Shown: one piece after another, positions 1 through 64,000 of the stretch
How positions within the stretch are numbered: position 1 is the first letter of the stretch
Layout: the number at the start of each line of letters is the position of its first letter
From: Nocardioides glacieisoli
GTDB lineage: Bacteria > Actinomycetota > Actinomycetes > Propionibacteriales > Nocardioidaceae
DNA: 64,000 nt
Direction of reading: 5' to 3'
Assembly (NCBI RefSeq): GCF_004137245.1
Contig: NZ_SDWS01000002.1
Coordinates: 248,001 to 312,000 of the forward strand
Made by a program: the position numbers and the translations under genes
The notes under the pieces: generated by a model
The model's input: the letters and a program-made list of their open reading frames with translations, nothing else
Databases searched by the model: none
Told to the model about the DNA's origin: nothing

Positions 1-1080
1 GCGCCCGCCGATGCGCTCACGAGCGCGACGCCCGCGCCCTCGACCCACAAGCGGGATCAGTCGATCGACGTCGCGCGGGGGATCACCATCACCGTGATCG
101 TCCTGGGACACGTCGCGCTCGGAGTGGGCGCCGCCCACCTGGCCGACTCGCAGCAGGTCGAGGACGTCACGCGCAGCCTCTACCTCTTCCGGCTCTCGAC
201 CCTCGCCTACCTGTCGGGACTCTTCGTCCAACGGGGCGTCATGAAGGCCGGGGCGAAGGGCTTCGTCACCCAGCGCCTGCTGTTGTTCGGGTGGCTCTAC
301 CTGCTGTGGAGCGTCGTCCAAGGCACCGCGAAGGCGCTCGCCGGATCCCTCACCAACGAGACGATGCACTGGAGCGAGGTGCTCCGACTCTGGGTGCCCG
401 AGGGCCAGCTCTGGTTCCTCCCGTGGCTGATGAGCGTGACGGTGATCGCTGTCGCGGTGAAGCCCTGGGCGAGTCGCACTCGCGCCGTGCTGTCCCTGGG
501 AGGTGCGCTCCTGCTTGCGCTGGCCGCCTGGGGGCTGGATCCGGAGCTGATTTTCATGAGGGGATGGGCGCTGCTGCTTCCGTTCCTCGCCGGGTGCGCG
601 ATGACTGCCAGTGGTCACGCGCGAGTGTTCCGCTCGCTCGCCGTCGCCTGGGGCGTGGCTCTGATGGGCGCAGCGATCTGGCTGGGACTGGACTTCGGGT
701 TCACCGTCGTCCCGCCCACCCTGGGTGGCGAGGACCGCACGGTGGCCGGAGTCGTGCTTGGCACAGTCGCCTGTGTGGCCGCGACCGCCGCCTGCCTGGC
801 GTGGGCGAGTCTGCTCGCTAGGACGCGCGCGTCCGCCGCCTTTGGAGCCGTAGGCCGTCGATCGCTGGAGATCTTCCTCGCGCACATCGTCGTGGCGTCC
901 GGCACACGTATCGCACTGCTCCAGATCGGCGTCGATACCCTCGCCGTGCACCTCGTGGTCGGAGTGGCCCTCGGGGTGTTCGTGCCGATGGCTTTGGCCG
1001 TCGCCGCGGATCGACTGGGCTGGCAGTGGGTCTTCGGTCTGCCGGGTCCGCTGCGTCGGCGGTGGGTCTCAGTCTCCTGA
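1..1080 (+). CDS. Acyltransferase 3 family membrane protein (5' end missing)
   Basis: The reading frame is open from base 1, so the true start lies left of the window; 359 residues are visible. The segment RDQSIDVARGI followed by a helix with VLGH is the N-terminal signature of the acyltransferase-3 (OafA/WecH-like) family. Members of this family move acyl groups from a donor onto sugars or other envelope compounds at the membrane. About ten hydrophobic helices follow, and a late LEIFLAHIV segment matches the family's last helices. The substrate cannot be deduced. An internal GTG at 94 would remove the conserved Asp/Arg motif and is not the start. Confidence 0.85.
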   Translation, partial: APADALTSATPAPSTHKRDQSIDVARGITITVIVLGHVALGVGAAHLADSQQVEDVTRSLYLFRLSTLAYLSGLFVQRGVMKAGAKGFVTQRLLLFGWLYLLWSVVQGTAKALAGSLTNETMHWSEVLRLWVPEGQLWFLPWLMSVTVIAVAVKPWASRTRAVLSLGGALLLALAAWGLDPELIFMRGWALLLPFLAGCAMTASGHARVFRSLAVAWGVALMGAAIWLGLDFGFTVVPPTLGGEDRTVAGVVLGTVACVAATAACLAWASLLARTRASAAFGAVGRRSLEIFLAHIVVASGTRIALLQIGVDTLAVHLVVGVALGVFVPMALAVAADRLGWQWVFGLPGPLRRRWVSVS

Positions 1081-1115
1081 CCTCCCTTCTTCGTCTAGGC
1101 GTGTCAGCGCGACCA

Positions 1116-1134
1116 TCACGCGTAACGCGCGTGA
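1116..1134. promoter_or_regulatory. Inverted repeat TCACGCG-N5-CGCGTGA
   Basis: A perfect 7-bp inverted repeat with a 5-nt spacer, 107 bp before the secreted-protein gene at 1242 and 36 bp after the acyltransferase stop. It could be a regulator-binding site for the downstream gene or a weak terminator of the upstream one. It has no T-tract, so an operator is slightly favoured. Confidence 0.4.
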
Positions 1135-1241
1135 CCATCTATCGCACACCCAGGTGGGTGAACGTCTGTTTCGCCCCTTCATCAACTTCCTTTACTCTGA
1201 CTTGAGGAAAAACTCGGCAATTCCTCGATCTCGGAGTGGGT

Positions 1242-2045
1242 ATGGCACGGCAAGGCAGCAGCGACCACCGCGAGCCGCGGCTCCCCACAACGCGACGCAC
1301 GGTGGTGCGCGGTGTCGCATGGACGCTGCCGGTGGTGGCCATGGCAGCGACCGCTCCCGCCTACGCCGCGTCCCCGTGCGACACGACGTACTCGTTCCGG
1401 CTGGACTGGGGAGTCACTCCGTACACGCCGCCGGCCAACCTCACGGCCGAGCCCAATCGAGGCACGGCGACTGTCACGCCGACCGCGAATGGCGTTCCGG
1501 GCGCGCTGGGCATCTCGGTGACCCTGGAGAGCACGCTCCAAGGAACCACCACCCGCTTCGACCAGAACCTGAACGTCCTCGGCACGACCGGGATCGGCGG
1601 CCTCACGCCGTCGCAGCAGGGCGTTGCCATCCGCAGCACCAACGTCGGAGGCCTCGCCAACACGCAGACCATCAGGGTCACCTTCGGGCGGCCCGTGTCC
1701 AACGTGTCGTTCTCGGTGGTCGACCTGGACCGTGCCACCAATTTCTGGGACCGGGTCAGCTTCAATCCATTGCCGACCGGCTTCACACGAGCCCTTGGGA
1801 CCGTGTCAGGGATCGGTGCCTACACGGCTGACCCGTTGCTCATCACCGCGAACTCAGGGGCCTTCCGCTACACCGGCCTCAATACCACGGGGCTCGACGA
1901 CACCAGCGGCGCGGGAGTGGTCACCGTGAACTATGCCGGCGGGCCGAGCTTCACGTCGTTCGACCTCCTCTACTGGAGCACGTCGACGCCTGGGCCGCAG
2001 GGCATCCTGCTGAGCGACTTCACCTTCAACGCGCGCGGCTGCTGA
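1242..2045 (+). CDS. Tat-exported secreted protein, unknown function
   Basis: This 267-residue protein begins with a twin-arginine signal: TRRTVVRG at residues 17-24, a hydrophobic stretch, and an AYA-AS cleavage site near residue 42. The mature part is rich in Thr, Ser and Gly and has no recognised domain; its alternating pattern suggests a beta-sandwich exported folded. ATG 1242 was chosen over GTG 1236 because GGAG lies 5 nt before it, and a TACTCT -10-like hexamer lies at 1193-1198. The 5' UTR can fold GAGGAA (1204-1209) against TTCCTC (1220-1225). The signal is almost the same as in the gene at 4334, so the two form a local family. Confidence 0.75.
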   Translation: MARQGSSDHREPRLPTTRRTVVRGVAWTLPVVAMAATAPAYAASPCDTTYSFRLDWGVTPYTPPANLTAEPNRGTATVTPTANGVPGALGISVTLESTLQGTTTRFDQNLNVLGTTGIGGLTPSQQGVAIRSTNVGGLANTQTIRVTFGRPVSNVSFSVVDLDRATNFWDRVSFNPLPTGFTRALGTVSGIGAYTADPLLITANSGAFRYTGLNTTGLDDTSGAGVVTVNYAGGPSFTSFDLLYWSTSTPGPQGILLSDFTFNARGC

Positions 2046-2058
2046 CAGTCGGGTGAAC

Positions 2059-2076
2059 GACAGCGGTTCTGCTGTC
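2059..2076 (+). terminator. Weak hairpin after secreted-protein gene
   Basis: GACAGC and GCTGTC are separated by six bases, 14 nt past the stop codon. The stem is short and lacks a T-run, so it is only a possible terminator. Confidence 0.3.
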
Positions 2077-2137
2077 CGCGACGTAGGCAGTCAGCTCCAC
2101 CGGGAATGCTCAGCGCGCTCACACGGTTTCGGCTTCG

Positions 2138-3484
2138 ATGACCTCGACCGCCGAGCCACCCGCCCAGACCCAGGCGCCTGACGACTCCCGACGCATCTCG
2201 ATGCTCCTGGGCCTGTTGTTCGGCCTCGCCGGGATGGGTTCGTCGAGCGCGGCCGTGACGCTGCCGCTGCTCGGTCCCGACCTGGGCGTGAGCGCTGGTC
2301 TCGCCGCGTGGATCATCAGCCTCTACGTCCTGATGCTCGCGGTGACCACGGCCCTCTACGGGCGGATCTCCGACCTGGTCGGCGTCCGTGCGCCTCTGCT
2401 GGCCGGCCTCGTGCTGATGTCGGTGGGCGCGCTGGTCGCGGCCGTCGCACCGACCTTCGAGGTGCTGCTCGGCGCGCGGGTGCTGCAGGGCGCCGGAGCC
2501 GCCGCAGTGCCGACGCTGGGGGTCGCCATCCTGTCCGCGCGCTACAGCGGCGAGATCCGAGGGCTGGCGTTCGGTCGACTGGCGGGCGTCGCGGCAGCGG
2601 TGAGCTGTCTCGGTCCGCTGATCGGCGGCGTGGTCGAGGCATCGTTCGGCTGGCGTGCCGTGATGGCGCTCCCCATCCTCGGCGCCCTCGTCGTCCCGTT
2701 CCTCTGGCGCGCCCTGTCCACCGATGGCAGTGGCGCGCGGCTGGACATCGTCGGTGCGATCCTCGTGGCGCTGACGGCCGCCGGGATGGTGCTGCTGGTG
2801 CAGTCGCCGTCGGGCGGTCTGGTCGTCGCGGCCGTCGGAGCCGCGCTCCTCGTCCTCGGCGTCCCTGCCGTCCGCGCGACCGTACGCCGACGCCCCGACG
2901 GCTTCCTGCCCGCCGAGGTGATCCGCAACGCGACGGTGGTGCGCAGCGCCGTCGCCGCCTCGGCGGTCCCGGCATCGTGGTTCGCCATGCTCATCGCCCT
3001 GCCCGCCGTGCTGCTGTCCGACGGCTGGGAGGCCTGGCAGGTCGGCCTGGCGATGGTGCCGAGCGCCGTGGTCGCGCTGGTCGTCCCACAATTCACCGGT
3101 CCCCTTCTGATCCGCGTCGGCCCCGCGCGGGCACTGGCGATCGCCGCCGTGGTTGCCTCCGTCGCGCTGCTGGTCGCCACGCTCGGCGCCTGGCTCGTTA
3201 ATGCGCCGGTCCTGGTGGTCGGCATCGTCCTCGTGACGATCGCCTTCGGTCTGGGTCAGCCGGCCCTGAGCGCCGTGGTCGGCGACGCCGTCCGGCCCGA
3301 GGTCCGCGGGGTGGCGCTCGGGGTGTCGACCCTGCTCTTCCTGGTCGGCGGGAGCATCGGCTCGGCCGTCGTGGCCGGCATCAGCGGCCCCCTCGGCATG
3401 CCTGTGGCACTACTGGTGCTCGCGGTGCTGCCGCTGCTGGGACTCGTCGTGCTCGCGCCGACCCTGCGCCGCGGACGACCCTGA
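2138..3484 (+). CDS. MFS drug-type exporter
   Basis: A 448-residue major facilitator with about 12 predicted helices. The first half has the typical loop GRISDLVG between helices 2 and 3 and the motif-C-like segment GPLIGGVVEASFGWRAV. These are marks of proton-driven drug/H+ antiporters, so the likely role is efflux of small compounds at the plasma membrane. The substrate is unknown. The gene stands alone after the secreted protein and converges on the gene ending at 3492. No clear Shine-Dalgarno is visible; the start ATG is the first in frame before helix 1. Confidence 0.85.
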   Translation: MTSTAEPPAQTQAPDDSRRISMLLGLLFGLAGMGSSSAAVTLPLLGPDLGVSAGLAAWIISLYVLMLAVTTALYGRISDLVGVRAPLLAGLVLMSVGALVAAVAPTFEVLLGARVLQGAGAAAVPTLGVAILSARYSGEIRGLAFGRLAGVAAAVSCLGPLIGGVVEASFGWRAVMALPILGALVVPFLWRALSTDGSGARLDIVGAILVALTAAGMVLLVQSPSGGLVVAAVGAALLVLGVPAVRATVRRRPDGFLPAEVIRNATVVRSAVAASAVPASWFAMLIALPAVLLSDGWEAWQVGLAMVPSAVVALVVPQFTGPLLIRVGPARALAIAAVVASVALLVATLGAWLVNAPVLVVGIVLVTIAFGLGQPALSAVVGDAVRPEVRGVALGVSTLLFLVGGSIGSAVVAGISGPLGMPVALLVLAVLPLLGLVVLAPTLRRGRP

Positions 3485-3491
3485 CCCGAGG

Positions 3492-4163
3492 TCAGCGCGC
3501 TGCCGCCCGCGCGCGCTCGGCCAGTGCCACCGCGGCCCGCTGGACGAGCGGTTGCTCCTCCGGGTCGCGCGCGGCCTCGTGCGGCACGGCGCCGGCCAGG
3601 AGCGCGGCGGGCGAGGTGAGCCAGATCCAGGCGCGCCACGGATCGACCCCGGCGGCCATCAGCGGCTCGAGGACGCTCAGCAGCTCGTCGCGGACCTGTC
3701 CCTGCGGATCGAGCTGGAAGGTCGGGACGAGGGTGGCGCCGTCGTGCGGCACGAGGAGGACGGCCCGGCGCTCCGCGGCCTTGTGGAGCGCGAAGCGTGC
3801 GGCGTTCTCCGAGACCCCGCGCAGTCGGCCGACCGCGGCGTAGTCGACCCAGCCGTCGGCGAGGAGCGCCGACCGCGCCCGGCTCTCGCGACGGAGCCGG
3901 ACGAGCTCCACCGGGACGGCGTGGGTCGGGTCGTCACCGACGGACCGGAGCACCGCGTCGAGCTCGGCGAGCCGCTCGTCGGACAGCGGTTCGCCGGTCG
4001 CGGGGTCGAGCCAGCGCGCATGCCCGTCATCATCACGCTCGAATGTCGGCAGGCCAGCGGCAGCGAGCTGGTCGGAGAGGCCGAGGCTCTCGAGCCACGC
4101 AGCGAGCTGCTCACCGACGCTCACCGACGCGGCACCGTCCGCAGGATTTCGTGGCAAGGACAC
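3492..4163 (-). CDS. DUF2384-like (Xre/MbcA/ParS antitoxin-type) protein
   Basis: A 223-residue protein. Residues about 103-135 look like a helix-turn-helix (AAVGRLRGVSENAARFAL). Residues about 146-200 (TFQLDPQG, then DPWRAWIWLTSP, then a Gly/Pro/His-Glu segment) match the layout of the toxin-binding domain of MbcA/ParS-type antitoxins. No RES-type toxin gene is adjacent: the neighbours are an MFS exporter and a secreted protein. It may therefore be a solitary regulator. GTG 4163 is preferred because TATCGT lies 8 nt upstream (4172-4177), which suits a leaderless mRNA. The open frame runs to a TTG at 4334, but that part is AT-richer intergenic DNA. Confidence 0.6.
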   Translation of the reverse strand: MSLPRNPADGAASVSVGEQLAAWLESLGLSDQLAAAGLPTFERDDDGHARWLDPATGEPLSDERLAELDAVLRSVGDDPTHAVPVELVRLRRESRARSALLADGWVDYAAVGRLRGVSENAARFALHKAAERRAVLLVPHDGATLVPTFQLDPQGQVRDELLSVLEPLMAAGVDPWRAWIWLTSPAALLAGAVPHEAARDPEEQPLVQRAAVALAERARAAAR

Positions 4164-4333
4164 AGGAATCGACGATACCGGGGCGGTGTCGACAACGATT
4201 TCCGGTGTTCTAGACCAGTCAAGGTGTTGATCTCCTGTGGATATCGCTTGGCCGTTGCGAATCTTGTTACTCCCTAGTCTCGTCGAAGACTTGACCAATT
4301 CTCCTGTGGGGGAGATCAAAGGGAGAATCGCCA

Positions 4334-4894
4334 ATGAGTACTGCCATGTCCGCTCGACCTACGCGGCGCACCCTCGTGCGCAGCGCCGCCTGGAGCGTCC
4401 CCGTCGTGGCCCTCGCGGCCACGGCGCCGGCCTTCGCTGCTTCGACCGCGACCACCGGTTTCACCGGCGTGGTCGGCACTGCCGAGAAGTGGAGCAACGG
4501 CAACGAGAAGCACGTCTCGTGGGACCTCCAGTTCACCAACGGCCCGGTGGCCATCGACGAGATCCGGATCACCTTCACCTACACGCCAACGAGTGGCGGA
4601 CCGTTCGAGTCGTTCGAGATCTACGGCTACGCAGCGACGACCGGGGCGCGGGACACCACGTGGACATACCCGGCCATCACGGTGCCGACGTCCACGCTGA
4701 CCGCAACGCATCTCAACGACATCCCAGCCAACTCCACGTACCGCCTGCACACCGACTTCGCCGGTGGCGACAACGCGGCCGGCACGGTCCAGGCGACGGC
4801 GCAGATCAAGTACGTCGGTTCGACGACCTTCGTCCCGCAGACCGTCGGCCCGCTCAACTGGGGATCCGGCAGCAAGCACGTCCACCCGGCCTGA
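4334..4894 (+). CDS. Tat-exported secreted protein, paralogue of 1242
   Basis: A 186-residue protein with a twin-arginine signal (TRRTLVRS at residues 10-17, cleavage after AFA near residue 35). The signal closely matches the gene at 1242, but the mature regions differ. The mature domain has aromatic and charged beta-strands and no known motif. AAAGGGAG lies about 9 nt before the ATG and fixes the start. A strong bidirectional terminator follows. The function is unknown; a folded, possibly ligand-binding extracellular domain is an inference. Confidence 0.75.
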   Translation: MSTAMSARPTRRTLVRSAAWSVPVVALAATAPAFAASTATTGFTGVVGTAEKWSNGNEKHVSWDLQFTNGPVAIDEIRITFTYTPTSGGPFESFEIYGYAATTGARDTTWTYPAITVPTSTLTATHLNDIPANSTYRLHTDFAGGDNAAGTVQATAQIKYVGSTTFVPQTVGPLNWGSGSKHVHPA

Positions 4895-4914
4895 TCCACG
4901 TCAGACACGCACTC

Positions 4915-4943
4915 AGCCCGGCTCCGCATCGCGGAGCCGGGCT
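4915..4943. terminator. Bidirectional terminator hairpin
   Basis: A perfect 12-bp stem (AGCCCGGCTCCG, loop CATCG, then the complement) sits between the convergent ends of the 4334 gene and typA. Confidence 0.8.
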
Positions 4944-4962
4944 GTTGCGTGTGCCGGGCGGA

Positions 4963-6858
<1,896 letters not shown>

Positions 6859-7003
6859 GCAGGGGCCTTCCGGGTGCAGACGAGGTGGCGGGACGCCGGC
6901 GCGGCCAGCACGGCCGCAGCGTCGAAAGTCTAGTGCGGCGCGCCCGAATCGCTGATTCGCCGTGGAGCGCCGGTGACGCCCACCACAGCGGGTGTCGGGC
7001 CGG

Positions 7004-7870
7004 TCAGCGCGCCCAGATGTCGACGTAGGGCACCGTCACGTGGCCCTCGCGCTGCTGCGCCAGCCAGGTGGCCAGCACGGTGAGCCCCTGACGCACCCCT
7101 TCGCCGGGCAGGAGTCGGACCATCTCGCGGCCGAGGTTGTCGAAGACGCGCAGGGTCCGCCCCGAGTCGGCGAGCAGCTCGATGAGCGTGGCGAGGTCCT
7201 GCGGATCGCCGAGCGTGCCGACCGGGTCGTACTCGAACCACAGCGTCTGGCAGGCCGAGGTGATCACGTCCCAGTGCCGGACGAGCACGTGCACGTCGAA
7301 GCCGTCGATGTCGCTCTTCCACACCACCTCGTCGAACGAGTCGGCGTCCGCGAGCAGGGCATCGGGGGTCACCCACTCCGTGACCTCGGTGCCGTCGGTC
7401 GCACTTCCCTGGAAGCCGCCGGTGGAGGCGTTGGCGCGGAAGTGCACGCGCGAGCCCACCGGGCCGACGAAGCCCTCGACGACCCGGGCCCGCTCGCCGA
7501 ACTGTGCCAGGTTGCGACGGGCGTACGACGCGAACGCAGGGTCGCCCTCGATGGCGACCAGGTCGATGTTCGGGGCAGCGCCGAGCGCCTCGACGGCGGT
7601 GTCCCCCACGTTGGCGCCGACGTCGATGACCAGCACGCGACCGGCGCCCGCGGCGATCTCCGCCATCACGGCCCCGGCATAGGAGTCGTACGTCGGGTCG
7701 CGGCGCTGGTAGTAGGGGAGGTCGTGCCCCGGTGGCAGCACGACGGGGTGGCCCGCGATGACGTGGTGCTGCTCCTGGCCCCTCACCTCGCGCCATCGAC
7801 GCTGCACGGGGTTCGTGCCGTAGCCGGCCAGGCGTCGGATGAATCGCCGCTTGCGCATGCTCAGGGCCAC
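7004..7870 (-). CDS. FkbM-family SAM-dependent methyltransferase
   Basis: A 288-residue protein. VLVIDVGANVGDTA is the SAM-binding motif I of the FkbM class, and VAIEGDPAFASYARRN supplies the acidic residue of motif II. The family O-methylates sugars, polyketides or lipids. The basic N-terminus (RKRRFIRRL) may bind membranes or nucleic acids. Start GTG 7870 is chosen because TAGCAT lies 7 nt upstream on this strand; ATG 7879 and ATG 7858 are alternatives. It is divergent from the M4 protease gene and has no glycosylation neighbours that would reveal its substrate. Confidence 0.85.
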   Translation of the reverse strand: MALSMRKRRFIRRLAGYGTNPVQRRWREVRGQEQHHVIAGHPVVLPPGHDLPYYQRRDPTYDSYAGAVMAEIAAGAGRVLVIDVGANVGDTAVEALGAAPNIDLVAIEGDPAFASYARRNLAQFGERARVVEGFVGPVGSRVHFRANASTGGFQGSATDGTEVTEWVTPDALLADADSFDEVVWKSDIDGFDVHVLVRHWDVITSACQTLWFEYDPVGTLGDPQDLATLIELLADSGRTLRVFDNLGREMVRLLPGEGVRQGLTVLATWLAQQREGHVTVPYVDIWAR

Positions 7871-7934
7871 GGTCGGCATGCTAGCCGCGCGACGGTCCCT
7901 TCCCGATGTCCGAGTCGCCGGGTAGACCTGTGCC

Positions 7935-9212
7935 ATGACTTCTCGGGACTCGATGCACTGCACCTTCATCCCGCCCTGGCTCGCCGAGCGGGTGGACGGC
8001 GCCGAGCGGGCCGCGCTCGACGACGGGCTGCGCACCCGCCGCAGCGTGGAGGCCCGGTCCGCGCAACGGGCCGTCGTGCCGGGCGGTCCGGCCTGGACCG
8101 TCCACGACGCCGACTCCACGACCTCGCTGCCCGGCACGCCCGCACGCAGCGCGGGCGACCCGGAGACCGGCGACGTCGCGGTCGACGAGGCGGCCACCGG
8201 CATCGAGGCGAGCCTCGCGATGTTCGCCGAGGTGCTGTTGCGGGACTCCCACGACGACGCCGGGGCGCCGGTGAGCCTGACCGTCCACTACGGCTCGCGC
8301 TACAACAACGCGTTCTGGGACGGCACCCAGCTCGTCTTCGGCGACGGGGACGGCAGGGTCTTCGAGCGCTTCACGAAGCCGGTCGACGTGCTGGCCCACG
8401 AGTTCTCCCACGCTGTGGTCGAGTACACCGCCGGTCTGGTCTACCAGGGCCAGTCCGGCGCGCTCAACGAGTCCGTGTGCGACGTCTTCGCCTCCTGCCT
8501 CAAGCAGCGGCTGCTCGACCAGGACGCCGCAGCAGGCGACTGGTTGATCGGCGAGGGCATCTTCATGCCGTCGATCACCGCGCGGGCCCTGCGCGACATG
8601 GCCGCACCCGGCACGGCGTACGACGACCCGGAGGTCGGCGCCGACCCGCAGGTCGGCCACATGGACGACTACATCGAGACCTCCGACGACAACGGCGGGG
8701 TCCACCTCAACTCCGGCATCCCCAACAAGGCCTTCCAGCTCGCCGCGGTCGCCATCGGCGGCACGGCGATCGAGGGTGCCGGCCGGGTCTGGTACGACGC
8801 CCTCGTCGGCGGCGACGTGCCCGAGGACGCCGACTTCGCGACCTTCGCCGCCGCGACGGTGGCCGCGGCCGGGCAGCATGCCGACGCCGTGCGCGAGGCG
8901 TGGGCCCAGGTGGGGGTGGAGGCAGGGGTCGGTGGTGCGGCCGGGACACCGGTGCCGACGGGTGCGCGACGGCTCCGAGTCGAGCGCAGCGGCGGATTCG
9001 TCGGCCGCACCGAGTCGGTCGAGGTCGACCTCGACGACGACCTGCGTGGGCTCGTCACCGAGGCGGCGCTGTCGTCGTCCGTCGCGGACGAGCGCCCGAT
9101 GCCCGACATGTACGTCTACACGTTCACGCTCGACGACGACCAGCCTGTGCGCGTTCCCGAGCACCGGTTGACGGCCCGCCAGGCCGAGCTGGCCCGCCGT
9201 CTCCTGCCCTAG
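7935..9212 (+). CDS. Protealysin-like M4 metalloprotease fused to an emfourin-like inhibitor domain
   Basis: A 425-residue protein. The short N-terminal propeptide (MHCTFIPPWL from residue 7) is the type found in protealysin-like proteases and replaces a classical signal peptide. The catalytic set is complete: HEFSH at 155-159, the third zinc ligand Glu179 in LNESVCD, and His257 in GVHLNSGIPNKAF. Residues about 341-425 (RLRVERSGGFVGR and following) resemble emfourin, normally a separate small protein that inhibits protealysin. Here protease and inhibitor appear joined in one chain. The neighbours do not indicate a target. Presence of the protease domain is near certain; the inhibitor assignment is by motif memory. 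Confidence 0.85.
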   Translation: MTSRDSMHCTFIPPWLAERVDGAERAALDDGLRTRRSVEARSAQRAVVPGGPAWTVHDADSTTSLPGTPARSAGDPETGDVAVDEAATGIEASLAMFAEVLLRDSHDDAGAPVSLTVHYGSRYNNAFWDGTQLVFGDGDGRVFERFTKPVDVLAHEFSHAVVEYTAGLVYQGQSGALNESVCDVFASCLKQRLLDQDAAAGDWLIGEGIFMPSITARALRDMAAPGTAYDDPEVGADPQVGHMDDYIETSDDNGGVHLNSGIPNKAFQLAAVAIGGTAIEGAGRVWYDALVGGDVPEDADFATFAAATVAAAGQHADAVREAWAQVGVEAGVGGAAGTPVPTGARRLRVERSGGFVGRTESVEVDLDDDLRGLVTEAALSSSVADERPMPDMYVYTFTLDDDQPVRVPEHRLTARQAELARRLLP

Positions 9213-9256
9213 GGGTGAGGTCCGCCGATCTGCTCAGGCGTGAGTCAGGACATTCA

Positions 9257-9308
9257 TGACAAAATTGTTCCACCCTCGCCTGCGGACCGGGCTAGACCGG
9301 GTTACGGT
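9257..9308 (+). promoter_or_regulatory. Promoter region of collagen-like gene 9414
   Basis: An AT-rich CAAAATTG box is followed 42 bp later by CCGGGTTACGGT, whose TACGGT fits an actinobacterial -10. The same two blocks with nearly the same spacing precede the paralogue at 11644. The leader of about 105 nt contains a GTGGG-GAA-CCCAC hairpin (9325-9337). Confidence 0.5.
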
Positions 9309-9413
9309 GTCGCCGCCACAGACCGTGGGGAACCCACCCGGGTTCGAGGGTCGGTCGGCACCATCACTCGCGCAGCGCGCTCGTCTCGCGCTGCCTGCAC
9401 ACAGGGGAAACAC

Positions 9414-10343
9414 ATGTCTTACTTCTCGACCGCGCGCTCGCGCGGCGTCGTCGTCCTTGCTGCCGCTGCGGTCCTCGCCGTCGGTGCCGGATCGGGGGCC
9501 GTCGCCGGCGCCCTCATCACCGGGGCCGACATCAAGAACGGCACCATCCAGAGCGAGGACATCGACAACGGCACCATCGTGAGCCGCGACGTGGCCAACG
9601 CCACGCTCAAGGTGCGCGACCTCACCCCGTCGCTGCGGGAGCTCATCAAGGACGAGTCGGCCAAGGGCGACAAGGGCGACAAGGGCGACAAGGGCGACAC
9701 CGGCCCGCAGGGTCCCAAGGGTTCCGACGGCACCGCGGCCTACGCCGGTCCGAACTGGAGCGTCATCGACCGCAACGTCATCGGCAACGGCGACTCCTAC
9801 CTGCGCTCGGGCCCGACCGTCGGCGCCGACATCAAGCCGCCCATGGGCATCGGCTCCCTCGGGATCCGCACGGGTTCGCCGGACGACAAGGCGTCCTTCG
9901 GCAACCAGGTCGACTTCGCCGGCAAGACGCTCGCCTCGATCTCGACGGTGAGCTTCTGGGAGTTCACGACCGGTGAGAACCGTGCCAAGTTCGTCGACAA
10001 CGCGGCGAGCGTCTCGATGGAGATCAACCCGAACAAGTACAACTCGGGCTACAGCACGCTCAACTACGTGGTGCGCAACCTGCCCATCAACACGTGGAGC
10101 AAGGTCGAGACCGCCGACGCCGGCTGGTACCTCACCGGCGCAGCCGGCACCGGCAGCGGCTGCAACCAGGTCACCTACTGCACGCTGGCGCAGGTCAAGG
10201 CAGCCATGCCCGACGCCACCCTGTTCACCGTGCAGGTCGGCAAGGGCCGCGACTACGCTTTCTCCGGCGCGATCGACGCGCTGCAGATCAACTCGACGAC
10301 GTACGACTTCGAGCCCTTCGGCGTGATCGAGAAGACCTCCTGA
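9414..10343 (+). CDS. Secreted protein with short collagen-like repeat
   Basis: A 309-residue protein. Residues 1-33 form an export signal or membrane anchor (RSRGVVVLAAAA onward). Residues 39-70 carry an 11-residue repeat of the form DIxNGTIxSxD, common in actinobacterial surface proteins. Residues 85-106 are seven Gly-X-Y triplets, which can form a short collagen-like triple helix. The remaining 200 residues are a beta-rich domain with one Cys pair (GCNQVTYC), probably a carbohydrate- or surface-binding lectin-type fold. ATG 9414 follows AGGGGAA. It is a clear paralogue of the 11644 gene. Confidence 0.8.
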   Translation: MSYFSTARSRGVVVLAAAAVLAVGAGSGAVAGALITGADIKNGTIQSEDIDNGTIVSRDVANATLKVRDLTPSLRELIKDESAKGDKGDKGDKGDTGPQGPKGSDGTAAYAGPNWSVIDRNVIGNGDSYLRSGPTVGADIKPPMGIGSLGIRTGSPDDKASFGNQVDFAGKTLASISTVSFWEFTTGENRAKFVDNAASVSMEINPNKYNSGYSTLNYVVRNLPINTWSKVETADAGWYLTGAAGTGSGCNQVTYCTLAQVKAAMPDATLFTVQVGKGRDYAFSGAIDALQINSTTYDFEPFGVIEKTS

Positions 10344-10367
10344 TCAAGGTCTGACATCTCCTCCGTA

Positions 10368-10397
10368 CGGCCCGTCGTGCTCCGGCACGGCGGGCCG
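10368..10397 (+). terminator. Terminator after collagen-like gene
   Basis: A 13-bp stem with one G-T pair and a TCCG loop, followed by TTC. It lies 24 bp after the stop codon. Confidence 0.75.
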
Positions 10398-10469
10398 TTC
10401 GCACGTCGCGACGGCCGACCTCCTTGCGGGTGACCAACCGCCACCCGCTCGGGCAGTAGGTTCACCGAC

Positions 10470-11465
10470 ATGCCCCGACTGCGGCGAACGTTCCCCGACC
10501 AGCCGGGCTGGACCCGACGCCGCTCGGGCAAGGGATTCACCTACCTCGACGAGGCGGGTCGCAAGCTGGACGCCGAGCAGGTCCAGCGGTGCAAGGCCCT
10601 GGTCATCCCGCCCGCCTGGCAGGACGTGTGGATCACGCCGCACCCCAACGGCCACCTGCAGGCCGTCGGCACCGACGACGCCGGCCGCAAGCAGTACCTC
10701 TACCACCCGCAGTGGCGGGCGAGCCGGGACGCCGCGAAGTTCGACCGGATCCTCGGGTTCGGCAAGGCGCTGTCGAAGGCGCGCGAGCGGGTGCTGAGCG
10801 ACATCGGCGCGGAGACCATGTCGCTCGAGCGTGCCTGCGCGGTCGCGGTACGCCTGCTCGACCTCGGCTACTTCCGCATCGGCAACGACGTCTACACCGA
10901 CACCAACGGCTCCTTCGGGCTCACCACGATGCGCAAGGACCACGTGTCGAAGCACGGGGACTCGCTCCGCTTCTCCTTCGTCGGGAAGTCGGGCGTCGAG
11001 CACACCATCGACATCGACGACCGGTCCGCGATCGAGGCGCTCCAGGTGATGCGCAAGCGACGTGGCGGCGGCGACGAGCTGCTCGCGTGGAAGGACGGGA
11101 AGACCTGGCGCGACCTCAACGCGAGCGACGTCAACGACTACATCCGCACGTGCTTCGGCATCGAGGCCACCGCCAAGGACTTCCGCACGTGGCACGCCAC
11201 GGTGATCGCGGCGGCCGCGCTGGCCGAGACCGACGAGCCCGGCGAGACCAAGGCCTCGCGCAAGCGGGCAGTCGCCGGCGCGATGAAGGAGGTCTCGGAG
11301 TTCCTCGGCAACACCCCGACCCTGGCGCGGACGGCGTACGTCGATCCCCGGGTCGTCGAGGCCTACGAGCGCGGACGCACCATCAAGGTGCGCGGGACCT
11401 ACGACACCGACGACGCGCGGCAGGCGGCCCTCGAGCGCGCCGTGCTCAAGCTGCTGGCCGGCTGA
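10470..11465 (+). CDS. DNA topoisomerase IB
   Basis: A 331-residue poxvirus/bacterial-type topoisomerase IB that relaxes supercoils through a 3'-phosphotyrosyl intermediate. Catalytic positions are visible: Arg136 in YFRIGND, Lys173 in FVGKSG, Arg239 with His242 in FRTWHAT, and the nucleophile Tyr290 in LARTAYVDP. The N-terminal DNA-clamp domain ends near residue 90. TAGGTT lies 7 nt before the ATG, so a leaderless mRNA is likely. It separates the two collagen-like paralogues but shows no functional link with them. Confidence 0.95.
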   Translation: MPRLRRTFPDQPGWTRRRSGKGFTYLDEAGRKLDAEQVQRCKALVIPPAWQDVWITPHPNGHLQAVGTDDAGRKQYLYHPQWRASRDAAKFDRILGFGKALSKARERVLSDIGAETMSLERACAVAVRLLDLGYFRIGNDVYTDTNGSFGLTTMRKDHVSKHGDSLRFSFVGKSGVEHTIDIDDRSAIEALQVMRKRRGGGDELLAWKDGKTWRDLNASDVNDYIRTCFGIEATAKDFRTWHATVIAAAALAETDEPGETKASRKRAVAGAMKEVSEFLGNTPTLARTAYVDPRVVEAYERGRTIKVRGTYDTDDARQAALERAVLKLLAG

Positions 11466-11486
11466 CCTCCACCCCCAGGGGTGGTC

Positions 11487-11536
11487 TGTCAATAATTGGT
11501 CAGAAGAGTCCTGACACGACGTGTGATCCGGGTTAC
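11487..11536 (+). promoter_or_regulatory. Promoter region of collagen-like gene 11644
   Basis: CAATAATTG is followed by CTGACA, a 17-bp spacer and TACGTT within CCGGGTTACGTT. This matches the promoter of gene 9414. The leader of about 100 nt can pair GTGGGTG (11559-11565) with CACCCAC (11596-11602). Confidence 0.55.
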
Positions 11537-11643
11537 GTTGCTCGCGTCGCATCCTCCTGTGGGTGGCCAATCGGGGGTCGGGGTGGTCGGTGCGGCACCC
11601 ACGGGACGGGCACGGTGCTCGCCCGACAACGAGGGGATCAAGC

Positions 11644-12528
11644 ATGCCCAACTTCACTACGTCGCGCTCGCGCGGTGTCGTCGTCCTCGCCGCCGCGGCG
11701 ATGCTCGCAGTCAGTGCGGGATCGGGTGCCGTCGCCGGCGCCATGATCACCGGCAAGGACATCAAGGACCGCTCGATCGAGGCTCGTGACCTCGACCGCG
11801 GCTCCGTCACGACCACCAAGGTCAAGAACCGCACCCTCAAGCTCAAGGACCTGAACGCCGAGGTCACCGACAAGCTGGGCGTCAAGGGCGCCGCGGGGCC
11901 CGCGGGTGCCAAGGGCGAGAAGGGTGACCAAGGCCCGCGGGGACCCAAGGGCGACAGCTCGATCACCCAGGTCGCCGACCTCAACGGCCTCTGGAAGGCG
12001 CGCGCCGCCGACGTGGCCGGCCTCAAGATGACCGGCGACGGCATCGCCTTCGGCACCTTCGCCAACGCCGGCGAGTGCGAGGACCCGGGCCTCGACTACG
12101 CCCGGCTCGACTTCTCGGGCCTCAACGGCCAGAAGGTCTCCTCGATCGACAACCTCGTCTACTACGCGCGCTACCTCGCGGACGCCAACACCAACGGCAT
12201 CGGTGCGCCCTACCTCCGTGTGTTCTTCGGTGACGGCACCGAGCGCCTGACGTTCTCGCCCAACACCCAGTTCAACAAGGCGACCAACTACGACATCGGC
12301 GAGGGCGAGTTCCACGAGTGGGTCGTCACCAGCGGCACGGTGCGCTACAACGACGACGCCGGCAGCAACCCCGCCGGCGAGCAGCCGTGGTCGTCCTTCA
12401 TGGCCGCGCACGGAGCCAAGTCGATCACCAACATCAGCATCACCCAGGGCTGCGGCCAGGGCATCAACCTGTCCGGCCTGCTGCGCTGGGCCGAGGTCAA
12501 CGGCCAGACCTACAAGTTCGGCAGCTGA
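11644..12528 (+). CDS. Secreted protein with collagen-like repeat, paralogue of 9414
   Basis: A 294-residue protein with the same architecture as the 9414 product. It has a near-identical export segment (RSRGVVVLAAAAM), an 11-residue DI/DL repeat (residues 38-70), Gly-X-Y triplets at about 82-104, and a beta-rich C-terminal domain of some 190 residues containing two Cys. The C-terminal domains have diverged more than the N-termini. GAGGGGA before the ATG gives the start. It is probably displayed on or released from the cell surface. Confidence 0.8.
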   Translation: MPNFTTSRSRGVVVLAAAAMLAVSAGSGAVAGAMITGKDIKDRSIEARDLDRGSVTTTKVKNRTLKLKDLNAEVTDKLGVKGAAGPAGAKGEKGDQGPRGPKGDSSITQVADLNGLWKARAADVAGLKMTGDGIAFGTFANAGECEDPGLDYARLDFSGLNGQKVSSIDNLVYYARYLADANTNGIGAPYLRVFFGDGTERLTFSPNTQFNKATNYDIGEGEFHEWVVTSGTVRYNDDAGSNPAGEQPWSSFMAAHGAKSITNISITQGCGQGINLSGLLRWAEVNGQTYKFGS

Positions 12529-12552
12529 CCTGCAGCAGAACCTACGAGGGGA

Positions 12553-12583
12553 GAGGGTCCCGGCCGCGACGGCCGGGACCCTC
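12553..12583. terminator. Bidirectional terminator between 11644 gene and serC
   Basis: A perfect 13-bp GC-rich stem (GAGGGTCCCGGCC, loop GCGAC, complement) between convergent genes. Confidence 0.8.
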
Positions 12584-12591
12584 GTCCTGTC

Positions 12592-13722
<1,131 letters not shown>

Positions 13723-13817
13723 TCACGTGCGATGTGCGGGCGGGGTCCTGACGACGCTGTCAGATGGGTCCCTATCCTTTCATCCGCCACCACGGGACAC
13801 ACGACAGGGGACGCACG

Positions 13818-14309
13818 ATGGACACCGACCTGCGCATCGAGCGGGTCGCGATCACGCACCCCGACGCGATGGTGCTGGTCGAGGCCGTGCAGGAGGAGTA
13901 CGTCGCCCGCTACGGCGGCCGCGACGAGTCGCCCATCGATGAGGCCGACTTCGAGGACCCGCGCGGGCAGTTCTTCGTCGGCTACCTCGGCGGCGTTCCC
14001 GTCGCGACGGGTGCGTGGCGCCGCAGCACCGTGGAGGCACTCGGCACGAGCGTGACGGCCGAGATCAAGCGGATGTACGTCGTCCCGGCGGCACAGCGGC
14101 AGGGCCACGCCCGGCGGATGCTCGCCCACCTCGAGGTGACGGCGGCCGCGGCCGGGCTCGAGGCGCTCGTGCTGGAGACCGGGCTCCAGCAGCCCGAGGC
14201 CATCGCGCTCTACCTCTCGTCCGGCTACGAGCCGGTCCCGGGCTTCGGCTACTACTGCGGCTCGGAGCTGAGCCGGACCTTCGGCCAGCGGATCCGGTCG
14301 TCGGATTGA
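13818..14309 (+). CDS. GNAT-family N-acetyltransferase
   Basis: A 163-residue acetyltransferase. The acetyl-CoA pyrophosphate-binding loop is QRQGHARRML, preceded by the beta-strand IKRMYVVP; LVLETGLQQPEAIALYLSSGY is the C-terminal strand and helix. The substrate is unknown. AGGGG lies about 8 nt before the chosen ATG, and a TATCCT hexamer lies upstream at 13774-13779. It converges on the small regulator at 14319. Confidence 0.85.
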   Translation: MDTDLRIERVAITHPDAMVLVEAVQEEYVARYGGRDESPIDEADFEDPRGQFFVGYLGGVPVATGAWRRSTVEALGTSVTAEIKRMYVVPAAQRQGHARRMLAHLEVTAAAAGLEALVLETGLQQPEAIALYLSSGYEPVPGFGYYCGSELSRTFGQRIRSSD

Positions 14310-14318
14310 TCGTCCGGC

Positions 14319-14624
14319 TCAGCCCAGCATCGTTCGCAGCGCGTCGCGGTGTCGGCGGTAGGCCGCCTTGCCGGCTGCTGTCGCCTGGAAGGAGGTCAAC
14401 CCGCCTCGGCCTCGCCCGGACTTGCGGATGGTGAGGTATCCGGCGGCCTCCAGGGTGGCGGCCTGCTTGGACAGGTCCGAGTCGCTGACCGCAAGGTGCT
14501 CGCGCAGGAAGCCGAACTCCGCGAACTGCGAGCCCTCGAGGACGGCCATGACGGCCAACCGCTTCGGTGAGTTGAGGATCGGGTCGAGCCCGTCGAGGGC
14601 GGATCCCGTGGCTGCCCGGGTCAT
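14319..14624 (-). CDS. Winged-helix transcriptional regulator
   Basis: A 101-residue protein with an ArsR/MarR-like DNA-binding fold: LNSPKRLAVMAVLEG (helix 1), EHLAVSDSDLSKQAATLEAAGYLTIRK (recognition helix) and the wing GGLTSFQATAAGKAAYRRH. Such small regulators are typically paired with a membrane protein in actinobacteria, as here. Its ATG overlaps the stop of the upstream membrane gene (ATGA), so the two are cotranscribed and probably autoregulated. Confidence 0.8.
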   Translation of the reverse strand: MTRAATGSALDGLDPILNSPKRLAVMAVLEGSQFAEFGFLREHLAVSDSDLSKQAATLEAAGYLTIRKSGRGRGGLTSFQATAAGKAAYRRHRDALRTMLG

Positions 14625-15070
14625 GCGAGCCGCCGACGGACCCGCTCCGCGTCGGCGGCGTAGACGCGTCCGTAGAGCTCCACCGCAGCCGCTGTCGCGA
14701 GACCCGTGGCAAGCGCCGCGACCCACGCGCCGGCTGCGAAGTAGACGGAGGGCGAGAAGAGTGCGACCGCGATCGAGAGGGACACCAGCGCCCACGTGGA
14801 GCGCCACAGCTCCCGCGGCATCGGGCCCTGGGGATAGACCGCGCGTCGCTGTCGGTCCCACCTGACGTAGGCCAGCGGTGCTGCGATGAGGGCCAGTGTG
14901 ACCAGGCTGCGCGGAGGCCCCTGGAGGATCCCGAGAGACAGCACGAACGCCGCCGACCAGATGCCGAAACCGAGGGGCTGCCACCACTCGTGACCGGCGA
15001 AGTGCAGCCAGCTCGCGGCCTCGCCGCGCTCGATCTCGTGCAGCTGCCTGCGAGCCTCATCGCTTTCCAT
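14621..15070 (-). CDS. Four-helix membrane protein paired with the 14319 regulator
   Basis: A 149-residue protein. It has a cytoplasmic N-terminal helix (MESDEARRQLHEIERGEAAS) and about four hydrophobic segments, ending with a basic tail. The function is unknown. ATG 15070 lies 7 nt after TACAGT, pointing to a leaderless transcript; a TTG at 15106 would place the promoter inside the gene. It is translationally coupled to the downstream regulator. Confidence 0.75.
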   Translation of the reverse strand: MESDEARRQLHEIERGEAASWLHFAGHEWWQPLGFGIWSAAFVLSLGILQGPPRSLVTLALIAAPLAYVRWDRQRRAVYPQGPMPRELWRSTWALVSLSIAVALFSPSVYFAAGAWVAALATGLATAAAVELYGRVYAADAERVRRRLA

Positions 15071-15077
15071 GTTGGCA

Positions 15078-15106
15078 ACTGTAAAGCCGACTTTCCATTG
15101 CGGCAA
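15078..15106 (-). promoter_or_regulatory. Promoter of the membrane protein/regulator pair with overlapping inverted repeat
   Basis: Read on the minus strand: TTGCCG, 17 bp, TACAGT, 7 nt, ATG. The spacer contains the near-palindrome AAAGTCGGCTTT, a plausible operator for the winged-helix protein encoded second in this operon. Confidence 0.6.
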
Positions 15107-15203
15107 GTGATCTCAACGATGCGTGACCACGCCCGGCGAACTACACCGTTGATCTTCCGACGATCTCCTGACGTCTGCCGTCTGTGCCACCTACGGTCAC
15201 GCC

Positions 15204-15854
15204 GTGCATGCAGCGAGGATGGCGGAGCGGCTCGGAGTGAGCCTCGTGCTGCTGTCGACCCTTCTGCTCGGCACGCTCACGACGGCGAGCGCCGACGAGA
15301 CCGGGGCCTCGCCTCGCGGCACCGTCACCAGCTCGGCGCCGTACGTCATGCCGCTCGAGCCCTATGCCGGCTACCAGCCGCAGACCGCGTGCCGCCGCAA
15401 CCCGAAGCCCGGCGTGCTGATGCTCGCCGACTGGCTCGTGGCCCGCGGCGGCGGCTACGGCGCGATCTTCCGGGCGTGCGCCGGGTCGAGCACGAGCGAG
15501 CACAAGGAGTCGCGGGCCTTCGACTGGGTCCTCGACGCGACCAGCGAGACCGACCAGGCGCTCGCCACGACCCTGCTCGACGAGCTCCTCGCCCCCGACG
15601 ACACCGGTCAGCCGAACGCGCTCGCCCGCCGGATGGGGATCATGTACGTCATCTGGGACGACACCATGTACGCCTCCTACGACGAGTTCGTCGCCAAGCG
15701 CTACCTCAGCTCGGGCTGCCGCAACCGGCGCACCTGCTCGCCGACGCTTCGGCACCGCGACCACCTGCACATCTCGCTGACGCGCCAGGGCGCCAAGGGC
15801 CTGACGTCCTGGTACGCCGCCCAGCAGCAGCTCGCGGTCGCGCCCCCGACGTAG
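15204..15854 (+). CDS. Secreted M15-like peptidase domain protein
   Basis: A 216-residue protein with a signal peptide (residues 1-32, ending near TASA). The mature part has STSEHKESRAFDW and HRDHLHIS, which place His, Asp and His as in zinc-dependent M15/VanY-type peptidoglycan peptidases and the related ARB-07466-type domain. The Gly usually found in SxHxxGxAxD is Ser here. Activity on cell-wall peptides is likely but not certain. GTG 15204 is 6 nt after TACGGT, suggesting a leaderless mRNA. Confidence 0.75.
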   Translation: MHAARMAERLGVSLVLLSTLLLGTLTTASADETGASPRGTVTSSAPYVMPLEPYAGYQPQTACRRNPKPGVLMLADWLVARGGGYGAIFRACAGSSTSEHKESRAFDWVLDATSETDQALATTLLDELLAPDDTGQPNALARRMGIMYVIWDDTMYASYDEFVAKRYLSSGCRNRRTCSPTLRHRDHLHISLTRQGAKGLTSWYAAQQQLAVAPPT

Positions 15855-15863
15855 GCTGGAGCA

Positions 15864-16334
15864 GTGGACCAGTCCCTTGAGCGTGGCCTGATGCTCAACG
15901 ACGGTGATTGCGGATTCTGCATGCGCACCGCCGCCCTCGTCCCGAGGCTCGGGGTCGACATCGACGCCTCGACGATCCAGGCCGTCGACCTCGACGCCCT
16001 CGGCGTCGACGCGGAGCGAGCCCTGGTCGAGATGCCCTACGTGCACCCCGACGGCCGGGTCGACTACGGACACCGCGCCTTCGCCGCGATCCTGCGCACC
16101 GGCCCGCTGCCGTGGCGCGTCGTCGGCCGGCTGATGACGACCGGGCCCGTCGACCCGGTCGCCCGACACGCCTACCACTGGGTCGCGGCGAACCGGTCCC
16201 GCCTGCCCGGCGGGACCGCCGCCTGCGCCCTTCCTCCCACGGCTGAACCAACCCTAGATAGCCAGGGTCAGGCGCCCCAGGCCTCGTCCCAGCCCTCGAC
16301 CTCGCTCGCCGGGCGGGTGGACGGACCGGAGTAG
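15864..16334 (+). CDS. DUF393 / DCC-family thiol-redox-type protein
   Basis: A 156-residue protein that opens with LNDGDCGFCMRTA, the DxDCxxC motif of DUF393 proteins, thought to act as thiol-disulfide oxidoreductases. The usual ending, around NRSRLPGG, is reached near residue 118. The frame then continues for about 35 residues of low-complexity sequence that overlap the 3' end of citrate synthase on the other strand. GTG 15864 follows TAGGCT by 6 nt. Confidence 0.75.
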   Translation: MDQSLERGLMLNDGDCGFCMRTAALVPRLGVDIDASTIQAVDLDALGVDAERALVEMPYVHPDGRVDYGHRAFAAILRTGPLPWRVVGRLMTTGPVDPVARHAYHWVAANRSRLPGGTAACALPPTAEPTLDSQGQAPQASSQPSTSLAGRVDGPE

Positions 16335-17374
16335 ACGGCCGAGGGCCGGATCAGGCGACCGGTCGTCTTCTGCTCGAGGATGTGCGCCGACCACCCGCCC
16401 GTGCGGGCGCAGGTGAACATCGACGTGAACATGTGGGCCGGCACCTCGGCGAAGTCGAGGACGATCGCCGCCCAGAACTCCACGTTGGTCTCCAGCACCC
16501 GGTCGGGCCGGCGTTCGCGCAGCTCGGCGAGGGCCGCCTGCTCCAGCGCCTCGGCGACCTCGTAGCGCGGGGCGTCGAGCTCCTTGGCAGTCCGCCGCAG
16601 CACCCGGGCGCGCGGATCCTCGGCGCGGTAGACGCGGTGGCCGAAGCCCATCAGCCGCTCGCCGCTGTCGAGCAGCTCCTTGACGTACGACGACGCGTCG
16701 CCGTCGCGCTTCTCGACCTCCTCGATCATGCCGAGGACGCGCGAGGGAGCGCCGCCGTGCAGGGGACCGGACATCGCCCCGATGGCGCCGGAGAACGCGG
16801 CTGCCACGTCGGCACCGGTCGACGTGATGACGCGGGCGGTGAAGGTGGAGGCGTTCATGCCGTGCTCGGCGGCCGACGACCAGTAGGCGTCGATCGCGTG
16901 CGCGTGCTGGGGGTCCGCCTCGCCGCGCCAGCGGATCAGGAACCGCTCCGCGAGCGTCGTGCCCTGGTCGACGTCGGCCTGCGACACGACGGGCTTGCCG
17001 AGGCCGCGCGCCGACTGGGCGGCGTACGACAGCACCATGACGGCGACGCGGGACAGGTCGAGCCGCGCCTGTTCGTCGGAGATGTCATAGGTCTGGCCCA
17101 TGCCGAGCATCGGCGCGAGCATCGCGACGGCGGCCTGGACGTCGGCGCGGACGTCGCCGGTGTGGATCGAGATGTTGTAGGGCTCGGCCGGCGGCAGGCC
17201 GGGCGTGTAGGAGCCGTCGACCAGGAGGCCCCAGACGTTCTCGAACGGCACCCGTCCGACGAGGTCCTCGATGTCGACCCCGCGGTAGCGGAGCGCGGAG
17301 CCCTCCTTGTCGGGTTCGGCGATCTGGGTCTCGAACGCGACGACGCCTTCGAGGCCGTGGTGGATCTCGGTCAT
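16268..17374 (-). CDS. Citrate synthase 2
   Basis: A 368-residue citrate synthase condensing oxaloacetate with acetyl-CoA. GFGHRVYRAEDPRA contains the catalytic His, and EFWAAIVLDFAEVP contains the catalytic Asp. The short form starting GLEGVVAFET is the actinobacterial citrate synthase 2 type; a methylcitrate activity cannot be excluded. The frame extends upstream to 17407, but ATG 17374 matches the usual N-terminus. It is divergent from pdxH, and its last 67 bp overlap the convergent DUF393 gene. Confidence 0.93.
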   Translation of the reverse strand: MTEIHHGLEGVVAFETQIAEPDKEGSALRYRGVDIEDLVGRVPFENVWGLLVDGSYTPGLPPAEPYNISIHTGDVRADVQAAVAMLAPMLGMGQTYDISDEQARLDLSRVAVMVLSYAAQSARGLGKPVVSQADVDQGTTLAERFLIRWRGEADPQHAHAIDAYWSSAAEHGMNASTFTARVITSTGADVAAAFSGAIGAMSGPLHGGAPSRVLGMIEEVEKRDGDASSYVKELLDSGERLMGFGHRVYRAEDPRARVLRRTAKELDAPRYEVAEALEQAALAELRERRPDRVLETNVEFWAAIVLDFAEVPAHMFTSMFTCARTGGWSAHILEQKTTGRLIRPSAVYSGPSTRPASEVEGWDEAWGA

Positions 17375-17427
17375 GCGACTCCTTCGTAGGGACGGCTCAT
17401 TGTGCACCGCGTCGTTAGTCTCGCGAC

Positions 17428-18075
17428 ATGGACCTGAGTGGACTGCGCGAGGAGTACGGCCGCGGCGGGCTCGACCTCCCCGACCTGGCCGCCGACCCGA
17501 TCGAGATGTTCGAGCGGTGGCTCCAGCAGGCCGTCGACGATGGCGTCCACGAGCCCAACGCGATGGTGCTCGCGACCGCGACGACGGACGGCCGGCCGTC
17601 GAGCCGGGTGGTCCTGCTCAAGGGCGTCGGCCCGGACGGGTTCGTGTTCTTCACCAATCAGGCCTCGCGCAAGGGCGACGAGCTCGGCGCGAACCCCCAC
17701 TGTGCGCTGCTGTTCCCGTGGCACCCGCTCGAGCGGCAGGTGCGCGTCGAGGGAGTCGCGTCGGTGCTCGAGGCCGACGAGGTCGCGACCTACTTCCGCT
17801 CGCGGCCACGGGGCGCGCAGCTCGGTGCCTGGTCCTCGCGGCAGTCGCGTCCCGTCGCCTCGCGCGCCGAGCTCGCGGAGACGTACGCCGCTGTGCAGGA
17901 GCGCTTCGGGACGGAGGACTCCGACGGAGAGGTGCCCGTGCCGCCGGAGTGGGGCGGCTACCGGGTGCGCCCCGAGGTCGTCGAGTTCTGGCAGGGCCGG
18001 CCGAGCCGGATGCACGACCGGCTGGTCTACCGGCGCTCCGGCGCGGGTTGGACGGTCGAGCGGCTCGCGCCGTAG
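17428..18075 (+). CDS. pdxH: Pyridoxamine 5'-phosphate oxidase
   Basis: This 215-residue FMN enzyme makes pyridoxal 5'-phosphate. Signatures include [34 protein letters not shown], and the C-terminal [21 protein letters not shown], which contributes to the substrate site. The length is normal. TAGTCT lies 6 nt before the ATG, fitting a leaderless start. Confidence 0.95.
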
Positions 18076-18138
18076 CTGCGACGGACGTCCGCGGTTTCCC
18101 GGGCGCGGTGGGATCGCGGAGTCGATAGCCTCCCTCCC

Positions 18139-19083
18139 ATGCAGGAGGCGCCGGAGCGGTTGCAGGTGCGGCTCGTCGCCGATGCCTCCAGCGTCCCCGC
18201 CGCTCGCCGGTTCGTCGTCGACGGCCTCACCGCGTGGGGCGAGGTCGACCTGGTCGAGGCCGCCGAGCTCGTGGTCAGCGAGCTGTCGGGCAACGCTGCG
18301 CTGCATGCCGCGGCCGAGTTCATGCACGTCACGCTCGAGCGCGGTGCGCGTGCCGGCGGGATCCGGGTGTCCGTCGAGGACGACGGCCCGATCCCGGTCG
18401 ACGCGGTGCGCCCGCGGGCGCACCGCGACCACGATGCCGACTGGCCGGACCTGGGCGCCACCGGACGCGGACTGGTCATCGTGGCGATGGTCGCCCACCT
18501 GTGGGGGGCCGACGACACCGCCGGCGGCAAGCGGGTGTGGGCCGACCTCGTCGACCACGACGAGGTGCACCAGCGTGTCGAGCCCGAGGGCGTACGCGAC
18601 ACGGACGCCGCGCCGGGCACCCTGCCACCGGGCTGGGCGCTCGTGCGACTGCTGGACTGCCCGGTCGAGCTGAGCCTCCAGCAGGACAGCCACCTCGACG
18701 AGCTGGTGCGCGAGCTGCAGCTGCTGTCGCTCGACGCCGGCAACGACGACTCCGCCGCGCTGGCCGAGGAGATCCACGGCCTCCTGGTGTCCCCGACGCA
18801 CGCCCGCCTCACCGGCCGGCGGGCCGCCGAACGGGCGCGCGCCGAGGGCATGGCCTCGGTCGACATCGAGATGGCGATGCCCCGCGAGCTCGGCGTCCTG
18901 GTCGCTCGGTTGCAGGAGGCGGTGAAGCGGGCCGACGTGCTCTGCGAGGACGGGCGCCTGCTGACCCTCGCCTCGCCGCCGGAGCTGCGGACCCTCCGCG
19001 CCTGGATGACCCACGAGGTGTTCGGGCAGACGACGCACGAGGCTGCGCCCGTGCCGTGGCCTGCATGGCCGCGCAGCGCCTGA
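18139..19083 (+). CDS. RsbW-like ATP-binding (anti-sigma type) protein
   Basis: A 314-residue protein. Residues about 1-135 form a GHKL ATPase: the N-box is EAAELVVSELSGNAALHA, with IRVSVEDDGP and TGRGLVIVAMVA as the G boxes. This resembles RsbW/SpoIIAB switch kinases, which act in partner-switching control of sigma factors. The remaining 180 residues are helical and unassigned. No anti-anti-sigma gene is next to it. TAGCCT lies 7 nt before the ATG. A link to the nearby sigma operon (19096-22818, opposite strand) is only positional. Confidence 0.75.
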   Translation: MQEAPERLQVRLVADASSVPAARRFVVDGLTAWGEVDLVEAAELVVSELSGNAALHAAAEFMHVTLERGARAGGIRVSVEDDGPIPVDAVRPRAHRDHDADWPDLGATGRGLVIVAMVAHLWGADDTAGGKRVWADLVDHDEVHQRVEPEGVRDTDAAPGTLPPGWALVRLLDCPVELSLQQDSHLDELVRELQLLSLDAGNDDSAALAEEIHGLLVSPTHARLTGRRAAERARAEGMASVDIEMAMPRELGVLVARLQEAVKRADVLCEDGRLLTLASPPELRTLRAWMTHEVFGQTTHEAAPVPWPAWPRSA

Positions 19084-19095
19084 GCGGCCGGTGCG

Positions 19096-19677
19096 TCAGG
19101 GCACCCGCTCCCAGGCGGAGCTCGTGAACAGCGCACGACGCACGTCGCACGCGTCGTCGACCAGGCTGAACGCCAGCAGGTCGTCGGTGAGCGACCACCT
19201 GTAGGTGCCGACGTACCCGTTGTCGGCCTGGCACCCGGGCTCCACGAGCGCGTCGGTGCGGAGGAGCTCGTCCTCCACCCGCCAGGCGGCGCCGGTCGTT
19301 GCACCGGTGTACGACGGCGGCGGCCGCAGCTCGAGAGCACCGTCGGCCTCCAGGGAGATGACCCACCGACCGACCAGGCCTTCGATGCGCGCCACCGGCG
19401 AGTCCGGCACGTCCACCACGTAGGTCCCGATGAGGGCACGCTCGGACGGCTCTGCCGCCACCACGTCCGGGGTGTCCGGACGTCCCTGCTGGAACGCGGC
19501 GCCCACGCCGATGACGGCCACCAGGGCGGCGGCGACGAGCGCGGACAGGGCCGCGTGGGTCGCACGCGTGCGCCTGGTGACCCGCTGCTCCACCCGGCGG
19601 AGAGCGGCCAGGGTGTCGAGCCCGTGGTCGGGGTCCGCCGGGTGCAGTCCGTTGCGCAGCCGCTGGTCAATCGACAT
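19096..19677 (-). CDS. Single-pass membrane protein with extracellular beta domain, last gene of sigma operon
   Basis: A 193-residue protein. Residues 1-40 are cytoplasmic and basic (RVEQRVTRRTRATH), followed by one helix (about 41-63). The outer part begins ALIGTYVVDVPD and has beta-strands with GRWVISLEADGALELRP and YRWSLTDDLLAFSL, a lipocalin-like pattern related to the C-terminal parts of the two lipoproteins upstream. It starts inside the sigma-factor gene (11-bp overlap). Position and topology suggest an anti-sigma or sensor role, but no zinc anti-sigma motif is visible. Confidence 0.7.
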   Translation of the reverse strand: MSIDQRLRNGLHPADPDHGLDTLAALRRVEQRVTRRTRATHAALSALVAAALVAVIGVGAAFQQGRPDTPDVVAAEPSERALIGTYVVDVPDSPVARIEGLVGRWVISLEADGALELRPPPSYTGATTGAAWRVEDELLRTDALVEPGCQADNGYVGTYRWSLTDDLLAFSLVDDACDVRRALFTSSAWERVP

Positions 19678-20170
19678 CGGTGTGCACCTCCGTCCGGAGG
19701 AGGGCGCCGAGGCGCTTGCGCGCCTTGTGCAGGTGCACCCAGCCCGTGGCCGGCGTGCAGCCCAGGATCTCGGCGATCTGGTCCATCGGCCGGTCCTCGT
19801 AGTAGAAGAGCACCACCACCGATCGTTGCTGCGGTGAGAGCGTCCGGATCGCGGCGACCAGCTCCTCGTCCACCTCGACCGGTCCGCCGGCGGCAGCGGG
19901 GCGAGGAGTCTCGTGGTCGCGGCGGGTCAGCACGAGACGCCTCTGGTCACGCCTGGCCTCCTTGACCGCGAGCCGGATGGCGACCCGGCGCAGCCAGGCC
20001 GACGGGGACTCGTACTGATGGACCTTCGACCAGTGCCGCAGCAGCTGGACGAACGCGTCCTGCGCGATCTCCTCGGCGCGCGCGTGGTCGTGCAGCACGA
20101 GGTAGGTGGTGCGCACGACGGACGGGTAGTCGTTGACGAACAACCACCTGAACTCCTCGTCCGCATCCAC
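19667..20170 (-). CDS. SigE-family ECF RNA polymerase sigma factor
   Basis: A 167-residue protein. Region 2 is seen in NDYPSVVRTTYLVLHDHARAEEIAQDAFVQ, and region 4 in LSPQQRSVVVLFYYEDRPMDQIAEILGCTPATG, whose last part is the -35-binding helix-turn-helix. It directs RNA polymerase to a small regulon. It starts at GTG 20170 with GGAAGGGG upstream, 18 bp after the hydrolase gene, and overlaps the TM protein gene after it. The operon order (lipoprotein, lipoprotein, sigma, TM protein) suggests the sigma factor controls its own envelope partners. Confidence 0.9.
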   Translation of the reverse strand: MDADEEFRWLFVNDYPSVVRTTYLVLHDHARAEEIAQDAFVQLLRHWSKVHQYESPSAWLRRVAIRLAVKEARRDQRRLVLTRRDHETPRPAAAGGPVEVDEELVAAIRTLSPQQRSVVVLFYYEDRPMDQIAEILGCTPATGWVHLHKARKRLGALLRTEVHTDVD

Positions 20171-20188
20171 GCCCTCGCCCCTTCCCGC

Positions 20189-22237
20189 TCACCCGGCACG
20201 CTGGTGCGCGTCGGCGGCGAAGTACGCCCACAAGTAGGCCATCTGGGGCAGCCCGTTGTACACGGGCAACGTCGTCGCGACAGGCCTGAACCGGACGCGG
20301 CCGTCCGCGACCGTCCATCGCAAGGTGTCGGTGCTGCCGGCCGCGTCGTCGACGATCTCGACGCGGTCTCCGGTCACCGTCATCGCCGCTTCCCAGCCCA
20401 CCTGCCACACCCCGTCCGAGCCGAGGTAGGCCTGGCTGAACTGGCCGTCCTCGAAGGTGGTGCGCGTCCGGACGCCCTCGGCGCCGATCTCCTCCGAGGC
20501 GAAGAACCTCTCGGCGAGGCCGTCGAAGCCGCCCTCGGCCAGTGCTCGACGGATCTCGGTGCGGGAGAGGTCGGCCTCCCACACTCCCTCCAGCCCGGCG
20601 TCGCTCGCCCCGGTGCCCGTCCCGGGATCGGGTGCCTTCGTGGGTGACGGAACCGCCCCGAGCTCGGCCAGGTCGGTCGTCCAGTCCGTGGTCTGGCCGG
20701 CGAGGCAGTCCTGCTCCTCGGCGCTGAGGTCGAGGTCGTCGAGCCAGGCGCCGCGGATCGACACCAGGCAGTCGGACCCCACCACGTTGTGCCCGCCGGT
20801 CGGGTCCACCACGAGGGTGAGCCCGCTCAGCCCGGCCAGGCCGTCGCGCACCACGGCCTCCGGGGAGTAGGGCGTGAACGCCCCCACCATCGTGAGCACC
20901 GGGATGTCGGACTGCACCGGGGCGTCGACATCGGCAGCGTCCTCCACGGTGACGGGCCACGCGTCGCAGACGTCGACGTAGGGGCTGTTGCCGTACGCGG
21001 CGGCGAGGGCCGTCCCCTCCGTGCCGGCCGCGCTGGTGGTCTCGGCTGCGTCGTGCCTCGGTGCGATGTCGTGGCACAGCACCGACCACGCGGTGCCCAT
21101 GCTGGCGCGGTGCTGGGGCAGGCACTTGGGCAGGTAGCCCAGGCAGTACGTCGGCGAGCCGGCGACCACCGTGGTGAGCGTGTCGGCCAGCTGGTCGAGG
21201 CGTCCGGAGGCGGCGCCGTCCAGGATCGCAGGGACCGATGCTGCTCGCATGAACGAGCCGCTGCTCCCGCCGTCGGACAGCATCCCGCGCAGCAACCGCA
21301 GCAGCAGCGCGTCGTCGACGAGCACGTCGACGGGCTCCTGTCCTGTGGCCGTCATCGCCACGGTGACCGGGTCGTCGCCGAGCGCGGTGAGCGCCTTGTC
21401 CAGCAGCATGTCGGCGTCCGGGAAGGCGTCAGCACAGGTGTTGTCGGAGGCGCACGCTGCCAGGACAGTGGCCAGGCTCTCGCGAGTGCTCTCCACGGCC
21501 AGGAGCCGCGGGTCGGCACCGGGGACCTCGGGCGAGTCGAGCAACACCGACCGCACGTGGTCGGTGCCCTGGCGCATCATCTCGAGCGCGATGCGGGACG
21601 CCGTGCCGTAGGAGACGACGTTCCACTCCTCGATCCCCAGGGCCGTGCGCAGGTCCTCGGCGTCTGCCGCCATCGCGGTGAGGTGGTAGGCGGACAGGTC
21701 GACCCCGTCCGCGGTGAGGCGCTCGTGGCAGGCGGCGACCGCGTCGAGGAAGGTGGTGCGCGTCTGCACGTCGTCGGTGGCCGTCGCCAGCGTGGTCGCG
21801 CGGATCTCGTCCACCTCGGGACACGCGAGGCTCGGCTCGGAGTGGCCGACGCCGCGGGTGTCCATCAGGATCACCTCACGTCCGACCCGTTGCGCGAGCG
21901 GCGCGATGCCACCGTAGTTGGGCAGGCTGGCGAGGTCCGTGCCGGCGACGAACATCGGGTCCTCGTGCAGCACCTCGGGCGGCTCGATGCGCGCCACGAA
22001 GAGGCGTACGTCGTTCCCGGCCGCGGCCCGGTCCTCCGGCACGGTCAGGAAGCCGCAGGTGACCTCGCCGACGACGACCGACGCCACGTCCGCGGGGCAG
22101 TCGGTCTCGGCGAAGGCGGCGGCGGACGCGGTGCCGCCGAGGGTGGACGCGGTCGGCTCAGGGGTCTCCGTGTCGGCCGCCGTGCAACCGCCGAGGACGA
22201 TCACCAGCGTCAGCGCAAGTGCTGCGACCCGCGTCAC
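20189..22237 (-). CDS. Lipoprotein: alpha/beta-hydrolase domain, triad degenerate, plus C-terminal beta domain
   Basis: A 682-residue protein. The lipobox LGGC at about residues 15-18 predicts anchoring to the outer face of the membrane. Residues about 40-530 follow the TAP-like/tripeptidyl-peptidase alpha/beta-hydrolase family. The nucleophile elbow reads VVSYGT, with Ser209 but Val in place of the first Gly. The position where an acid is expected reads GAFTPYSP (Thr455), while His483 in GGHN is kept. Activity is therefore doubtful. Residues about 549-682 (GLEGVWEADLSRTEI onward) match the domain of the 22234 lipoprotein. GTG start overlaps the upstream stop (GTGA). Confidence 0.75.
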   Translation of the reverse strand: MTRVAALALTLVIVLGGCTAADTETPEPTASTLGGTASAAAFAETDCPADVASVVVGEVTCGFLTVPEDRAAAGNDVRLFVARIEPPEVLHEDPMFVAGTDLASLPNYGGIAPLAQRVGREVILMDTRGVGHSEPSLACPEVDEIRATTLATATDDVQTRTTFLDAVAACHERLTADGVDLSAYHLTAMAADAEDLRTALGIEEWNVVSYGTASRIALEMMRQGTDHVRSVLLDSPEVPGADPRLLAVESTRESLATVLAACASDNTCADAFPDADMLLDKALTALGDDPVTVAMTATGQEPVDVLVDDALLLRLLRGMLSDGGSSGSFMRAASVPAILDGAASGRLDQLADTLTTVVAGSPTYCLGYLPKCLPQHRASMGTAWSVLCHDIAPRHDAAETTSAAGTEGTALAAAYGNSPYVDVCDAWPVTVEDAADVDAPVQSDIPVLTMVGAFTPYSPEAVVRDGLAGLSGLTLVVDPTGGHNVVGSDCLVSIRGAWLDDLDLSAEEQDCLAGQTTDWTTDLAELGAVPSPTKAPDPGTGTGASDAGLEGVWEADLSRTEIRRALAEGGFDGLAERFFASEEIGAEGVRTRTTFEDGQFSQAYLGSDGVWQVGWEAAMTVTGDRVEIVDDAAGSTDTLRWTVADGRVRFRPVATTLPVYNGLPQMAYLWAYFAADAHQRAG

Positions 22238-22818
22238 GACATGCTCCGGAAGGAACTCGCGGTGTAGAGGCCGCGCAGGAAGGTCTCGGCGGGCACGCCC
22301 TCGTAGGGCGGTTCGGTCGTCGAGACCAGGTCGAGGGTGAGCTCGTCGCCGGCGACCTTCCAGCGGAAGGTGTTCCTCCCGCCGGAGCTCGGCCGGACGA
22401 CCACCTTCGTGCCGTCGAGCTCGAAGCTCCCGCGATCCGCCAACGCAGTGGCCCCGCCGTCGATGCTGCTCGACAGGGTCCAGAAGCCCCCACCGAGCTC
22501 GAGGGTCAGGTCCACCGCGTCTCCGTACTCGGACAGGAACGTGTCGGCATGAGTTCCGAGGCCGTGCGCCGCCAGGACCCGGCGGAAGTCGGCCGCGGCC
22601 AGGGTCGGGGTGGTCCAGGTGCCGTCGATCGGGGTGGCTTCAGCCGCCTCGGTCTCAGTCTCGGGTTCCGGCGGGGCCTCGGTCGAGCTGGAGGTCGGTG
22701 TGTTCGCGTCCTCCGGCGAGCCGCCGTCGGACGACCCGCAGCCGGCGGTGAGGGTGAGCACACCCAGCACGGCGACGGCCACGGTGCGGTGGCGTGGCGA
22801 GCGGTGGCGCTTGATCAT
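22234..22818 (-). CDS. Lipoprotein with lipocalin-like beta domain, first gene of sigma operon
   Basis: A 194-residue protein. The lipobox TAGC follows a basic, hydrophobic signal. A Ser/Thr/Glu/Pro-rich linker (about 28-62) leads to a domain of about 130 residues that starts IDGTWTTPTLAAADFRRVL. It shares segment order and ending (a Trp/Tyr-rich close after a Pro-Pro-Tyr/Pro-Val-Tyr turn) with the end of the 20189 protein. GAGGA precedes the ATG. The function is unknown; an extracytoplasmic sensor or sigma-regulon client is possible. Confidence 0.75.
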   Translation of the reverse strand: MIKRHRSPRHRTVAVAVLGVLTLTAGCGSSDGGSPEDANTPTSSSTEAPPEPETETEAAEATPIDGTWTTPTLAAADFRRVLAAHGLGTHADTFLSEYGDAVDLTLELGGGFWTLSSSIDGGATALADRGSFELDGTKVVVRPSSGGRNTFRWKVAGDELTLDLVSTTEPPYEGVPAETFLRGLYTASSFRSMS

Positions 22819-22903
22819 GATGATCGTCCTCGGGGTCGGTGGTCCCTTGTCGACTCATACAGGACCGGCGCCCTCGTCCACCTTTACCGCGGCACATACT
22901 TCC

Positions 22904-22932
22904 TTGTGAGTGAGTGCTCACTCACTTAGACT
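22904..22932 (+). promoter_or_regulatory. tetR promoter with embedded 20-bp operator
   Basis: TTGTGA (22904-22909), a 17-bp spacer and TAGACT (22927-22932) form a good promoter. The operator GTGAGTGAG-TG-CTCACTCAC (22906-22925) is a palindrome with 9-bp arms lying between and across these elements, so bound repressor would block RNA polymerase. The start codon is 7 nt beyond the -10 hexamer. Confidence 0.85.
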
Positions 22933-22939
22933 CGCCGGC

Positions 22940-23530
22940 GTGACTCCGCGTGCCCGCCCGATGACCCCCGACGACCGCCGCGCGGCCCTCGTCGAGGCCA
23001 CCGTCCCGCTGCTGCTCGAGCACGGGCGCAGCGTGACGACCAAGCAGATCGCCGACGCGGCAGGTGTCGCGGAGGGCACGATCTTCCGGGTCTTCGACTC
23101 CAAGGACGACCTGGTCACCGCCGCGGTGGAGGAGGCGCTCGACATGGAGCCCTTCTTCGCCGACCTCGAGTCGATCGACCTCGACCAGGACCTGCGCGCA
23201 CGCCTGACCGACCTCTGTCGTCACCTGCAGGACCGCTTCCGCGGGATCTTCCTGCTGATGAGCGCGATGGGGATGGTCGGCCCGCCCAAGGCCCACCGGC
23301 ACATGGAGGAGGGCCGTCGTCGCGCCGAGAAGATCATGGTGGCCGTGGTCGAGGCTGACGCCGACCAGCTCACCTGCACCCCGGTCCAGCTCGTGCACAT
23401 GCTCCGGATGCTCACGTTCTCCGGGACCCACCCCCACATCAGCGACGGGCACATCCTCACGCCCGACCAGATCGTCGGGACGCTGCTCGACGGCGTACTG
23501 AAGAAGCCGCAGAAGAAGAAGGACTCCTGA
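22940..23530 (+). CDS. TetR-family repressor of the ABC exporter operon
   Basis: A 196-residue protein. The N-terminal helix-turn-helix includes VTTKQIADAAGVAEGTIFRVFDSKDDLVTAAVEEAL, typical of TetR. The C-terminal ligand domain is of the TetR_C type. GTG 22940 is chosen from the leaderless promoter directly upstream; the longer frame would put the operator inside the gene. Its stop is directly followed by the ATG of the ABC subunit, so it heads a three-gene operon and most likely represses it until a drug-like ligand binds. Confidence 0.92.
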   Translation: MTPRARPMTPDDRRAALVEATVPLLLEHGRSVTTKQIADAAGVAEGTIFRVFDSKDDLVTAAVEEALDMEPFFADLESIDLDQDLRARLTDLCRHLQDRFRGIFLLMSAMGMVGPPKAHRHMEEGRRRAEKIMVAVVEADADQLTCTPVQLVHMLRMLTFSGTHPHISDGHILTPDQIVGTLLDGVLKKPQKKKDS

Positions 23531-25264
23531 ATGCTGCTCCGCCTCGTCCGCACCTACCTCCGGCCGTACGCCGCTCCGCTGGCGGCTGTCGTCGCGCTCC
23601 AGTTCGTCGGCACCATGGCCGCGCTCTACCTGCCGAGCCTCAACGCCGACATCATCGACAGGGGCGTCGTCACCGGCGACACCGGCTACATCGTCCGCCA
23701 CGGCGGGCTGATGCTCGCGGTCTCGCTCGTCCAGATCGTCTGCTCGGTCATCGCCGTCTGGTTCTCGGCGCGCAACGCGATGGGCTTCGGCCGCGACCTG
23801 CGAGCCGCGATCTTCCACCGGGTCGGCACGTTCTCCGCCCGTGAGGTGCAGCAGTTCGGCGCGCCCTCGCTCATCACCCGCGAGACCAACGACGTCCAGC
23901 AGGTGCAGATGCTCGTGCTGATGGCCGGCACGCTGCTCGTCGCCGCGCCGATCATGATGGTCGGCGGCATCATCATGGCCGCCCGTGAGGACGTCGGCCT
24001 CTCGTGGCTGGTGCTCGCCGTCGTGCCCGTCCTCGGTGTCTCGATCGGCCTGCTCGTGCGCAAGATGGTGCCGAACTTCCGGCTCATGCAGGAGCGCATC
24101 GACGAGGTCAACCGCCTGCTGCGCGAGCAGATCACCGGCGTACGTGTCGTGCGGGCGTTCGTCCGCGAGGACCACGAGACGGCCCGGTTCGCCGACGCCA
24201 ACGCCCAGCTGACCGACGTCGCGGTCCGTGCCGGCCGGTGGCAGGCCGCGATGTTCCCGACGGTGATGATCGTCGCCAACGTCGCGACGGTCGGAGTGCT
24301 GTGGTTCGGCGGGCACCGGGTGGAGAACGGCCACATGGAGGTCGGCGCCCTGACGGCGTACATCTCCTACCTGATGCAGATCGTCATGTCCGTGATGATG
24401 GCGATGTTCATGCTGATGATGGTGCCGCGCGCGTCGGTCTGCGCCGACCGGATCACCGAGGTCCTCGACACCGACTCGTCCGTCGTGCCCCCGGCGAACC
24501 CGGTGACCGAGCTGCCCGCGCGCGTGGAGCTCGACCTGGACGCGGTCACGTTCGCCTATCCCGGCGCCGACGAGCCGGTGCTGCGGTCGGTGTCGCTCAC
24601 GGCCCGGCCGGGGGAGACCGTCGCGATCGTCGGGTCCACCGGCGCCGGCAAGTCGACGCTCGTCAACCTCGTGCCCCGGCTCTTCGACGCCACCTCCGGC
24701 ACGGTCCGGATCGGCGGCGTGGACGTGCGCGAGATCGACTCCGAGGTCCTCTGGTCCCGGCTCGGGCTGGTGCCGCAGAAGGCCTTCCTCTTCCGCGGGA
24801 CCGTGGCCGACAACCTGCGCTACGGCAGGCCCGATGCCACCGAGGACGAGATGTGGGAGGCCCTCGAGATCGCCCAGGCCAAGGACTTCGTCGAGGCGAT
24901 GCCCGACGGTCTCGAGTCCGACATCGCCCAGGGCGGCTCGAACCTCAGTGGCGGCCAGCGCCAGCGGATGGCCATCGCGCGTGCGGTGATCCGGCAACCC
25001 GACGTCTACCTCTTCGACGACTCGTTCTCCGCGCTCGACCTCACCACCGACGCCCGGCTCCGCGCCGCGCTCAGACCCGTGACCCGCGACGCGACGGTGG
25101 TGATCGTGGCGCAGCGCGTCGCGACCATCCGCCACGCCGACCGGATCGTCGTGATGGAGGACGGCGCCGTCGTCGGCACCGGCACCCACGACGAGCTCCT
25201 CGCGACCTGCGGGACCTATCAGGAGATCGTCCAGTCCCAGCTCACCGCGGAGGAGGTTGCCTGA
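23531..25264 (+). CDS. Heterodimeric ABC exporter subunit with degenerate Walker B
   Basis: A 577-residue half-transporter: six membrane helices (about 1-320) and an ATPase domain. Walker A is GSTGAGKST (about 368-376), the signature is the canonical LSGGQ, and Walker B reads YLFDDSFSALD with Asp497 where the catalytic Glu should be. This is the non-catalytic site half of asymmetric exporters of the TM287/288 or LmrCD kind. The stop overlaps the partner's start (TGATG). The likely role is multidrug or lipid export. Confidence 0.92.
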   Translation: MLLRLVRTYLRPYAAPLAAVVALQFVGTMAALYLPSLNADIIDRGVVTGDTGYIVRHGGLMLAVSLVQIVCSVIAVWFSARNAMGFGRDLRAAIFHRVGTFSAREVQQFGAPSLITRETNDVQQVQMLVLMAGTLLVAAPIMMVGGIIMAAREDVGLSWLVLAVVPVLGVSIGLLVRKMVPNFRLMQERIDEVNRLLREQITGVRVVRAFVREDHETARFADANAQLTDVAVRAGRWQAAMFPTVMIVANVATVGVLWFGGHRVENGHMEVGALTAYISYLMQIVMSVMMAMFMLMMVPRASVCADRITEVLDTDSSVVPPANPVTELPARVELDLDAVTFAYPGADEPVLRSVSLTARPGETVAIVGSTGAGKSTLVNLVPRLFDATSGTVRIGGVDVREIDSEVLWSRLGLVPQKAFLFRGTVADNLRYGRPDATEDEMWEALEIAQAKDFVEAMPDGLESDIAQGGSNLSGGQRQRMAIARAVIRQPDVYLFDDSFSALDLTTDARLRAALRPVTRDATVVIVAQRVATIRHADRIVVMEDGAVVGTGTHDELLATCGTYQEIVQSQLTAEEVA

Positions 25265-27264
25265 TGAGCACCGACACCACCACCGACGCGAAGGGCGAGC
25301 CCGGGACCCTCAAGGAGACCGAGCGCATCGACGCCGGCCCGGGACCGGGCCGCGGCCCGATGGGCGGCGGGATGATCGGCCAGAAGGCCGACACCTTCTG
25401 GCCCTCGCTGAAGCGGCTCTTCGCCCGGCTCCGGCCCGAGCGCGCCAAGACGTACGCCGTCCTCGCGCTGACCGTGGTCAGCGTGGTCCTCACCGCCGTC
25501 GGTCCCAAGATCCTGGGGCTCGCGACCGACCTGATCTTCGCCGGCCTGATCGGTCGCGACGTGCTCGGCTCCGGCGCGACGCAGGAGCAGGCGATCGAGG
25601 CCCTGCGCGCCCGGGGCGAGAGCCGCCAGGCCGACATGCTCGAGTCGATGAAGCTCACCGACGGCGTCAACTTCTCGGCCGTCGCCGACGTCCTGCTGAT
25701 CGTGCTCGCGATCTACGTCGCGGCCTCCCTGCTTGCGTGGCTCGGCGGCTACCTCCTCAACGACGTCGTGCAGGGCACGGTCCTGCGAATGCGCTCCGAG
25801 GTCGAGGACAAGGTCCACCGGCTGCCGCTCGGCTACTTCGACAAGCAGCCGCGCGGCGAGCTGCTGAGCCGCGTCACCAACGACATCGACAACGTCAGCC
25901 AGACGCTCCAGCAGACGATGAGCCAGCTGCTCAACTCGCTGCTGACGGTCGTCGCGGTGCTGGTCATGATGTTCTACATCTCGCCGCTGCTCGCGATGGT
26001 CGCGCTGGTGTCGGTGCCGATCTCGATGTTCGTCACCGGCGCGGTGATGAAGCGCTCGCAGGGGATGTTCATCCAGCAGTGGCGCCGCACCGGCACCCTC
26101 AACGCCCACATCGAGGAGACCTTCTCCGGGCACTCGATCGTCAAGGTCTTCGGTCGCCAGGCCGAGGCCGAGCGGGTGTTCGCCCAGCAGAACGACGAGC
26201 TCTACGAGGCGTCGTACGGTGCCCAGTTCGTCAGTGGCCTGATCATGCCGATCATGATGTTCGTCGGGAACCTCAACTACGTCGTGATCGCCGTGCTCGG
26301 CGGTCTCCGCGTCGCCAGCGGCACCATGTCGCTCGGGGACGTGCAGGCCTTCATCCAGTACTCCCGCCAGTTCACCCAGCCGCTCACGCAGGTCGCCTCG
26401 ATGATCAACCTGCTCCAGTCGGGTGTCGCGTCGGCCGAGCGGGTCTTCGAGCTGCTCGACGCCCCCGAGGAGGTCGAGGAGGAGCACGGTCGCGCCGCTG
26501 CGATCGAGGACGCGCACGGCGAGGTGCGGTTCGAGGACGTGTCGTTCTCCTACGACCCCGAGCGGCCGCTCATCTCCGGCCTGTCGCTGGTGGCCCAGCC
26601 CGGCAGCACCGTCGCGATCGTCGGTCCGACAGGCGCCGGCAAGACCACGATGGTCAACCTGGTCATGCGGTTCTACGACCCGCAGTCGGGCCGGATCCTC
26701 ATCGACGGCGTCGACATCACCTCGATCCCGCGCGGCGCGTTGCGCAGCCGGATCGGGATGGTGCTGCAGGACACCTGGCTCTTCGCCGGGTCCATCCGCG
26801 ACAACATCGCCTACGGCCGGCCGGGTGCCACCGAGGAGCAGATCCTCGAGGCGGCACGGGCGACCTTCGTCGACCGGTTCGTGCACTCGCTGCCGGACGG
26901 CTACGACACGGTCATCGACGAGGACGGCTCGAACCTCTCCGCGGGTGAGCGCCAGCTCGTCACGATCGCGCGCGCGTTCCTGTCCGACCCGGCGCTCCTG
27001 ATCCTCGACGAGGCGACCTCCTCGGTCGACACCCGCACCGAGCTGCTGCTCCAGCAGGCGATGGCGGCGCTGCGCTCGGACCGTACGTCGTTCGTGATCG
27101 CGCACCGGCTCTCCACCATCCGCGACGCCGACCTCATCCTGGTGATGGAGGACGGCTCGATCGTGGAGCAGGGCTCGCACGACGAGCTGCTCGCGGTGGA
27201 CGGCGCCTACGCACGGCTCTACCGCTCGCAGTTCGAGTCGCCGGTCGAGGAGGCCGTGGGCTGA
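25264..27264 (+). CDS. Heterodimeric ABC exporter subunit with catalytic Walker B
   Basis: A 666-residue partner subunit. A Gly/Pro-rich N-terminal extension of about 45 residues precedes six helices, with a longer loop after helix 1. Walker A is GPTGAGKTT, Walker B is LILDEATSSVD with catalytic Glu583, and the signature is the altered LSAGE (558-562). Together with the 23531 subunit this gives one canonical site (its Walker motifs with the partner's LSGGQ) and one degenerate site. It is translationally coupled to the first subunit and regulated by the TetR gene. Confidence 0.93.
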   Translation: MSTDTTTDAKGEPGTLKETERIDAGPGPGRGPMGGGMIGQKADTFWPSLKRLFARLRPERAKTYAVLALTVVSVVLTAVGPKILGLATDLIFAGLIGRDVLGSGATQEQAIEALRARGESRQADMLESMKLTDGVNFSAVADVLLIVLAIYVAASLLAWLGGYLLNDVVQGTVLRMRSEVEDKVHRLPLGYFDKQPRGELLSRVTNDIDNVSQTLQQTMSQLLNSLLTVVAVLVMMFYISPLLAMVALVSVPISMFVTGAVMKRSQGMFIQQWRRTGTLNAHIEETFSGHSIVKVFGRQAEAERVFAQQNDELYEASYGAQFVSGLIMPIMMFVGNLNYVVIAVLGGLRVASGTMSLGDVQAFIQYSRQFTQPLTQVASMINLLQSGVASAERVFELLDAPEEVEEEHGRAAAIEDAHGEVRFEDVSFSYDPERPLISGLSLVAQPGSTVAIVGPTGAGKTTMVNLVMRFYDPQSGRILIDGVDITSIPRGALRSRIGMVLQDTWLFAGSIRDNIAYGRPGATEEQILEAARATFVDRFVHSLPDGYDTVIDEDGSNLSAGERQLVTIARAFLSDPALLILDEATSSVDTRTELLLQQAMAALRSDRTSFVIAHRLSTIRDADLILVMEDGSIVEQGSHDELLAVDGAYARLYRSQFESPVEEAVG

Positions 27265-27273
27265 GATATCCCA

Positions 27274-27302
27274 TTGAGCGACCCTGCGCTGCGACGTACG
27301 TT
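27274..27302 (+). promoter_or_regulatory. Strong promoter of the structured leader
   Basis: TTGAGC (27274-27279), exactly 17 bp, then TACGTT (27297-27302). Transcription would begin near 27309, just before the long Shine-Dalgarno at 27317. Confidence 0.65.
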
Positions 27303-27316
27303 GGTCGTACACAGAA

Positions 27317-27328
27317 GGGAGGTGATCC
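27317..27328 (+). promoter_or_regulatory. Extended Shine-Dalgarno complementary to the 16S rRNA 3' end
   Basis: GGGAGGTGATCC preceded by AGAA. Compared with AGAAAGGAGGTGATCC, the full complement of the conserved 16S 3' end, 15 of 16 bases match. This is far longer than the 4-6 bases of normal sites in this window. It lies 5 nt before a second short GAGGA adjacent to the ATG at 27334. Confidence 0.75.
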
Positions 27329-27333
27329 GAGGA

Positions 27334-27372
27334 ATGAGTTCTTTTCGGATGAGTGAGGTGGCTGCCCGCTAG
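27334..27372 (+). CDS. Twelve-residue leader ORF (MSSFRMSEVAAR)
   Basis: ATG to TAG in 13 codons, directly after the extended Shine-Dalgarno and a promoter, so it is very likely translated. The stop codon lies in the loop and 3' arm of the hairpin at 27360-27378, the geometry of a ribosome-sensing leader peptide. The sequence MSEVAAR also resembles the first residues of MerR/BldC-type helix-turn-helix proteins, so it could instead be the remnant of one. No known leader peptide is recognised. Confidence 0.55.
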   Translation: MSSFRMSEVAAR

Positions 27373-27378
27373 GCAGCC
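27360..27378 (+). ncRNA. Hairpin over the leader-ORF stop codon
   Basis: GGCTGCC, loop CGCTA, GGCAGCC: a perfect 7-bp stem containing the last codons and the TAG of the mini-ORF. A ribosome on the ORF would melt it. Confidence 0.6.
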
Positions 27379-27409
27379 CGGTCCGCCGACAGCTGCCGGC
27401 GAATCCATC

Positions 27410-27488
27410 GCAGCCACCCGACCCGCAGGCCCCCGGTGTCATCCGCCGGGGCCCCTCTCCGAGGGGCAGCAGGCCTGCGGGTCGCTGC
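27410..27488 (+). ncRNA. Multi-branched structured RNA
   Basis: The outer stem is GACCCGCAGGCC (27420-27431) with GGCCTGCGGGTC (27472-27483), 12 perfect pairs, extended by GCAGC (27410-27414) with GCTGC (27484-27488). Inside are two hairpins: CCCGG/CCGGG (27432-27450) and GCCCCTC-TCC-GAGGGGC (27451-27467). The result is a compact three-way junction of about 79 nt. It is not a known riboswitch, SRP RNA or tmRNA as far as I can tell. It is either part of a long leader of the MFS gene at 27785 or an independent small RNA. Confidence 0.55.
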
Positions 27489-27516
27489 ATGTCCGGGGTC
27501 GTGTTGCCGTGCCGTC

Positions 27517-27608
27517 GTAGTCCAGTGACTTCTGGCTGCCCGCCCTGGGTAGTCCAGTGACCTTTGGCTGTCCGGCGGCGCCGTCTCCGACCATCCCTCA
27601 CTGGACTA
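27517..27608. repeat. TAGTCC-type palindromic element with duplicated left arm
   Basis: Two direct copies of a 32-bp unit start at 27517 and 27549 (GTAGTCCAGTGAC-C/T-TYTGGCTG). The second TAGTCCAGTGA (27550-27560) is the exact inverse of TCACTGGACTA (27598-27608), giving an 11-bp stem with a 37-nt interior. The same TAGTCC...GGACTA ends occur at 29866 and 48598. Confidence 0.65.
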
Positions 27609-27610
27609 TC

Positions 27611-27672
27611 CCGGCCCCCGGCCCCCGGCCCCCGGCCCCCGGCCCCCGGCCTCCGGCCCCCGGCCCCCGGCC
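27611..27672. repeat. Tandem heptamer (GGCCCCC)n
   Basis: About eight copies of a 7-bp unit with one T variant, directly after the palindrome at 27517. It encodes PAPGPRP-like repeats only by chance and was not called as a gene. Such tracts change length by replication slippage. Confidence 0.85.
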
Positions 27673-27737
27673 GTACGCCGGTGTGGCACAGGTCTCGTCG
27701 CCCCCGGGTGGTCGGCCACGAAGCATCGACGTATGGT

Positions 27738-27773
27738 TGTTCTCAGCAACTATTGCGAACAGCAACCAAGATC
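27738..27773 (+). promoter_or_regulatory. Probable MarR operator region before the MFS gene
   Basis: An AT-richer stretch with two overlapping dyads of the MarR TTG/CAA kind: GTTG-N7-CAAC and TTGC-GAACA-GCAA, 12-47 bp before the start codon. The cognate repressor is probably the MarR gene downstream in the same operon. Confidence 0.45.
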
Positions 27774-27784
27774 GAAGGCACGCA

Positions 27785-29374
27785 GTGACCCAGGCTCCCA
27801 CCCTCACCGCCGAGCAGGCGGGCGAGATGACCCACCGCCAGGTGCTCGAGGCACTCAGCGGGCTCCTCCTCGCGATGTTCGTCGCGATGCTCTCCAGCAC
27901 GATCGTCAGCAACGCGCTCCCGACGATCGTCGACGACCTCCAGGGCAGCCAGACCGGCTACACCTGGATCGTCGTGGCGACGATGCTCGCGATGACCGCG
28001 ACCACTCCGATCTGGGGCAAGTTCGCCGACCTCTTCGACAAGAAGCTGCTCGTCCAGACGGCCCTGGTGATCTTCTCGGTCGGCTCGCTCATCGCCGGCT
28101 TCGCGCCGTCGATGGAGGTGCTGATCGGGGCCCGCGTCGTGCAGGGCCTCGGCGTCGGCGGCCTGACGGCGCTCGTCCAGGTCGTCATCGCCACGATGGT
28201 CTCCCCGCGCGAGCGCGGTCGCTACAGCGGCTACATCGGCGCGGTCTTCGCCCTCGCCACGGTCAGCGGACCGCTCGTCGGTGGCGTCCTGGTGGACACC
28301 GTCGGTTGGCGCTGGTGCTTCTTCGCCGGTCTCCCGGTCGCGGCCCTCGCCTTCGTCGTGCTGCAGAAGACGCTGCGCCTCCCCGTCGTGAAGCGCGACG
28401 ACGTCTCGATCGACTACCTCGGCGCCTTCCTGCTCGTCGGCGGCGTCTCGATCCTGCTCGTCTGGGTCTCGCTGGGCGGCATCAACTTCGAGTGGACCTC
28501 GTGGACCAGCGGCCTGCTCGTCGCCGCAGCCGTCGCGGTCATCGCCGCGGCGATCCACGTCGAGGCCAACGTGGCCAAGGACCCCGTCATCCCCCTGCGC
28601 CTCTTCAAGGACCGCACGCTGACGCTCGCCACGGTCGCCTCGGTGCTGATCGGTGTCGCGATGTTCGGCTCGACGGTCTACCTCAGCCTCTACTTCCAGC
28701 AGGCCAAGGACATGAGCCCGACCGAGGCCGGCCTGATGTCGATCTGCATGGTCGGCGGCCTGCTCGTCTCGAGCATCCTCAGCGGTCGCATCATCTCCGC
28801 CACCGGTGTGTGGAAGCGCTGGCTCGTCGGCGGCATGGTCGCCGTCATCGCCGGCATTGCACTGCTGTCCACGATCGACGCCGGCACCCCGCTGTGGCAC
28901 ACCGGCATCTTCATGGCGGTCCTCGGCCTCGGCCTCGGCGCCACGATGCAGAACCTCGTGCTCGCCGTGCAGAACACCATCGCTCTCGCCGACATGGGCG
29001 CCGGCTCGTCCGTCGTCGCGTTCTTCCGCTCGCTCGGTGGCTCGGTCGGCATCGCCGCCCTGGGCGCCGTACTGGCCCACCAGGTCGCCGACGCGGTGAA
29101 GGCCGGTCTCGGCAAGCTCGTCGCGGCCAACCCGGAGCTCGCGGACCAGGTCGCGCACCAGAAGGGCGGCGTCCCCGACGTCTCCACCATGCCCGCCCCG
29201 ATCCGCGCCATCTTCGAGAGTGCGTACGGCGACGCGACCGGTCACATCTTCCTGGTGGCCCTGCCCTTCGCCGTCGGCGCGCTGATCGCGGTGCTCTTCA
29301 TCAAGGAAGTCCCACTGCGCACCTCGGTGAAGCGCGAGGATGAGCTCATGGCCGAGAACTCCCCGCAGGCGTGA
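27785..29374 (+). CDS. DHA2 (EmrB/QacA) family MFS exporter
   Basis: A 529-residue transporter with about 14 predicted helices. The motif GKFADLFDKK is the helix 2-3 loop, SGPLVGGVLVDTVGWRW is antiporter motif C, and a loop of about 60 residues near the C-terminus (ADAVKAGLGKL onward) is typical of 14-helix DHA2 proteins. It exports drugs or toxic compounds using proton flow. GTG 27785 with a weak GAAGG is chosen because the longer frame would include the heptamer repeat. Its stop overlaps the marR start (GTGA). Confidence 0.9.
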   Translation: MTQAPTLTAEQAGEMTHRQVLEALSGLLLAMFVAMLSSTIVSNALPTIVDDLQGSQTGYTWIVVATMLAMTATTPIWGKFADLFDKKLLVQTALVIFSVGSLIAGFAPSMEVLIGARVVQGLGVGGLTALVQVVIATMVSPRERGRYSGYIGAVFALATVSGPLVGGVLVDTVGWRWCFFAGLPVAALAFVVLQKTLRLPVVKRDDVSIDYLGAFLLVGGVSILLVWVSLGGINFEWTSWTSGLLVAAAVAVIAAAIHVEANVAKDPVIPLRLFKDRTLTLATVASVLIGVAMFGSTVYLSLYFQQAKDMSPTEAGLMSICMVGGLLVSSILSGRIISATGVWKRWLVGGMVAVIAGIALLSTIDAGTPLWHTGIFMAVLGLGLGATMQNLVLAVQNTIALADMGAGSSVVAFFRSLGGSVGIAALGAVLAHQVADAVKAGLGKLVAANPELADQVAHQKGGVPDVSTMPAPIRAIFESAYGDATGHIFLVALPFAVGALIAVLFIKEVPLRTSVKREDELMAENSPQA

Positions 29375-29820
29375 GCACCGTGACCCGTCACGACGACCTG
29401 CGTCGCATCGAGGCCGAGGTCGGCAGCCTGATCCGCCGCGTCAAGCGGGTCATCGGGGAGCGCGCCCGCGAGGTGCACCCCGACCTGCACCCGATGACGT
29501 ACTTCATCCTCACCCACCTCGCCGCCAACGGCCCGATGCGCGGGGCGGACCTGTCCGACGCCTTCGGCATGGACAAGGGCGGGGTCAGCCGTCAGGTGCA
29601 GGCGCTCGTCGACCTCGGCCTCGTCGAGCGCAAGCCCGACCCGGAGGACCGACGCGCGATCCTGGTCGACGCCACCACCGAGGGCCGCAAGCGCCTCGAG
29701 GTGATGAGCCAGCACCGCAGCGACCGCTTCGACAAGCGGCTGGCCGGCTGGAGCGACGCCGAGCTGTCGGGGTTCGCGGACCAGCTGGCGGCGTACAACA
29801 CCGCCCTCTCCGACGACTGA
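29371..29820 (+). CDS. MarR-family regulator of the MFS exporter
   Basis: A 149-residue winged-helix protein: RGADLSDAFGMDKGGVSRQVQALVDLGLVERKPDPEDRRAILVDATTEG is the MarR DNA-binding core with its wing. It is coupled to the efflux gene by a 4-bp overlap, so it probably represses the pair through the dyads upstream of 27785 and is released by exported compounds. Confidence 0.9.
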   Translation: MSTVTRHDDLRRIEAEVGSLIRRVKRVIGERAREVHPDLHPMTYFILTHLAANGPMRGADLSDAFGMDKGGVSRQVQALVDLGLVERKPDPEDRRAILVDATTEGRKRLEVMSQHRSDRFDKRLAGWSDAELSGFADQLAAYNTALSDD

Positions 29821-29865
29821 CCTCCACCCAAAACCCGGCCCCGTCTCCACAGCCCGAGACCCCCG

Positions 29866-29935
29866 CCGGGATAGTCCGCTGCAAAAGGCGGGTGTTGCAC
29901 GACGCAGCACCGGCTTTTCGCAGCGGACTACCCGG
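29866..29935. repeat. TAGTCC-type intergenic palindrome
   Basis: CCGGGATAGTCCGCTGC pairs with GCAGCGGACTACCCGG (one mismatch), and the interior continues the stem with AAAAGGCGGGTGTTGC against GCAGCACCGGCTTTT. The hairpin of about 70 nt fills the gap between the convergent marR and GH13 genes. It may serve as a two-way terminator. Confidence 0.75.
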
Positions 29936-29955
29936 GAGGGCTGGGGAAAGGTGAG

Positions 29956-31536
29956 TCAGCGGAGCCAGGCGGCCGTGTCGGGCCCGAGCTTGCCGCCCTC
30001 GACCGGCCCGCTCGCGAGCAGCACCTCGCCGTCGGGCAGCTCGACCGGGGCGTCGCCGCAGTTGAGCACGACGGTGATCGGGCCGCGCCGGAAGGTCAGC
30101 ACGTCGTTGTCCGTGCCGACGACCTCGACCGCCTCGCCCGCGGTCCACGCGAAGTCACGGCGCACGCGCAGTGCGTCGCGGTAGAACTCCAGCGTCGACG
30201 TCGGGTCGCCGGTCTGGGCCTCGACGGTGAGCGGCGCCCAGTCGGCGGGCTGCGGGATCCACGGCTGCTCGGCGCCGGGCCCGAAGGCGTACGGCGCCTC
30301 GGTGCCGCTCCACGGGATCGGCACCCGACAGCCGTCGCGGCCGACCTCGCCGGTGCGGAGGTACGACGGGTCCTGGCGGAACTCCGGCGCGACGTCGACC
30401 TGCTCGAGGCCGAGCTCCTCGCCCTGGTAGAGGTAGCTCGAGCCGGGCAGCGCGAGCATCGTCATCGTGGCCGCGCGGGCGCGGGCCAGGCCCTGCGCGC
30501 CGCCGCCGTAGCGGGTGACGTGGCGGGTCACGTCGTGGTTGCTGAGCACCCACGTCGGGGACGCGTCGGTCGACGCGACCGAGGCGAGCGTGTCGGTGAT
30601 GACCTCGGCGAACGTCTCGGCCGACCACTCGGCGAGCAGCCACGCGAAGTTGAAGGTCTGGTCGAGCTCGTCGGGACGGATGAACTTCGCCATCGACTCG
30701 ACGGTCGAGGTCCACGCCTCCGCGACGGCCATCCGGTCGGGGCCGTACTCGTCGAGGATGTCGTGCCAGGAGCGGTAGACGCCGTGCACCTCGGGCTGGT
30801 CCCACATCGGCTCGTCGGTGACCTGGCGCTCGACCATCTCGTGCGCGCCGCTCGCAGGCTCGACGTCGGAGTCGACGACCTGGTCGCGCAGCGAGGCCTC
30901 CTTGAAGAGACCGTGCGCCACGTCGACGCGGAAGCCGTCGACGCCGCGGTCCAGCCAGAACCGCAGGACGCCCTCGAACATCTCGGGCACCTCGGGGTTG
31001 CGCCAGTCGAAGTCCGGCTGCGAGGAGTCGAAGAGGTGGAGGTACCACTGGCCGTCGTCGACCTGGGTCCACGCCGGACCGCCGAAGACGGACGACCAGT
31101 TGTTGGGCGGCTTCCCGTCCTCGCTGTCGCGGAAGAGGTAGCGGGCGCGCTCGGGGCTGCCCGGCTCGGCCGCCAGGGCGGCCTGGAACCACTCGTGCTC
31201 GTCGGAGGAGTGGTTGGGCACCAGGTCGACGACCACGCGCAGGCCGAGCTCGTGCGCGCGGGAGATGAGGTCGTCGGCGTCGGAGAGCTGGCCGAAGAGC
31301 GGGTCGACGTCGCGGTAGTCGGCGACGTCGTAGCCGTGGTCGTGCTGCGGCGAGGTGTAGAACGGCGTGATCCAGAGGGCGTCGACGCCCAGGTCGGCCA
31401 GGTGCGGCAGCCGCGAGGTGATGCCGGGCAGGTCGCCGATGCCGTCGCCGTCACTGTCCGCGAAGCTGCGGACGTAGATCTGGTAGACGACGGCGTTGCG
31501 CCACCACGTGACGGTTGGATCGTTCAAATCAGCCAT
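29956..31536 (-). CDS. GH13 alpha-glucosidase / oligo-1,6-glucosidase type
   Basis: A 526-residue cytoplasmic glycoside hydrolase. The nucleophile is Asp205 in GFRVDVAH, the acid/base is Glu273 in AVAEAW, and the stabiliser is Asp335 in LSNHDVTRH. The start WWRNAVVYQIYVRSFADSDGDGIGDL and the N-terminal barrel fit the alpha-glucosidase subfamily rather than alpha-amylase. It releases glucose from maltose- or isomaltose-type oligosaccharides; the linkage preference is not certain. No transporter or LacI gene is adjacent. Confidence 0.93.
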   Translation of the reverse strand: MADLNDPTVTWWRNAVVYQIYVRSFADSDGDGIGDLPGITSRLPHLADLGVDALWITPFYTSPQHDHGYDVADYRDVDPLFGQLSDADDLISRAHELGLRVVVDLVPNHSSDEHEWFQAALAAEPGSPERARYLFRDSEDGKPPNNWSSVFGGPAWTQVDDGQWYLHLFDSSQPDFDWRNPEVPEMFEGVLRFWLDRGVDGFRVDVAHGLFKEASLRDQVVDSDVEPASGAHEMVERQVTDEPMWDQPEVHGVYRSWHDILDEYGPDRMAVAEAWTSTVESMAKFIRPDELDQTFNFAWLLAEWSAETFAEVITDTLASVASTDASPTWVLSNHDVTRHVTRYGGGAQGLARARAATMTMLALPGSSYLYQGEELGLEQVDVAPEFRQDPSYLRTGEVGRDGCRVPIPWSGTEAPYAFGPGAEQPWIPQPADWAPLTVEAQTGDPTSTLEFYRDALRVRRDFAWTAGEAVEVVGTDNDVLTFRRGPITVVLNCGDAPVELPDGEVLLASGPVEGGKLGPDTAAWLR

Positions 31537-31584
31537 GGCCCAATCCTCTCAACAGCCCGGGGGGTGGGGTCAAGATCGCGTCGC

Positions 31585-32511
31585 TCAGCTCGCGTAGCGC
31601 TCGAGCACTCGCAGTGCCGTGAGCGTCGCCCATCGTGAGCGGTCCGCGGGGTCGGCCGGCACGTGCGTATGACCCGGCCAGGCCCGCGCCGTCCAGCGGC
31701 CGTCCGGGCGGCGCCTGGCCAGCAGGGCCTCGAGCGCGGCATCCATCCGGGGGTCGGGTGGCACGCCCACTGCGGCAAGGCAGTCGAGTCCGCGGAGGAT
31801 GTCGAAGTGCCAGCGTGGGGGATGGTGCGGCACCAGGAAGTCCTGCCGGATCACCTCGCCCGTCTTCTCGCTGCGGAACAGCTCGTGCCGCAGGACGAAC
31901 TCCACCGCGGAGCCCATCGCCGCACCCACCTCCCGCCGACGGTGCCGGTGGCCGGCTGCGAGATAGTCCGTGAACCCCTCCAGGACCGAGACGGTGGTGT
32001 GCAGGGACGAGTGCGACACCGGGTTGCGCGGTGGCCGGTGGTGGCAGTTGAAGCCGCCGTCGGATACCGCGCGCGACAGCAGGACGTCGACCAGCCCGGT
32101 CAGGTGCACCTCGGGAGCTCCGAACCAGCTGGCGTAGCGGAGACCCATGCCGTTGATGCACGCGTCGCTGACGGTCGCGCGGTGGCTCGGATCGAGGCCG
32201 CCGTCAGGCCCCCTCTCGTGGGCCAGGACCAGGCCCACGGACTCGACCGCGGCCGGGTGGTCACCGGGCAGGCCGAGGTTGCGCAGCTCGAGCAGGGTGT
32301 AGTGGGTGCTTGTCCACTTGGGCTGGTAGAAGCCACGGCCCCAGTGACCGTCCGGGTTGCGTGCGGCGAGCAGCACCGCGCCATGTCCCTCGGTGGCGAT
32401 GCGAGCGCGGAGGGACGGGTCGTCGCGCCGGAGGAGGTCGCGCGTCGTCTGGTGGGCCACGGCCACGTCGCCGGCGAGCAGCCACGCCACGACGTCGGTC
32501 GAGCTCGTCAC
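31585..32511 (-). CDS. Terpene-cyclase-like alpha/alpha-toroid protein
   Basis: A 308-residue protein with four DG-(G/H/R)-(W/L/F) motifs at about 54, 103, 151 and 270. These resemble the QW repeats of squalene-hopene cyclases and prenyltransferase beta subunits and suggest an alpha/alpha barrel. The catalytic DxDD of triterpene cyclases is absent, and the protein is half their length, so cyclase activity is unlikely. His-rich segments (CHHRPPRN, VPHHPPRWH) might bind metal. The GTG start overlaps the stop of the hotdog gene (GTGA), so they are cotranscribed. Confidence 0.6.
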   Translation of the reverse strand: MTSSTDVVAWLLAGDVAVAHQTTRDLLRRDDPSLRARIATEGHGAVLLAARNPDGHWGRGFYQPKWTSTHYTLLELRNLGLPGDHPAAVESVGLVLAHERGPDGGLDPSHRATVSDACINGMGLRYASWFGAPEVHLTGLVDVLLSRAVSDGGFNCHHRPPRNPVSHSSLHTTVSVLEGFTDYLAAGHRHRRREVGAAMGSAVEFVLRHELFRSEKTGEVIRQDFLVPHHPPRWHFDILRGLDCLAAVGVPPDPRMDAALEALLARRRPDGRWTARAWPGHTHVPADPADRSRWATLTALRVLERYAS

Positions 32512-33293
32512 CCCGGCATCCGGCCGCCGAACAGCTCGGCGTCGACGGCGATCCAGGTGTGCTCCGCGGTCGCGACCACGCGGCCGTCCGCGTCGTACAG
32601 CGTCGCGGCGGTGAAGGTCTTGCGGCCGTCCTGGCCGCGGCCCTCGCCGACCACGACGTGGGGCTCACCGATCACGGGGAGGTCGTCGACCCGCGCGGTC
32701 ATCCGGCCCAGCACCATCAGCCGCTCGGTGAGGTCGCCGGCCCACCCGCCGATGCAGTCCAGCGCCGCCCACGTGGTGGCGACCGACGCGCGCGGCGTCT
32801 CGTCGACATAGGTGTGCCAGTCCTCGTGGAGGCTGGGGTGCGGCGTCCACGTGGCCGCGACGAGGGCGCCGGCGGGGCCGTCGCCGGTCTGGCCGGGGAA
32901 GATCCGCAGGCCGTCGCCCTCGCTGCGCGACGTACCGCAGGCGAAGCAGGTCGCGAACGGGTGGAAGTCGAGTCCGGGGTACGACGACTCGGCGCCCGTC
33001 GCGACCTCGGGGGAGACCGGCTCCACCTCCAGCAGGTCGCGGTCGACCCGGTGGGCAGTGGCGATCACCGCCCCGCCGAACGACGCGGTGAGCACGCCGG
33101 CGTCGGTGTCGACCTGCATCGGGGAGTCGAGGGGCGGGGGCTGGCGCAGCGACACCTCGATCGCGGGCCACCCGTCGGACCGGTCGTCGGGGGCGTCGGC
33201 GTCGTCCAGGGCGGCCAGCGCGCCGGCGGTCCAGCCGCCGTTGCCCGAGTCGGGTGGACCGCAGAAACGCTGAGGGACGAGGAGTTCGGTCAC
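32508..33293 (-). CDS. Hotdog-fold thioesterase-like protein
   Basis: A 261-residue protein. FATCFACGTSRSEGDGLRIFPG is the Cys-x-x-Cys-Gly segment found in a group of actinobacterial PaaI-like hotdog proteins, followed by two beta-rich halves, suggesting a double hotdog. It may hydrolyse acyl-CoA or simply bind it; catalytic residues are not obvious. GTG 33293 (MTELLVPQRF) is preferred over the frame's upstream start at 33347, which would run into the divergent dtxR promoter. Confidence 0.65.
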   Translation of the reverse strand: MTELLVPQRFCGPPDSGNGGWTAGALAALDDADAPDDRSDGWPAIEVSLRQPPPLDSPMQVDTDAGVLTASFGGAVIATAHRVDRDLLEVEPVSPEVATGAESSYPGLDFHPFATCFACGTSRSEGDGLRIFPGQTGDGPAGALVAATWTPHPSLHEDWHTYVDETPRASVATTWAALDCIGGWAGDLTERLMVLGRMTARVDDLPVIGEPHVVVGEGRGQDGRKTFTAATLYDADGRVVATAEHTWIAVDAELFGGRMPG

Positions 33294-33355
33294 CGGCCTC
33301 ACTGTGCCACGGGCGGGCGCAGCGCGGCAGCCACCGATGGGACACAATGGCCCGC

Positions 33356-34036
33356 GTGAGTGACCTGATCGACACCACCGAGATGTACCTCCGCACGATC
33401 TACGAGCTCGTGGAGGAGGACATCGTTCCGCTGCGCGCGCGGATCGCTGAGCGGCTGCACCAGTCGGGACCGACGGTGTCGCAGACAGTGGCGCGGATGG
33501 AGCGCGACGGGCTGCTCACCGTCGAGGGCGACCGCCACCTCGAGCTCACCGACGAGGGCCAGCTGCTGGCCACCCGCGTGATGCGCAAGCACCGGCTGGC
33601 CGAGCGCCTGCTCACCGACGTGATCGGCCTCGACTGGGAGCTCGTGCACGCCGAGGCCTGCCGCTGGGAGCACGTGATGTCCGAGACGGTCGAGCGCCGG
33701 CTGCTCGAGCTGCTCGACCACCCGACCGAGTCGCCCTACGGCAACCCGATCCCGGGGCTCGACGAGCTCGGTGACGTCGGCGGTGAGGACTTCATGACCG
33801 ACGTCGAGCCGCTCTCGCTCGCCGCCGGCGCCGAGGACCAGCTCGTCCACGTCAAGCGGATCTCCGAGGAGATGCAGAAGGACGAGGAGCTGATGGGCCT
33901 GCTGCGCCGCGTCGGCGCCCTCCCCGGCAAGACCGTCACCATCGCCCGCACCGACGAGGGCATCCTGATCGGCTCCGGCGGCGAGACCGCCGAGCTGGTG
34001 GTCGAGGCGGCGGAGCACATCTTCGTGCGGCGCTAG
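33356..34036 (+). CDS. DtxR/IdeR-type iron-dependent repressor
   Basis: A 226-residue metalloregulator. With GTG 33356 as residue 1, every metal ligand falls at the number known for diphtheria DtxR: Met10, Cys102, Glu105 and His106 (site 2), and His79, Glu83 and His98 (site 1). This fixes the start. Cys102 marks the iron type rather than the manganese MntR type. An SH3-like domain ends the protein. When loaded with Fe(II) it would repress iron uptake genes. CACAAT 7 nt upstream suggests a leaderless mRNA. Confidence 0.95.
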   Translation: MSDLIDTTEMYLRTIYELVEEDIVPLRARIAERLHQSGPTVSQTVARMERDGLLTVEGDRHLELTDEGQLLATRVMRKHRLAERLLTDVIGLDWELVHAEACRWEHVMSETVERRLLELLDHPTESPYGNPIPGLDELGDVGGEDFMTDVEPLSLAAGAEDQLVHVKRISEEMQKDEELMGLLRRVGALPGKTVTIARTDEGILIGSGGETAELVVEAAEHIFVRR

Positions 34037-34905
34037 GCGACCAGCGCCGCCAGCTCCGTCAGGAACTCGCTCGTCCCCACCTCGAGCTTGTACGTCGCCA
34101 ACGCATCGCCCCGGGTCGCACCACGGTTCACGATGACGACCGGCGTGCCTCCGGCCGCCGCGCGCTTCACGAACCGCAGCCCGCTCATCACCGTCAGCGA
34201 CGACCCGGCCACCAGGAGCGCGCCGCCGGTGCCGAGGGCCTCGACGGCGGCGTAGCACCGGGCGACGCGGTCGGCGGGGACGTTCTCGCCGAAGAACACG
34301 ACGTCCGGCTTCAGCGGTCCGCCGCACTCGCAGGTCGGCACCACGAAGTCCGCCGTCTCGTCGAGCTCGACGTCGCCGTCGGGCTTGGTGAGGGCCGAGC
34401 CGTGCCGATCGATCCAGCCGGGGTTGAGCTCGTCGAGCAGCCCCGCGAGGGCAGCGCGCGACGACGTCGCGCGGCAGGACAGGCAGATGACGTCGGCGAC
34501 CCGGCCGTGGAGCGCGATGAGTCGTTGCGAGCCGGCAGCCTCGTGGAGACCGTCGACGTTCTGCGTGATGAGCAGCAGCGGGTCGACCGCGGCGAGGGCG
34601 CGGTGCCCGTCGTTGGGCTCGGCGTGGCCCATCCGCTGCCAGCCGACGTGGCTGCGCGCCCAGTAGCGGCGCTGCGCCTCCGGCGTCGCGATGAACTCCT
34701 GGTAGGTCATCGGCGCCCGCACCGGCGCTCCCGGACCGCGGTAGTCCGGGATCCCGGAGTCGGTCGACAGGCCCGCGCCGGTCAGCACGACCAGCGGCCG
34801 GGTGGCGAGCAGGTCGAGGGCCGCCTCGACCTCGCCCGGGTCCACCTCAGCCGCCTCGTGCGCCTCGCCCTGGGTGAAGGCGTACGCCGACCGGCTCAGG
34901 GTCAC
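34033..34905 (-). CDS. Sirtuin NAD-dependent protein deacylase
   Basis: A 290-residue Sir2-family enzyme. GAGLSTDSGIPDYRG binds NAD, TQNVDGLH and the His of LHGRV form the active site, and the zinc ribbon is CLSC plus CECGG. It removes acyl groups from lysines using NAD. It overlaps dtxR by 4 bp at the 3' end (convergent), and its GTG start overlaps the stop of the DUF2277 gene, so these two form an operon. Confidence 0.93.
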   Translation of the reverse strand: MTLSRSAYAFTQGEAHEAAEVDPGEVEAALDLLATRPLVVLTGAGLSTDSGIPDYRGPGAPVRAPMTYQEFIATPEAQRRYWARSHVGWQRMGHAEPNDGHRALAAVDPLLLITQNVDGLHEAAGSQRLIALHGRVADVICLSCRATSSRAALAGLLDELNPGWIDRHGSALTKPDGDVELDETADFVVPTCECGGPLKPDVVFFGENVPADRVARCYAAVEALGTGGALLVAGSSLTVMSGLRFVKRAAAGGTPVVIVNRGATRGDALATYKLEVGTSEFLTELAALVA

Positions 34906-35171
34906 GCGCCGTACCTGACCCGCGCCCGCGCCCGGGCCTTCTCCGCCTCCGCCTCGCGGTTCTTCGGCGGCGCCGTCGTCACCAGGTCGTCGAGCAGGTG
35001 TTCGGTGATGTGGGCGATCTCCTTCACCGCTGCGTAGAAGGCCGCCTCGTTGGCCTGCGACGGCTTGGTCGTCCCGGCGACCTTGCGCACGTACTGCAGC
35101 GCGGCGGCCGTCACCTCGTCACGCGACGCGGGCGGCTCGAAGTTGTTCAGCGGTCGGATGTTGCGGCACAT
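34902..35171 (-). CDS. DUF2277 family protein
   Basis: An 89-residue protein beginning MCRNIRPLNNFEPPA, the hallmark of DUF2277, and ending in an Arg/Ala-rich helix. Family function is unknown. It is cotranscribed with the sirtuin through a GTGA overlap, which could hint at a shared role. Confidence 0.85.
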   Translation of the reverse strand: MCRNIRPLNNFEPPASRDEVTAAALQYVRKVAGTTKPSQANEAAFYAAVKEIAHITEHLLDDLVTTAPPKNREAEAEKARARARVRYGA

Positions 35172-35199
35172 GCGTCGAGCGTACGACGGGCGGCAGGCA

Positions 35200-35232
35200 G
35201 GTTTCGAGGCTCGTTGCGCTCGCACCTCAACC
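35200..35232. repeat. Short imperfect palindrome overlapping the stop of the beta-propeller gene
   Basis: Read on the minus strand: GGTTGAGGTGCGAGCG, CAACGAGCCTCGAAACC. GAGG and CCTC plus inner CG pairs form a bulged hairpin, and the TGA at its left end is the stop codon of the 35227 gene. I recall similar sequences recurring in Nocardioides genomes, but only one copy is in this window. Confidence 0.4.
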
Positions 35233-37098
35233 AGCGATGTCGAAGAACGAGACGTCCTCGCCGGTCACCAGGGCCACCCTGCCCGACGAGAGCGGGACCA
35301 GGCGGACCTGCGCGACGTCGCTGCCGTGCTCGACCTCGACCATCCGGTTCGTCATCGAGCCGTCGTCGAGCGAGAGCACCGAGACCCAGCCGGTGGTGCC
35401 GCTCCAGCCCTGCGACACGACGGTCAGCGCGACCCGCTGCTCGGGCAGCCAAGTGAACTGGCGCGGGTCGTTGGCCGCTCCGGCGTAGGACTCCGCGTCG
35501 TAGCGCACGACGTCGATCTGCCGCGGGTTCGTCAGGTCGGTGACGTCGAAGAGCGCCGCCTGCGCACCGCGGGTCATCCCGTTGAGGTCCGCGTCCTGGC
35601 CCATCCCGATGAGCCGGTGCTCGCCGAGGGGGTGGAGGTACTCCGAGAAGCCGGGGATCTTGAGCTCGCCGAGCAGCCGCGGACTGGCCGGGTCGGTCAG
35701 GTCGATCGCGTAGAGCGGGTCGGTCTGGCGGAAGGTCACCACGATCGCGAGGTCGTCGAACCACCGCACCGACTTGATCTGCTCGTCGACACCGAGGTCG
35801 TCGACGCGGCCGTCCTCGACGAGGTCGGAGCCGTCCTCGCGCAGGGTGACGACCGAGTTGAAGTTGCCGGTCTCGCTGCTCGGCCCGACCGCGACCCGCA
35901 GCGATCCGCCGACGGCGTCCATCGACCAGCGGTCCGCGATCGTGCCCTCGACCTCACCGGAGGCGACGTACGTCGTCGTGGTCCCGTCGAGCGCGAAGGC
36001 GTAGAGCGGCGTAGTGCCGCTCGGCATGCCCGGGCCGACGCGGCAGTCCATGCAGTCGGTCCACCCGCCCCACGTCGCGGAGCCGGCAGCGAGGTAGAAG
36101 CGGTCGGTCGAGAAGTACGCCGTGTCGCTGTCCGTCGCGACCGCGGTCGTCGTCAGCTCCGTCGGCGTCGCGGGGTCGAAGGCCACAACGGTGGTGGTGC
36201 CGAGCGGGACGGTCTCGTCGTCGGGCACGGCGACGTCGGAGCAGTCGACGAACGGCTCGCCGTCGATGGTCGGCAGCCAGTCGGACAGGGTGGTGTCGCG
36301 GACCAGCGAACGGTTGCGCAGCTCGGCGCGGATCTGCCCGAACGTGCCGTCGGGGAACGAGAAGTCGAGCTCCGGGAGCCCGGTCTGCAGCACGACGCGG
36401 ACGACGTCCCCGTGCAGCCGGACGGCCGATGCGCGACCGCGGACGGTCGTGGAGTCGACGATGCTCGGCGAGGTCGGGTCGGCCAGGTCGACCGTCGTGA
36501 TCGTGGTCTCGAGCCCGTCCGGCGAGGTGCCGGTCACGACCGCGCGGCCGCCCACGAGGAGCAGCTCGCCGCCCGGGTCGCCGACGAGGCCGTTGCCGCG
36601 GGAGTCGTCGATCCTGGTGGTGGACAGCAGCGACGGCTCAGCGCCGGAGACGTCGTACGCCAGCAGCTCGCCCTCGCGCATCCGCAGCAGCAGGGGCCCC
36701 GCGACCTTGACCACGTCGGACTCGTCGACGCCCAGCTCCTGCACGTTGGTGCCGGACTCGTTGCTGGTCGATCGCGACGTCTTCACGCCCGAGCCCGCCG
36801 AGCGTTCCATGCCCGCGCTCGGCGAGCTCGACTCGGCCGCGCCGCCCGCGTCGAACGCGACGATGCCGCCGCCCCAGCCGTAGGGGCCGACCTGCTCGAT
36901 CCCGCGATCGACGTAGGACTGGAGTAGGTCGTCGCAGCTGGCCGCGACAGCGAGGTCGGCGTTGGCCAGCGCGATCGGCGGTGAGCCGGGGGGCACGTCG
37001 CCCGAGCCGCTGTCGGTGCCCAGCAGGTAGCCCACGCCGACTGCCGCAGCGAGGGTGGTCGTGGCCGCGACAGCGGTGGTGATCCTGCGAACGCTCAT
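35227..37098 (-). CDS. Membrane-anchored C-terminal beta-propeller protein
   Basis: A 623-residue protein. One N-terminal helix (about 5-27) acts as signal or anchor. An ESGTNVQELGVDESDVVK segment introduces the beta-propeller family of secreted proteins (PF09826 type), with repeated blade motifs such as TTVDLADPTSP, YAIDLTDPASPRLLG and FDVTDLTNPRQI. The function is unknown; extracellular protein binding is likely. ATG 37098 gives the complete anchor, while the longer frame upstream overlaps the divergent gene's promoter. Confidence 0.85.
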   Translation of the reverse strand: MSVRRITTAVAATTTLAAAVGVGYLLGTDSGSGDVPPGSPPIALANADLAVAASCDDLLQSYVDRGIEQVGPYGWGGGIVAFDAGGAAESSSPSAGMERSAGSGVKTSRSTSNESGTNVQELGVDESDVVKVAGPLLLRMREGELLAYDVSGAEPSLLSTTRIDDSRGNGLVGDPGGELLLVGGRAVVTGTSPDGLETTITTVDLADPTSPSIVDSTTVRGRASAVRLHGDVVRVVLQTGLPELDFSFPDGTFGQIRAELRNRSLVRDTTLSDWLPTIDGEPFVDCSDVAVPDDETVPLGTTTVVAFDPATPTELTTTAVATDSDTAYFSTDRFYLAAGSATWGGWTDCMDCRVGPGMPSGTTPLYAFALDGTTTTYVASGEVEGTIADRWSMDAVGGSLRVAVGPSSETGNFNSVVTLREDGSDLVEDGRVDDLGVDEQIKSVRWFDDLAIVVTFRQTDPLYAIDLTDPASPRLLGELKIPGFSEYLHPLGEHRLIGMGQDADLNGMTRGAQAALFDVTDLTNPRQIDVVRYDAESYAGAANDPRQFTWLPEQRVALTVVSQGWSGTTGWVSVLSLDDGSMTNRMVEVEHGSDVAQVRLVPLSSGRVALVTGEDVSFFDIAG

Positions 37099-37150
37099 GG
37101 CCGTGGGACGGGCCGGTCGGGGGCCCGGTTCCGCGTGGCACGATGGCGCG

Positions 37151-38320
37151 ATGAGCGACGCAGACCGGGACCTCGACATCGTGCTGTTCGGGGCCACCGG
37201 CTTCACCGGCGGCCTCACCGCCGACTACCTCGCCGAGCACGCCCCGTCAGGCCTGCGCTGGGCGATCGCCGGGCGCAACGCCGACAAGCTCGAGGCCGTA
37301 CGCCGTCGCCTGGCCGAGGCGGGGGGCGACGGTGTCGAGGTGCTGGTCGCCGACTCGACCGACCCCGCCGCGCTGGCCGACATCGCCCGCCGTGCCCGCG
37401 TCGTGATCACCACCATCGGCCCCTACCTCGAGCACGGTGGACCGCTGGTGGCCGCCTGCGCCGAGGCCGGCACCGACTACGTCGACCTGACCGGCGAGCC
37501 CGAGTTCGTCGACCAGACCTTCCTCGCGCACCACCAGACCGCGGTCCGCACCGGCGCCCGGCTGGTGCACGCGTGCGGGTTCGACTCGATCCCGCACGAC
37601 CTCGGCGCCTACTTCACCGTCCAGCAGCTGCCCTCCGACGTGCCGATCACGATGCGCGGCGTCGTCCGGTCCGCCGGCACCTTCTCGGGCGGCACCTTCC
37701 ACTCGGCGCTCAACCAGTTCGCGCGCGCCAAGGACATGAGGAAGACCTACGCCGCGCGCCGCCGCGCCGAGGGCAAGCCCGCCGACGGCCGGTCGTCGCG
37801 CTCGGTCGGCGGCAAGCCGCACCGCGACCCGCTGCTCGGCTACTGGTTGCTCCCGCTGCCGACGATCGACCCGATCGTCGTCGCCCGCAGCGGCGCCGCG
37901 CTGGCGGCGTACGGCCCGAAGTTCCGCTACTCCCACTGGGCCGGCACCAAGACACTGCACTACGCCGCCGGCGGTGCGGCCGCTGTCGGGCTGCTGACGG
38001 TTGCCGCCCAGGTGCCGCCGCTGCGCAACTTCCTGAAGAGCAAGGTGCCGCAGGGGTCCGGGCCCGACGAGGCCAAGCGCGACAGGTCGTGGTTCACCGT
38101 CGAGTTCGTCGGCGAGGGCGGCGGCCAGACCGTCCGCACCAAGGTGTCGGGCGGCGACCCCGGCTACACCGAGACCGCGAAGATGCTGTCGGAGGCCGCG
38201 CTGTGCCTGGCCTTCGACGACAACCCGGAGACCTCCGGTCAGGTCACCCCGGCGGTCGCGATGGGCGACGCGCTGCTGGCCCGGCTGCAGGCCGCGGGCA
38301 TCCGCTTCGAGACCGTCTGA
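37151..38320 (+). CDS. Saccharopine dehydrogenase-like / trans-acting enoyl-reductase family oxidoreductase
   Basis: A 389-residue protein. VLFGATGFTGGLTADYL is a Rossmann NAD(P) site, and THTIGPY-like VITTIGPYLEHGG and CGFDSIPHDLG are hallmarks of the family that includes mycobacterial Rv2449c- and Rv2953-type enoyl reductases acting on polyketide lipids. The substrate here is unknown. CACGAT lies 6 nt before the ATG, again a leaderless arrangement. It is followed 11 bp later by the kinase gene. Confidence 0.85.
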   Translation: MSDADRDLDIVLFGATGFTGGLTADYLAEHAPSGLRWAIAGRNADKLEAVRRRLAEAGGDGVEVLVADSTDPAALADIARRARVVITTIGPYLEHGGPLVAACAEAGTDYVDLTGEPEFVDQTFLAHHQTAVRTGARLVHACGFDSIPHDLGAYFTVQQLPSDVPITMRGVVRSAGTFSGGTFHSALNQFARAKDMRKTYAARRRAEGKPADGRSSRSVGGKPHRDPLLGYWLLPLPTIDPIVVARSGAALAAYGPKFRYSHWAGTKTLHYAAGGAAAVGLLTVAAQVPPLRNFLKSKVPQGSGPDEAKRDRSWFTVEFVGEGGGQTVRTKVSGGDPGYTETAKMLSEAALCLAFDDNPETSGQVTPAVAMGDALLARLQAAGIRFETV

Positions 38321-38331
38321 GGCCACGACTC

Positions 38332-39294
38332 GTGGGGGAGGTCTTCGCCGGTCGGTTCGAGCTGCTCGACCCGATCGCCGATGGTGGCATGGGCTCGGTG
38401 TGGGTGGTGCGCGACCGCCGCGACCAGCAGGTGTACGCCGGCAAGGTGCTGCGCCAGTCCGACTCCGCGTCGCTGATGCGCTTCATGCGCGAGCAGGGCA
38501 CCCGCATCGCGCACGACCACGTCGTCACCCCGCTGTCGTGGGCGGGCGAGGACGACCGGGTGCTCTTCACGATGCCGCTCGTCCGGGGCGGCTCGGTGGC
38601 GACCCTCGTCGGCGACCACGGCGCCCTGCCCGCACGCTGGGTCCGCGAGCTGCTCGTGCAGCTGCTCACCGCCCTCGACGCCGTGCACGGGACCGGGGTC
38701 GTGCACCGCGACGTGAAGCCGGCCAACCTGCTGCTGCGCGCCACCGGCACCGCGCGCCCGCACCTGATGCTCACCGACTTCGGCATCTCGGCGCGGATCT
38801 CGGACCCGCGCCTGACCCACGCCAGCCAGGTGATCGGCTCGCCGGGCTACATGGCGCCCGAGCAGCTGGCGGGAGCCGACCCGGCCGTCACCCAGGACGT
38901 GTACGCCGCGGGCATGGTCGGCCTCGAGATGCTGACCGGCCTCCGACCTCCCGCTGCCCACGATGCTCTCGCCGCCCGGGTGGCCGCCGAGCCCGGCCTG
39001 CAGCCGCTGGTCGACCTGCTGCTCGAGGCGGTCCGGCCCGACCCGACGGCGCGCCCCCAGACGGCGGTGGCCCTGCGCGAGCGGCTCCTCGCACTCGACC
39101 TCTCCGGCACGGCCGAGCCGACGGAGCCCGTGGTCGTCCTCGACCAGCTGGAGGGCGTCGCTCCGCCCGAGGTCGCTCGCGAGGCCTCCGACGGTCCGCA
39201 GGCCGAGCGCCCCGACCCGCGCCTGATCGCCGTGCTGCTCCTGGTCGTCGCGGCGGCGTGCCTGCTCGGCGCGGCGTGGCTGCTCCTGGCCTGA
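38332..39294 (+). CDS. Membrane Ser/Thr protein kinase
   Basis: A 320-residue Hanks-type kinase. The glycine loop is ADGGMGSVW, the ATP-anchoring Lys is Lys38 in YAGKVL, the catalytic loop is VVHRDVKPANLL, the metal site is DFGIS, and APEQLAG ends the activation segment. A short linker leads to one C-terminal helix, so the kinase faces the cytoplasm with almost no extracellular sensor. It is probably cotranscribed with the oxidoreductase before it. Targets are unknown. Confidence 0.93.
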   Translation: MGEVFAGRFELLDPIADGGMGSVWVVRDRRDQQVYAGKVLRQSDSASLMRFMREQGTRIAHDHVVTPLSWAGEDDRVLFTMPLVRGGSVATLVGDHGALPARWVRELLVQLLTALDAVHGTGVVHRDVKPANLLLRATGTARPHLMLTDFGISARISDPRLTHASQVIGSPGYMAPEQLAGADPAVTQDVYAAGMVGLEMLTGLRPPAAHDALAARVAAEPGLQPLVDLLLEAVRPDPTARPQTAVALRERLLALDLSGTAEPTEPVVVLDQLEGVAPPEVAREASDGPQAERPDPRLIAVLLLVVAAACLLGAAWLLLA

Positions 39295-39312
39295 CCGGCC
39301 TCACCACCCGAT

Positions 39313-39391
39313 CCAACGTAGGCAGTTCGAGCCACGGACCTGCGCGCCGCCGCTCGTGCCGGCCGGGCCGTGGCCGAACTGCCTACGTTGG
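39313..39391. repeat. Long intergenic palindrome (17+7 bp stem)
   Basis: CCAACGTAGGCAGTTCG (39313-39329) is exactly inverted at 39375-39391. GCCACGG (39331-39337) and CCGTGGC (39368-39374) continue the stem after one bulged A. It fills the space between the convergent kinase and VWA genes. Confidence 0.75.
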
Positions 39392-39403
39392 TACGTGCAC
39401 TGC

Positions 39404-41389
39404 TCAGGCGCGGCGGCTCCGGAGCAGCCCGACCGCGAGGGCCACGCACCCCAGCGCCACCACGCACAGCCCACCGGCCGCGACGAGCGTGCCGGTGCCG
39501 ATCCCGGCGTCGTCCGCGCCGGCCTCCACGGCCGAGCCACCGTCCTCGGAGCCGTCGGTCGGCTCGTCGGTGGCCTCGTCGGTCGGCTCGGCGGTGGGCT
39601 CGTCGGTCGGGTCGGCCGACGCCGTGACCGGTGATCCCAGCGGGCCGTCGGTGCCGGTGACCAGCCCCTGCCCGTCGGCGTACTCGGGTGCCCCGGACTC
39701 CTCGCCCCTGACCTGGAGATCGATCCGGAAGGGCATCTCGAAGGACCGGTCCTGGAAGTCGGCGTCGGCGGCATAGACGAGGTAGTAGTAGCCCGGCAGG
39801 CTGGTGCTGAGGGTCGCCGAGCTGTCGCGGTTGTTGTAGCGGAGCTCGGGGGTCTGCACCCCCATCACGTCCGACTCGCTGCCCGCGGCGAATCCGCTCG
39901 TGTCGATGCCGTCGCCGCTCATCGGGACCTGGCCGCGCATCGGGCTGTAGACGCGGAGCGATCCGAACGGTCCCTGGAAGCCGACCTGTTCGCGCAGCCG
40001 GGGTGACGCCGGCGGGGTGCGCAGGCGGGCGCTGAGCGTCTGGCCGTAGCCCAGCTCGACCCGGAATGCCTGCGTCTCACCCGGCACGATGCTGCCACGG
40101 TAGGCGCCGTCAGTGAGGACCGGCGCCGTGGCGAAGGAGTCGCCGCCGGTGACGGGCTGTGGCTTCCCGGCCACCGTCGGTGGCTCGAGGACCAGGTCGG
40201 TCCAGCCGTCCGCCTCCGGGAGCGACGTCCCGTCGGCGGGCGGCTCCTCGACCACCTGGAGGCTGAACGGTGACTGCCCGCGACCCAGGTTGCTCAGGGA
40301 CCTCGACACCTTGACGAGAATCTCCTCGGAGGTCGCACAGTCGTCGTTGCCCCGTGGCCCTGCAGCGACCTCGACGCCGAGGAGCTCGGCGGAGTTGATC
40401 GCCTTGAGACTGCTGTCGGTGCCGCAGGGGCTGCCGATCGCCGTGCTGGTAGCGAGCTGCACGGTGTCCCACTCGTCCGGGTCCCCGCCGAGGCTGGAGA
40501 GCCCGACCCGCACGGTCGAGCCCGGCATGGTGCGGGTGTAGGAGAACCAGCGCTCCGCGTTTCCCGGGCGGGTCCCCACCTTGTCGCTCCACAGCCCGAC
40601 CCCGATCGGGGTGGGGTCGGCGGCAGGACCGCCGGCGAGCGGGGTGCCGTCGAGGGCGAAGGGGCGCAGGGCGCGGTCGGTCGCCGTCTGGAGGCTCTCG
40701 ACGATGTCGTCGGCATCGTCGGCGTCGTAGTAGGTGCCGTTGCCCTTCGCGGCCACGCACCTCAGCTGGGCCCGGGCCTTCGCGTCGACGCTGAGTCCGA
40801 CGACGTCGATCTGCAGGTCGATGCCCGACTGGGCGAGCTCGCCCGCGACGATGCACGGATCCGGCTCGCACGTGGCGATGCCGTCGGAGACGAGCACGAT
40901 GGAGCGGGTGGACTCGCCGCCGATGTCGCCGGCTGCCTTCCGGAGCGCGAAGCCGATGGGCGTCTCGCCGTAGGGCTCGTACTGGGCGAGCGCCGTGCGC
41001 AGCTCGTCGCGGTTGTCGGTCGCCGGGTCGACGACCAGCTGGGAGTCGGTGCACGCGCCCTTCTGGTCGCGGGAGAACACGGTGGCGCCGTAGACCCGGA
41101 GCCCGACGTAGGCCTCGTCGGGCAGTCCGTCGACGACGGTGCCGAGGGCCTGGCGGGCGGCCTCGATCTTGGTGGTGCCGCCGCCGGCCGGCTCCGCCAT
41201 CGAGCCCGACGAGTCGAGCACGAGGATCATCCGGGCGAAGTCGGTGTCGGTGTCCGACGCGGTCCCGATCTCGTCGGCAGCGCCGTAGGACGGTGTCACG
41301 CCGAGCGCGGTCCCGAGGGCGAGCAGGGCCAGCGCAGCCAGGAACGAGAGGGCCCTGGTGGGCCGCGGGTGCTTCCGCATGGTCGTCAT
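39404..41389 (-). CDS. Secreted VWA-domain protein with C-terminal anchor
   Basis: A 661-residue protein. Signal peptide residues 1-37, then a von Willebrand A domain with the MIDAS motif DSSGS (59-63) and paired Cys in CEPDPC. A long beta-rich region follows, then a TDEPTAEPTDEATDEPT low-complexity stalk and a final membrane helix with an Arg-rich tail. It is displayed on the outer face, probably binding ligands through a metal ion. GGAGGTACCACC precedes the ATG. It is divergent from the XRE regulator at 41467. Confidence 0.88.
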   Translation of the reverse strand: MTTMRKHPRPTRALSFLAALALLALGTALGVTPSYGAADEIGTASDTDTDFARMILVLDSSGSMAEPAGGGTTKIEAARQALGTVVDGLPDEAYVGLRVYGATVFSRDQKGACTDSQLVVDPATDNRDELRTALAQYEPYGETPIGFALRKAAGDIGGESTRSIVLVSDGIATCEPDPCIVAGELAQSGIDLQIDVVGLSVDAKARAQLRCVAAKGNGTYYDADDADDIVESLQTATDRALRPFALDGTPLAGGPAADPTPIGVGLWSDKVGTRPGNAERWFSYTRTMPGSTVRVGLSSLGGDPDEWDTVQLATSTAIGSPCGTDSSLKAINSAELLGVEVAAGPRGNDDCATSEEILVKVSRSLSNLGRGQSPFSLQVVEEPPADGTSLPEADGWTDLVLEPPTVAGKPQPVTGGDSFATAPVLTDGAYRGSIVPGETQAFRVELGYGQTLSARLRTPPASPRLREQVGFQGPFGSLRVYSPMRGQVPMSGDGIDTSGFAAGSESDVMGVQTPELRYNNRDSSATLSTSLPGYYYLVYAADADFQDRSFEMPFRIDLQVRGEESGAPEYADGQGLVTGTDGPLGSPVTASADPTDEPTAEPTDEATDEPTDGSEDGGSAVEAGADDAGIGTGTLVAAGGLCVVALGCVALAVGLLRSRRA

Positions 41390-41421
41390 GGTGGTACCTC
41401 CTGCGGGTCGTCCTACCCAGC

Positions 41422-41460
41422 GTTTGCGATCGCAAACATAACATTCGCATGCGTTACGAT
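41422..41460. promoter_or_regulatory. Palindromic operator and divergent promoter between VWA and XRE genes
   Basis: GTTTGCGATCGCAAAC (41422-41437) is a perfect 16-bp palindrome. TACGAT (41455-41460) is a -10 six bases before the XRE ATG. On the other strand TATGTT next to the palindrome could be the -10 for the VWA gene. Control of both by the XRE protein is plausible. Confidence 0.65.
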
Positions 41461-41466
41461 TCGGGG

Positions 41467-41976
41467 ATGGTCGCCCCCTCCGAGAGCCTGCTGCGGCAGC
41501 AGGAGCTCTACGGCGCCGCCATCGGTGACGTCCTCGATCGGATCACCGGGGCGCTCGGGCTCAGCCAGGCTGCGGTCGCGCGCACGATCGGCATGAGCGC
41601 GCCCATGCTGTCGCAGCTCGCGAGCGGCAGGCGTACGACGATCGGCAACCCGCTCGCGGTCCAGCGGCTGCGGGCGCTGGTCGAGCTCGCCGAGGAGGTC
41701 GGCACCGGCCTGGCGCACAGCGAGGTGGCCCGCCGGCTCGACGAGATCCGCCAGGAGGACTCCACCACCCTCACCGGCGCGAGCCGCCGCCCGGTCGGCG
41801 AGCCGACGACCGCCGAGCTGTTGCGGACCGTGGCCTCGGGGCAGGACCTGGTGCGTGCCGCCGAGCTGCTCGCCGCCGACCACCCGGCGCTCGCCGAGCT
41901 GATCCGTGTGCACGGCCTCGGGACGGCCGAGGACGTGCGCGCCCACCTCGATGGGCTGGCCGGCCTGGTCCGCTGA
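41467..41976 (+). CDS. XRE-like helix-turn-helix regulator
   Basis: A 169-residue protein. The region DVLDRITGALGLSQAAVARTIGMSAPMLSQLASGRR is a clear Xre-type DNA-binding domain; the rest is helical and may sense or dimerise. ATG 41467 is 6 nt after the -10 TACGAT, suggesting a leaderless mRNA. The palindrome between it and the VWA gene is the likely target. Confidence 0.85.
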   Translation: MVAPSESLLRQQELYGAAIGDVLDRITGALGLSQAAVARTIGMSAPMLSQLASGRRTTIGNPLAVQRLRALVELAEEVGTGLAHSEVARRLDEIRQEDSTTLTGASRRPVGEPTTAELLRTVASGQDLVRAAELLAADHPALAELIRVHGLGTAEDVRAHLDGLAGLVR

Positions 41977-42066
41977 GCGTGGGGCGAGCGTGCCGAACGA
42001 ATTACACATTTGTTCTTCACTCATCGGCGTGGCGGCCTTGACAGATCGCTCATACGATCTCTCTTT

Positions 42067-43746
42067 GTGTCCCTCCTGTCTCAACTTTCACACTCGTCAC
42101 AACAGCCCCAGCGGGCTCGCGGAGCGCTGCGTGCTGCGGTGACATGGGCGGGTCGGACCACCCGGTGGGCCGTCGGAGCCCTCGCGCTCGTCCTGCTCGT
42201 CACGCCGACCACGACGGCCCGCATCGACCTCGTCACGTCGACGTACCTGTGCTCGGGGTGGTCCGGCTGCCCGGCCGCCGGCTACAGCAACTTCGGCTAT
42301 GGCCAGGCGTCGGGCACGTCGTACTGGCGGATGTACTCCGGGCACAACTGCACCAACTACGTCGCCTACCGGCTGATCCAGACGGGCATGCCGGATGTCC
42401 GGCCGTGGGAGGGCAGCGGCAACGCCTCCAACTGGGGCGTGGCGATGGCGAGCATCACCGACCAGACCCCCACGGTCGGGTCGATCGCGTGGTACCGGCC
42501 GAACGTCAGCCCGGCCGGCTCGAACGGGCACGTCGCCTACGTCGAGCAGGTCATCTCGGACACGGAGATCATCGTCTCGGAGGACTACTGGGGCGGCAAC
42601 TTCCACTGGCGGCGCATCACCAAGACCGGTGGCGGCTGGCCGTCGGGGTTCATCCACTTCAACGACCGCGTCGTCGCGCCCACCGCAGCGCCCGCCATCG
42701 TCGGCACTCCGGCAGTCGGAGCTCCGTTGGAGGTGGCGCCCGGGACGTGGACCCCCACGCCCACCAGCATCAACGTGCGGTGGCTCGCCGACGGTGCCGC
42801 CATCCCGGGCGCCACGGCGCCCAGCTATGTCCCGACGCCCGACGTGAAGGGCAAGGCGCTGACCGCCGAGGTGACAGCCCAGCTCGACGGCTATGCCGCC
42901 GGCCAGGCGGTCCTCGCGACCGCACCCGTCGCTCCGGGCACGTTCCAGCGCACGGCAGCCCCGACGATCCAGGGCGTCCCGGAGGTCGGCCAGACCCTGA
43001 CGCTCACCCCGTCCGCATGGTCGCCGCAACCGACCAAGGTCAAGACCCAGTGGTACGCCGACGGCGCCGCCCTCGACGACGCCACCGGATCGAGCCTCGT
43101 CCTGACCCGCAGCCTCATCGACAAGAGCATCACCGCCCGCACGATCGCGAGCTCCGGCGGCTTCAAGAAGTCGCGCTCGGCCACCGAGCCGACGACGCCC
43201 GTCCTCGCCAAGCCGGTGAGGATCACCGAGCCGGCCGTCGTGCAGGGCAAGGCCCGGGTGGGGAGCAAGCTCGTCGCCAAGGTCGGCACGGCCCGACCCG
43301 CGAACGCCACGGCGTCGTACCGCTGGCTGCGCGACGGGAAGCGGATCGCCGGGACCACGCGCAACACCTACACCGTCCGCCGCGGCGACGTGGGACACAG
43401 CCTGGCCGTCGAGGTCACGTGGTCCAAGCGCTCCTACCGCGACACGGTGGAGACCGCCGCGGTGGGGAGCCCCGTGATGGCCGTCTCCGACCTGAGGGTC
43501 CGCACCGACGTCAGGCGCACGAAGGTGGTCGTGGACGTCAAGGTCAAGGCGCCCGGAGCCGCGAAGCCGGCAGGTGCGATCACCCTCACCATCGGTGGCC
43601 GCACGGTCGAGGCCCAGGTCGTCGAGGGCGCGGCGCGCGTCGTCGTACGCAAGCTGAAGGCGGGCACGAAGCCCGTGGTCGTGCGCTACTCCGGCACCGA
43701 CCTCGTCCTGCCCGCCGTCGCGCGCTCGACCCTGACCGTGCCCTAG
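42067..43746 (+). CDS. Secreted CHAP-domain peptidoglycan hydrolase with Ig-like repeats
   Basis: A 559-residue protein. The signal peptide ends near residue 51. The CHAP amidase/endopeptidase domain has Cys95 in GHNCTNYVAYRL and His155 in GSNGHVAYVE, with Glu172 in VSEDYWG as third residue. Then come three repeats of about 80-90 residues sharing P-x-V/I-x-G-x-(A/P)-x-V/R-V-G and W-x-x-(A/D)-G-x-x-I motifs, and a final Big/Ig-like domain. It probably cuts or remodels cell-wall peptides. GTG 42067 lies 8 nt after TACGAT. Confidence 0.85.
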   Translation: MSLLSQLSHSSQQPQRARGALRAAVTWAGRTTRWAVGALALVLLVTPTTTARIDLVTSTYLCSGWSGCPAAGYSNFGYGQASGTSYWRMYSGHNCTNYVAYRLIQTGMPDVRPWEGSGNASNWGVAMASITDQTPTVGSIAWYRPNVSPAGSNGHVAYVEQVISDTEIIVSEDYWGGNFHWRRITKTGGGWPSGFIHFNDRVVAPTAAPAIVGTPAVGAPLEVAPGTWTPTPTSINVRWLADGAAIPGATAPSYVPTPDVKGKALTAEVTAQLDGYAAGQAVLATAPVAPGTFQRTAAPTIQGVPEVGQTLTLTPSAWSPQPTKVKTQWYADGAALDDATGSSLVLTRSLIDKSITARTIASSGGFKKSRSATEPTTPVLAKPVRITEPAVVQGKARVGSKLVAKVGTARPANATASYRWLRDGKRIAGTTRNTYTVRRGDVGHSLAVEVTWSKRSYRDTVETAAVGSPVMAVSDLRVRTDVRRTKVVVDVKVKAPGAAKPAGAITLTIGGRTVEAQVVEGAARVVVRKLKAGTKPVVVRYSGTDLVLPAVARSTLTVP

Positions 43747-43763
43747 CGAGGCACACTGGCGAG

Positions 43764-44168
43764 GTGATCTCCCACGACCTCGCCCACCGACTGCACGAGG
43801 CCGGCGTGGCGTGGTCGCCGCGCAACGGCGACACCTTCTGGGTGCCCGACCGCGAGCTCGACGACATGGTCTTCACCGTGAGCGACATGGTCGTCGAGGT
43901 GCGCGACCAGCCGCACGGCCGGGTCCTCGCCTTCAACGGGACGACCGAGTGGGCGCTCGATGACGTCGAGGAGCGCGAGGCGGTGTGGCTGCCGCGCCTC
44001 GACCAGCTCCTCGAGCTCCTCGGCCCGGGCTTCGTCAGCCTCGCTGCCCGATCGGGTGGGCACGTCGTACGCATCCGAGTGGGGGACGGCGAGGAGGAGC
44101 ACGTGGACGTCGGCATCGAGGACGCCGCGGCGCGTGCCGTGCTCGCCGTGCGCGAGCCCACGTCCTGA
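43764..44168 (+). CDS. Conserved actinobacterial protein (sometimes named pilus assembly CpaE-like)
   Basis: A 134-residue soluble protein starting MISHDLAHRLHEAGVAWSPRNGDTFWVPDRELDD. This matches a small family in actinobacteria that automated annotation often calls pilus assembly protein CpaE, although it lacks the CpaE ATPase. The function is unknown. GTG 43764 is 18 nt after the CHAP stop and is preceded by GAGG and CACACT. It converges on the LuxR regulator. Confidence 0.7.
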   Translation: MISHDLAHRLHEAGVAWSPRNGDTFWVPDRELDDMVFTVSDMVVEVRDQPHGRVLAFNGTTEWALDDVEEREAVWLPRLDQLLELLGPGFVSLAARSGGHVVRIRVGDGEEEHVDVGIEDAAARAVLAVREPTS

Positions 44169-44197
44169 CCCAGGGCCGGCGCTGCTCGGTCGGCGCA

Positions 44198-45826
44198 TCA
44201 GGGTCGTCTCAGGCGCCCCGCGGCCTCGGTGCGGTTGTGCACGCCCAGCTTGGTCAGGATGTGGCTGACGTGGTGCCCGGCGGTCTTCTCCGAGATGACC
44301 AGCGTCGCCGCGATGGCGGCGTTCGACAGGCCCTGGGCGACGAGCTCGAGCACTTCGAGCTCGCGAGGGGTGAGTGGCCCCAGCTCGCTGGACCGATCCC
44401 GCTCGCCTCCCGAGCCGGACGCGAGGAAGGCGCGGGTGGCCGCTGCCGACCGGACGGCACCGAGCTTCTCGAAGACGGCGAGCGCGGTGCGCGCCTCGTC
44501 CTCGGCGACGTCCGGGGCGTCGTCGCGGAGCGCCCGGGCCAGCTGGAGCCTGGCCTCGGCCGCGTCCACGGGCATCGCCAGTCCCGAGAACTCGCTGAGC
44601 GCGGCGCGTGCGTGCTCGGCTGCATCCGTCGTACGTCCTTCGGCCCGGGCGACCCGACCGTGGGCCAGCTCGGCCTGGGCGGTCGCCACGCTGATCCCTG
44701 ATGCGCGCGCGAGGTCGGACAGCTCCCGGGCGGCGGCGTGTGCTCCCGGGAGGTCGGCGAGCTCCACGCGGGCCTCGACCAGGGCGAGCAGGACGCGAGC
44801 CCGCCCGACGACGCCGCCCGCGGCCTGGCGCAGCGCGCGGTCGAGGAGGACGACGGCCACCTCCGGACGGTGCTGCGCCAACCGGAGCAGGGCGAGCACC
44901 CGGAGGGCCGCGGGAGACTCCTTGCGGTCGACGAGCAGCGCCTCCGCCTCGGCCAGGCGGTCCTGGCCGACCCGGAGCTCCGCGAGGGACGCCACCGACG
45001 GCTCGGCCAGCTCCGGCACGGACCCCGCGAGGGTGACGAGCGACGTGTCGAGGGCCTGCTCCGCCTCGACCCAGTGGCCGGTCGCGAAGAGCACGTCGGC
45101 ATGCACTCCGCGACACGTGCCGAAGAGGGGAGCGGCAGTGTGCGTACGGGCGAAGGCGTCGACGTGCTGGCACCACTCGTTGGCACGCACCCAGTCACCG
45201 GCGCTGGTGCTGGCGAGGATCAGGTTGCAGTAGGCCTCGGCGAGGGTGTGGACGTTGCCCACCTGCCCGCCAGTAGCGCCGGCCATCGCCTCCTCGAGCA
45301 GCAGCAGCCCGTCCTCGACCTGCCCCGCCTCCACCCGCGCACGCCCCACCACGCTGAGGGCGAAGACCTCGAGGTCGCCTGCATGCAGCCGGCGGGCGAT
45401 GTCGACGGCACGGAGGCCGTGGGAGATCCGGTCCTCGAGGGCTGCGGCGTGCCGTGCCTTCTCCACCGCGACCCACCCGTGACCCTCGCACTCCACCACC
45501 GCCTCGAGGGCGCGCTCGGCGCGACCCAGCCACCCCCGCGCGGCCGACTGCCGGCCACCGACGACGTGCTGGTGGGACACCCACACGGCGGTTCGCGCAG
45601 CGTCGCCGCAGCGGCCGGCGGCGGCGTACAGCTCGAACGCGCGCGAGCGCGAGTCGATCCCACCGGCGACATCGCCGAGGAACCACAGCGCCAGCCCGAG
45701 GCCCTCGCGCGCCTCGGCCGACTCGTCCGCGGCCAGCACCGCCTCGAGGGACTTCCGGGCGAGCGCCCAGTGGGCCAGCGCCAGCGCGCGCCGACCGGCC
45801 TCGAGCTCGTCGGCCGGTGCCTCCAT
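44198..45826 (-). CDS. LuxR-family regulator with TPR-like sensor region
   Basis: A 542-residue protein. Residues about 1-460 are helical repeats of the TPR type ([28 protein letters not shown] and many similar). The C-terminus [44 protein letters not shown] is a LuxR helix-turn-helix. It lacks the AAA ATPase of large LAL regulators. It is divergent from the methyltransferase at 45923, which may be its target. Confidence 0.88.
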
Positions 45827-45922
45827 CGTCTGAGTGTAGGGACCGGGATGGGCAATTCTCCCGATGTGCTCGGAAGACGGCGGCAGGAAGGTGGAGGCAC
45901 CAACAACCGGGAGGAAAGAACC

Positions 45923-46747
45923 ATGACGACCCAGACAGCAGACAGCGAGCTCAAGGCTCGACACCGCACCATGTGGGCCTCCGGCGACTACCCGCACATG
46001 GTGGAGACCTTCCTCCTCCCGCTCGGACCGCGTCTGGTCGACGCGTGCCCCATCGAGCCCGGCACCCGCGTCCTCGATGTCGCGGCCGGCACGGGGAACG
46101 CCTCCATCCCCGCAGCCAGGAAGGGCGCGACCGTGACGGCCAGCGACCTGACACCCGAGCTCCTGGAAGCCGGCCGGGCCCGGGCGGAGGCGGAGGGACT
46201 CGACCTCACGTGGACCCCGGCCGACGCGGAGGACCTGCCGTTCGACGACGCGTCGTACGACGTCGTGATTTCGTCGATCGGCGTGATGTTCGCGCCGCAC
46301 CACCAGGCCGCGGCCGACGAGCTCGTGCGGGTGTGCCGGCCCGGAGGGAGCATCGGGCTCCTGAGCTGGACGCCGGAAGGGATGCTCGGCGCGCTCTTCG
46401 CGATGATGAAGCCGTTCGCGCCGCCGCCGCCTCCCGGAGCGTCCCCGCCGCCGCTGTGGGGCAGCGAGGAACACCTGCGCGGCCTGTTCGGCGGGCGGGT
46501 CGAGCTCCACACCCTCGAGAAGCAGACCCTCGAGATCACCGCCTTCCCGCACGCCCGCGACTACGGCGAGCACTTCAAGACCTACTACGGCCCCACCATC
46601 GCGGTGCGTGCCAACGCCGAGCGGGAGGGCCGCGCCGCCGAGTTCGACGCAGCCCTCGATGCGTTCTGCGAGACCTGGGACCGCGGTACCCCCGGTGCAG
46701 CACGCTTCGAGAAGGAGTACCTCGTCGCGGTCGGCACCCGCACCTGA
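45923..46747 (+). CDS. Class I SAM-dependent methyltransferase
   Basis: A 274-residue protein. [17 protein letters not shown] is the SAM motif [25 protein letters not shown] is the acidic and motif II/III region, and [13 protein letters not shown] is the post-III strand. It belongs to the UbiE/type-11 class. Its substrate is unknown. GGGAGGAAAG precedes the ATG; the gap to the divergent LuxR gene is 96 bp. Confidence 0.88.
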
Positions 46748-46790
46748 GTGTCGCGCCACCGGCGCAGGCCGAGAAAGACAACGGCTTGGG

Positions 46791-46863
46791 TGCCCCAGGC
46801 AAGAGTCGAACTTGCGACCTTTCGCTTAGGAGGCGGCTGCTCTATCCACTGAGCTACTGGGGC
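46791..46863 (-). tRNA. tRNA-Arg (anticodon CCT)
   Basis: A 73-nt cloverleaf: acceptor GCCCCAG/CTGGGGC, D arm GCTC/GAGC, loop CTCCTAA with anticodon CCT, T arm GCAAG-TTCGACT-CTTGC, discriminator A. CCA is not encoded. The anticodon stem is GCCGC against GCGAA, so its two outer pairs (27-43 and 28-42) are mismatched. The rest of 46748-47084 shows nothing convincing. Confidence 0.88.
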
Positions 46864-47084
46864 GGCGGGAGAATCCTGCCACGCCGGCGTACGACCACGC
46901 GCATGGCCGGCCTGACGGAGACGTTCCCGATCTGGCGCTGGTTCGGCAACGGTCGCCGGCTTCGCCCGTTCGGGGATCCGATGAAACGAGCGCGGATCGC
47001 GGTGTCGCCGGAAGGTGAGATCTTGCACTCGTGAAGTAGGTTCAGGTCCCGTCAGCCCTGTCCGCCCTGTCGAAGGTGAGCCCC

Positions 47085-48410
47085 GTGTCGGATGAGTCGC
47101 GCCCGGAGGCGCCGTCGGACGCATCGTCGGAGGCGCCGGCCACGGCAACGTCCGAGCCCGGCTCGGACGGACCGAAGCGCAAGGGCACGGTCGCGCGCAA
47201 GCACACCGTGGGCCGCGTGATCGTGATCAGCGCCGTCGTGCTCGCCCTGATCACCGGGCTGGGCGTCGTCTACTTCGTGCGCCACCTCAACGGCAACATC
47301 GAGGGGATCTCGCTCGACGACCTCGGCGGTGACGAGGAGCGTCCGGAGAACCTCTACACGGGCAATGGCGAGCCCCTCGACATCCTCGTGATGGGCTCGG
47401 ACTCCCGCGACTGCGAGGGCTGCGGCCTCGACAAGGAGGAGGGCGCCCGCTCCGACACCAGCATCCTGGTGCACCTCTCCGCCGACCGCAGCAGGGCGTA
47501 CGCCGTCTCCATCCCGCGCGACTCGATCGTCAACCGGCCCGAGGACGGGTGCGACGCTCCTGCGGCCACCGACGTGATGTGGAACGAGGCCTTCAGCGTC
47601 AACGGCCCGAAGTGCACGCTGCGCCAGCTGGAGGAGGAGACGGGGATCCTCGTCGAGCACTTCATCGTGATCGACTTCGGCAGCTTCGGCAACATGGTCG
47701 ACGCCGTCGACGGCGTGCCGGTGTGCGTCCCGGAGGACATCGTCGACCGGCCGCGACAGATCTTCGTCCCGAAGGGGGACCCGTCGCTGCTGACCGGTGA
47801 CGAGGCCCTGGACTACGTCCGGGCCCGCTACGTCGGCGACCAGATCGAGCAGAACGACATCTCCCGCATCCGACGCCAGCAGGAGTTCATCGGCGCGCTC
47901 GTCCGCAAGGTGCTCTCGGCCGGCACCCTGACCCGGCCCGACAAGGTCGTGAAGCTCCTCGACGCGGCCACCGAGGGCCTGACGACCGACTCGGAGTTCG
48001 ACTCGGTGACGCGGCTGGGCAGGATCGCGCTGCAGCTGCAGGACATCGGCCTGGACAAGATCAAGTTCGTCACCCTCCCGACCGACTACTACCCGGTCGA
48101 CGACCCGGACTTCAGCGGCAAGGTCTTCTGGACCGAGCAGGCCGACGAGATCTGGAAGCTCCTCGCCGAGGACAAGGTGCTCCCGCCGAAGCTGATCGGC
48201 GGCACGTCGGTCAGCGCCGAGGGCCCGCCCGGATCGACGGAGACGCCGACCGCGGGAGAGAGCCCGTCCGGCACGCCGTCCGAGACGCCCAGCGAGACCC
48301 CTTCGGAGACCCCGTCCGAGACGCCGACGGCCTCCGAGACCCCCGCCCCGCCGACCCCGTCCGAGACGACGGAGCCGGAGGAGAAGCCGATCTTCGGAGT
48401 CTGTGCGTGA
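47085..48410 (+). CDS. LytR-CpsA-Psr (LCP) family cell-wall ligase
   Basis: A 441-residue protein. The cytoplasmic N-terminus is disordered; one helix (about 43-66) follows, then the LCP domain with LDILVMGSDSRD, SDTSILVHLSADRSRAYAVSIPRDS and the conserved Arg-rich DISRIRRQQEF. LCP enzymes attach teichoic acid- or arabinogalactan-like polymers to peptidoglycan outside the membrane. The C-terminus is a Thr-Pro-Ser-Glu repeat tail. GTG 47085 has AAGG 9 nt upstream; GTG 47076 is possible. It overlaps the next small gene (TGATG). Confidence 0.9.
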   Translation: MSDESRPEAPSDASSEAPATATSEPGSDGPKRKGTVARKHTVGRVIVISAVVLALITGLGVVYFVRHLNGNIEGISLDDLGGDEERPENLYTGNGEPLDILVMGSDSRDCEGCGLDKEEGARSDTSILVHLSADRSRAYAVSIPRDSIVNRPEDGCDAPAATDVMWNEAFSVNGPKCTLRQLEEETGILVEHFIVIDFGSFGNMVDAVDGVPVCVPEDIVDRPRQIFVPKGDPSLLTGDEALDYVRARYVGDQIEQNDISRIRRQQEFIGALVRKVLSAGTLTRPDKVVKLLDAATEGLTTDSEFDSVTRLGRIALQLQDIGLDKIKFVTLPTDYYPVDDPDFSGKVFWTEQADEIWKLLAEDKVLPPKLIGGTSVSAEGPPGSTETPTAGESPSGTPSETPSETPSETPSETPTASETPAPPTPSETTEPEEKPIFGVCA

Positions 48411-48589
48411 TGGCCTCCGACCGACCTGCCGAGCCGCCCGAGCCCGAGTGGAAGCGGCGGCGTCGCCTGGCCGCGGCCTTCGGCGACGGCGTACCGGAGC
48501 AGACCAGCGACGACACCGACGCCCGGGAGGACACCTCGGGCAAGGGCGACGACTGGTACCGCGACCAGGTCCCGCCGCACCACGGCTGA
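48410..48589 (+). CDS. Small conserved actinobacterial protein
   Basis: A 59-residue hydrophilic protein, WKRRRRLAAAFGDGVPEQ in the middle and DWYRDQVPPHHG at the end. This pattern is common in actinobacteria next to cell-envelope genes; its function is unknown. It is translationally coupled to the LCP gene. Confidence 0.7.
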   Translation: MASDRPAEPPEPEWKRRRRLAAAFGDGVPEQTSDDTDAREDTSGKGDDWYRDQVPPHHG

Positions 48590-48597
48590 CTCCCCGT

Positions 48598-48658
48598 GTA
48601 GTCCCCATCGATTGGGTCGTCGCGAAAGCGTCGGGACGACCCATTCGATGGGGACTAC
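48598..48658. repeat. TAGTCC-type intergenic palindrome (24-bp arms)
   Basis: GTAGTCCCCATCGATTGGG plus TCGTC is inverted at 48635-48658 with a single mismatch; the loop is 13 nt. Flanking bases are CCCC on the left side and CCCC on the right, as near the other TAGTCC elements. It is between convergent genes. Confidence 0.8.
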
Positions 48659-48672
48659 CCCGGACGCACGAA

Positions 48673-48696
48673 CGGCCCGCCCCGGAGGGCGAGCCG
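48673..48696 (-). terminator. mscL terminator hairpin
   Basis: CGGCCCGCCC, loop CGGA, GGGCGAGCCG: a 10-bp stem with one mismatch just after the mscL stop, read on the minus strand. Confidence 0.65.
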
Positions 48697-48716
48697 AACG
48701 AGTGGTCGTACGTCGG

Positions 48717-49070
48717 TCAGACGGCGCCGCCGCGCGTGCGGAGCAGGTCGCGGATCTCCTCGAGGAGGGCGACGTCGGCCGGGGTGCCTTCTTCATCGCT
48801 CGGGAAGAAGCGCTCCTTCGCCTTGGTGTACGGGACGATGATCAAGAAGTAGACCACTGCGGCCATGATCAGGAACGCGACAACGGCGTTGAGGAAGGCG
48901 CCGAAGCTCTGCGCCTCGGTCGAGAAGTACTCCGATGCCGAGTCCGGCATCAAGCCGGTCAGCCACGCGGTGAAGGTCGTGACCACCGCTGCGAAGGCAA
49001 GCGCCATGATCAGACCGGTGGCGATCTCGATCAGATTGCCCTTGAGGATGAAGTTCTTGAAACCACTCAT
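48717..49070 (-). CDS. mscL: Large-conductance mechanosensitive channel
   Basis: A 117-residue protein with two membrane helices. MSGFKNFILKGNLIEIATGLIMALAFAAVV is the typical N-terminal amphipathic helix and pore helix, followed by a short periplasmic-type loop, AVVAFLIMAAVVYFLIIVPY as helix 2, and an ending LLEEIRDLLR. It opens under membrane tension to release solutes on osmotic downshock. Confidence 0.93.
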   Translation of the reverse strand: MSGFKNFILKGNLIEIATGLIMALAFAAVVTTFTAWLTGLMPDSASEYFSTEAQSFGAFLNAVVAFLIMAAVVYFLIIVPYTKAKERFFPSDEEGTPADVALLEEIRDLLRTRGGAV

Positions 49071-49115
49071 GTTGTGCCTCCTTATAGCCCCGAGAGTCCG
49101 GGGACGCACCGCACG

Positions 49116-49748
49116 CTAGCGCGTCCAGGACACTGTCAGGTACTGCGACAGTGCTGCTCGGGCGATGGCGATCGCCTCGGTCGCGGAGGCACCGACCACC
49201 ACGAGCGCACCTCCCGCGCCACCCGCCGGCCCGTCTGGGACACCCGTCGGCGTCGCGAGAACCGTGACGTCGCGCGCCACGACGGTCGTGTCGCCCGTGC
49301 CGGGGTCGGTCGCCACCAGGTCGACCTCGTCGCCCGCGCGGAGCAGTGTCGCCATGCCCGCATCCGGTAGTCGGACCGGCAGCACGGTCTCGCCGGGGAC
49401 CGCGTCGGCGAGCGCCGGACCGACGAGGCGTACGTCGGTGAGCACCTCGCCGCGCCGCACCGGAGCCGCCAGCACGCGACCTGCAGCAGCGTCCGCCGCG
49501 GCCGGCGGGGCGAGCTCGGCCGGGAAGTCGCGCGCCACCAGGTCGCCGTCCTCCAGCAGGGCTCCCGAGGGCAGGTCGCGGGCGGCGACCAGCACGGCGA
49601 CGGTGTCGGGCGCCGGCGGCGCGACCGTGCGCAGTGCGGCCACGACCGCGGCGGCTGCGAGCAGCGCCGCGATCAGCCGACGTCGGCGCCGGAGCTGGTG
49701 GCGTACGGCACGGATCCGGCGGCGTGCCGGCGGGAGGCCCGGGAACAT
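49116..49748 (-). CDS. SAF-domain protein, CpaB/RcpC-like
   Basis: A 210-residue protein. A basic N-terminus and one helix (about 24-45) are followed by a SAF domain: VAARDLPSGALLEDGDLVARDFPAEL and VRRGEVLTDVRLV. This is the layout of the Flp/Tad pilus assembly protein CpaB, though no other Tad genes are in view. It could also serve another envelope role. Confidence 0.75.
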   Translation of the reverse strand: MFPGLPPARRRIRAVRHQLRRRRRLIAALLAAAAVVAALRTVAPPAPDTVAVLVAARDLPSGALLEDGDLVARDFPAELAPPAAADAAAGRVLAAPVRRGEVLTDVRLVGPALADAVPGETVLPVRLPDAGMATLLRAGDEVDLVATDPGTGDTTVVARDVTVLATPTGVPDGPAGGAGGALVVVGASATEAIAIARAALSQYLTVSWTR

Positions 49749-49807
49749 CCCCCGACGCTAGGCGGGACGGGTGCCCGCGCGCTGGGCCTCTCCACAGGCC
49801 GACGGGA

Positions 49808-50134
49808 TCAGTCGGAGGACGAGCTCGACGAGGACTTCGTGGTGGTGGACGTCGACTTCGAGGAGTCGGACGTCGAGCTCGAGGAGGACGACGAGTCCGT
49901 GGACGAGGACGTGCTCGCGGAGGACGACGCGGCCGCCGGCTCCGAGGACGACGTCGTCGAGCGGCTGTCGTTGCGGTAGAAGCCCGAGCCCTTGAAGACC
50001 ACGCCGACCGCGTTGAAGAGCTTGCGCAGCTTGCCGTCGCAGACCGGGCAGACGGTCAGCGCGTCGTCGCTGAAGCTCTGGAACTGCTCGAAGGAGTGGC
50101 CGCACTCGGTGCAGGCGTACTGGTAGGTGGGCAT
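49808..50134 (-). CDS. FmdB-type zinc-ribbon regulatory protein
   Basis: A 108-residue protein. MPTYQYACTECGHSFEQ and CPVCDGKLRKLFNAVGVVFKGSGFYRNDSR carry the two CxxC pairs of the FmdB zinc ribbon. From residue about 60 the sequence is almost only Ser, Thr, Ala and Asp, a low-complexity tail common in actinobacterial FmdB proteins. A role in regulation or nucleic-acid contact is inferred from the family. Confidence 0.88.
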   Translation of the reverse strand: MPTYQYACTECGHSFEQFQSFSDDALTVCPVCDGKLRKLFNAVGVVFKGSGFYRNDSRSTTSSSEPAAASSSASTSSSTDSSSSSSSTSDSSKSTSTTTKSSSSSSSD

Positions 50135-50240
50135 CGCGGGATCCTCGGGACGGTGCGGGTGACGACTGGCGACGGGCCGGCGCGACGCGCTGGCACTCGG
50201 GCCTCTCGACTGCCAATGGTACGGCACAATGGGGAGCGCG

Positions 50241-52871
50241 ATGAGCGACCCTTCCCCCACCACCGTCCCCCCGGCCGCCGACCTGCCCCGCCCCAGCCGG
50301 TGGCAGGCCTTCCGGGGGCTGCCGCGGGCCGTGCGCTGGTCGGCCTGGACCGCCGTCGGGATCGTGCTCGTGCTGCTCGTGCTCGCGGCCGCCGTGGTGG
50401 GCGTCGTCCGCCGCCCGCTGCCGCAGACCGACGGCGAGGCGAGCCTCCCGGGGCTGACCGCGTCGGTGGAGGTGCTGCGCGACGACTACGGCATCCCGCA
50501 GATCTACGCCGACAACGACACCGACCTGATGCGTGCGCAGGGCTACGTGCACGCCCAGGAGCGGTTCTTCGAGATGGACTTCCGGAGGCACGTGACCGGC
50601 GGCCGGCTCTCGGAGATCTTCGGGCCCGACACCCTCGAGACCGACAAGTTCATCCGCACGATGGACTGGCGCGGCGTCGCCGAGCAGGAGTGGGCCCTCC
50701 TGCAGCCGTCCACCCGTGAGGCGCTGACGGCCTACGCCGAGGGGGTCAACGCCTACCTCGCCGAGCGTTCGCCCTCGGAGCTGGCGGCCGAGTACTCCGT
50801 GCTCGGACTGACCGGTCTCGACTACACGCCCGCGGAGTGGGAGCCGGTCGACTCGCTGGCATGGCTCAAGGCGATGGCATGGGACCTGCGCGGCAACATG
50901 GATGCCGAGATCGACCGGGCCCAGCTCTCCGTCGACCAGACACCGGCGGAGATCGCCTCGCTGTGGCCGGCGTACCCCTACGACGAGAACCCGCCGATCG
51001 TGTCCGGTGGCGGGGTCGTCGACGGCGTCTTCGAGCAGAACGCGACGGCCAACGCGACCCGCAACCCGCGACGCCCGGCGTATCCGCCCGGTGTGGTCAA
51101 GGCCCTCCGACGGGTGCAGGACACCGTCGCCGCGATGCCCGACATGCTCGGACGTGGGCGCGGCATCGGCAGCAACTCGTGGGTCGTCTCCGGCGAACGC
51201 AGCGCGACCGGGATGCCGCTGCTGGCCAACGACCCGCACCTCGGCGTCAGCCAGCCCGGCATCTGGATGCAGATGGGCCTGCGCTGCCGCGAGATCACCC
51301 CCGAGTGCACCCTCGACACGAGCGGGTTCACGTTCTCCGGCGTGCCCGGCGTGGTCATCGGCCACAACGCCGACATCGCCTGGGGCTTCACCAACCTGGG
51401 CCCCGACGTCACCGACCTCTTCCTCGAGCAGACCGAGGGCGACGACCGTTACGTCCGCGACGGCGAGACCGTCGCGATGGAGGTCCGCACGGAGACGATC
51501 AAGGTGCGGGGCGAGGACGACGTCGAGCTCCGCGTGCGCGAGACCGTCCACGGCCCGCTGATCAGCGACGTGTCGTCGGAGCTCGCCACGGTCGGCGCCA
51601 ACGCCCCCACCGACGAGCCCGGCGAGCGCGGCAGCGGGTACGCCGTCGCGCTGGCGTGGACCGCGCTCGACCCGGCGCCCACCGCAGACGCGATCCTCGG
51701 GCTCAACCGTGCGTCGAACTGGGACGAGTTCCGCGCGGCCGCCGCCGACTTCGCGGTGCCCGCGCAGAACCTCGTGTACGCCGACCGCGAGGGCCACATC
51801 GGCTACCAGGCGCCGGGCCGGATCCCGATCCGCCGCTCGGGCAACGACGGCACGCTGCCGGTCGAGGGCTGGATCAGCGCCAACGACTGGACGGGCGACT
51901 ACATCCCCTTCGACGGGCTGCCCAGCGTGCTCGACCCGGAGGAGGGCTTCATCGCCACCGCCAACCAGGCGGTCACCGACGAGGACTACCCCTACCTGCT
52001 GACGAAGGACTGGGACTACGGCTACCGCTCGACCCGCATCCGCGACGCGCTGCTCGCCGAGGGCGAGCTGTCGGTGCAGGAGATGTCGCGCCTCCAGCTC
52101 GACTCGACCAACCCGATGGCCGAGACACTCGTGCCCTACCTGCTCGACATCGAGGACCTGCCCAACCGCTACTACCGCAACGCCCAGGACCTGCTGCGCG
52201 ACTGGGACTTCACCTCACCGGCCGACAGCGCACCGGCGGCGTACTTCAACGTCGTGTGGCGCAAGCTGCTCGAGCTCACCTTCCACGACGACCTGCGCCA
52301 GCGGTCGTGGCCCGACGGCGGCGACCGGTGGTTCCTGGTCGTCGGCCGGCTGCTGCCCGAGCCGGCCGGGCAGTGGTGGGACGACGTCACGACCGAGGAC
52401 GTGGTCGAGACCCGCGACGACATCCTGCGCCAGGCGCTGCTCGAGGCGCGCGACGAGCTGACGCGTCGCCAGGCCCGCGACCCCCGTCGCTGGACCTGGG
52501 GACGCCTCCACCGGATGAACCTCCACAACGCGACCCTCGGCGAGTCCGGCGTCGGGCCCGTCGAGCGGCTGTTCAACCGCGACGGCTGGGAGGTCGGCGG
52601 CGGATCGTCGATCGTCGACGCGACCTCGTGGAACGCCGCCGAGGGCTACGAGGTCACTGCCGCGCCGTCGATGCGGATGGTCGTCTCGCTCGCCGACTTC
52701 GACGACTCACGCTGGATCAACCTCACCGGCGTCTCCGGCCACCCCGCGTCCTCGCACTACTCCGACCAGACCGAGCTCTACGTCGAGGGCGAGACCCTGC
52801 CCTGGGCCTACAGCCGCGAGGCCGTCGAGGCGGCGACCGACGACCGGTTGGTGCTCACGCCAGCGCCCTGA
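50241..52871 (+). CDS. Penicillin acylase family protein (Ntn hydrolase)
   Basis: An 876-residue protein. One N-terminal helix (about 31-56) acts as anchor or signal. The alpha chain includes VLRDDYGIPQIYADNDTDLMRAQGYVHAQER, and GSNSWVVSGERSATGMPLLANDPHL marks the autoprocessing site with Ser311 as the expected new N-terminal nucleophile. Family members cleave amide bonds of beta-lactams or acyl-homoserine lactones. ATG 50241 has GGGGAG upstream; ATG 50229 overlaps the CACAAT -10-like element. The last 17 bp overlap the convergent MTHFS gene. Confidence 0.9.
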   Translation: MSDPSPTTVPPAADLPRPSRWQAFRGLPRAVRWSAWTAVGIVLVLLVLAAAVVGVVRRPLPQTDGEASLPGLTASVEVLRDDYGIPQIYADNDTDLMRAQGYVHAQERFFEMDFRRHVTGGRLSEIFGPDTLETDKFIRTMDWRGVAEQEWALLQPSTREALTAYAEGVNAYLAERSPSELAAEYSVLGLTGLDYTPAEWEPVDSLAWLKAMAWDLRGNMDAEIDRAQLSVDQTPAEIASLWPAYPYDENPPIVSGGGVVDGVFEQNATANATRNPRRPAYPPGVVKALRRVQDTVAAMPDMLGRGRGIGSNSWVVSGERSATGMPLLANDPHLGVSQPGIWMQMGLRCREITPECTLDTSGFTFSGVPGVVIGHNADIAWGFTNLGPDVTDLFLEQTEGDDRYVRDGETVAMEVRTETIKVRGEDDVELRVRETVHGPLISDVSSELATVGANAPTDEPGERGSGYAVALAWTALDPAPTADAILGLNRASNWDEFRAAAADFAVPAQNLVYADREGHIGYQAPGRIPIRRSGNDGTLPVEGWISANDWTGDYIPFDGLPSVLDPEEGFIATANQAVTDEDYPYLLTKDWDYGYRSTRIRDALLAEGELSVQEMSRLQLDSTNPMAETLVPYLLDIEDLPNRYYRNAQDLLRDWDFTSPADSAPAAYFNVVWRKLLELTFHDDLRQRSWPDGGDRWFLVVGRLLPEPAGQWWDDVTTEDVVETRDDILRQALLEARDELTRRQARDPRRWTWGRLHRMNLHNATLGESGVGPVERLFNRDGWEVGGGSSIVDATSWNAAEGYEVTAAPSMRMVVSLADFDDSRWINLTGVSGHPASSHYSDQTELYVEGETLPWAYSREAVEAATDDRLVLTPAP

Positions 52872-53451
52872 CGCCGCCCGCCGTCAGCGCGAAGCCGACG
52901 CGTACGTCGTGGGGATCGCTGGGCACGGCGAGGCCGACCTCGTCGTCGTACAGCAGCACGGCCACCGGCGTCCCGGCGGTGATCCGGGGGAGGGCGCGGT
53001 CGTAGCACCCGCCGCCCTGCCCGAGCCGGGTGCCGTCGGCCGAGACCGCCGCGCCGGGCACGAGCACCACGTCGGCCTGGGCGATCGCGTCCTTGCCGAG
53101 CCGCGGCCCGGTCGGCTCGAGCAGCCCGCGCACCGCGGGTGCGAGGCCGGAGCGGCCGGTGTACACCGCCCAGTCCAGGTCGAGTCCCGCCACGACCACG
53201 GGCAGCAGCACCCGTTTGCCAGCAGCGACGAGGGCGTCGAGGAGCAGGCCGGTGCCGGGCTCGCTGCCGACGGAGACGTACGCCGTCACGGTGGCCGCGT
53301 CGCGGACGGGCTGCCAGGCCAGCGCGACCTCCGCGACCGACGACGAGAAGCGGGCGGCGGCCTCGAGCGGGCGCCGCTTCCGACCCGCCATCACCTGGTC
53401 GCGCAGTGCGCTCTTGGCGAACCGGCTGTCGGGCGACTGTGGCGAGGGCAC
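52855..53451 (-). CDS. 5-formyltetrahydrofolate cyclo-ligase
   Basis: A 198-residue MTHFS enzyme converting 5-formyl-THF to 5,10-methenyl-THF with ATP. KSALRDQVMAGR is the N-terminal basic helix, and RLGQGGGCYDRAL is the conserved GxGxGxYDR site. It is divergent from the UTP-glucose pyrophosphorylase gene, an arrangement shared by many actinobacteria. Confidence 0.92.
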   Translation of the reverse strand: MPSPQSPDSRFAKSALRDQVMAGRKRRPLEAAARFSSSVAEVALAWQPVRDAATVTAYVSVGSEPGTGLLLDALVAAGKRVLLPVVVAGLDLDWAVYTGRSGLAPAVRGLLEPTGPRLGKDAIAQADVVLVPGAAVSADGTRLGQGGGCYDRALPRITAGTPVAVLLYDDEVGLAVPSDPHDVRVGFALTAGGVRALA

Positions 53452-53473
53452 GTCAGCAGCCTACGATCGAAGC

Positions 53474-54883
53474 ATGGCAAGCAAGGGCAACGTCCGCGGC
53501 CTCGAGCTGGCGCGCGAGAAGATGCGCCGGGCCGGGGTCGACGAGGTCGCGATCGACACGTTCGCGCACTACTACCGGCTCCTCGAGCACGGCGAGACCG
53601 GCATGATCGCGGAGGACACGATCGAGCCGCTCGACATGGAGGCGCTGGCCGACGTCGACGTCCCCGACGACGTCGCTGCCGAGGCGATCGGGAAGACCGC
53701 GGTGATCAAGCTCAACGGCGGCCTCGGCACCTCGATGGGCATGGAGCGCGCGAAGTCGCTGCTCTGCGTGCGCCGCGGGCTGAGCTTCCTCGACATCATC
53801 GCCCGGCAGGTGCTGCACCTGCGCCAGCAGTACGACGCCACGTTGCCGCTGATGTTCATGAACTCCTTCCGCACCTCGGCCGACACGATGGAGGCCCTCG
53901 CCCGCTACGAGGACCTCGCCGTCGACGGTCTGCCCCTGGAGTTCCTGCAGAACAAGGAGCCCAAGCTCCTCGCCGCGGACCTGATGCCGGCGGCGTACCC
54001 CAAGGCCCCCGACCTCGAGTGGTGCCCTCCCGGCCACGGCGACATCTACACCGCCCTGCGCGGCACCGGACTGCTCGCCCGGCTCAAGGATGCGGGCTAC
54101 CGCTACGTCTTCGTCTCCAACTCCGACAACCTCGGCGCCGTGCCGGACGCGCGCGTCGCGGGCTGGTTCGCCCAGAGCGGCGCACCGTTCGCGATCGAGG
54201 CCGTGCGACGTACGCCCTCGGACCGCAAGGGCGGCCACTTCGCCCGCCGCAAGAGCGACGGCCGCATCGTGCTGCGCGAGACGGCGCAGACGCCCGACGC
54301 CGACCGGGAGGCACTGGCCGACCTCGAGCGCCACAAGTACTGCTCGACCAACAACCTGTGGTTCGACATCGAGGCGATGGTCGGCACCCTCGACGCCCGC
54401 GGCGGCATCCTCGGCCTCCCGCTGATCAAGAACGTGAAGCACCTCGACCCGGCCGACAAGGCCACCCCCGAGGTGATCCAGGTCGAGACCGCGATGGGTG
54501 CGGCGATCGAGGTGTTCGAGGGCGCGCGCACGATCGAGGTCGGCCGCGACCGGTTCGTGCCGGTGAAGACGACCGACGACCTGCTGGTGCTGCGCTCCGA
54601 CGTCTACGACCTCGGCAAGGACTTCGTGCTCGACCAGGCCGGCGACGACGTGCCCTACATCTCGCTCGACGGCGACTTCTACAAGCTGGTCGGCGACTTC
54701 GACAAGCGGTTCCCCGAGGGTGCGCCGTCGCTGCGCGAGGCCGACTCGTTCAAGGTCGAGGGCGACTGGACCTTCGGTCGTGGCGTGAAGGTGGTCGGCG
54801 ACGTCGCGCTGGCGTCGAAGTCCGCGCAGCGCGTCGAGGGCGGCACCGTCCTCGACGAGCAGGAGCGGCTAGGGCATGCCTGA
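53474..54883 (+). CDS. UTP--glucose-1-phosphate uridylyltransferase, eukaryotic-like type
   Basis: A 469-residue protein. KLNGGLGTSMGMERAKSLL is the nucleotide-binding loop of the UDPGP (UGP2-like) family rather than the bacterial GalU type. FVSNSDNLGA and KGGHFARRKSDGRIVLRE are further conserved parts. It makes UDP-glucose for polysaccharides and glycolipids. TACGAT lies 6 nt before the ATG, so the mRNA may be leaderless. Its end overlaps moeA by 8 bp. Confidence 0.93.
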   Translation: MASKGNVRGLELAREKMRRAGVDEVAIDTFAHYYRLLEHGETGMIAEDTIEPLDMEALADVDVPDDVAAEAIGKTAVIKLNGGLGTSMGMERAKSLLCVRRGLSFLDIIARQVLHLRQQYDATLPLMFMNSFRTSADTMEALARYEDLAVDGLPLEFLQNKEPKLLAADLMPAAYPKAPDLEWCPPGHGDIYTALRGTGLLARLKDAGYRYVFVSNSDNLGAVPDARVAGWFAQSGAPFAIEAVRRTPSDRKGGHFARRKSDGRIVLRETAQTPDADREALADLERHKYCSTNNLWFDIEAMVGTLDARGGILGLPLIKNVKHLDPADKATPEVIQVETAMGAAIEVFEGARTIEVGRDRFVPVKTTDDLLVLRSDVYDLGKDFVLDQAGDDVPYISLDGDFYKLVGDFDKRFPEGAPSLREADSFKVEGDWTFGRGVKVVGDVALASKSAQRVEGGTVLDEQERLGHA

Positions 54884-56117
54884 GCCGCACCCCGCCCTCC
54901 TGCCCGTGGAGGACTACGTCGAGCGCATCCTTGCCACGATCTCGCCGCTGCCGGCGTTCCCGCAGCCGCTGATGGAGGCGCTCGGCCTCGCGCTGGCCGA
55001 GGACGTCGTGGCACCGATCTCGCTGCCGAGCTTCGACAACTCCGCGATGGACGGCTACGCCGTGGTCGCCGACGACGTCGCCGACGCCAGCGAGGACTCG
55101 CCCGTCGTGCTGCCCGTCGTCGGTGAGATCGGGGCCGGCCAGTCGTCGATCCTCGCGATGTCGCCGGGCACCGCCGTCAAGATCATGACCGGCGCGCCCG
55201 TGCCGACCGGCGCCACCACGGTCGTCCCCTACGAGTGGACCGACCGCGGCGTCGCGCAGGTGCGCATCGACCGTCCGGCCAGGGTGGGCCAGCACATCCG
55301 CCCGACCGGCGACGACATCTCCGAGGGCGACATGCTGCTCGAGGAGGGCACCGTCCTGGGCCCGCGCCACCTCGGCATGCTCGCTGCGGTGGGGCGGGCG
55401 ACCGTCCGCACCCGTCCGCGCCCGCGCGTCGTCGTGATCTCCACCGGCTCCGAGCTCCGCGACCCCGGCACGCCGCTGGGCCACGACTCGATCTACGACG
55501 GCAACTCCTACCTCCTCGCCGCGGCCGCCCGCTCCGCCGGTGCGATCGCCTACCGCGTCGGCATCGTCCCCGACGAGTCGCACGCCTTCACCGAGGCGCT
55601 GAGCGACCAGCTGGTCCGCGCCGACATCGTCGTCACCAGCGGCGGCGTGAGCGAGGGGGACTTCGACGTCGTCAAGGAGTCGCTGTCCCAGCACGGCACG
55701 ATGTGGTTCGGCGGTGTCGGCATGCAGCCCGGCAAGCCGCAGGGCTTCGGCACCGTCGGCGAGGACGCCACCCCGGTCTTCACCCTGCCCGGCAACCCGG
55801 TCTCCTCCTACGTCTCGTTCGAGATGTTCGTCCTGCCTGCGATCCGCCGGATGATGGGCAAGCTGCCCTACGCCCGCCCCACCGCGCGGGCCCGCCTCAC
55901 CCACGGCATCTCCTCGCCGCCGGGCAAGGTCCAGCTGGTGCGCGGGCTCGTCGACTCCGACCGCGGCGGCAGCTTCGTGTCGCCGGTGGGTGGCCACGGC
56001 TCGCACCTCATCGGCGACCTGGCCGGTTCCAACTGCCTCATCGAGGTGGCGGCCGACGTCACCTCGGTCGCCGCTGGCGAGATGGTCGCGGTCCGCAAGC
56101 TCGACGAGGACTTCTGA
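54876..56117 (+). CDS. moeA: Molybdopterin molybdotransferase MoeA / gephyrin-like Glp
   Basis: A 413-residue protein. [35 protein letters not shown] and [18 protein letters not shown] mark domains I-III of MoeA, which inserts Mo into molybdopterin. In corynebacteria the equivalent gene of this neighbourhood encodes Glp, a gephyrin-like protein that binds FtsZ and a membrane receptor (GlpR). A homologue of that receptor seems to lie at 57744, so a second role in division is possible. It is coupled to moaC (TGATG). Confidence 0.93.
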
Positions 56118-56584
56118 TGGACCGCCTCACGCACGTCGACGAGAGCGGTGCCGCGCGCATGGTCGACGTCGGCGACAAGGCCGTCACCGCTCGTACGGCG
56201 TCCGCCACCGGCCGCGTGCTGGTCAGCCCCGCCGTGATCGACCTGCTCCGCGGGGAGGGCGTGCCGAAGGGCGACGCGCTCGCGGTGGCGCGGATCGCCG
56301 GGATCATGGGCGCCAAGCAGACGCCCGCGCTCATCCCGCTCTGCCACCCGCTCGCGATCTCCGGCGTCACGGTCGACCTCACCGTGTCCGACGAGTCCGT
56401 CGACATCACCGCCACCGTCCGCACGACGGACCGCACCGGCGTCGAGATGGAGGCCCTGACCGCCGTCTCGGTCGCCGCGCTCACCGTCGTCGACATGGTC
56501 AAGGCCGTCGACAAGGCCGCCGTGATCACCGACATCCGGGTGGAGACGAAGTCCGGCGGGCGGTCGGGGGACTGGAAGCGATGA
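56117..56584 (+). CDS. moaC: Cyclic pyranopterin monophosphate synthase
   Basis: A 155-residue enzyme of molybdenum cofactor step 1b. [22 protein letters not shown] opens it, and [10 protein letters not shown] and [26 protein letters not shown] are the conserved active-site parts. It sits between moeA and mog with overlaps on both sides. Confidence 0.95.
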
Positions 56585-57066
56585 GTCCCACTCGTCTCCG
56601 AGCCGCCGTGGTGGTGGCCTCCAACCGCGCCGCGTCGGGGGTGTACGCCGACGAGACCGGCCCGCTGATCGTCGACTGGCTGCGCGGCCAGGGGTTCGAC
56701 TGCGACGAGCCGGCCGTCGTCCCCGACGGCGACCCGGTCCGCGAGGCCATCGCCGCCGCCGTCGCGGATCGCGCCCGGGTCGTGCTCACCACCGGTGGCA
56801 CCGGCCTCACGCCGACCGACCGGACCCCCGAGGCCACGGCCCCGCTGCTCGACCGCGAGGTGCCCGGCATCGCCGAGTCGATCCGCGCCGCCGGCGTCGC
56901 GAAGGGCGTCCCGACCGCGATGCTCTCGCGCGGGATCGCCGGCGTCTCCGGCGACTGCCTCGTCATCAACCTCCCGGGTTCTCGCGGCGGCGTGAAGGAC
57001 GGCCTCGGTGTCCTCGAGCCCGTGCTGCGGCACGCGGTCGAGCAGGTCGTCGGGAGCGACCACTGA
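56581..57066 (+). CDS. Molybdenum cofactor biosynthesis protein (MogA/MoaB family)
   Basis: A 161-residue molybdopterin adenylyltransferase-type protein. [19 protein letters not shown] and [18 protein letters not shown] are the family motifs that bind molybdopterin and [17 protein letters not shown] is the C-terminal loop. It starts within the moaC stop (ATGA). Confidence 0.93.
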
Positions 57067-57071
57067 ACACG

Positions 57072-57683
57072 ATGGGCGGCTCAGCGCCCGGCTGGCCCGC
57101 GCGACTCGAGTCGTACGGCGTGGTGCTGCGGTCGCTGCGGAGGTCGGACGCCGACGAGTGGCAGGCGGTGCGCGCCCGCAACCACGACTGGCTCCGCCCG
57201 TGGGACGCCACGGTCCCGCCCGGCGCCAGCCCGCGCCCGTCGTCGTACAAGATGGTCGTGCGCTCCCTGCTCCACCAGGCCAAGCAAGGACAGTGCCTTC
57301 CGTTCGTCGTCGAGGTCGGCGGCCGCTTCGTCGGGCAGGTGACCGTGAGCAACGTGTCGCGCGGCTCGGCCCAGTGGGCCTCCATCGGCTACTGGCTGTC
57401 GATGGACGTCGCCGGTCGCGGTGTCGCGCCGCGCGCCGTCGCGATGGCGATCGACCACTGCTTCGGCCCGGTGGGCCTGCACCGGATCGAGATCTGCGTA
57501 CGCCCGGAGAACACCAACTCGCTGCGCGTCGTCGAGAAGCTCGGCCTCGAGCAGGTCGGCTACGCGCCGCGCTTCCTCCACATCGACGGCGCCTGGCGCG
57601 ACCACCGGGTCTTCGCGGTCACGGTGGAGGAGTGCCCTGAGGGGATCGCCGCGCGGCTGGAAACACACCAGTCACACCAGTAG
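57072..57683 (+). CDS. RimJ-like GNAT acetyltransferase
   Basis: A 203-residue protein. VVLRSLRRSDADEWQAVRARNHDWLRPW is the start typical of RimJ/RimL N-terminal protein acetyltransferases, and VAGRGVAPRAVAMAIDH is the acetyl-CoA loop. ENTNSLRVVEKLGLEQVGYA is the final conserved motif. It is 5 bp after the mog gene, so it belongs to the same operon. A rimJ gene between moeA and the TM gene also occurs in mycobacteria. Confidence 0.88.
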   Translation: MGGSAPGWPARLESYGVVLRSLRRSDADEWQAVRARNHDWLRPWDATVPPGASPRPSSYKMVVRSLLHQAKQGQCLPFVVEVGGRFVGQVTVSNVSRGSAQWASIGYWLSMDVAGRGVAPRAVAMAIDHCFGPVGLHRIEICVRPENTNSLRVVEKLGLEQVGYAPRFLHIDGAWRDHRVFAVTVEECPEGIAARLETHQSHQ

Positions 57684-57743
57684 TTCTGCGACACACCACT
57701 TGACATCCGCCCCGCTCGCGTCCCGCGCTCCTACGCTGCGAGC

Positions 57744-58643
57744 GTGGACCTGAGCGCTCTCATCTTCGTCGCCCTTGCCGTGGCGTGGGCCGTCTACCTG
57801 ATCCCCAAGGCCCTCAAGCACCACGACGAGGTGGTCCGCAGCCGGTCGGTCGAGAAGTTCTCGCACACCATGCGCATCCTCGCGCGGCGCGAGCCGGTCG
57901 ACCGTCGCAACGCCCGCCTGGTCGTCGCGCCCATCCGCGCCCGCCTCCGGCCGCCGGTCGAGACCAAGGCGCACGCGCCGGTCGAGCCCGTCGCCGCCGT
58001 CACCACCGAGGTGCGCCGGGAGGTCACGACGTCGGTGAGTGCGCGTCGTACGCCGCCCGCGACCGAGCGCGCCTCCGCCCGCCGCGCCGCCAAGCGCCGC
58101 CGCAACGTGCTCGCGCTCATCGCTCTCGCCAACGCCGTCGTCATCGGACTGGCGGCCGCTGCCGTCATCACCTGGCCGTGGGTCGCGATCCCGGCCGGCG
58201 TCCTCCTCGCGTGGCTGGTCGCCTGCCGTGTCTCGGTCCGCGCCGAGCGTCGCCAGCGCGACGCCCGCGCCGCCATCGAGATCGGCTACCCGCCGCTCAT
58301 CGAGGATGACGACCTCGACCTGACCGGCGAGATGCCCGTGACGCCGCCGCAGCCCCGCAGCCCGGCCGCTCCGGTCGCGCCCAGCGAGGACGCGCCCGTC
58401 GAGGCGCCCGCCGTCATCGCCGCGCCCGTCCCGGGTGGCTGGGACATGGTCCCCACGACGCTCCCGACCTACGTCAGCAAGTCCGCCGCCCAGCGTCGTA
58501 CGGTCTCGACGATCGACCTCGACTCCACCGGCGTCTGGTCGAGCGGCCGCAACGACGAGGACTCCGCCCTCGCCCGCTCCGCCGAGAAGTCCGCCAAGAC
58601 CGCTCGCGACGCCGACGACGACCGCCGCGCCAGCGGCGCCTGA
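57744..58643 (+). CDS. SepX/GlpR-family membrane protein, probable cell-division factor
   Basis: A 299-residue protein. One N-terminal helix (3-20) is followed by KALKHHDEVVRSRSVEKFSHTMRIL, then a disordered part, two adjacent helices (about 121-143 and 146-164) and a long disordered tail. N-terminal pattern and location downstream of the UTP-glucose pyrophosphorylase/moeA/rimJ genes fit the actinobacterial SepX (Streptomyces) and GlpR (Corynebacterium) proteins, which link MoeA-like Glp and FtsZ to the membrane. GTG 57744 is 6 nt after TACGCT. The assignment rests on synteny and pattern. Confidence 0.65.
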   Translation: MDLSALIFVALAVAWAVYLIPKALKHHDEVVRSRSVEKFSHTMRILARREPVDRRNARLVVAPIRARLRPPVETKAHAPVEPVAAVTTEVRREVTTSVSARRTPPATERASARRAAKRRRNVLALIALANAVVIGLAAAAVITWPWVAIPAGVLLAWLVACRVSVRAERRQRDARAAIEIGYPPLIEDDDLDLTGEMPVTPPQPRSPAAPVAPSEDAPVEAPAVIAAPVPGGWDMVPTTLPTYVSKSAAQRRTVSTIDLDSTGVWSSGRNDEDSALARSAEKSAKTARDADDDRRASGA

Positions 58644-58654
58644 GGCCCTCCTCC

Positions 58655-58702
58655 GTGCGTCATGAGAATCCCCGGTTCGCACCGGTGATCTCCATGACGC
58701 AC
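58655..58702. repeat. Intergenic palindrome before tRNA-Ala
   Basis: GTGCGTCATG and CATGACGCAC form a perfect 10-bp outer stem; the interior GAGAATCCCCGG/CCGGTGATCTC continues it imperfectly. It may end transcription of the SepX-like gene. Confidence 0.65.
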
Positions 58703-58768
58703 TGACCCGGGCCGATTCGGAACGGCCCCATCTGCTCGTGTATCTTGGCGTCGCGCCGTGAGGCGCAT

Positions 58769-58844
<76 letters not shown>

Positions 58845-58850
58845 GCAAGG

Positions 58851-58888
58851 AACCGCCCGCCACCTGCGAAGACAGGTGGCGGGCGGTT
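58851..58888 (+). terminator. Terminator of tRNA-Ala
   Basis: A perfect 16-bp stem (AACCGCCCGCCACCTG, loop CGAAGA, complement) followed by C-T. Confidence 0.88.
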
Positions 58889-58907
58889 CTGCGTCCAGCG
58901 GCCGGTG

Positions 58908-59099
58908 TCAGTCGGAGGGCACGAGGACGGCGAGCCCGAACAGGTAGAAGATCACGAGTGCTGCGACGAAGAGGACCAGGTAGAGCAAGGGCTTCCACGT
59001 CGGCCTCGGCCTGGGAGCGTTCAACGGCTGGTTCGTCGTCGGGTGCTCGCGGGTCTCGTCGCCGTGCCGGATGCTGTCGCCGAGCTCGTCGTCGGGCAC
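58908..59099 (-). CDS. Small single-helix membrane protein
   Basis: A 63-residue protein: a charged N-terminus, then WKPLLYLVLFVAALVIFYLF as one membrane helix. AAGGAGGACAACCA before GTG 59099 is one of the best Shine-Dalgarno sites here and supports that start over the longer frame from 59177. The function is unknown. Confidence 0.65.
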   Translation of the reverse strand: MPDDELGDSIRHGDETREHPTTNQPLNAPRPRPTWKPLLYLVLFVAALVIFYLFGLAVLVPSD

Positions 59100-59375
59100 T
59101 GGTTGTCCTCCTTCAGTTGGCCGCGCCGAGATGCGGCGCTCTGGTTCGTACCCGGTCGCCCGACCTCCATGCGGCACGCAGGCGTCACCTCACGACGCGC
59201 CGGCCCTGAGTGGGCCGGGTCACGCGCCGGCCGGACCCTGCGCGGCCGTAGCAACCTGGGGCCGGAAGCCGGCTCGCGCACTCGAGGTGTAGCGGGTGCT
59301 GTCGATGCTAGGCCCGGGTGTCAAGATCCCGTCTGGGTGCACACCGGTGCACTCAGCCGACGTATCGTTGGTCCC

Positions 59376-59561
59376 GTGACTCGGGCGCTGGTGGCTGTAC
59401 TGGTGGGACTGCTGATCCTGGCGGGTGGTCTCGTCCTGCGACGTTCGGCCGAGCCCGCGACCCAGACGGTCGCCGAGGTGCTGGCGTTCGGCGGCGTGGT
59501 CATCGCCGTGATCGGCGTGTGGCAGCTCGTGACGCGCTTCTTGGAGTCGCGGGACAACTAG
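59376..59561 (+). CDS. Small two-helix membrane protein
   Basis: A 61-residue protein with helices at about 4-21 and 36-54. TATCGT lies 7 nt before GTG 59376, which suits leaderless expression. It ends 1 bp before the convergent SDR gene's stop. The function is unknown. Confidence 0.55.
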   Translation: MTRALVAVLVGLLILAGGLVLRRSAEPATQTVAEVLAFGGVVIAVIGVWQLVTRFLESRDN

Positions 59562-59562
59562 C

Positions 59563-60375
59563 TCAGCGGTCCCGCAGCATCCTCTTCTGCGTACGCCGAC
59601 CGCGCGCCACCACGAGGGGCGCGGCGGCCACGGCGACCCGCGGGGCGAGTGCTGCCAGCCGTGCCTGCACCCCGCGCGAGCGGGGGAGCGTGGTGACGGG
59701 TCGGGGCTTGTCGAGCACCCGGCCGACCGCCGCGACGACCTCCTCGGGCTGCATGAGCCTGCCCGAGAAGGACAGCGCGGCGCCGGGGTCGTCGAGCTTG
59801 TCGTGCAGCATCGGCGTCCAGATCCCGTCGGGGCAGATGCACGACACGTCGATGTTCCTGACCCCCGCGAGCCGCAGGTCGGCGATGGTGCTGAGGGAGA
59901 AGCCGATCGCGGCATGCTTCGAGGCGGCGTACACCGCCTCGCCGGGCACCGGCGCCAGTCCTGCGAGGGAGACGATGTTGACGACGTGGCCGCCGTGGGT
60001 GCGCATCGCCGTGATCGCGCTGACGGTGCCGTTGATCGTGCCGAGCGCGTTGACCTCGAGCATCAGCCGCCGGGACTGTGGGTCCTGCTCCCACGCGGGC
60101 CCGGTGACGAGGACGCCGGCGTTGTTGACCCAGACCTCGAGCCGACCTGCCCGCTCGACGAGCTCGTCGCGGGCCGCCGCGACCGCCACCTCGTCGCGTA
60201 CGTCGAGCGCGCGGGCGCTGGCACGCGGTCCGAGCTCGGCGGCCACGGCTGCGGCGGCCTCGCCGTCGAGGTCGGTCACCAGGACGTCGTGTCCGCGCTC
60301 GACGAGGAGGCCGGCGATGAGCCGTCCCAGACCGCGACCGGCTCCGGTGACGACGGCTCCACCGCGGGTGCTCAT
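59563..60375 (-). CDS. SDR-family oxidoreductase
   Basis: A 270-residue short-chain dehydrogenase: TGAGRGLG binds the nucleotide, DVRD and NNAG follow, and the catalytic Tyr-Lys are in YAASK with Ser in IVSLAG. The acidic residue in TDLDGEA suggests NAD rather than NADP. The C-terminus ends with a hydrophobic, basic tail that could touch the membrane. The substrate is unknown. Confidence 0.88.
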   Translation of the reverse strand: MSTRGGAVVTGAGRGLGRLIAGLLVERGHDVLVTDLDGEAAAAVAAELGPRASARALDVRDEVAVAAARDELVERAGRLEVWVNNAGVLVTGPAWEQDPQSRRLMLEVNALGTINGTVSAITAMRTHGGHVVNIVSLAGLAPVPGEAVYAASKHAAIGFSLSTIADLRLAGVRNIDVSCICPDGIWTPMLHDKLDDPGAALSFSGRLMQPEEVVAAVGRVLDKPRPVTTLPRSRGVQARLAALAPRVAVAAAPLVVARGRRTQKRMLRDR

Positions 60376-60433
60376 GCCGTGAGGCTAGGGCACGTTGATC
60401 AACCCACCCCGGGCCACCGCTAGCGTCTGGGGC

Positions 60434-61045
60434 GTGACGGACTACCAGCGGATCTTCGTGGTGGGCGCCCAGGCGGGCCCCGACGAGGTCGCGCGGCTGC
60501 GGAAGTCGCTGGGGTCCGACGTCGTCGTCCTCACGGCCCCGACCGTCGAGGCGAAGCGCGTCGTCACCGGTCTCGGCGTCGAGCCGGTGCCGGACGTGCT
60601 GCTCGCGCCGGTCCGGTTCCCCGACGTCGACCGCGGACACCACCTCGACCAGCTGGTCCGCCGCCATGCCGTGGAGGACCGCTTCCGCGACGTCGTCGTG
60701 GTGACCGACGCGGCCACGGTGACGCTCCTCCTGCGCGCGCTCGCGCCCGACCAGCTGCCGATGGCCGGCGCGGTGACGGAGGTCGGCCTGCCGCGCGGCT
60801 CGCGTCCCGTGCCCCTGGTGCAGGCGGCGCTCGGCGGCGGTGTGCTCGCCTTCGTCGCAGTGCTGGCGGCCAGCGTGATCCCGTTCTGGGTGGTCCCGCT
60901 CCTCGCGCTGCTCGCGGGCCTCGCCCTGCTGCTCGTGCCACGGCGCCGGCACCTCGGCGAGGCGCTCCTCATCTCGGTCGCCGTGGCGATCGCGGTGTCA
61001 CTGCTGTCGATCGCCGGCTCGTCACGGTTCCCCGGCTCGTGGTGA
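60434..61045 (+). CDS. Three- or four-helix membrane protein with N-terminal soluble domain
   Basis: A 203-residue protein. Residues 1-135 form an alpha/beta domain with regular strands (RIFVVGAQ, DVVVLTAPT, DVVVVTDA). The C-terminal third is hydrophobic (about 137-200). TAGCGT 7 nt before GTG 60434 supports the start. No family is recognised. Confidence 0.65.
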   Translation: MTDYQRIFVVGAQAGPDEVARLRKSLGSDVVVLTAPTVEAKRVVTGLGVEPVPDVLLAPVRFPDVDRGHHLDQLVRRHAVEDRFRDVVVVTDAATVTLLLRALAPDQLPMAGAVTEVGLPRGSRPVPLVQAALGGGVLAFVAVLAASVIPFWVVPLLALLAGLALLLVPRRRHLGEALLISVAVAIAVSLLSIAGSSRFPGSW

Positions 61046-61061
61046 CGCCATCCGGGAACGC

Positions 61062-61097
61062 GACGACCCCGCCCGGGCTGGATCGGGCGGGGTCGTC
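61062..61097 (+). terminator. Terminator after 60434 gene
   Basis: GACGACCCCGCCCG and CGGGCGGGGTCGTC form a perfect 14-bp stem with an 8-nt loop between convergent genes. Confidence 0.85.
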
Positions 61098-61130
61098 GGA
61101 GATCGTGGCGCCGGGTGGACCGGCGGGCGG

Positions 61131-61352
61131 TCAGCCCTTGCGCGGGCCGAAGAGGCGGATGCCCGAGCTCCGGGGCTGGGGGATCGCCGGAGCGGGCCAC
61201 CACCCGACCTCGGGATAGCCGCCGCGGTTGAAGCCCTCGCGGTAGACGAAGTTGTCGCCGCACGAGCACACCCAGCGCTCGCCCACCTCGTGGCCGTCCT
61301 CGGTGGGGGCGCCGGCCGTCTTCAGACAGACGTGGATGAACGTGGATTCCAT
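61131..61352 (-). CDS. Small conserved-looking hypothetical protein
   Basis: A 73-residue protein with a CSCG pair and Trp-rich C-terminal part (YPEVGWWPAPAIP). GGGAGG precedes the ATG at good distance. Nothing in it identifies a family; a small metal-binding protein is possible. Confidence 0.55.
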   Translation of the reverse strand: MESTFIHVCLKTAGAPTEDGHEVGERWVCSCGDNFVYREGFNRGGYPEVGWWPAPAIPQPRSSGIRLFGPRKG

Positions 61353-61527
61353 GGCGCGCCCTCCCTGGCGACAAGACCCGCGCGTGAGCGAGCGTCTCCA
61401 TCGTCCGTCGCTCCCGTCGGCGCCACCACGGCGTTGGCGGAACTGCGGGACTTCTTGATGGATTCTCGGACGTTTCAGCCGGTTTCGGTAGCCCGGTCTG
61501 GCCCACTCGGCCCGGGCCGTGGCGGCG

Positions 61528-63099
61528 TCAGATCCAGCGCTGGAACCAGATCCGGGCGTCCCACTCGGACTTGGTGAGGAGCACGTCGGTCCAGATCGGC
61601 CAGAACCACGCGAAGCCGACCAGGGCGAGCACGGTGTAGCTGCCGGCGACGACGACCCCGAACGTACGTCGTGGGGTCGGCACGTCGGACGTCCCGATCA
61701 GGTGGCCCATCGCGAGCGCCACGGACAGCACCAGGAAGGGCAGGCTGGTGATCGCGTAGAAGAAGAAGATCGGCCGGTCGTCGTAGAGGAACCACGGCAG
61801 CCAGGTGCTGGCCAGCCCGAGCACGGCGACGCCGTGACGCCAGTCGCGCGCGCCGATCCACAGCAGCAGCGAGGCGACCATCGCCAGGCAGCCGCCCCAC
61901 CAGATCACCGGGTTGCCGAGGAGCAGGATCTGCCGGATGCACGTCGAGCCGCTGGACGCGTCGCAGCCCTGGGCGCCCGGCTGGATGTCGGTCTGCGCGT
62001 CCACCCCGACCGGCCGGCCCATCACGAGCCAGGTCGACGGCTTGCTGGCATAGATGTGGGTCGAGTCGTTGAGGAAGTGGCTGTGGAACGTGTAGACGTC
62101 CTGGTGGTACGACCACAGCGAGCGCAGCGACTGGGTGACCTCCCCGAACCCGTCCGCGTCCTCCTCCGTCGCGGTCGGCCACTGCGTGCCGCCGCCGTAG
62201 GTCGTGTACTGCGTGTTGCTGTAGGCCGCCTCGTAGGCGTCGGCGTGCATCAGCCAGCCGGTCCAGGTCGCGACGTAGGTGACCAGCCCGACCCCGACGA
62301 GCGCGAGGAACGCCGGGACGCCGTCGAGGACGATCGAGCGGAGCAGCGGTCGACGCTGGCCGAAGGCCCGCCGGGCGCCGGCGCTCCACAGCCACACCAG
62401 GAGCCCGAAGACCGCCAGCGTGTAGGCCGCCGACCACTTGGTGCCGCACGCCAGCCCGAAGGCGACGCCGCCGAGGAGCAGCCAGGGACGCCACAGCACG
62501 CGGGTGCCGCCCTCGGCCAGCCGGTCGCGCAGCCACTGGCGGTCCGCGACCACGCAGTGCACGCCGCAGAGGATGAAGAACGCGAGGAAGATGTCGAGCA
62601 GGGCCAGCCGCGACAGCACGAGCTGGAGGCCGTCGATCGAGAGCAGCAGTCCGGCGACCAGGCCGAGCACGGTCGAACCGGTGACGCGCCGCACGAAGCG
62701 GCACATGAGCAGGACCATCAGCGCGCCGATGACGGCCGAGGCCATCCGCCAGCCCGACGGGTCCATCCCGAAGACCTTGATCCCGGCCGCGATCAGCCAC
62801 TTGCCGACCTCCGGGTGGACGATCATCGAGGGGGTGTCCTGCCACAGGCCGGTGACGTTGCCGTTGAGGATCGTCTTGTCGGCGTCCTCGACGTAGGCGC
62901 GGACGTAGCCGTGGTTGAGCAGCGACCACGCGTCCTTGGCGTAGTAGGTCTCGTCGAAGGAGAAGGCGTGCGGCGTGCCGAGGTTCCAGCGCCTCAGGAA
63001 GAACGCGAGGCTCGCCAGGCAGATGGCGCCGACCCATCCCGGGAGCTTCTCCTCGGACCTCCAGCGCGGGCGGTTGCGCTCCGCGGCCGTGGGGTTCAC
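61528..63099 (-). CDS. Dolichyl-phosphate-mannose--protein mannosyltransferase (PMT, GT39)
   Basis: A 523-residue integral membrane protein with about 11 helices. The first extracytoplasmic loop FSFDETYYAKDAWSLL carries the acidic Asp-Glu needed for catalysis in PMTs, and VHPEVGKWLIAAGI is the second conserved loop. It moves mannose from polyprenyl phosphate to Ser/Thr of exported proteins. Several secreted proteins in this window have Thr/Ser/Pro tails that could be its substrates. GTG 63099 is divergent from the cupredoxin gene. Confidence 0.9.
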   Translation of the reverse strand: MNPTAAERNRPRWRSEEKLPGWVGAICLASLAFFLRRWNLGTPHAFSFDETYYAKDAWSLLNHGYVRAYVEDADKTILNGNVTGLWQDTPSMIVHPEVGKWLIAAGIKVFGMDPSGWRMASAVIGALMVLLMCRFVRRVTGSTVLGLVAGLLLSIDGLQLVLSRLALLDIFLAFFILCGVHCVVADRQWLRDRLAEGGTRVLWRPWLLLGGVAFGLACGTKWSAAYTLAVFGLLVWLWSAGARRAFGQRRPLLRSIVLDGVPAFLALVGVGLVTYVATWTGWLMHADAYEAAYSNTQYTTYGGGTQWPTATEEDADGFGEVTQSLRSLWSYHQDVYTFHSHFLNDSTHIYASKPSTWLVMGRPVGVDAQTDIQPGAQGCDASSGSTCIRQILLLGNPVIWWGGCLAMVASLLLWIGARDWRHGVAVLGLASTWLPWFLYDDRPIFFFYAITSLPFLVLSVALAMGHLIGTSDVPTPRRTFGVVVAGSYTVLALVGFAWFWPIWTDVLLTKSEWDARIWFQRWI

Positions 63100-63134
63100 G
63101 CCGGAACTCTAACCAGCACCCGGCCACAGACCCC

Positions 63135-63191
63135 TTGACGTGGCGGCGGTCACATCTAGACTCGTGACAGCGGTTCAGAGATGCGAACCGC
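63135..63191 (+). promoter_or_regulatory. Promoter and inverted repeat before the cupredoxin gene
   Basis: TTGACG (63135-63140), 16 bp, TAGACT (63157-63162). Just after it, GCGGTTC (63170-63176) is inverted as GAACCGC (63185-63191) with 8 bp between, at or just beyond the expected start site, where a bound repressor or RNA hairpin could act. Confidence 0.6.
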
Positions 63192-63221
63192 GTTCGACAT
63201 GCTGTTCGACGAGAGGCCGCC

Positions 63222-64000
63222 ATGCCCCACCCGACCGGTCCCCGGGTCCGTCTTCGAGCTGGTACGCGCCTGCGTACGACGCTCGCGCTGGTGCTCCTCG
63301 CCGCGACCCTGACGGTCGGAGCCGTCGGTGTGGTCGGGGTGGTCGCCACGACGTCGACGGCGGCCGAGGCGCCGCGGACGTGGGTGGTCGACGCGGTCGA
63401 CGACACCAGCGGCAACCGCTGGGACTCGGTGGACACCGGCACCTCGGTCGTCACGATCAGGGTCGGCGACACCGTCGAGTGGCAGTTCGACCGCGCCACC
63501 CAGGGCCACGACCTCGTCTCGCTCGCGCCGTCACAGCCGTGGGAGACGGTCTGGCCGACGGCCCTCCAGGAGTACCGCGACGCCGGCGGTCCGTCGGTGA
63601 CCTACACCTTCGACCAGCCCGGCACCTACCGCTACGAGTGCTCGCTGCACGGGCCGCTGATGACGGGGACGATCGTGGTCGTCCCGGCCGACAGCACCAA
63701 CCAGCCGCCCACCGCCGACCCTGTCGTCGAGCCGCTGACCGGCCCGGCGCCGCTCGTCGTGCACGCCACGGCCAACGCGTCCGACCCCGACGGCGACGAG
63801 GTCGTCGTCGCCTGGGAGCTCGGCACGGGCGGGGCGCCGACCTACACCGACCACACCATGGTCGAGTACACGACGCCCGGGACGTACGTCGTCCGCCTCC
63901 GCGTCAGCGACTCGCGCGGCGGGCTCCACGTCGAGGAGTTCCCGGTGACGGTCACCGGCACCGGCGGGCCCGGCACGGACCCGCCGACCGACGGGGCGCT
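63222..64000 (+). CDS. Secreted cupredoxin-PKD domain protein (3' end missing)
   Basis: The frame is open to the window edge (259 residues). The signal peptide spans about 1-48. A plastocyanin-like domain (about 52-153) has His in TQGHDLVS, and CSLHGPLM supplies Cys, His and Met, a full type I copper site. A PKD-like domain (about 162-245, NASDPDGDEVVVAWELG) follows. GAGAGG precedes the ATG. It is probably an exported electron-transfer or copper-binding surface protein; the rest lies beyond the window. Confidence 0.85.
   Translation, partial: MPHPTGPRVRLRAGTRLRTTLALVLLAATLTVGAVGVVGVVATTSTAAEAPRTWVVDAVDDTSGNRWDSVDTGTSVVTIRVGDTVEWQFDRATQGHDLVSLAPSQPWETVWPTALQEYRDAGGPSVTYTFDQPGTYRYECSLHGPLMTGTIVVVPADSTNQPPTADPVVEPLTGPAPLVVHATANASDPDGDEVVVAWELGTGGAPTYTDHTMVEYTTPGTYVVRLRVSDSRGGLHVEEFPVTVTGTGGPGTDPPTDGA

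Follow-up and report, generated by a model that had tools for sequence, protein, structure and literature searches.

Organization of the locus

In the analysed window (64,000 nucleotides of Nocardioides glacieisoli, contig NZ_SDWS01000002.1, positions 248,001 to 312,000), four tightly packed genes on the minus strand (22818–19096) form a sigma-factor operon in the order A, B, ECF sigma, D:

22234..22818, minus strand: gene A, lipoprotein of 194 aa; lipobox LTAGC with Cys27, a Pro/Thr-rich linker and a C-terminal calycin-like domain
20189..22237, minus strand: gene B, lipoprotein of 682 aa; lipobox LGGC, TAP/Hip1-type alpha/beta-hydrolase domain and a C-terminal A-type domain
19667..20170, minus strand: ECF sigma factor of 167 aa; regions 2 and 4
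19096..19677, minus strand: gene D, single-pass membrane protein of 193 aa, putative anti-sigma factor

Genes A and B overlap by 4 bp, B and the sigma gene are separated by 18 bp, and the sigma gene and D overlap by 11 bp. The order given in the first-pass annotation (lipoprotein, hydrolase lipoprotein, sigma, transmembrane protein) and its description of the genes as overlapping or 18 bp apart agree with these open reading frames. Neither a sigma-70 promoter nor a terminator was found inside the operon.

The sigma factor and its membrane partner

The 167-aa protein matches Sigma70_r2 (1e-10) and r4_2 (4e-15), both above the Pfam cut-offs, and, as is defining for ECF sigma factors, contains sigma-70 regions 2 and 4 but lacks region 3. 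The earlier label "SigE family" can be retained only as an approximate one: TIGR02983 (SigE family) is indeed the best NCBIfam match, but its score of 119.3 bits lies below the cut-off of 141.55; relatives score 100.6–115.4 bits.

Membrane protein D has three parts:

19552..19677, minus strand: cytoplasmic N-terminus, putative sigma-binding clasp (aa 1–42); conserved MS-[IV]-D-x-RLR-x-[GA]-[LF] start
19495..19551, minus strand: transmembrane segment predicted from sequence (about aa 43–61)
19099..19443, minus strand: D-type outer domain (aa 79–193)

The N-terminus is net positive, positive residues being more numerous ahead of the transmembrane segment than behind it, and its conserved start was derived from an alignment of 17 homologues. 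Class I anti-sigma factors are recognized by an H-x3-C-x2-C motif (the zinc-binding subset) or by a recognizable domain of at least 50 aa. In D, the motif is absent, there is no Cys before residue 149, the N-terminus is 42 aa long, and no Pfam or NCBIfam family scores above the cut-off; hence, the operon indeed lacks a classical zinc anti-sigma factor, as had been noted before. Class I domains lie beside only about a third of ECF sigma factors (PMC7406223). The short N-terminus and the MS[IV]DxRLR start of D fit class II (CnrY-like) proteins, which are characterized by a short cytoplasmic N-terminus whose two helices wrap around the sigma factor, although no sequence kinship was found. Two CnrY helices wrap CnrH, and a dual binding mode has also been described for the BldN/RsbN pair (PMC7406223). 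Like class II CnrY and class III RsbN, D is a transmembrane protein encoded with an ECF sigma factor and has a short N-terminus inside the cell; unlike them, it carries an outer domain of a probably calycin-like family and has barrel lipoproteins and a dead hydrolase as its partners.

A sigma gene followed by a single-pass transmembrane gene of the D family is present at 17 loci (the window and 16 further ones), and three such pairs reside in the N. glacieisoli genome itself. The divergence of the transmembrane N-terminus correlates with that of the partner sigma factor (distance correlation, Mantel r = 0.73, p = 2e-4). This joint divergence, together with the persistence of the pair among paralogues as well as in a distant order, argues against D being an accessory membrane protein beside a sigma factor that is controlled transcriptionally, which we regard as improbable. 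Such control is known for Streptomyces coelicolor SigE (PMC8999054), on which CseBC acts together with the lipoprotein CseA, and the lack of any known anti-sigma domain in D would fit it; on the other hand, no two-component genes are seen flanking the operon in either N. glacieisoli or Nocardioides alpinus. SigE–CseABC resembles the operon in that an ECF sigma factor is under the influence of a lipoprotein (PMC8999054), and differs in its two-component system, the absence of a D-like transmembrane anti-sigma candidate, and the assignment of its sigma factor to ECF39.

Just downstream of D lies a convergent HATPase_c_2 gene (18139–19083; PF13581, 1.9e-8) with an RsbW/SpoIIAB-type kinase fold, ending 12 bp from the D stop codon. 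Its proximity might suggest that it encodes the real regulator, but the gene is on the opposite strand and RsbW-type proteins target sigma-B-like factors, not ECF sigma factors. Since N. alpinus, moreover, has no such gene next to the operon, we have set this gene aside as a highly unlikely candidate.

Related outer domains of A, B, and D

The domains ending the two lipoproteins are as follows:

22237..22644, minus strand: A-type barrel domain of gene A (aa 59–194); AF2 model with pLDDT 92.5 and pTM 0.84
20192..20593, minus strand: A-type barrel domain at the C-terminus of B (aa 549–682); blastp match to A (4e-8) and profile match

No Pfam or NCBIfam family scores above the cut-off for the outer domains of A, B, or D; for the whole proteins, Pfam yields no match to D and none above the cut-off for A, and a sequence search with the A profile against PDB chains yielded chance matches only. 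The confident model of the A domain comprises a strand, two helices, seven strands, and a C-terminal helix. Its top Foldseek matches are fatty-acid- and bile-acid-binding proteins (E 6e-4), and the comparison with the lipocalin-like structure 4gzv gives a VIA Z of 9.6. Calycins are up-and-down beta barrels; in fatty-acid-binding proteins, the first strand is followed by a lid of two helices. By its predicted model, the A domain is a calycin barrel with such a lid, nearest to fatty-acid-binding proteins; the B domain joins the calycin superfamily (lipocalins and fatty-acid-binding proteins) by sequence kinship. The A and B domains share 27% identity over 146 aa (blastp E 4e-8), so that, judging from the sequences, they are homologous beyond chance, and the similarity of the two lipoprotein ends suggested earlier stands.

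The similar outer domain ascribed to the transmembrane protein is a more distant case. By blastp, D is marginally similar to A (8e-4) and has no detectable likeness to B. In HMM–HMM comparison, the D-type domain matches the A-type domain at 92.9%, versus at most 1.6% for shuffles, over 56 columns confined to the C-terminal half. Profiles and domain-swapped homologues thus identify the outer domain of D as a remote relative of the A-type domain. Two Cys are common to all six aligned D-type domains. The structure prediction proposed in the first-pass annotation gave a confident calycin for A and a weak model for D (pLDDT 64); the best structural match of the latter is a factor-H-binding-protein barrel (Z 7.0), followed by avidins, and Foldseek found nothing for it at E 0.001. 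Unrelated folds of the three domains, named in advance as a refuting outcome, are not what was obtained: profile comparison shows the domains to be homologous, and the model of one of them is a confident calycin.

The diverse alignment of A domains (13 rows) has no conserved stretch of 7–10 columns. Weak matches of the A profile in other genomes (L092, L093, L095–L100, L102, and L103) were rejected as unrelated proteins or unconvincing.

The degenerate hydrolase of B

Two features describe the hydrolase part of B:

20663..22105, minus strand: alpha/beta-hydrolase domain, predicted inactive (about aa 45–525); Abhydrolase_1, 3e-11
21593..21613, minus strand: degenerate nucleophile elbow SYGTASR; Gly211 at the position expected for Ser

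The hydrolase domain noted in the second lipoprotein is present, but its nucleophile Ser is lost. Active TAP/Hip1-type hydrolases have a Ser nucleophile in a G-x-S-x-G elbow; in B, the nucleophile column is occupied by Gly, and the acid position by Thr, the latter in both Nocardioides B proteins. All seven sigma-linked homologues have Gly in the nucleophile column, versus Ser in 12 of 14 family members not linked to a sigma gene. Weaker hydrolase matches, some of them in large genomes from a different family, mostly retain the catalytic Ser, and no sigma factor of the operon's kind was found near them. The domain is genuine and, from its sequence, looks catalytically dead. The hydrolase domain places B in the family of Hip1/CaeA and tripeptidyl-aminopeptidase-like alpha/beta-hydrolases, from which it differs in Gly for the catalytic Ser, Thr for the acid, and the added C-terminal calycin-like domain.

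Conservation and domain swapping

All four genes are syntenic in N. alpinus, with near-identical spacings and the same flanks; the orthologues are 58% (A), 77% (B), and 90% (sigma) identical. The dN/dS ratios in this comparison are roughly 0.1–0.5 per gene, A being at about 0.5, and the four genes are under purifying selection. The complete set was detected in just two of the 216 genomes of the genus, and a search for related loci with a two-row B alignment found N. alpinus only. The sigma/TM/pseudohydrolase set recurs, reordered, in three genomes from another class of the phylum (G592, G667, and G730), in G592 alongside small-domain lipoproteins. Lack of conservation in other genomes, the second refuting outcome named in the first-pass annotation, was not obtained either: conservation extends to four genes in N. 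alpinus and to the sigma/TM/hydrolase core in a distant order.

The outer domains of the transmembrane proteins vary. D-type domains are seen in the window, N. alpinus, G592, and G730; A-type domains at loci L024, L051, L089, L121, L126, and L168; and tandem domains at L054 (D plus A) and L138 (D plus a third type). The proteins of G592 and G667 share a common N-terminus, yet carry D-type and A-type domains, respectively. A-type domains are also found on lipoproteins with no sigma gene nearby (L050, L087, and L088), hence, they are not exclusive to sigma circuits, and on a solute-binding lipoprotein (L052, L123, and L125).

These occurrences are consistent with a division of roles in which anti-sigma activity rests with D, whereas A and B simply belong to the regulon: they would be ligand scavengers induced by stress, or lipoproteins protecting the envelope, encoded with their regulator but not involved in sensing. 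Genes adjoining those of ECF sigma factors are commonly regulon members. We nevertheless consider this division rather unlikely: the A/D domain family occurs on D homologues and swaps between the transmembrane protein and lipoproteins, and the loss of the catalytic Ser in sigma-adjacent hydrolases favours a binding role, though a scavenger could bind too.

Proposed mechanism and comparison with known systems

The operon is probably a self-contained unit of an ECF sigma factor and a membrane anti-sigma factor with lipocalin-like (calycin) receptor domains. In the likeliest arrangement, D acts as an anti-sigma factor of the short-clasp type whose outer domain is a lipocalin-like sensor, and the lipoproteins A and B serve as co-receptors. 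In the resting state, the 42-residue cytoplasmic N-terminus of D would bind the sigma factor and hold it at the membrane, in the manner of the CnrY or RsbN short clasps; outside the membrane, the barrel domain of D would work in contact with the related barrels of A and B. A hydrophobic ligand or an envelope lesion, acting as the signal, might be bound by the barrels or alter the contacts among them, whereupon D would free the sigma factor. The dead hydrolase of B would act as a binding or docking module, not as an enzyme. Points that weigh against this reading are the weak model of the D domain, the confinement of its profile match to one half of the domain, the missing anti-sigma signature of D, the A-type lipoproteins far from any sigma gene, and the small number of genomes with the full set.

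By analogy, the operon may be seen as a variant form of signalling by ECF sigma and anti-sigma factors that recalls VtrA/VtrC and NlpE. In VtrA/VtrC and ToxR/ToxS, adjoining, often overlapping genes encode a membrane transcription regulator and a partner whose lipocalin-like domain binds bile acid or lipid (PMC9214523, PMC4933562), and the A domain finds some of its better structural matches in VtrC chains (Z 7.6). In these systems the output is a membrane-tethered winged-helix factor, whereas that of the operon is an ECF sigma factor, a protein separate from D, which itself shows no match to a DNA-binding domain; in addition, the partners in the operon are lipoproteins, and the host belongs to Actinomycetota, not enteric bacteria. 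Neither sigma factors nor Actinobacteria are mentioned in the account of co-component systems (PMC9214523). NlpE, an activator of the Cpx stress response, is likewise a lipoprotein with a lipocalin-like barrel reporting the envelope state (A-domain Z 6.5; PMC6538781), but it acts on a two-component system, and no sequence kinship was found.

The conserved set looks like a mode of cell-surface sensing that has not been described before. More tentatively, it might represent an undescribed kind of actinobacterial signalling, in which a short-clasp ECF sigma system uses a lipocalin/FABP-like module exchanged freely among the anti-sigma factor, lipoproteins, and a dead hydrolase, with several barrels making up one multi-part surface receptor for hydrophobic ligands. 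For a large proportion of ECF sigma factors no regulator has been recognized, and the locus offers such orphan pairs a testable architecture (a short transmembrane clasp plus calycin-like receptor domains), in which the swapped domains and the pseudo-enzyme can serve as natural controls. Should the barrels turn out to bind lipids or antibiotics, the system would correspond, on the sigma-factor side, to the VtrA/VtrC bile sensors, and this in a phylum whose envelope sensing is poorly understood.

Candidate promoters

The freed sigma factor would transcribe its own operon, perhaps little else. No canonical ECF promoter (GGAAC/T-N-CGT or GTC) was found to precede these genes. The footprint alignment yields one candidate, whose function is putative:

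22858..22887, minus strand: candidate promoter block upstream of A, GTAAAGGT N16 CCTGTA

This block is partly conserved in N. alpinus and unique in the window. Upstream of the L024-type sigma gene, a promoter-like motif, TGGAAnTC-N13-GACTGT, is present in several species; it occurs once in the whole N. glacieisoli genome, as expected for self-regulation of this paralogue.

The four-gene operon and its conservation

In the N. glacieisoli genome (4.58 Mb, GC 71%), four closely packed genes form an operon on the minus strand:

22818-22234, minus strand: A, first gene in transcription order, lipoprotein with lipobox
22237-20189, minus strand: B, second gene, lipoprotein with lipobox
20170-19667, minus strand: sigma, third gene, sigma factor with regions 2 and 4
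19677-19096, minus strand: D, fourth gene, membrane protein and putative anti-sigma factor

A and B overlap by 4 bp, B and sigma are separated by 18 bp, and sigma and D overlap by 11 bp. B combines a TAP/Hip1-type alpha/beta-hydrolase domain with a C-terminal domain resembling the one in A (27% over 146 aa, E 4e-8). The closest family model for sigma is TIGR02983, with a score under its cut-off. D consists of a positive N-terminus of 42 aa, one TM segment, and an outer domain of 115 aa; no zinc motif was found in it, and a Pfam search of D gave no match. In its outer domain, Cys149 and Cys177 recur without exception across the six aligned D-type domains, which points to a disulfide. A convergent HATPase_c_2 gene (RsbW-like kinase fold; 18139-19083, plus strand) ends 12 bp from the D stop; it is not beside the operon in N. 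alpinus.

In N. alpinus, of the same genus, the four genes keep their order with near-identical spacings, and the neighbours agree as well: TetR and ABC transporter genes at one end, pyridoxamine-phosphate-oxidase-like and citrate-synthase-like genes at the opposite end. Identity between the two is 58% for A, 77% for B, 90% for sigma, and 67% for D, with dN < dS for all four genes. The A profile has matches at E 0.001 in 15 of the 216 genomes of the genus searched; reading of the loci showed the complete set in these two species only.

Fold and swapping of the A-type and related domains

The AlphaFold2 model of the A domain, computed from A and three relatives (pLDDT 92.5, pTM 0.84), shows a strand, two helices, seven strands, and a C-terminal helix. 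The best PDB matches are fatty-acid-/bile-acid-binding proteins (Foldseek, best E 6e-4), which make up nearly all of the 50 matches listed, the remainder including NlpE. Realignment places lipocalin-like bacterial proteins on top (Z 9.6-9.0); VtrC (7.6), ToxR/ToxS (6.9), and NlpE (6.5) are among those lower down, where Z < 8 possibly reflects just a common arrangement. Given the good model and these matches, the A domain as modeled is a calycin-like barrel. One relative weakly matches Lipocalin_4 of Pfam with the domain alone (6.7e-4), its whole protein scoring 16.6 bits, under the cut-off of 22.4. The model of the D outer domain is poor (pLDDT 64); its matches, all with Z <=7.0, include barrels (factor-H-binding protein, avidins, nitrobindin), so that a barrel is no more than a candidate fold for D.

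In profile comparison, the A-type profile matches the D-type at 92.9% (over 56 columns only, at the C-terminal end), a third domain type at 96.7%, and the lipoproteins of genome G592, from another class of the phylum, at 97.5%. As controls, 60 column shuffles per comparison reached no more than 2.2%, and alignments read in reverse no more than 0.4%. The direct match of D-type with the third type is weak (21.9%).

These domains are swapped between proteins. The TM protein of L054 carries a D-type and then an A-type domain and is followed by an A-type lipoprotein; that of L138 carries a D-type and then a third-type domain. The TM proteins of G592 and G667 have the N-terminus in common; the outer domain is D-type in G592 and A-type in G667. 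In three species, a Peripla_BP_6 lipoprotein ends in an A-type domain (L052, 4751-6457; L123, 4598-6301; L125, 4567-6303); in L052 and L123 its gene converges on an ECF42-like sigma gene that has a DGPF/YCII-like gene in front of it. In L050, L087, and L088, the A-type domain alone forms a lipoprotein, with no sigma nearby.

Sigma/TM pairs

Two more pairs of a sigma gene and a D homologue are present in the own genome:

C11, ~700.8-702 kb: L024 pair, TM protein with A-type domain (E 3.6e-12 to A)
C11, ~290 kb (L090, 3305-5173): L090 pair, upstream of rpsP, TM protein with the third domain type

Orthologues in other species are L051, L089, and L121, and L094, L101, and L122; more divergent still are the pairs of L054, L124, L126, and L138. 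The pair of L090, L094, L101, and L122 lies mostly directly upstream of rpsP; the gene after it codes for a secreted protein that is conserved (FTCRxRPTGPVCTG) and has no Pfam match. L091 (G026:C8:31854-31973) is an A-type domain remnant that contains a stop codon. A PD40-type lipoprotein nearby resembles one beside L051, and the remnant looks like a decaying copy of an L051-type sigma/TM locus.

The motif M-S-[IV]-D-x-R-L-R-x-[GA]-[LF] is common to the TM N-termini, the G592 and G667 members retaining part of it only. Sigma distances correlate with those of the TM N-termini (r 0.73, permutation p 2e-4, 17 pairs), which is consistent with partnership of the two proteins but falls short of proof, as linked genes share history too. 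ECF sigma/anti-sigma pairs are an already known kind of system; neither A nor D nor the TM family reaches the cut-off of any Pfam or NCBIfam model, and the papers found describe none of them, the comparison being made without the 2021 ECF classification.

The hydrolase of B and its relatives

With three B-type hydrolases as queries against 396 genomes of the phylum, very strong matches outside the genus were found in G592 (three copies), G667 (two, the second truncated by the contig end), and G730, all of one other order, where 3 of 27 genomes have the hydrolase. In all three, the hydrolase comes after a sigma gene with an overlapping TM gene; weaker matches among the 396 genomes have no such sigma nearby. 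The order there is sigma-TM-hydrolase vs A-B-sigma-D in the window, therefore the association outlasted rearrangement. The G592 cluster (L167, C63, 291-10948, ~11 kb) comprises sigma, the TM protein, four small-domain lipoproteins, three apparently dead hydrolases, and PD40-like proteins.

When the hydrolases are aligned, the nucleophile position is Gly in 7/7 sigma-linked hydrolases and Ser in 12/14 others; the acid position is Thr in both Nocardioides proteins and Asp in all four others covering it. Because the nucleophile Ser and, in Nocardioides, the acid are replaced, the enzyme role of the sigma-linked hydrolases is probably lost. Two family hydrolases away from sigma (L182, 5142-6710; L183, 4904-6400) carry Gly in place of the nucleophile Ser as well (GHGAR), so the family appears to have lost it at least twice.

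Proposed mechanism

The analysis establishes how the genes are arranged and conserved, the domain swapping, the A-domain model, and the hydrolases' loss of their nucleophile; beyond these, we infer sigma binding by D, a ligand, a signal, and feedback. The short N-terminus of D would hold sigma, as short N-termini do in CnrY and RsbN (PMC7406223); the main rival here is that D is something other than an anti-sigma factor. If D is one, hydrophobic ligand binding or envelope damage might alter the outer barrels of A and B and the putative one of D, upon which D would let sigma go. For A and B, the main rival to such a role is that they are regulon products and nothing more.

Candidate promoters and operators

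The region separating A from the divergent TetR/ABC-transporter genes contains a 20-bp TetR-type palindrome, GTGAGTGAGTGCTCACTCAC (22906-22925), identical in N. alpinus, which may couple the two operons. A block GTAAAGGT...CCTGTA upstream of A is also common to both species.

Upstream of L024-type sigma genes, a motif TGGAAnTC...GACTGT recurs, as judged by eye:

G000:C11:701947-701973: TGGAAGTC-N13-GACTGT, upstream of the L024 sigma gene, single match in the whole own genome

Since the motif matches once, at the L024 sigma gene itself, this paralogue may be self-regulated with a very small regulon. Slightly changed, it was also seen by eye before the relatives in L051, L089, L121, and L126.
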